The notes below the pieces were generated by a model, which saw nothing but the letters and a program-made list of their open reading frames with translations, made no database searches and had not been told where the DNA came from. Shown here piece after piece: positions 1 to 11,240 of a stretch of DNA of 11,240 nt (position 1 is the first letter of the stretch; every line of letters begins with the position of its first letter). This stretch comes from Candidatus Fermentibacterota bacterium (GTDB lineage: Bacteria > JAFGKV01). Both the position numbers and the translations under genes were made by a program. The stretch is taken from NCBI GenBank assembly GCA_030620115.1, contig JAUXFG010000128.1, positions 1 to 11,240 on the forward strand. Direction: 5' to 3'.

Positions 1-227
1 CACGGCGGAGCCAGGCTACGCCCTGACAGAGCCGGGGTCCTCGGTCGCAAGCCTCGTATCCAGAACCATCTCGGCGGCTTCGCTTCGAAACCCGGGGAGA
101 AGTCCGGGCTAACTACGGAGCACCGGGAATCTATGTCCAATGGTGGCCGATCGAAATAGAGGGCGCCAGCCTATTTCTGAATCGCTACGATCGTCTGGAG
201 GAAATGCTACGAGAACGTGAAATGATC

Positions 228-266
228 GAAACCTGCGGACGCGACGGAGCGCGTCCCTCCAAAGAA
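228..266. repeat. GC-rich hairpin repeat, copy 1
   Basis: The 20-mer CCTGCGGACGCGACGGAGCG at 232-251 recurs exactly at 329-348, with similar flanks (GA[A/T]A before it and a C-rich then AGAA stretch after it). This copy forms a perfect 7-bp hairpin, GGACGCG (237-243) with CGCGTCC (250-256), around the loop ACGGAG. From memory, very similar 'ACGCTCCGTCGCGTCC' units are scattered in several bacterial phyla; that similarity was not tested here. Confidence 0.75.
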
Positions 267-292
267 CAAGACGTATACATTCCCCTCTGGAG

Positions 293-312
293 GGCCATGC
301 TTCGTCATGGCC
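293..312. repeat. Perfect 7-bp hairpin
   Basis: GGCCATG (293-299) and CATGGCC (306-312) are perfect inverted repeats around the loop CTTCGT. The hairpin sits between the two copies of the GC-rich direct repeat and may belong to the same composite repeat. It has no following T-tract, so it is not a convincing terminator. Confidence 0.6.
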
Positions 313-324
313 GCCGTTGGTGCC

Positions 325-362
325 GATACCTGCGGACGCGACGGAGCGTGCCCCCCAGAGAA
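325..362. repeat. GC-rich hairpin repeat, copy 2
   Basis: This is the second copy of the repeat found at 228-266, offset by 97 bp. The 20-base core (329-348) is identical, and the 3' side differs by a few changes. Its hairpin (334-353) keeps the GGACGCG arm and the ACGGAG loop, but the distal arm CGTGCCC pairs imperfectly. Confidence 0.75.
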
Positions 363-401
363 GACAATGTAGACAATATTCCATCGCGAACGAAGAATAG
401 A

Positions 402-459
402 GCGCAAAATGGAATAGTCTAGTAAATCTATAGATTTACTAGACTATTCCATTTTGCGC
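402..459. repeat. Perfect 58-bp palindrome with no spacer
   Basis: The 29 bases at 402-430 are exactly the reverse complement of the 29 bases at 431-459. The arm begins GCGCAAAATGGAATAGTC and the centre is AAATCTATAGATTT. A further 7-bp pair, CGCGAAC (385-391) and GTTCGCG (474-480), lies outside it. No T-tract follows, so it does not look like an ordinary terminator, and no gene uses it in an obvious way. It could be a mobile-element end-to-end junction, a recombination or protein-binding site, or an assembly fold-back. Confidence 0.9.
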
Positions 460-540
460 CTGCTGAACCAAGGGTTCGCGCAAGAATAGGTTTGCATTCT
501 TGGCGCACGGATTTGCCCTAGAATTGGTCTCCCCCTTGTA

Positions 541-570
541 GGGGCATCCGCCAGCTGGCAGACCGTGCCC
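541..570. repeat. Short palindromic repeat (GGGCA...TGCCC with inner palindrome)
   Basis: GGGCA (542-546) pairs with TGCCC (566-570), and between them lies the perfect 10-bp palindrome GCCAGCTGGC (550-559). The preceding CCCTTGTAGGGGCA (534-546) resembles a 'GTAGGGGCA' type of dispersed repeat that I recall from many metagenomic genomes. The family match is from memory; the inverted repeats are seen directly. Confidence 0.5.
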
Positions 571-613
571 ACCGGATTGCCACGACGAAGCTTTGGCGTA
601 GACGGGAGGCGTA

Positions 614-643
614 ATCCCTCACCCAATGCTTTGGGTGAGGGAT
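614..643. repeat. Perfect 13-bp stem-loop
   Basis: ATCCCTCACCCAA (614-626) and TTGGGTGAGGGAT (631-643) are perfect inverted repeats around the tetraloop TGCT. The stem is strong enough to act as a transcript end, but purine-rich DNA (GAAGATGGGATG) follows instead of a T-run, and no intact gene ends upstream. I therefore call it a repeat, not a terminator. Confidence 0.7.
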
Positions 644-748
644 GAAGATGGGATGTCAAAATGTAAAGTTGTTCCTGGACGAACCCTCATGCCCGATTCG
701 GGGTGGTGGGGTCGAGGTGGGGATGCTGAAATATGTGGTCCATTATTC

Positions 749-777
749 TTGACTAGAGCTTTCTGGGCTGATAAGCT
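749..777 (+). promoter_or_regulatory. Possible sigma-70-type promoter for the guaB-purA-purM operon
   Basis: TTGACT (749-754) is a 5-of-6 match to the -35 consensus. Possible -10 boxes are GATAAG (770-775, 15-bp spacer) or TAAGCT (772-777, 17-bp spacer); both are weak. A start near 782 would give a leader of about 220 nt before guaB. Placement upstream of the first purine gene makes it plausible, but the sequence match is only moderate. Confidence 0.3.
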
Positions 778-780
778 AAA

Positions 781-990
781 CCCCCGACGTGGGCCAGAGT
801 CACCAGTGGCGCAGAGGATGGTGCAGGACGGCCCGAGATCCATTTTTTATCAGTTGGCAGAGCTACTGGGTGGCCACTCCGGTCATCACCAGGCAGCGAA
901 AAAGGGCCGGATAGTTTTTGGTGAAAACCGCGAGAGGTGGGTGGATGAAGAACCACCTCGCGGGAACAGCCACGCGGATGAAGGCCCCAT
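781..990 (+). other. guaB leader with several possible RNA stems
   Basis: Between the candidate promoter and the guaB ribosome binding site I see several pairings. GGGCC (791-795) pairs with GGCCC (830-834), enclosing CACC (801-804) with GGTG (820-823). TCACCA (886-891) pairs with TGGTGA (919-924). CCGCG-AG-AGGTGG (928-940) pairs with CCACCT-CGCGG (953-963). A run of six T (843-848) lies 8 nt after the first stem. This could be a regulated leader, but I cannot match it to a known purine, PRPP, guanidine or xanthine riboswitch by eye. Confidence 0.25.
928..963 (+). promoter_or_regulatory. Bulged stem-loop just upstream of guaB
   Basis: CCGCG and AGGTGG (928-940, with a 2-nt AG bulge) pair with CCACCTCGCGG (953-963), giving 11 base pairs around a 12-nt loop. 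It ends 28 nt before the guaB ribosome binding site. It may modulate translation or RNA stability, or be another intergenic palindrome like those elsewhere in the window. Confidence 0.4.
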
Positions 991-1000
991 GAGGAGAAGG
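991..1000 (+). promoter_or_regulatory. Ribosome binding site that fixes the guaB start
   Basis: GAGGAG (991-996) lies 4 nt before the ATG at 1001, followed directly by AAGG. This purine tract selects 1001 over the in-frame ATGs upstream (626, 653 and 989), which have no such site or would lengthen the protein well beyond the family size. Confidence 0.7.
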
Positions 1001-2497
1001 ATGGCCCAGGAGATAATTCTCGAACCTTCCAGGACACTCATGGAATTCCGGCTCCTTCCTGGGGAGACGACACCGGAGTGCACCATTGATCAGATCTCGT
1101 TGAGGACCCCGTTGGTCTACACGGAGAGTGACGGCGAGGCCTTTTGCTTGAACACGCCGATCGTGGCGGCGGCCATGCAGTCGGTGTCAGGCGCACGGCT
1201 GGGGATCGAGCTCGCCAAACAGGGAGGTGTTGCGTTCATCTACTGCTCTCAACCCATAGAGCGTCAGGCCGAGATGATCAGGGCCATCAAGACACACAAG
1301 GCCGGATTCGTGGAGCCCGAGACGGTGGCCCCTGACATGACCATTAATGCGCTCTCCGATCTGTCACAGCGGAAAGGATTTACCACTTTCCCCGTGGTTG
1401 ATGACAATGGTTCGTTGCTGGGGTTGATCACGAAGAACGACTATGAGGTCTCACGCCACGGGCACCTGAAGGTCAGCGATAGAATGGTGGAGAGGAAGCG
1501 GATAGTCGCCGGTGTGGAAGTGGAGGAGCTCAAGGAAGCCAATGCCTTACTGGTGGACAGTCACCAACCCGTTCTCCCGGTGGTGGATGGCAAGGACAAG
1601 TTGCGGCACCTCGTATTTCGGAAGGATATCCGCGATCACCTTGACAATCCTTATGAAGTAGTGGATGAGGCCAAACGATTGCGGGCCGCGGCAGCGGTCA
1701 ACACCCACGATTATGCCGAGCGTGTTCCCGCCCTGGTTGAGGCCGGCGTCGATGTGTTGGCCATCGACGCCTCAGATGGGTATTCCTTTTTCCAGAAGAA
1801 GACCCTGCAGTGGATGAAAGAGCACTATCCTGACCTGCCGGTAATCGGGGGGAATGTGATTACCGGAGAAGGCTTCGACTTCCTTGTCCAAGCCGGCGCG
1901 CGCGCAGTGAAGGTTGGCATGGGTGGCGGCTCCATTTGTATCACGCAGGAACAGAAGGGAACAGGGCGCGGTCTCGCAACCGCCATCATCAAAGTGAGCC
2001 ACGCAAGAGATGCCTACTTTCGGCGCTCCGGGCGATACATACCCCTGGTGGCGGACGGAGGTATCATCATGGCAAAGGATGTGGTGATTGCGCTGGCCCT
2101 GGGCGCCGATTACGTGATGATGGGGCGGTATTTCGCCCGCATGGATGAGTCGCCCACCGAGAAGGTCAGGATCAACAACAGGGTCATGAAGCCATACTGG
2201 GGGGAAGGCGCGGCACGGGCACGCCACTGGAAAGCGGCCCGGTACCATCAGATGAAGTTCGTGGAGGGCGTCGAAGGGTTCGTGGAGTATGCCGGCAGGC
2301 TCAGGGACAACCTTGACGAGACGTTGGCGAAGATCAGAGCGTCGTTCTCATCAGGTGGCGTCAGATCCATACCCGAGCTTCATGATAAAGCCGTTCTTGA
2401 ACTTGTCTCCGCGCTCTCCATCCGGGAAGGCCAGGTCCACCATATCTATCATCCCGGCGGCGAAGGCAAGTATCGCTCGGTGAAGTGGGGAGACTAA
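1001..2497 (+). CDS. guaB: IMP dehydrogenase (Tritrichomonas-type catalytic loop)
   Basis: GuaB oxidises IMP to XMP with NAD+, the committed step to GMP. The product is 498 residues, the normal family length. The TIM-barrel catalytic domain is split by a CBS-domain pair at about residues 103-217. The active-site loop GMGGGSICITQEQKGTGRG (306-324) contains the catalytic Cys313. The phosphate-binding ADGGI is at 351-355, and the flap Arg414-Tyr415 precedes EGVEGFVEYAG (422-432). The GGGSICIT loop, in place of the usual GPGSICTT, matches the Tritrichomonas foetus-like IMPDH branch as I remember it. I chose ATG 1001 because GAGGAG lies just upstream and MAQEIILEPSRTLMEF fits an IMPDH N-terminus; the frame stays open upstream to 626, but that part resembles nothing. 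purA starts 2 nt after the stop, so the two are probably cotranscribed. Confidence 0.96.
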   Translation: MAQEIILEPSRTLMEFRLLPGETTPECTIDQISLRTPLVYTESDGEAFCLNTPIVAAAMQSVSGARLGIELAKQGGVAFIYCSQPIERQAEMIRAIKTHKAGFVEPETVAPDMTINALSDLSQRKGFTTFPVVDDNGSLLGLITKNDYEVSRHGHLKVSDRMVERKRIVAGVEVEELKEANALLVDSHQPVLPVVDGKDKLRHLVFRKDIRDHLDNPYEVVDEAKRLRAAAAVNTHDYAERVPALVEAGVDVLAIDASDGYSFFQKKTLQWMKEHYPDLPVIGGNVITGEGFDFLVQAGARAVKVGMGGGSICITQEQKGTGRGLATAIIKVSHARDAYFRRSGRYIPLVADGGIIMAKDVVIALALGADYVMMGRYFARMDESPTEKVRINNRVMKPYWGEGAARARHWKAARYHQMKFVEGVEGFVEYAGRLRDNLDETLAKIRASFSSGGVRSIPELHDKAVLELVSALSIREGQVHHIYHPGGEGKYRSVKWGD

Positions 2498-2499
2498 AG

Positions 2500-3717
2500 A
2501 TGGCGAAGCTCATCGTCATCGGCGCCCAGTGGGGCGATGAAGGCAAAGGCAAGGTCGTGGATATCCTCTCGTCAGAGACGGATCTCGTAGTCCGCTACCA
2601 AGGAGGCGCCAATGCAGGCCACACCGTGGTGGTGGATGGGAAGCAGATTATCCTCCATCACCTGCCTTCCGGCGTCCTCTCTCCGCATACCAGGAACATC
2701 ATTGGCAACGGCTGCGTCGTGGATCCCGAGCTGCTTGTGGAAGAGATCGACATGGCCAAGAATAATGGGGTCACTCTCACTCCCGGCAATCTCACCATCT
2801 CCGGCCGGGCTCATATGGTCACCCCGGTTCACAAGTTCATGGATCGGCTCCTCAACGAGCGGCTGGGTACCACTTGTCGCGGCATCGGACCATGCTATGT
2901 GGATAAGGTGAATCGGAGCGGCCTTCTTCTCGAGCAGGTCTTTGATGGGGCCTTAGCCGATGCGTTCCGTACGCATGCGGAAGAGTTCCGCAGGATCTGC
3001 GAAACCCTGCATGGGGAGCAGTTCCTCGATATCGAGGCCGCCCGGGAAGTTTTTCTCACTTCTTGTGAAAAGGTGAAGCCATACATCGGGGATTCCATGG
3101 GGCAGATACACGAGGCGGTGGTGCGCGGCGAGCGTATCCTGTTCGAAGGGGCCCAGGGAACGTTGTTGGACGTGGATCATGGGACCTATCCTTTTGTCAC
3201 CTCCTCACATACTACCATTGGCGGGGCTCTGACCGGCGGCGGTGTGTATATCGAGTTCGATGGACGGATCGGCATTGTGAAGGCCTATACCACTCGCGTG
3301 GGCACGGGGCCATTCCCTACTGAGGAACAGGGCGCCGTGGGGGAGCTTCTTCGAGAGAAAGGGCGTGAATACGGGGCTACCACAGGGCGCCCGCGGCGGT
3401 GCGGCTGGCTTGATCTCCCTCCGTTGCGAAAGGCATGTATCATCAATGGCTTCAACTACATTGCCCTCACGAAGCTTGACTGCCTTTCAGGCATCGAAGA
3501 TCTAAAAATGGCTGTCGGGCGGGACGCTGGTGAAGAGCCGGTCTATCGCTCCTTTGAGGGATGGGAGGAGTCTATCCTTGGCATCACGGCCTACGACAAG
3601 CTGCCCGGCCCCTGCCGGAAATATGTGGAGTTCATCGAGGAGTCCCTGGAGTTGCCCATCGATCTCATCTCCACCGGGCCCGACCGGTCCCACACCATCC
3701 TGAAGCGCGCCCCATGA
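2500..3717 (+). CDS. purA: Adenylosuccinate synthetase
   Basis: PurA joins aspartate to IMP using GTP, making adenylosuccinate on the AMP branch. The 405-residue product begins MAKLIVIGAQWGDEGKGK, with the P-loop-like signature and catalytic Asp13 at 10-18 and the second catalytic residue His41 in GGANAGH. GIGPCYVDKVNR (128-139) is the second family signature. EGAQGTLLDVDHGTYPFVTSS runs over 216-236. ATTGRPRRCGWLD (293-305) supplies substrate-binding residues, and TKLD (324-327) and STGPDR (391-396) bind the guanine nucleotide and end the fold. Compared with Escherichia coli PurA (about 430 residues), the stretch at 337-358 is about 17 residues shorter, losing a surface loop. GGGGAGA (2487-2493) is the ribosome binding site for ATG 2500; a GTG at 2485 would add only five residues. 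The stop overlaps the purM start (ATGA). Confidence 0.96.
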   Translation: MAKLIVIGAQWGDEGKGKVVDILSSETDLVVRYQGGANAGHTVVVDGKQIILHHLPSGVLSPHTRNIIGNGCVVDPELLVEEIDMAKNNGVTLTPGNLTISGRAHMVTPVHKFMDRLLNERLGTTCRGIGPCYVDKVNRSGLLLEQVFDGALADAFRTHAEEFRRICETLHGEQFLDIEAAREVFLTSCEKVKPYIGDSMGQIHEAVVRGERILFEGAQGTLLDVDHGTYPFVTSSHTTIGGALTGGGVYIEFDGRIGIVKAYTTRVGTGPFPTEEQGAVGELLREKGREYGATTGRPRRCGWLDLPPLRKACIINGFNYIALTKLDCLSGIEDLKMAVGRDAGEEPVYRSFEGWEESILGITAYDKLPGPCRKYVEFIEESLELPIDLISTGPDRSHTILKRAP

Positions 3718-4814
3718 GCAGAGCACAAAGCGGCCTCGATATCGATCTGGGGAATGAGAGCTCCCGGATTGCCTTCGAATGGGCGAAGAAAACCTTCATA
3801 AATCGAGAGGGAATGCCCGGCAGCCCCGCCATGGATATTGACGGGGGCTTTGCCAACGTATTGCAGTTTGGCGATCTGAGGGTCGGGGTGTCGTCAGACG
3901 GCATCGGGACGAAGATCGAGTTGGCCGAACGCACGGGTATCTACGATACATTGGGCTTTGATCTCACCGCCATGGTGGTTGACGATCTGGTGGCGAATGG
4001 TATCGAGCCCGTGAGCCTCTCGAACATCCTCGATGTGGACTATCTGGATCCCCAGGTTATTGATCGGCTCATGCATGGACTACATGACGCCGCCCGTGTC
4101 GCGCGAGTTGCCGTCAGCGGCGGGGAGATCGCCGAATTGGGGCCGCGGATCAGTGGCTTCGGCGAAAGCATGCATTTCAATTGGTGTGCCACTGCCATAG
4201 GAGTTCTGCCCAAGGAGTCCCCTGTCATCGATGGATCCAAGATTCACGCGGGGAACCATGTGTTGGCCTTGAGGAGCCAGGGGTTCAGAAGCAATGGCTA
4301 CTCCAAGATCCGGGCGATTATGGAAGCGCGATTTGGGCGGATGTGGCATGAGATTCCCTGGGAGGGAGGCACGACCTGGGGGCAAGTACTGCTCACCTCG
4401 TGCCGTATCTACACGCCCGCTATGGTAGATCTTTTTCGCGCAGGATTTCGGATCAAGGGTCTTGCCCATATTACCGGTGGCGGTATCCCCGACAACATGG
4501 CCCGGGTGCTCCGCCCAAGACGCTTGGGTGCGGTGCTGGATCATCTGTTCGAACCTCCCCCGTTCATGAAAACATTGCAGCGTTTGGGAGAGGTCAGCGA
4601 AGAGGTAGCCTACCGCCTTTGGAACATGGGCAACGGCATGTTGGCCGTGGTGAGCGCAGAGGAGAGTAGTGATATCGTTCAGGCACTGGCCGAGATGAAC
4701 TACGAGGCCAAGGTTGCCGGCAAGGTCACGACAGAGCCGGTTCTCGAGTTCGACACCAAGGGACTGGTGCCGCAGAGGCTCCATCATGTGGTCGCGGGGG
4801 CCCCGGGCCAGTGA
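3714..4814 (+). CDS. purM: Phosphoribosylformylglycinamidine cyclo-ligase (AIR synthase)
   Basis: PurM closes the imidazole ring: FGAM plus ATP gives AIR. The 366-residue product is slightly longer than the usual ~345. Family motifs in order are GLDIDLGN (7-14), DGIGTK (62-67), DDLVANG (90-96), GGEIAEL (136-142), NGYSKIR (194-200), HITGGGIPDN (252-261) and NMGNGM (304-309). Several differ from the common form (NDL to DDL, GGETAEMP to GGEIAELG, NMGVGM to NMGNGM), so this is a divergent branch, but the ATP-binding and glycine-rich core is retained. The start ATG overlaps the purA stop by 4 nt, typical of translational coupling. No good Shine-Dalgarno is seen before it. The same frame is open upstream only as a shadow of purA. 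A repeat element, not a gene, follows directly. Confidence 0.94.
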   Translation: MSRAQSGLDIDLGNESSRIAFEWAKKTFINREGMPGSPAMDIDGGFANVLQFGDLRVGVSSDGIGTKIELAERTGIYDTLGFDLTAMVVDDLVANGIEPVSLSNILDVDYLDPQVIDRLMHGLHDAARVARVAVSGGEIAELGPRISGFGESMHFNWCATAIGVLPKESPVIDGSKIHAGNHVLALRSQGFRSNGYSKIRAIMEARFGRMWHEIPWEGGTTWGQVLLTSCRIYTPAMVDLFRAGFRIKGLAHITGGGIPDNMARVLRPRRLGAVLDHLFEPPPFMKTLQRLGEVSEEVAYRLWNMGNGMLAVVSAEESSDIVQALAEMNYEAKVAGKVTTEPVLEFDTKGLVPQRLHHVVAGAPGQ

Positions 4815-4828
4815 GAGGGATCGGGAGA

Positions 4829-5045
4829 ATCCCCCTCTATCCCCACCCAGATTCTTCGGTCGCTTTGCTCCCTCAGAATGACACACATTCCCACATACTT
4901 TTGCACATGAGCACTGTCATTCTGAGCGACTCCAAGGAGCGAAGAATCTCTCCTTGCTCCTCGTTCTGTCATCTGAACGCTTCCCTCTCCCCCCCATTCC
5001 GCCAGATTACAGATTCGAGATTGTCAGATTCTACATTCTTCCCCC
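4829..5045 (+). repeat. Palindromic dispersed repeat, element A
   Basis: This element fills the purM-purSL gap. Its core is an imperfect inverted repeat with 35-bp arms: 4849-4883, starting AGATTCTTCGG, and 4915-4949, ending GCGAAGAATCT, with a 31-nt loop. After it come one TGAACGC heptad (4974-4980), a C-rich stretch and a run of AGATT-type units (5004-5038). The same order occurs in reverse complement at 10932-11185 (element B). Over the 101-nt core I count about 90 identical positions without gaps, and most differences are in the loop. If purM and purSL are cotranscribed, the RNA would fold into a long hairpin here. Confidence 0.85.
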
Positions 5046-5077
5046 ATTCCATCACCTCAAATGTGTAGCGTAGCTCA

Positions 5078-8000
5078 ATGAACGAGACCGCCCACCACAT
5101 TCTGCTTTTGCTGAAGGATGGCATCTTTGATGTGGAGGGACACAGGGCCGCCGAAGAGGCAGGGAGATACCTGGGCCTTCACACCGGCAAAGTAAAAAAG
5201 GGCAAGCTCTTTTCCATAGTCCACGAGATAAAGGAGCGAGAAATCCATGAGTTCGCGCATTTCGCGCTGAAGGATGTCGTGCTCCACGATGTCTATATCA
5301 ACACCTTGTATCAAAATTCGACATTTCAGTCGTTCATTCTCGTGTCGAAGTTGCCAGGCGTGACCGACGATGAAGGGGTTTCCGCGCAGAAGACACTCTG
5401 TGACCTTCTGGATATGCGGGACGATGCAGGGAGGCAGTTCATCTTCTCACATGACCTCTACTATCTCGAGCACGCACTGCCGGAGGAATCACTTCGCCTT
5501 CTCGCGGAGGAACTCCTTGGAAACCCTCTCGTGAATCACTTCCAGTTTGGGTTGCTGGAGGATTTTTCTTGGTACGTTCCTACGGTGAGCCTGGCCTCCG
5601 AAGCGCATACCGCCATAGTAGAGATCGATCTCCCGGATGAGGAGTTGGTTGCGCTCTCCAAGAGGATGCTGCTTTCGTTGAATCTCGCGGAGATGAAGGC
5701 AATCCGGGCCTACTATGAAAATCCAGCGGTCAGAGCCCAACGCGCCCAGGCAGGTCTCTCGCCCCTGCCCACGGACTGTGAGCTGGAGGTACTTGGGCAG
5801 ACATGGTCTGAGCACTGCAAGCACAAGGAGTTCAATGCCACAATCACCTATACTGATCTCGATACCGGTGAGGTCAAAACCATCGACTCACTCTTCAATA
5901 CGTTTATAGCAGGCGCCACCGGGCGAGTGAAGCAGAAGCTCGAAGCGGCCGGGGAAGACTGGCTGCTGAAGGTCTTTTCAGACAACGCAGGCGTAGTGCG
6001 GATCGATGAGAAGTCTGTGTTTATCTGGAAGGTGGAGACACACAACTCTCCTTCAGCCCTGGATCCGTACGGGGGCGCATTAACAGGGATTGTAGGCGTG
6101 AACAGGGATCCCTTGGGCACCGGAGTCGGGGGCGGCAGACTCCTTTTTAACACCAATGTGCTTTGTTTCGGAGATCCGTTCTTCTCAGGCCGGTTGGTGA
6201 AAGGCCAGCTTCACCCCAGGCGCATTCTGGCCGGGGTGGTGCAGGGCATCCAGGATGGGGGAAACAAGTCCGGTATTCCGACGGTGAACGGCTCGGTGGT
6301 ATTCGACCATCGTTTCATGGGGAAACCTCTGGTTTTCTGTGGCACGGGGGCCGTGATGCCGGCCTCTTACCAGGGAAGGAATTCATGGGAGAAGCGTATA
6401 GATCCCGGGGATCGTATCGTCATGGCCGGCGGCCGTGTCGGCCGAGATGGCATACACGGCGCCACATTCTCGTCCCTGGAGATCGATGAGCATTCCCCCC
6501 GTTCCGCGGTCCAGATCGGCAGCCCCATCACCCAGAAGAATCTCTCGGATTTCATGCAGCATGCGTGCGTGCAAGGCCTGGTCAAGAGCTCTACCGACAA
6601 TGGCGCCGGGGGGCTCTCTTCATCCGTGGGAGAACTTGCGGGGATCCCCGGCGGTGCGGTGGTGCATCTGGACAAGGTTCCTCTGAAGTATCCGGGGCTG
6701 AAGCCGTGGGAGATCTTCGTCTCCGAATCCCAGGAACGCATGACCTTGGTGGTAGAGCCAATGGCGCTTGGCCCTCTCTTCGAGCTGGCGGCGCAGTTCG
6801 AGGTCGAGCTCTCCGATATCGGCTGGTTTACCTCTCTTGGTGTCCTTGATGTACAGTATGAAGGCGCGCGGGTGGCCTATCTCGGCCTTGATTTCCTTCA
6901 TGACGGGGTGCCCAAGAAAGAGCTTGTGGCGGAATGGAAGCGTCCGTCACTGGCGGAGCCTGTTCTTCCTCATATCGACAACTACAATCAGATCCTCACC
7001 AGGCTCTTGGGGAGTTTGAACATCTGTTCCCGTGAGCCCATAATTCGCCGGTATGACCATGAGGTAAAGGGAAGAAGCGTGGTGAAGCCGTTGATGGGTC
7101 CATCAGGGAAGGGGCCTCAGGATGCCGCGGTTCTGCGCCTTTCCTTTGACTCCTACGAAGGTATTGCCGTATCCAACGGGATTCTTCCCCGCTATGGTGA
7201 CATCGATGCGTATGCCATGTCCGCCGGGGCGTTTGATGAGGCCATGCGCCAGATCATTGCGGTGGGGGGGAGACTGCCTGATCCGGGGAAGGGTTCGCCG
7301 GATTTCTGGTCGGTGAATGATAACTTCTGTGTCCCTGATTCAGTATACGAGAAGAAAACGAATCCCGATGGCAAACTGAAATTGGCCAAGCTGGTGCGGA
7401 TGTGTCAGGCCCTTTACGACATGTCCACATTCTTCAATATCCCCATGACTTCGGGCAAGGATAGCATGAAGAATGATTTCCAGGGCGAAGGCGTGAAGAT
7501 CTCGGTGCCGCCGACTATCCTCTATTCCATGGTCGCAAAGATCCCCGACGTGCGTCGGGTTACCACGGCGGAGCTCAAGCATGCCGGTGACCTGATCTAT
7601 CTGGTGGGCACGACATACGATGAATTGGGAGGATCCGAGTTCTACCGGCTATTCGAAGAGACCGGGGCCAATGTGCCTGTGGTGAGAAAAGAGAATGCCA
7701 GGCGGATCTATGACAAGCTTAATGAAGCTCAAAATGCCGGGTTGGTGGCCTCGTGTCATGACCTCTCCGACGGAGGATTAGCCGTGGGCCTGGCCGAAGC
7801 TGCCATGGGAGGCGATCTCGGTTGTGACGTCACCTTGCCTGACAATGGCCTTGGGTTCAATGCCTTGCTCTTCTCCGAATCACATTCACGTTTCATCGTC
7901 TCCGTACGCGCGGCGGATGACGCCGCGTTTCAGGCCATTCTCGGGGAAGACTGCAGCCGGCTCGGCGACGTATCCTCTGCGCGGCGAATGGTGGTAAGGC

Positions 8001-8080
8001 ACACAGATCAGGTCATGGTGGATATCGAGCTCACGGAGCTTATGGATGCCTGGTCGAGCGGGCTTGGCGGCGTGGTGTGA
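5078..8080 (+). CDS. purL: FGAM synthase, fused PurS-PurL (PurSL)
   Basis: With PurQ, this enzyme converts FGAR to FGAM using ATP and ammonia from glutamine. The 1000-residue product starts with two PurS-like modules, at about 7-83 (LLLKDGIFDVEGHRAAEEAG) and 84-162 (LVSKLPGVTDDEGVSAQKTL). The PurL synthetase part follows: LGQTWSEHCKHKEF (239-252), KVETHNSPSALDPYGG (318-333), GDRIVMAGGRVGRDGIHGA (444-462), STDNGAGGLSSSVGELAG (505-522), SESQERM (549-555), SGKDSM (792-797) and HDLSDGG (894-900). There is no glutaminase domain; that is the next gene. It is longer than small PurL (~740) plus PurS (~85) and shorter than full PurL (~1295). The usual THNHPS reads THNSPS here. ATG 5078 has a poor ribosome binding site but opens directly into the first PurS module. 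The 3' end overlaps purQ (GTGA). Confidence 0.95.
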   Translation: MNETAHHILLLLKDGIFDVEGHRAAEEAGRYLGLHTGKVKKGKLFSIVHEIKEREIHEFAHFALKDVVLHDVYINTLYQNSTFQSFILVSKLPGVTDDEGVSAQKTLCDLLDMRDDAGRQFIFSHDLYYLEHALPEESLRLLAEELLGNPLVNHFQFGLLEDFSWYVPTVSLASEAHTAIVEIDLPDEELVALSKRMLLSLNLAEMKAIRAYYENPAVRAQRAQAGLSPLPTDCELEVLGQTWSEHCKHKEFNATITYTDLDTGEVKTIDSLFNTFIAGATGRVKQKLEAAGEDWLLKVFSDNAGVVRIDEKSVFIWKVETHNSPSALDPYGGALTGIVGVNRDPLGTGVGGGRLLFNTNVLCFGDPFFSGRLVKGQLHPRRILAGVVQGIQDGGNKSGIPTVNGSVVFDHRFMGKPLVFCGTGAVMPASYQGRNSWEKRIDPGDRIVMAGGRVGRDGIHGATFSSLEIDEHSPRSAVQIGSPITQKNLSDFMQHACVQGLVKSSTDNGAGGLSSSVGELAGIPGGAVVHLDKVPLKYPGLKPWEIFVSESQERMTLVVEPMALGPLFELAAQFEVELSDIGWFTSLGVLDVQYEGARVAYLGLDFLHDGVPKKELVAEWKRPSLAEPVLPHIDNYNQILTRLLGSLNICSREPIIRRYDHEVKGRSVVKPLMGPSGKGPQDAAVLRLSFDSYEGIAVSNGILPRYGDIDAYAMSAGAFDEAMRQIIAVGGRLPDPGKGSPDFWSVNDNFCVPDSVYEKKTNPDGKLKLAKLVRMCQALYDMSTFFNIPMTSGKDSMKNDFQGEGVKISVPPTILYSMVAKIPDVRRVTTAELKHAGDLIYLVGTTYDELGGSEFYRLFEETGANVPVVRKENARRIYDKLNEAQNAGLVASCHDLSDGGLAVGLAEAAMGGDLGCDVTLPDNGLGFNALLFSESHSRFIVSVRAADDAAFQAILGEDCSRLGDVSSARRMVVRHTDQVMVDIELTELMDAWSSGLGGVV

Positions 8081-8961
8081 GCCAGGTACACGCGCTGATC
8101 CTCTCAGGGCTTGGCATCAACTGCGAAGAAGAGATGGCTGCCGCCTACCGCCTTGGCGGTGCGGAAGCCGAGATCCGGCATCTGGGCGAAATCTTTCGCG
8201 GCACATGTTCCCTCCATGAGTTCGACGTGGTCAACTTCCCGGGTGGCTTCTCATTCGGCGATGATCTTGGCGCGGGCAAAGCCCTGGCCAACAGGTTGAA
8301 ATACAAGAAGCTTCCCTCCGGCAAGCGCTTCATCAATGAACTCGAGAGATTCCTGGGCGAGGGGAAGTTCATCTTCGGCGTGTGCAACGGCTTCCAGGTC
8401 CTGGTGAAAATGGGGCTCGTTCCGAATCTTCGCGGCGCCATGGAACAGGAGGTCACGCTGACGCACAATGATTCAGGTCGATTCGAGGATCGGTGGTGCT
8501 CTTGCGCCGTGAACGCCGCGACGAGGACGCCGTTTCTTCGAGGAATCGATCGTATCGATCTGCCCGTTCGGCACGGCGAGGGCAAGCTGGTGATCAGGGA
8601 CGAAGAGATCAGACGTGGCATCATTGAGGAATCGTTGAACTGTCTCTCCTACTGCGATGCACAAGGAGCGCCCACTGCCGAGTATCCCCTGAATCCCAAT
8701 GGCTCCGCGTTGAACTGTGCGGGCCTCACGGATCGGAGCGGCCAGATCCTCGGGATGATGCCCCACCCCGAGGCATTTCTCTCGCGCTACAACCATCCCA
8801 ACTGGGCACGGTTGGTGTCCGAGCATCCCGGGAATGGCGATGGTGATGGGCTGGGGCTGTTCAAGGCCATGGTGGGCTCTCTTTTAGCGAAAAAGGAGGG
8901 GATATTTCAGGACAGGCCGGGAAGTGCTTTACACCTTCGGAACCCTCCTTGTAATGACTGA
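8077..8961 (+). CDS. purQ: FGAM synthase glutaminase subunit PurQ
   Basis: PurQ is the class I glutamine amidotransferase that feeds ammonia to PurSL. The 294-residue product has the nucleophile Cys103 in GVCNGFQVL (101-109) and the His230/Glu232 pair in GMMPHPEA (226-233). FPGGFSFGDDLGAGKA (54-69) is the PurQ signature region. The family is usually about 225-270 residues, so this one is long. Insertions lie in the middle, and about 24 residues follow the normal end (DGLGLFKAMVGSLL). That tail ends in DNA resembling the nearby repeat: CTCCTTGTAATGACTGAG (8944-8961) against CTCCTCGCAATGACTGAG (9173-9190). GTG 8077 overlaps the purSL stop by 4 nt, indicating coupled translation. GGCGG lies just upstream. 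Confidence 0.95.
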   Translation: MSQVHALILSGLGINCEEEMAAAYRLGGAEAEIRHLGEIFRGTCSLHEFDVVNFPGGFSFGDDLGAGKALANRLKYKKLPSGKRFINELERFLGEGKFIFGVCNGFQVLVKMGLVPNLRGAMEQEVTLTHNDSGRFEDRWCSCAVNAATRTPFLRGIDRIDLPVRHGEGKLVIRDEEIRRGIIEESLNCLSYCDAQGAPTAEYPLNPNGSALNCAGLTDRSGQILGMMPHPEAFLSRYNHPNWARLVSEHPGNGDGDGLGLFKAMVGSLLAKKEGIFQDRPGSALHLRNPPCND

Positions 8962-8969
8962 GACCCGGG

Positions 8970-9074
8970 GTCGTCGCGAGCACTTCGACTTCGCTCAGGA
9001 CAGGAAGCATAGACTCCGCGCGGCGATCTCGATTGGCGGATGAGATTGCTTCGTCGCAACCTCCTCGCAATGAT
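8970..9074. repeat. Palindromic repeat family C, copy 1
   Basis: The element runs from GTCGTCGCGAG (8970-8980) to CTCGCAATGAT (9064-9074), which are inverted ends. Inside are GCGCGGCGATCTC (9018-9030) and GAGATTGCTTCGTCGC (9042-9057). Both internal blocks recur exactly in copy 2. A CTTCGACTTCGCTCAGGA unit (8983-9000) is inserted in the left half. The pattern resembles 'GTCATTGCGAGGAGCG...GAAGCAATCTC' repeats that I know from metagenomic genomes. Confidence 0.75.
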
Positions 9075-9088
9075 AGGTGGAGGGGCTG

Positions 9089-9186
9089 GTCATCGCGAGC
9101 GATAGCGCGGCGATCTCAGTTGAGGGCAGGAGATTGCTTCGTCGCGGACCTTATCCTGAGCTTGCCGAAGGGCTCCTCGCAATGAC
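9089..9186. repeat. Palindromic repeat family C, copy 2
   Basis: The ends are GTCATCGCGAG (9089-9099) and CTCGCAATGAC (9176-9186), complementary at 10 of 11 positions. The internal blocks GCGCGGCGATCTC (9105-9117) and GAGATTGCTTCGTCGC (9130-9145) are identical to those of copy 1. A CCTGAGCTTGCCGAAGG unit (9155-9171) lies in the right half, opposite in orientation and side to the related insert of copy 1. Confidence 0.8.
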
Positions 9187-9216
9187 TGAGGGTGGAGCCA
9201 CGGTTCCGGGATCTCT

Positions 9217-9250
9217 CTACGGGATTCTGCATTCCTATGATGTGCCGTAG
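9217..9250 (+). promoter_or_regulatory. Inverted repeat enclosing a possible -10 box upstream of purH
   Basis: TATGAT (9236-9241) matches the -10 consensus at 5 of 6 positions, but no convincing -35 is seen 16-18 bp upstream. It lies inside the inverted repeat CTACGG (9217-9222) and CCGTAG (9245-9250). This could be a purH promoter with an operator-like palindrome, or simply another intergenic palindrome. Confidence 0.25.
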
Positions 9251-9294
9251 CACGAGGCCGAGACCGTAAAACGAGAAAATGAAACATCGCCAAA

Positions 9295-9302
9295 AGAGGT
9301 GG
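9295..9302 (+). promoter_or_regulatory. Ribosome binding site favouring the GTG start of purH
   Basis: AGAGGTGG ends 6 nt before the GTG at 9309 and would be too far (18 nt) from the ATG at 9321. It is the only good purine-rich site near the possible purH starts at 9279, 9309 and 9321. Confidence 0.45.
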
Positions 9303-9308
9303 CACAGA

Positions 9309-10931
9309 GTGAACACAGAGATGGGACGACTGACGATCAAGCGCGCGCTCTTGAGTGTCTCGAACAAGACGGGGATCGAACAGTTGGCCCTAGCGCTCAA
9401 GTCTTTTGGATGCGAGATCATCTCCACGGGGGGCACGAGGCAGGTATTGGAGCAGATAGGCATGGAGATCACGGATGTGGGTTCGGTTACCGGTAATCCG
9501 GAAGCATTCGGGGGACGGATGAAAACCATATCCTTCCCCCTGGAATCGGCTCTGCTCTATGATCGAACCAGAAATGCCGAGGAGGCAAGACGACTTGGCA
9601 TCGCTCCCATCGACATGGTAGTCTGCAACTTCTACCCATTTGCTGAGGTCAGAAATGACGCCAACCTGGACACGCTAGTGGAACATATCGACATCGGCGG
9701 TCCCACCATGGTTCGCGCAGGCGCCAAGAACTCCCGTTTTGTCGCAGTGCTCACCGACCCCGCGGACTATCCAAAGATCATTCAAGAGCTTCGGGATCAT
9801 GGAGGCAAGCTCTCTCTGGAGACCAGGGAGCGGTTGATGAGGAAAGCCTTCTCCGTTGTGGCGGATTATGATGCCATGATAGCCGTCACATTAGGACGCC
9901 TTGCCGGGGAAGAGACTGTGAGGCTGTCCTTCACTGAGGGGCGGGAGCTCAGATACGGGGAGAATACGCATCAGAGTGCCGTTTTCCTGAGGCAATCGCC
10001 TCGCGAAGCCTCGTTGCACGACCTCGAGCTTCTGCACGGGAAAGCGCTCTCATTCAACAATCTTGTGGACATGCAGGCCGCAACGGAAGCGGTTCGAGAC
10101 CTGTCGAGCACGGGCTGCGCCATCATCAAGCACACCAATCCTTGCGGGCTCTCCCAGGGCGGGAGCCAGCGAGAGGTGTTCGAGCATGCCTGGGCGGGAG
10201 ATCCCATCTCGGCGTTCGGGTCGGTCATCGCATTCAATCGCACGGTGAGGCGAGACACGGTTGAGTTTCTCCAGTTGAATCACCCCCGGAAGCGCGAGAG
10301 GAAGTTCGTGGAAGTGGTGATCGCGCCCGGATTCGAACCCGAGGCGGAGGAATATCTGGCCTTGCACAAGAACCTGAGGGTGGTGGTGTTCGACCCGAAG
10401 ATCATGGTTCCCCAGAGAGACTACAAGTTCCTGTTGGGTTCCCTGCTGGTGCAGGATACGGATCAGAAGGTGTGGGAGAAAAGGGAGATCGTGACCGAGG
10501 CCAAGGGAGAGGTCGACGAGGAGCTCCTGGAGTTCGGGATCATTGTCGTGCGGCAGCTCAAATCAAATGCCATCGCCGTGGTGCGCAGGCTGCCTGAGGG
10601 CGCCCTGCAGCTACTTGGCATGGGTTGTGGTCAACCGAACCGGCTGGTGGCCGTGGAGCTGGCCATGAAGAAGTGCCTCGAGAATCTGCGAAGAGAGTAT
10701 CACGGCCCAGAGGGGGGACTCAAGGGTTTCATCACCGGGGAGATGGGGCGTGCCGTGCTGGTGTCGGATGCATTCCTCCCGTTTCCCGATAATGTGGATG
10801 CATGTGCGGATCTTGGGATTCGTACCATTGTGCAGCCCGGGGGCTCGATTCGAGACAAGGCGGTGATCGCCAGATGCAATGAAAAGGGAGTCGCCATGAT
10901 CCTTACCGGGATTCGGCATTTCAGGCATTAG
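9309..10931 (+). CDS. purH: AICAR transformylase/IMP cyclohydrolase, bifunctional
   Basis: PurH formylates AICAR with 10-formyl-tetrahydrofolate and closes FAICAR to IMP. The product is 540 residues from GTG 9309, or 536 from ATG 9321, close to E. coli PurH (529). Numbered from 9309, the N-terminal cyclohydrolase domain (~1-200) has KRALLSVSNKTGI (11-23), STGGT (39-43), RMKTISF (70-76) and GGPTMVRAGAKN (130-141). The transformylase domain has RYGENTHQ (215-222), LSFNNLVD (247-254), the catalytic KHTNPCG pair Lys274-His275, GQPNRL (441-446), SDAFLPFPD (486-494) and the C-terminal GIRHFRH. The usual RVKTLHP reads RMKTISF; the active-site Lys is kept but the LHP is lost. I chose GTG 9309 because AGAGGTGG lies just upstream; ATG 9321 aligns equally well. 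The gene stands alone between repeat clusters, and its own promoter is uncertain. Confidence 0.94.
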   Translation: MNTEMGRLTIKRALLSVSNKTGIEQLALALKSFGCEIISTGGTRQVLEQIGMEITDVGSVTGNPEAFGGRMKTISFPLESALLYDRTRNAEEARRLGIAPIDMVVCNFYPFAEVRNDANLDTLVEHIDIGGPTMVRAGAKNSRFVAVLTDPADYPKIIQELRDHGGKLSLETRERLMRKAFSVVADYDAMIAVTLGRLAGEETVRLSFTEGRELRYGENTHQSAVFLRQSPREASLHDLELLHGKALSFNNLVDMQAATEAVRDLSSTGCAIIKHTNPCGLSQGGSQREVFEHAWAGDPISAFGSVIAFNRTVRRDTVEFLQLNHPRKRERKFVEVVIAPGFEPEAEEYLALHKNLRVVVFDPKIMVPQRDYKFLLGSLLVQDTDQKVWEKREIVTEAKGEVDEELLEFGIIVVRQLKSNAIAVVRRLPEGALQLLGMGCGQPNRLVAVELAMKKCLENLRREYHGPEGGLKGFITGEMGRAVLVSDAFLPFPDNVDACADLGIRTIVQPGGSIRDKAVIARCNEKGVAMILTGIRHFRH

Positions 10932-11185
10932 GGGGGGGAAGAATGTGGAATCTGACAATCTAGAATCTGTCAATCTGGGGGAAGGGGGGAATGACAAGAA
11001 GAGAGCGTTCAGCGTTCAGCGTTCAGCGTTCAGCGTTCAGATGACGGAGGAAGAATGGAGGAGAGATTCTTCGCTCCTTGGAGTCGCTCAGAATGACAGT
11101 GGTAGTGTGCAGAAGTATGTCGCACTACGTGTCATTCTGAGGGAGCAGAGCGACCGAAGAATCCGGGTGGGGAAGGGAGAAGGAA
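10932..11185 (-). repeat. Palindromic dispersed repeat, element B (inverted copy of A)
   Basis: Read on the - strand, this matches element A (4829-5045) in order: a hairpin core, then TGAACGC heptads, a C-rich stretch and AGATT-type units next to the purH end. The core arms are 11064-11098 and 11130-11164, 35 bp each, around a 31-nt loop that has its own GTAGTG/CACTAC stem. The main differences from A are the loop and five heptads instead of one. Confidence 0.85.
11005..11039 (+). repeat. Tandem heptad GCGTTCA x5
   Basis: There are five perfect, contiguous copies of the 7-mer GCGTTCA. A second tract with three copies lies at 11186-11206, and element A has a single copy (4974-4980, other strand), so copy number varies between elements. 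Seven is not a multiple of three, so it is not a coding repeat. Confidence 0.95.
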
Positions 11186-11240
11186 GCGTTCAGCGTTCAG
11201 CGTTCAGATGACGGAGGAAGGATGTAGGAGAGATTCTTCG
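11186..11240 (-). repeat. Start of a second tandem unit of element B, cut by the window edge
   Basis: Three GCGTTCA heptads (11186-11206) are followed by GATGACGGAGGAAG and GGAGAGATTCTTCG, repeating the order seen at 11005-11073. AGATTCTTCG at 11231-11240 lies exactly 167 nt after the one at 11064-11073. The element therefore starts again, and a tandem array probably continues beyond the window. Confidence 0.8.

Follow-up and report, generated by a model that had tools for sequence, protein, structure and literature searches.

The palindromic elements of Rickettsia and MITE-like repeats are short, dispersed sequences of ∼100–150 bp that form hairpins. In REP elements, one end of the stem bears an unpaired, conserved tag, GTAG or CGTC (PMC3733652). 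The GTAG type is associated with a RAYT (REP-associated tyrosine transposase) gene that is flanked by two inverted copies of the repeat (PMC2817692), and the CGTC type occurs without a dedicated transposase (PMC3733652). Template switching between inverted arms is likewise a described mechanism (PMC8794818).

The window analyzed here is the whole stretch of 11,240 nucleotides that constitutes contig C265 of a draft genome (4.1 Mb in 296 contigs). Direct comparison confirmed the exact, spacerless 58-bp palindrome that the preliminary description had placed at 402–459, with arms 402–430 and 431–459 as perfect reverse complements that meet at a central AAATCTATAGATTT. By chance, a perfect palindrome with 29-bp arms is expected at ∼3e-11 sites in the whole genome. 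The predicted fold of the palindrome strand is much more stable than that of shuffled sequences, as either RNA or DNA (z ∼ −11). A further 7-bp inverted pair reported outside the arms (CGCGAAC at 385–391 and GTTCGCG at 474–480) does exist, but is probably incidental to the palindrome because 474–480 falls in the end of another dispersed repeat. That repeat, at 470–688, is an unrelated MITE-like sequence with imperfect inverted ends (GGGTTCGCGCAAGAATA and GGGTTCGTCCAGGAACA); the genome holds ∼40 or more partial copies of it, including one next to the palindrome. The palindrome does not end a recognized gene; the next gene is guaB (start ∼1001), followed downstream by the rest of a purine operon (guaB-purA-purM-like-purL-purQ-purH). 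Other dispersed repeats, AGATTCTTCG...CAGAATGACA, lie in inverted orientation at 4840–4981 and 11032–11240 and flank purL-purQ-purH. A search of Rfam with the window and nine loci returned no family match at E values up to 0.5. The features of the palindrome are as follows; none is assigned a strand.

402–459, unstranded: perfect spacerless 58-bp palindrome (repeat search and direct comparison)
412–449, unstranded: 38-bp unit of the dispersed repeat family; its subtype in the window is GAATAGTC...GACTATTC (within-copy pairing stops at position 19 from the center, 66 copies)
419–442, unstranded: conserved 24-bp palindromic tip CTAGTAAATCTATAGATTTACTAG (61 copies with at most two mismatches from CTAGTAAATCYATRGATTTACTAG, none in the reversed control)
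429–432, unstranded: central TATA, the predicted loop (center genotypes and predicted fold)
412–418, unstranded: left side of the lower covarying stem, GAATAGT (pairing at positions 13–19, 0.83 versus 0.66 shuffled)
443–449, unstranded: right side of the lower covarying stem, ACTATTC (same pairing test)
402–411, unstranded: extra left arm special to the window copy, a putative template-switch copy of 450–459 (sibling comparison)
450–459, unstranded: extra right arm, resembling the right flank of sibling copies (sibling comparison)

When the arm was searched in the rest of the genome, as had been suggested, it proved to be a repeated element and not a single site. Allowing up to two mismatches, the 24-bp core CTAGTAAATCYATRGATTTACTAG occurs 61 times in the whole 4.1-Mb genome; the family has ∼65 copies in all, with a consensus repeat unit of TAAATCTCTAGTAAATCCA^TGGATTTACTAGAGATTTA. 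A reversed-pattern control of the core gave no match in the same genome, and the core itself is absent from 59 other genomes, including two of the same family. Among the named genomes, a single copy was found outside, on a contig filed under a Lentisphaerales genome (L064, JAUXFM010000130.1). This contig has 75 other repeat matches in common with the window genome and is probably a mis-binned relative. The core palindromes had no match in viral contigs; two exact viral matches to the 18-base arm are lone, non-palindromic arms and were taken as chance. In a 242-kb sample read along with the window, palindromes with arms of at least 15 belong mostly to this family.

Every copy read is intergenic, given small overlaps of predicted gene ends, and the apparent intragenic copies are weak chance matches; these assignments, like the orientation counts below, rest on uncurated gene calls from a simple codon model. 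Each of the three forward frames of the repeat unit contains stop codons, and because the unit is palindromic the same holds for all six frames. The copies are single, the sole close pair lying 1.3 kb apart (C137:4971 and 6268), and no REP-type clusters, dimers, or BIME arrays were found for the window-genome family.

The arms of individual copies vary together. At positions 13–19 from the center, pairing within a copy is 0.83, compared with 0.66 when right arms are shuffled among copies (z = 8.8; 66 copies, including two probable chance matches). Beyond position 19 the same copies show no average excess of pairing, and the unit is therefore 38 bp long. Stem pair counts, from a set of 32 rows chosen for intact arms, agree with the covariation. 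The family falls into symmetric subtypes, namely AAATCTC/GAGATTT, AATAGTC/GACTATT, AATACTC/GAGTATT, and AAAAGTC/GACTTTT. Position 2 is without complementarity in the window genome (0.48 versus 0.62), as in a free loop. The center reads CCATGG in 32 copies, CCATAG in 18, CTATGG in 13, and CTATAG in the window copy only; a C-to-T change at an unpaired loop base would be expected for an extruded hairpin. Four loci (L061, L072, L073, and L095) have unlike arms in which two subtypes are joined, and all four have a mismatched core. Going by these loci, matched arms seem to be kept only where the core can fold.

Some copies are embedded in larger decayed repeats, which allows the palindrome to be compared with its flanks. 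Independent pairs of copies with homologous flanks have 38 mismatches in the palindrome, compared with 95 expected at the flank rate; without the chimeric copy L089, 11 independent pairs remain, with 23 mismatches against ∼83 expected. Many of these differences fall on the loop position or the edges, or are double changes that preserve the symmetry. In L089 (∼1940–1985) and L068 (∼2056–2100), single palindrome arms are fused to another hairpin, GAGCCACTTGCAAAACC...GGTTTTGCAAGTGGCTC, giving chimeras of two hairpin repeats. Late insertion of the palindrome into older repeats is not favored, because flank class A is found only beside a palindrome (with the exception of one truncated copy); an empty A|B junction was not seen either. 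Flank class C proved to be an unrelated MITE lying directly against the edge of the palindrome. A MITE of ∼100–130 bp with ends GTAACTTCTCAATAAGTCCG (L154, 7495–7623; L147, 17633–17733; L092, 1876–1974) adjoins the edge in at least five copies, as if this were a preferred insertion site.

A 176-kb sample of a genome from the sister genus (G001) contained another palindrome. Its core, ACTATTCTAA-NN-TTAGAATAGT, occurs 70 times in G001 and 67 times in a second species (G002), and never in the window genome or in the controls; conversely, the window-genome core is absent from the sister genus. Hairpin families turn over between genera. The architecture of the sister family is much the same. Its tip is nearly invariant, position 1 lacks complementarity (free loop), and positions 12–15 vary by copy yet pair at 0.54 versus 0.34 (z = 6.7). 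At least four extra complementary stem pairs are present in 21 of 74 copies, with a maximum of 11 (1.85 copies expected). Stems are longer in copies whose tip is perfect, and ∼40% of copies are without an extra stem pair beside the tip.

The two species of the sister genus also allow single sites to be followed. At the clearest orthologous site (L249/L202), which has the same two genes on either side, the tip is identical at 22 of 22 bases in a region that is otherwise ∼67% identical. The stems read CGCCAGGGGG/CCCCCTGGCG in one species and ATCCGGGC/GCCCGGAT in the other; five of eight pairs differ, each changed on both sides. At this one locus, the only clean orthologous pair, the element was seen to have stayed in place while its stem was rebuilt. 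In a second orthologous intergenic region (L248/L214) the tip is kept and the stem is poor, and in a third (L242/L210) the palindrome is present at a different distance from the gene. For the G002 copy L195/L177, no counterpart was found after the orthologous G001 gene. Between the two genera, there are four cases in which the same gene is followed by the genus-specific palindrome in both, a count that is only suggestive, as it has no proper null.

Another 10 pairs past position 19 are found in just two copies, the window copy and L039. In L039, the start of flank B found in other copies, TTCCAACGCC, is replaced by GCGGACAACGCC, which duplicates the A flank of the same copy, GCGGACAACG; this is the signature of template switching between inverted arms. 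The arms of the window copy were probably lengthened from 19 to 29 bp in the same manner, since its right flank resembles that of siblings L002, L004, and L009 and its left arm does not.

Taken together, these results mark the palindrome of the window as a genuine element that the genome maintains, as opposed to an error of assembly. The explanation that we favor, with moderate confidence, is a dispersed, REP-like extragenic hairpin element that consists of a conserved palindromic tip on a variable but matched stem. Each copy would comprise such a tip (24 bp with a 4-nt loop in the window family), below which the stem would be free to change in sequence as long as both sides match. The element would act as a hairpin, either extruded from DNA or formed in RNA when transcribed, and a factor of the host or of a mobile element, different in each genus, would recognize its tip. 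The original spread may have followed the route proposed for REP-type repeats, in which single-strand hairpins are moved in trans. Replicational template switching together with selection could then keep the stem complementary, and one such switch probably stretched the arms of the window copy from 19 to 29 bp. Several observations speak against this explanation: a cognate transposase or binding protein was not found, the window-genome copies are not significantly biased toward convergent genes, ∼40% of sister copies are without the extra stem pair, and of the orthologous sites one is clean whereas L195/L177 has no counterpart. More speculatively, the two families may represent a class of short hairpins whose tip is invariant and whose stem is private to each copy, in which the tip was inserted exactly at the center of pre-existing inverted repeats or the stem was rebuilt locally after insertion, and in which the whole tip was replaced between sister genera at near-equal copy number (∼65 to 70). 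If this were true, the replacement of the whole tip would imply a co-evolving recognition factor.

Among the alternatives, a true REP element, that is, a non-autonomous repeat moved by a cognate RAYT, shares size, intergenic location, copy number, and covarying stems with the family described here, which matches the description of a 20–40-bp repeated extragenic palindrome (38-bp unit, ∼65 intergenic copies). The genome also encodes four Y1_Tnp genes, one of them ∼230 bp from a copy (C241:40107). However, neither a GTAG nor a CGTC tag is conserved outside the stem, judging by base frequencies past position 19 in the window family and past position 11 in the sister family. None of the four Y1_Tnp genes is bracketed by inverted copies, the copies are single and unclustered, and the Y1 gene on C241 is a frameshifted pseudogene within its own terminal repeats. 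We consider a true REP element unlikely. The frameshifted gene (L146, ∼9980–10900) has a terminal inverted repeat on either side (AGGGGACGTTG...CAACGTCCCCT), an arrangement resembling the TIRtrons of PMC3733652.

Equally doubtful is an RNA 3′-end hairpin, a bidirectional terminator or mRNA stabilizer kept for its effect on transcripts. The predicted RNA fold is indeed very stable (z = −10.9), the orthologous copy lies ∼30 bp past a stop codon, and the regions between convergent genes hold more sister copies than expected (15 of 56 versus 11% of intergenic bases; P = 8e-4), an enrichment that weakly suggests an RNA role in the sister genus only; the corresponding figure for the window genome (10 of 45 versus 14%; P = 0.09) is not significant. 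Yet 14 of 45 window-genome copies lie between divergent genes, there are just ∼65 copies per ∼4 Mb, and termination does not need a sequence-specific AT-rich tip. The absence of a T-tract after 402–459, noted in the preliminary description, holds as well: the palindrome has no terminator-like site with a T-run, and no recognized gene of the window ends there.

A role as an operator, with a dimeric protein binding the duplex form of the DNA, would account for the perfect dyad symmetry, the invariant core, and the dozens of intergenic copies. Such an operator does not require copy-specific matched stems outside the core, yet the sister family has its 21 copies with four or more extra pairs (1.9 expected), and positions 13–19 covary in the window family, which leaves an operator improbable. 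Still less probable is a MITE made of terminal inverted repeats without an interior. The family is dispersed, lineage-specific, and at times found inside larger decayed repeats, but at boundaries 14 to 23 bp from the center we found no target-site duplication, that is, no excess of direct repeats above the level of the internal sequence of the family. No longer element with the same ends is present, and sister-family stems differ from copy to copy. A longer transposon ended by the arms was rejected, solo arms being rare and no element with such ends having been found. The duplex operator, the MITE, and the intrinsic terminator each fall short of an expectation that was tested.

The preliminary description had left the palindrome as under selection, recent, or an assembly fold-back. 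Palindromes do disturb assembly, since six or more copies are found no farther than 150 bp from the start of a contig, compared with 1.4 expected near any contig end, but a fold-back is effectively excluded by the ∼65 copies with differing flanks on many contigs (dozens of them inside contigs) plus one on L064, by the symmetric subtypes, and by two further genomes with a palindrome family of their own. Selection or active maintenance is supported by a core conserved far above its flanks and by covarying arms. Draft genomes can therefore contain genuine palindromes that are perfect, spacerless, and 58 bp long. With two families in one small clade, two questions become testable: how a repeat of this kind comes to change its recognition sequence, and whether its arms are kept perfect by template switching or by selection.

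The favored hairpin element can be compared with three known systems. In quasipalindrome correction (PMC8794818, PMC7202029), one event makes both arms perfectly complementary, as in L039 and probably in the window copy; however, this is a mutational mechanism and not an element, and it leaves the dispersal and the invariant tip unexplained.

Rickettsia palindromic elements and MITE-like repeats are larger, and the window element has no target duplication or terminal repeat around it. REPs, REPINs, and BIMEs are closest, as intergenic palindromes of 20–40 bp with tens to hundreds of copies, families limited to a species or genus, and complementary stem changes. The family described here differs from them in that it is perfect, spacerless, and unclustered, with an AT-rich conserved tip and a variable stem, and with neither a tetranucleotide tag nor a bracketed RAYT found. 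Because these last two are missing, we do not file it as a REP, although it may work like one. The layout of a conserved tip on a variable but matched stem is opposite to that of REPs with a tag and a partner transposase, and constitutes the unusual part of this family.
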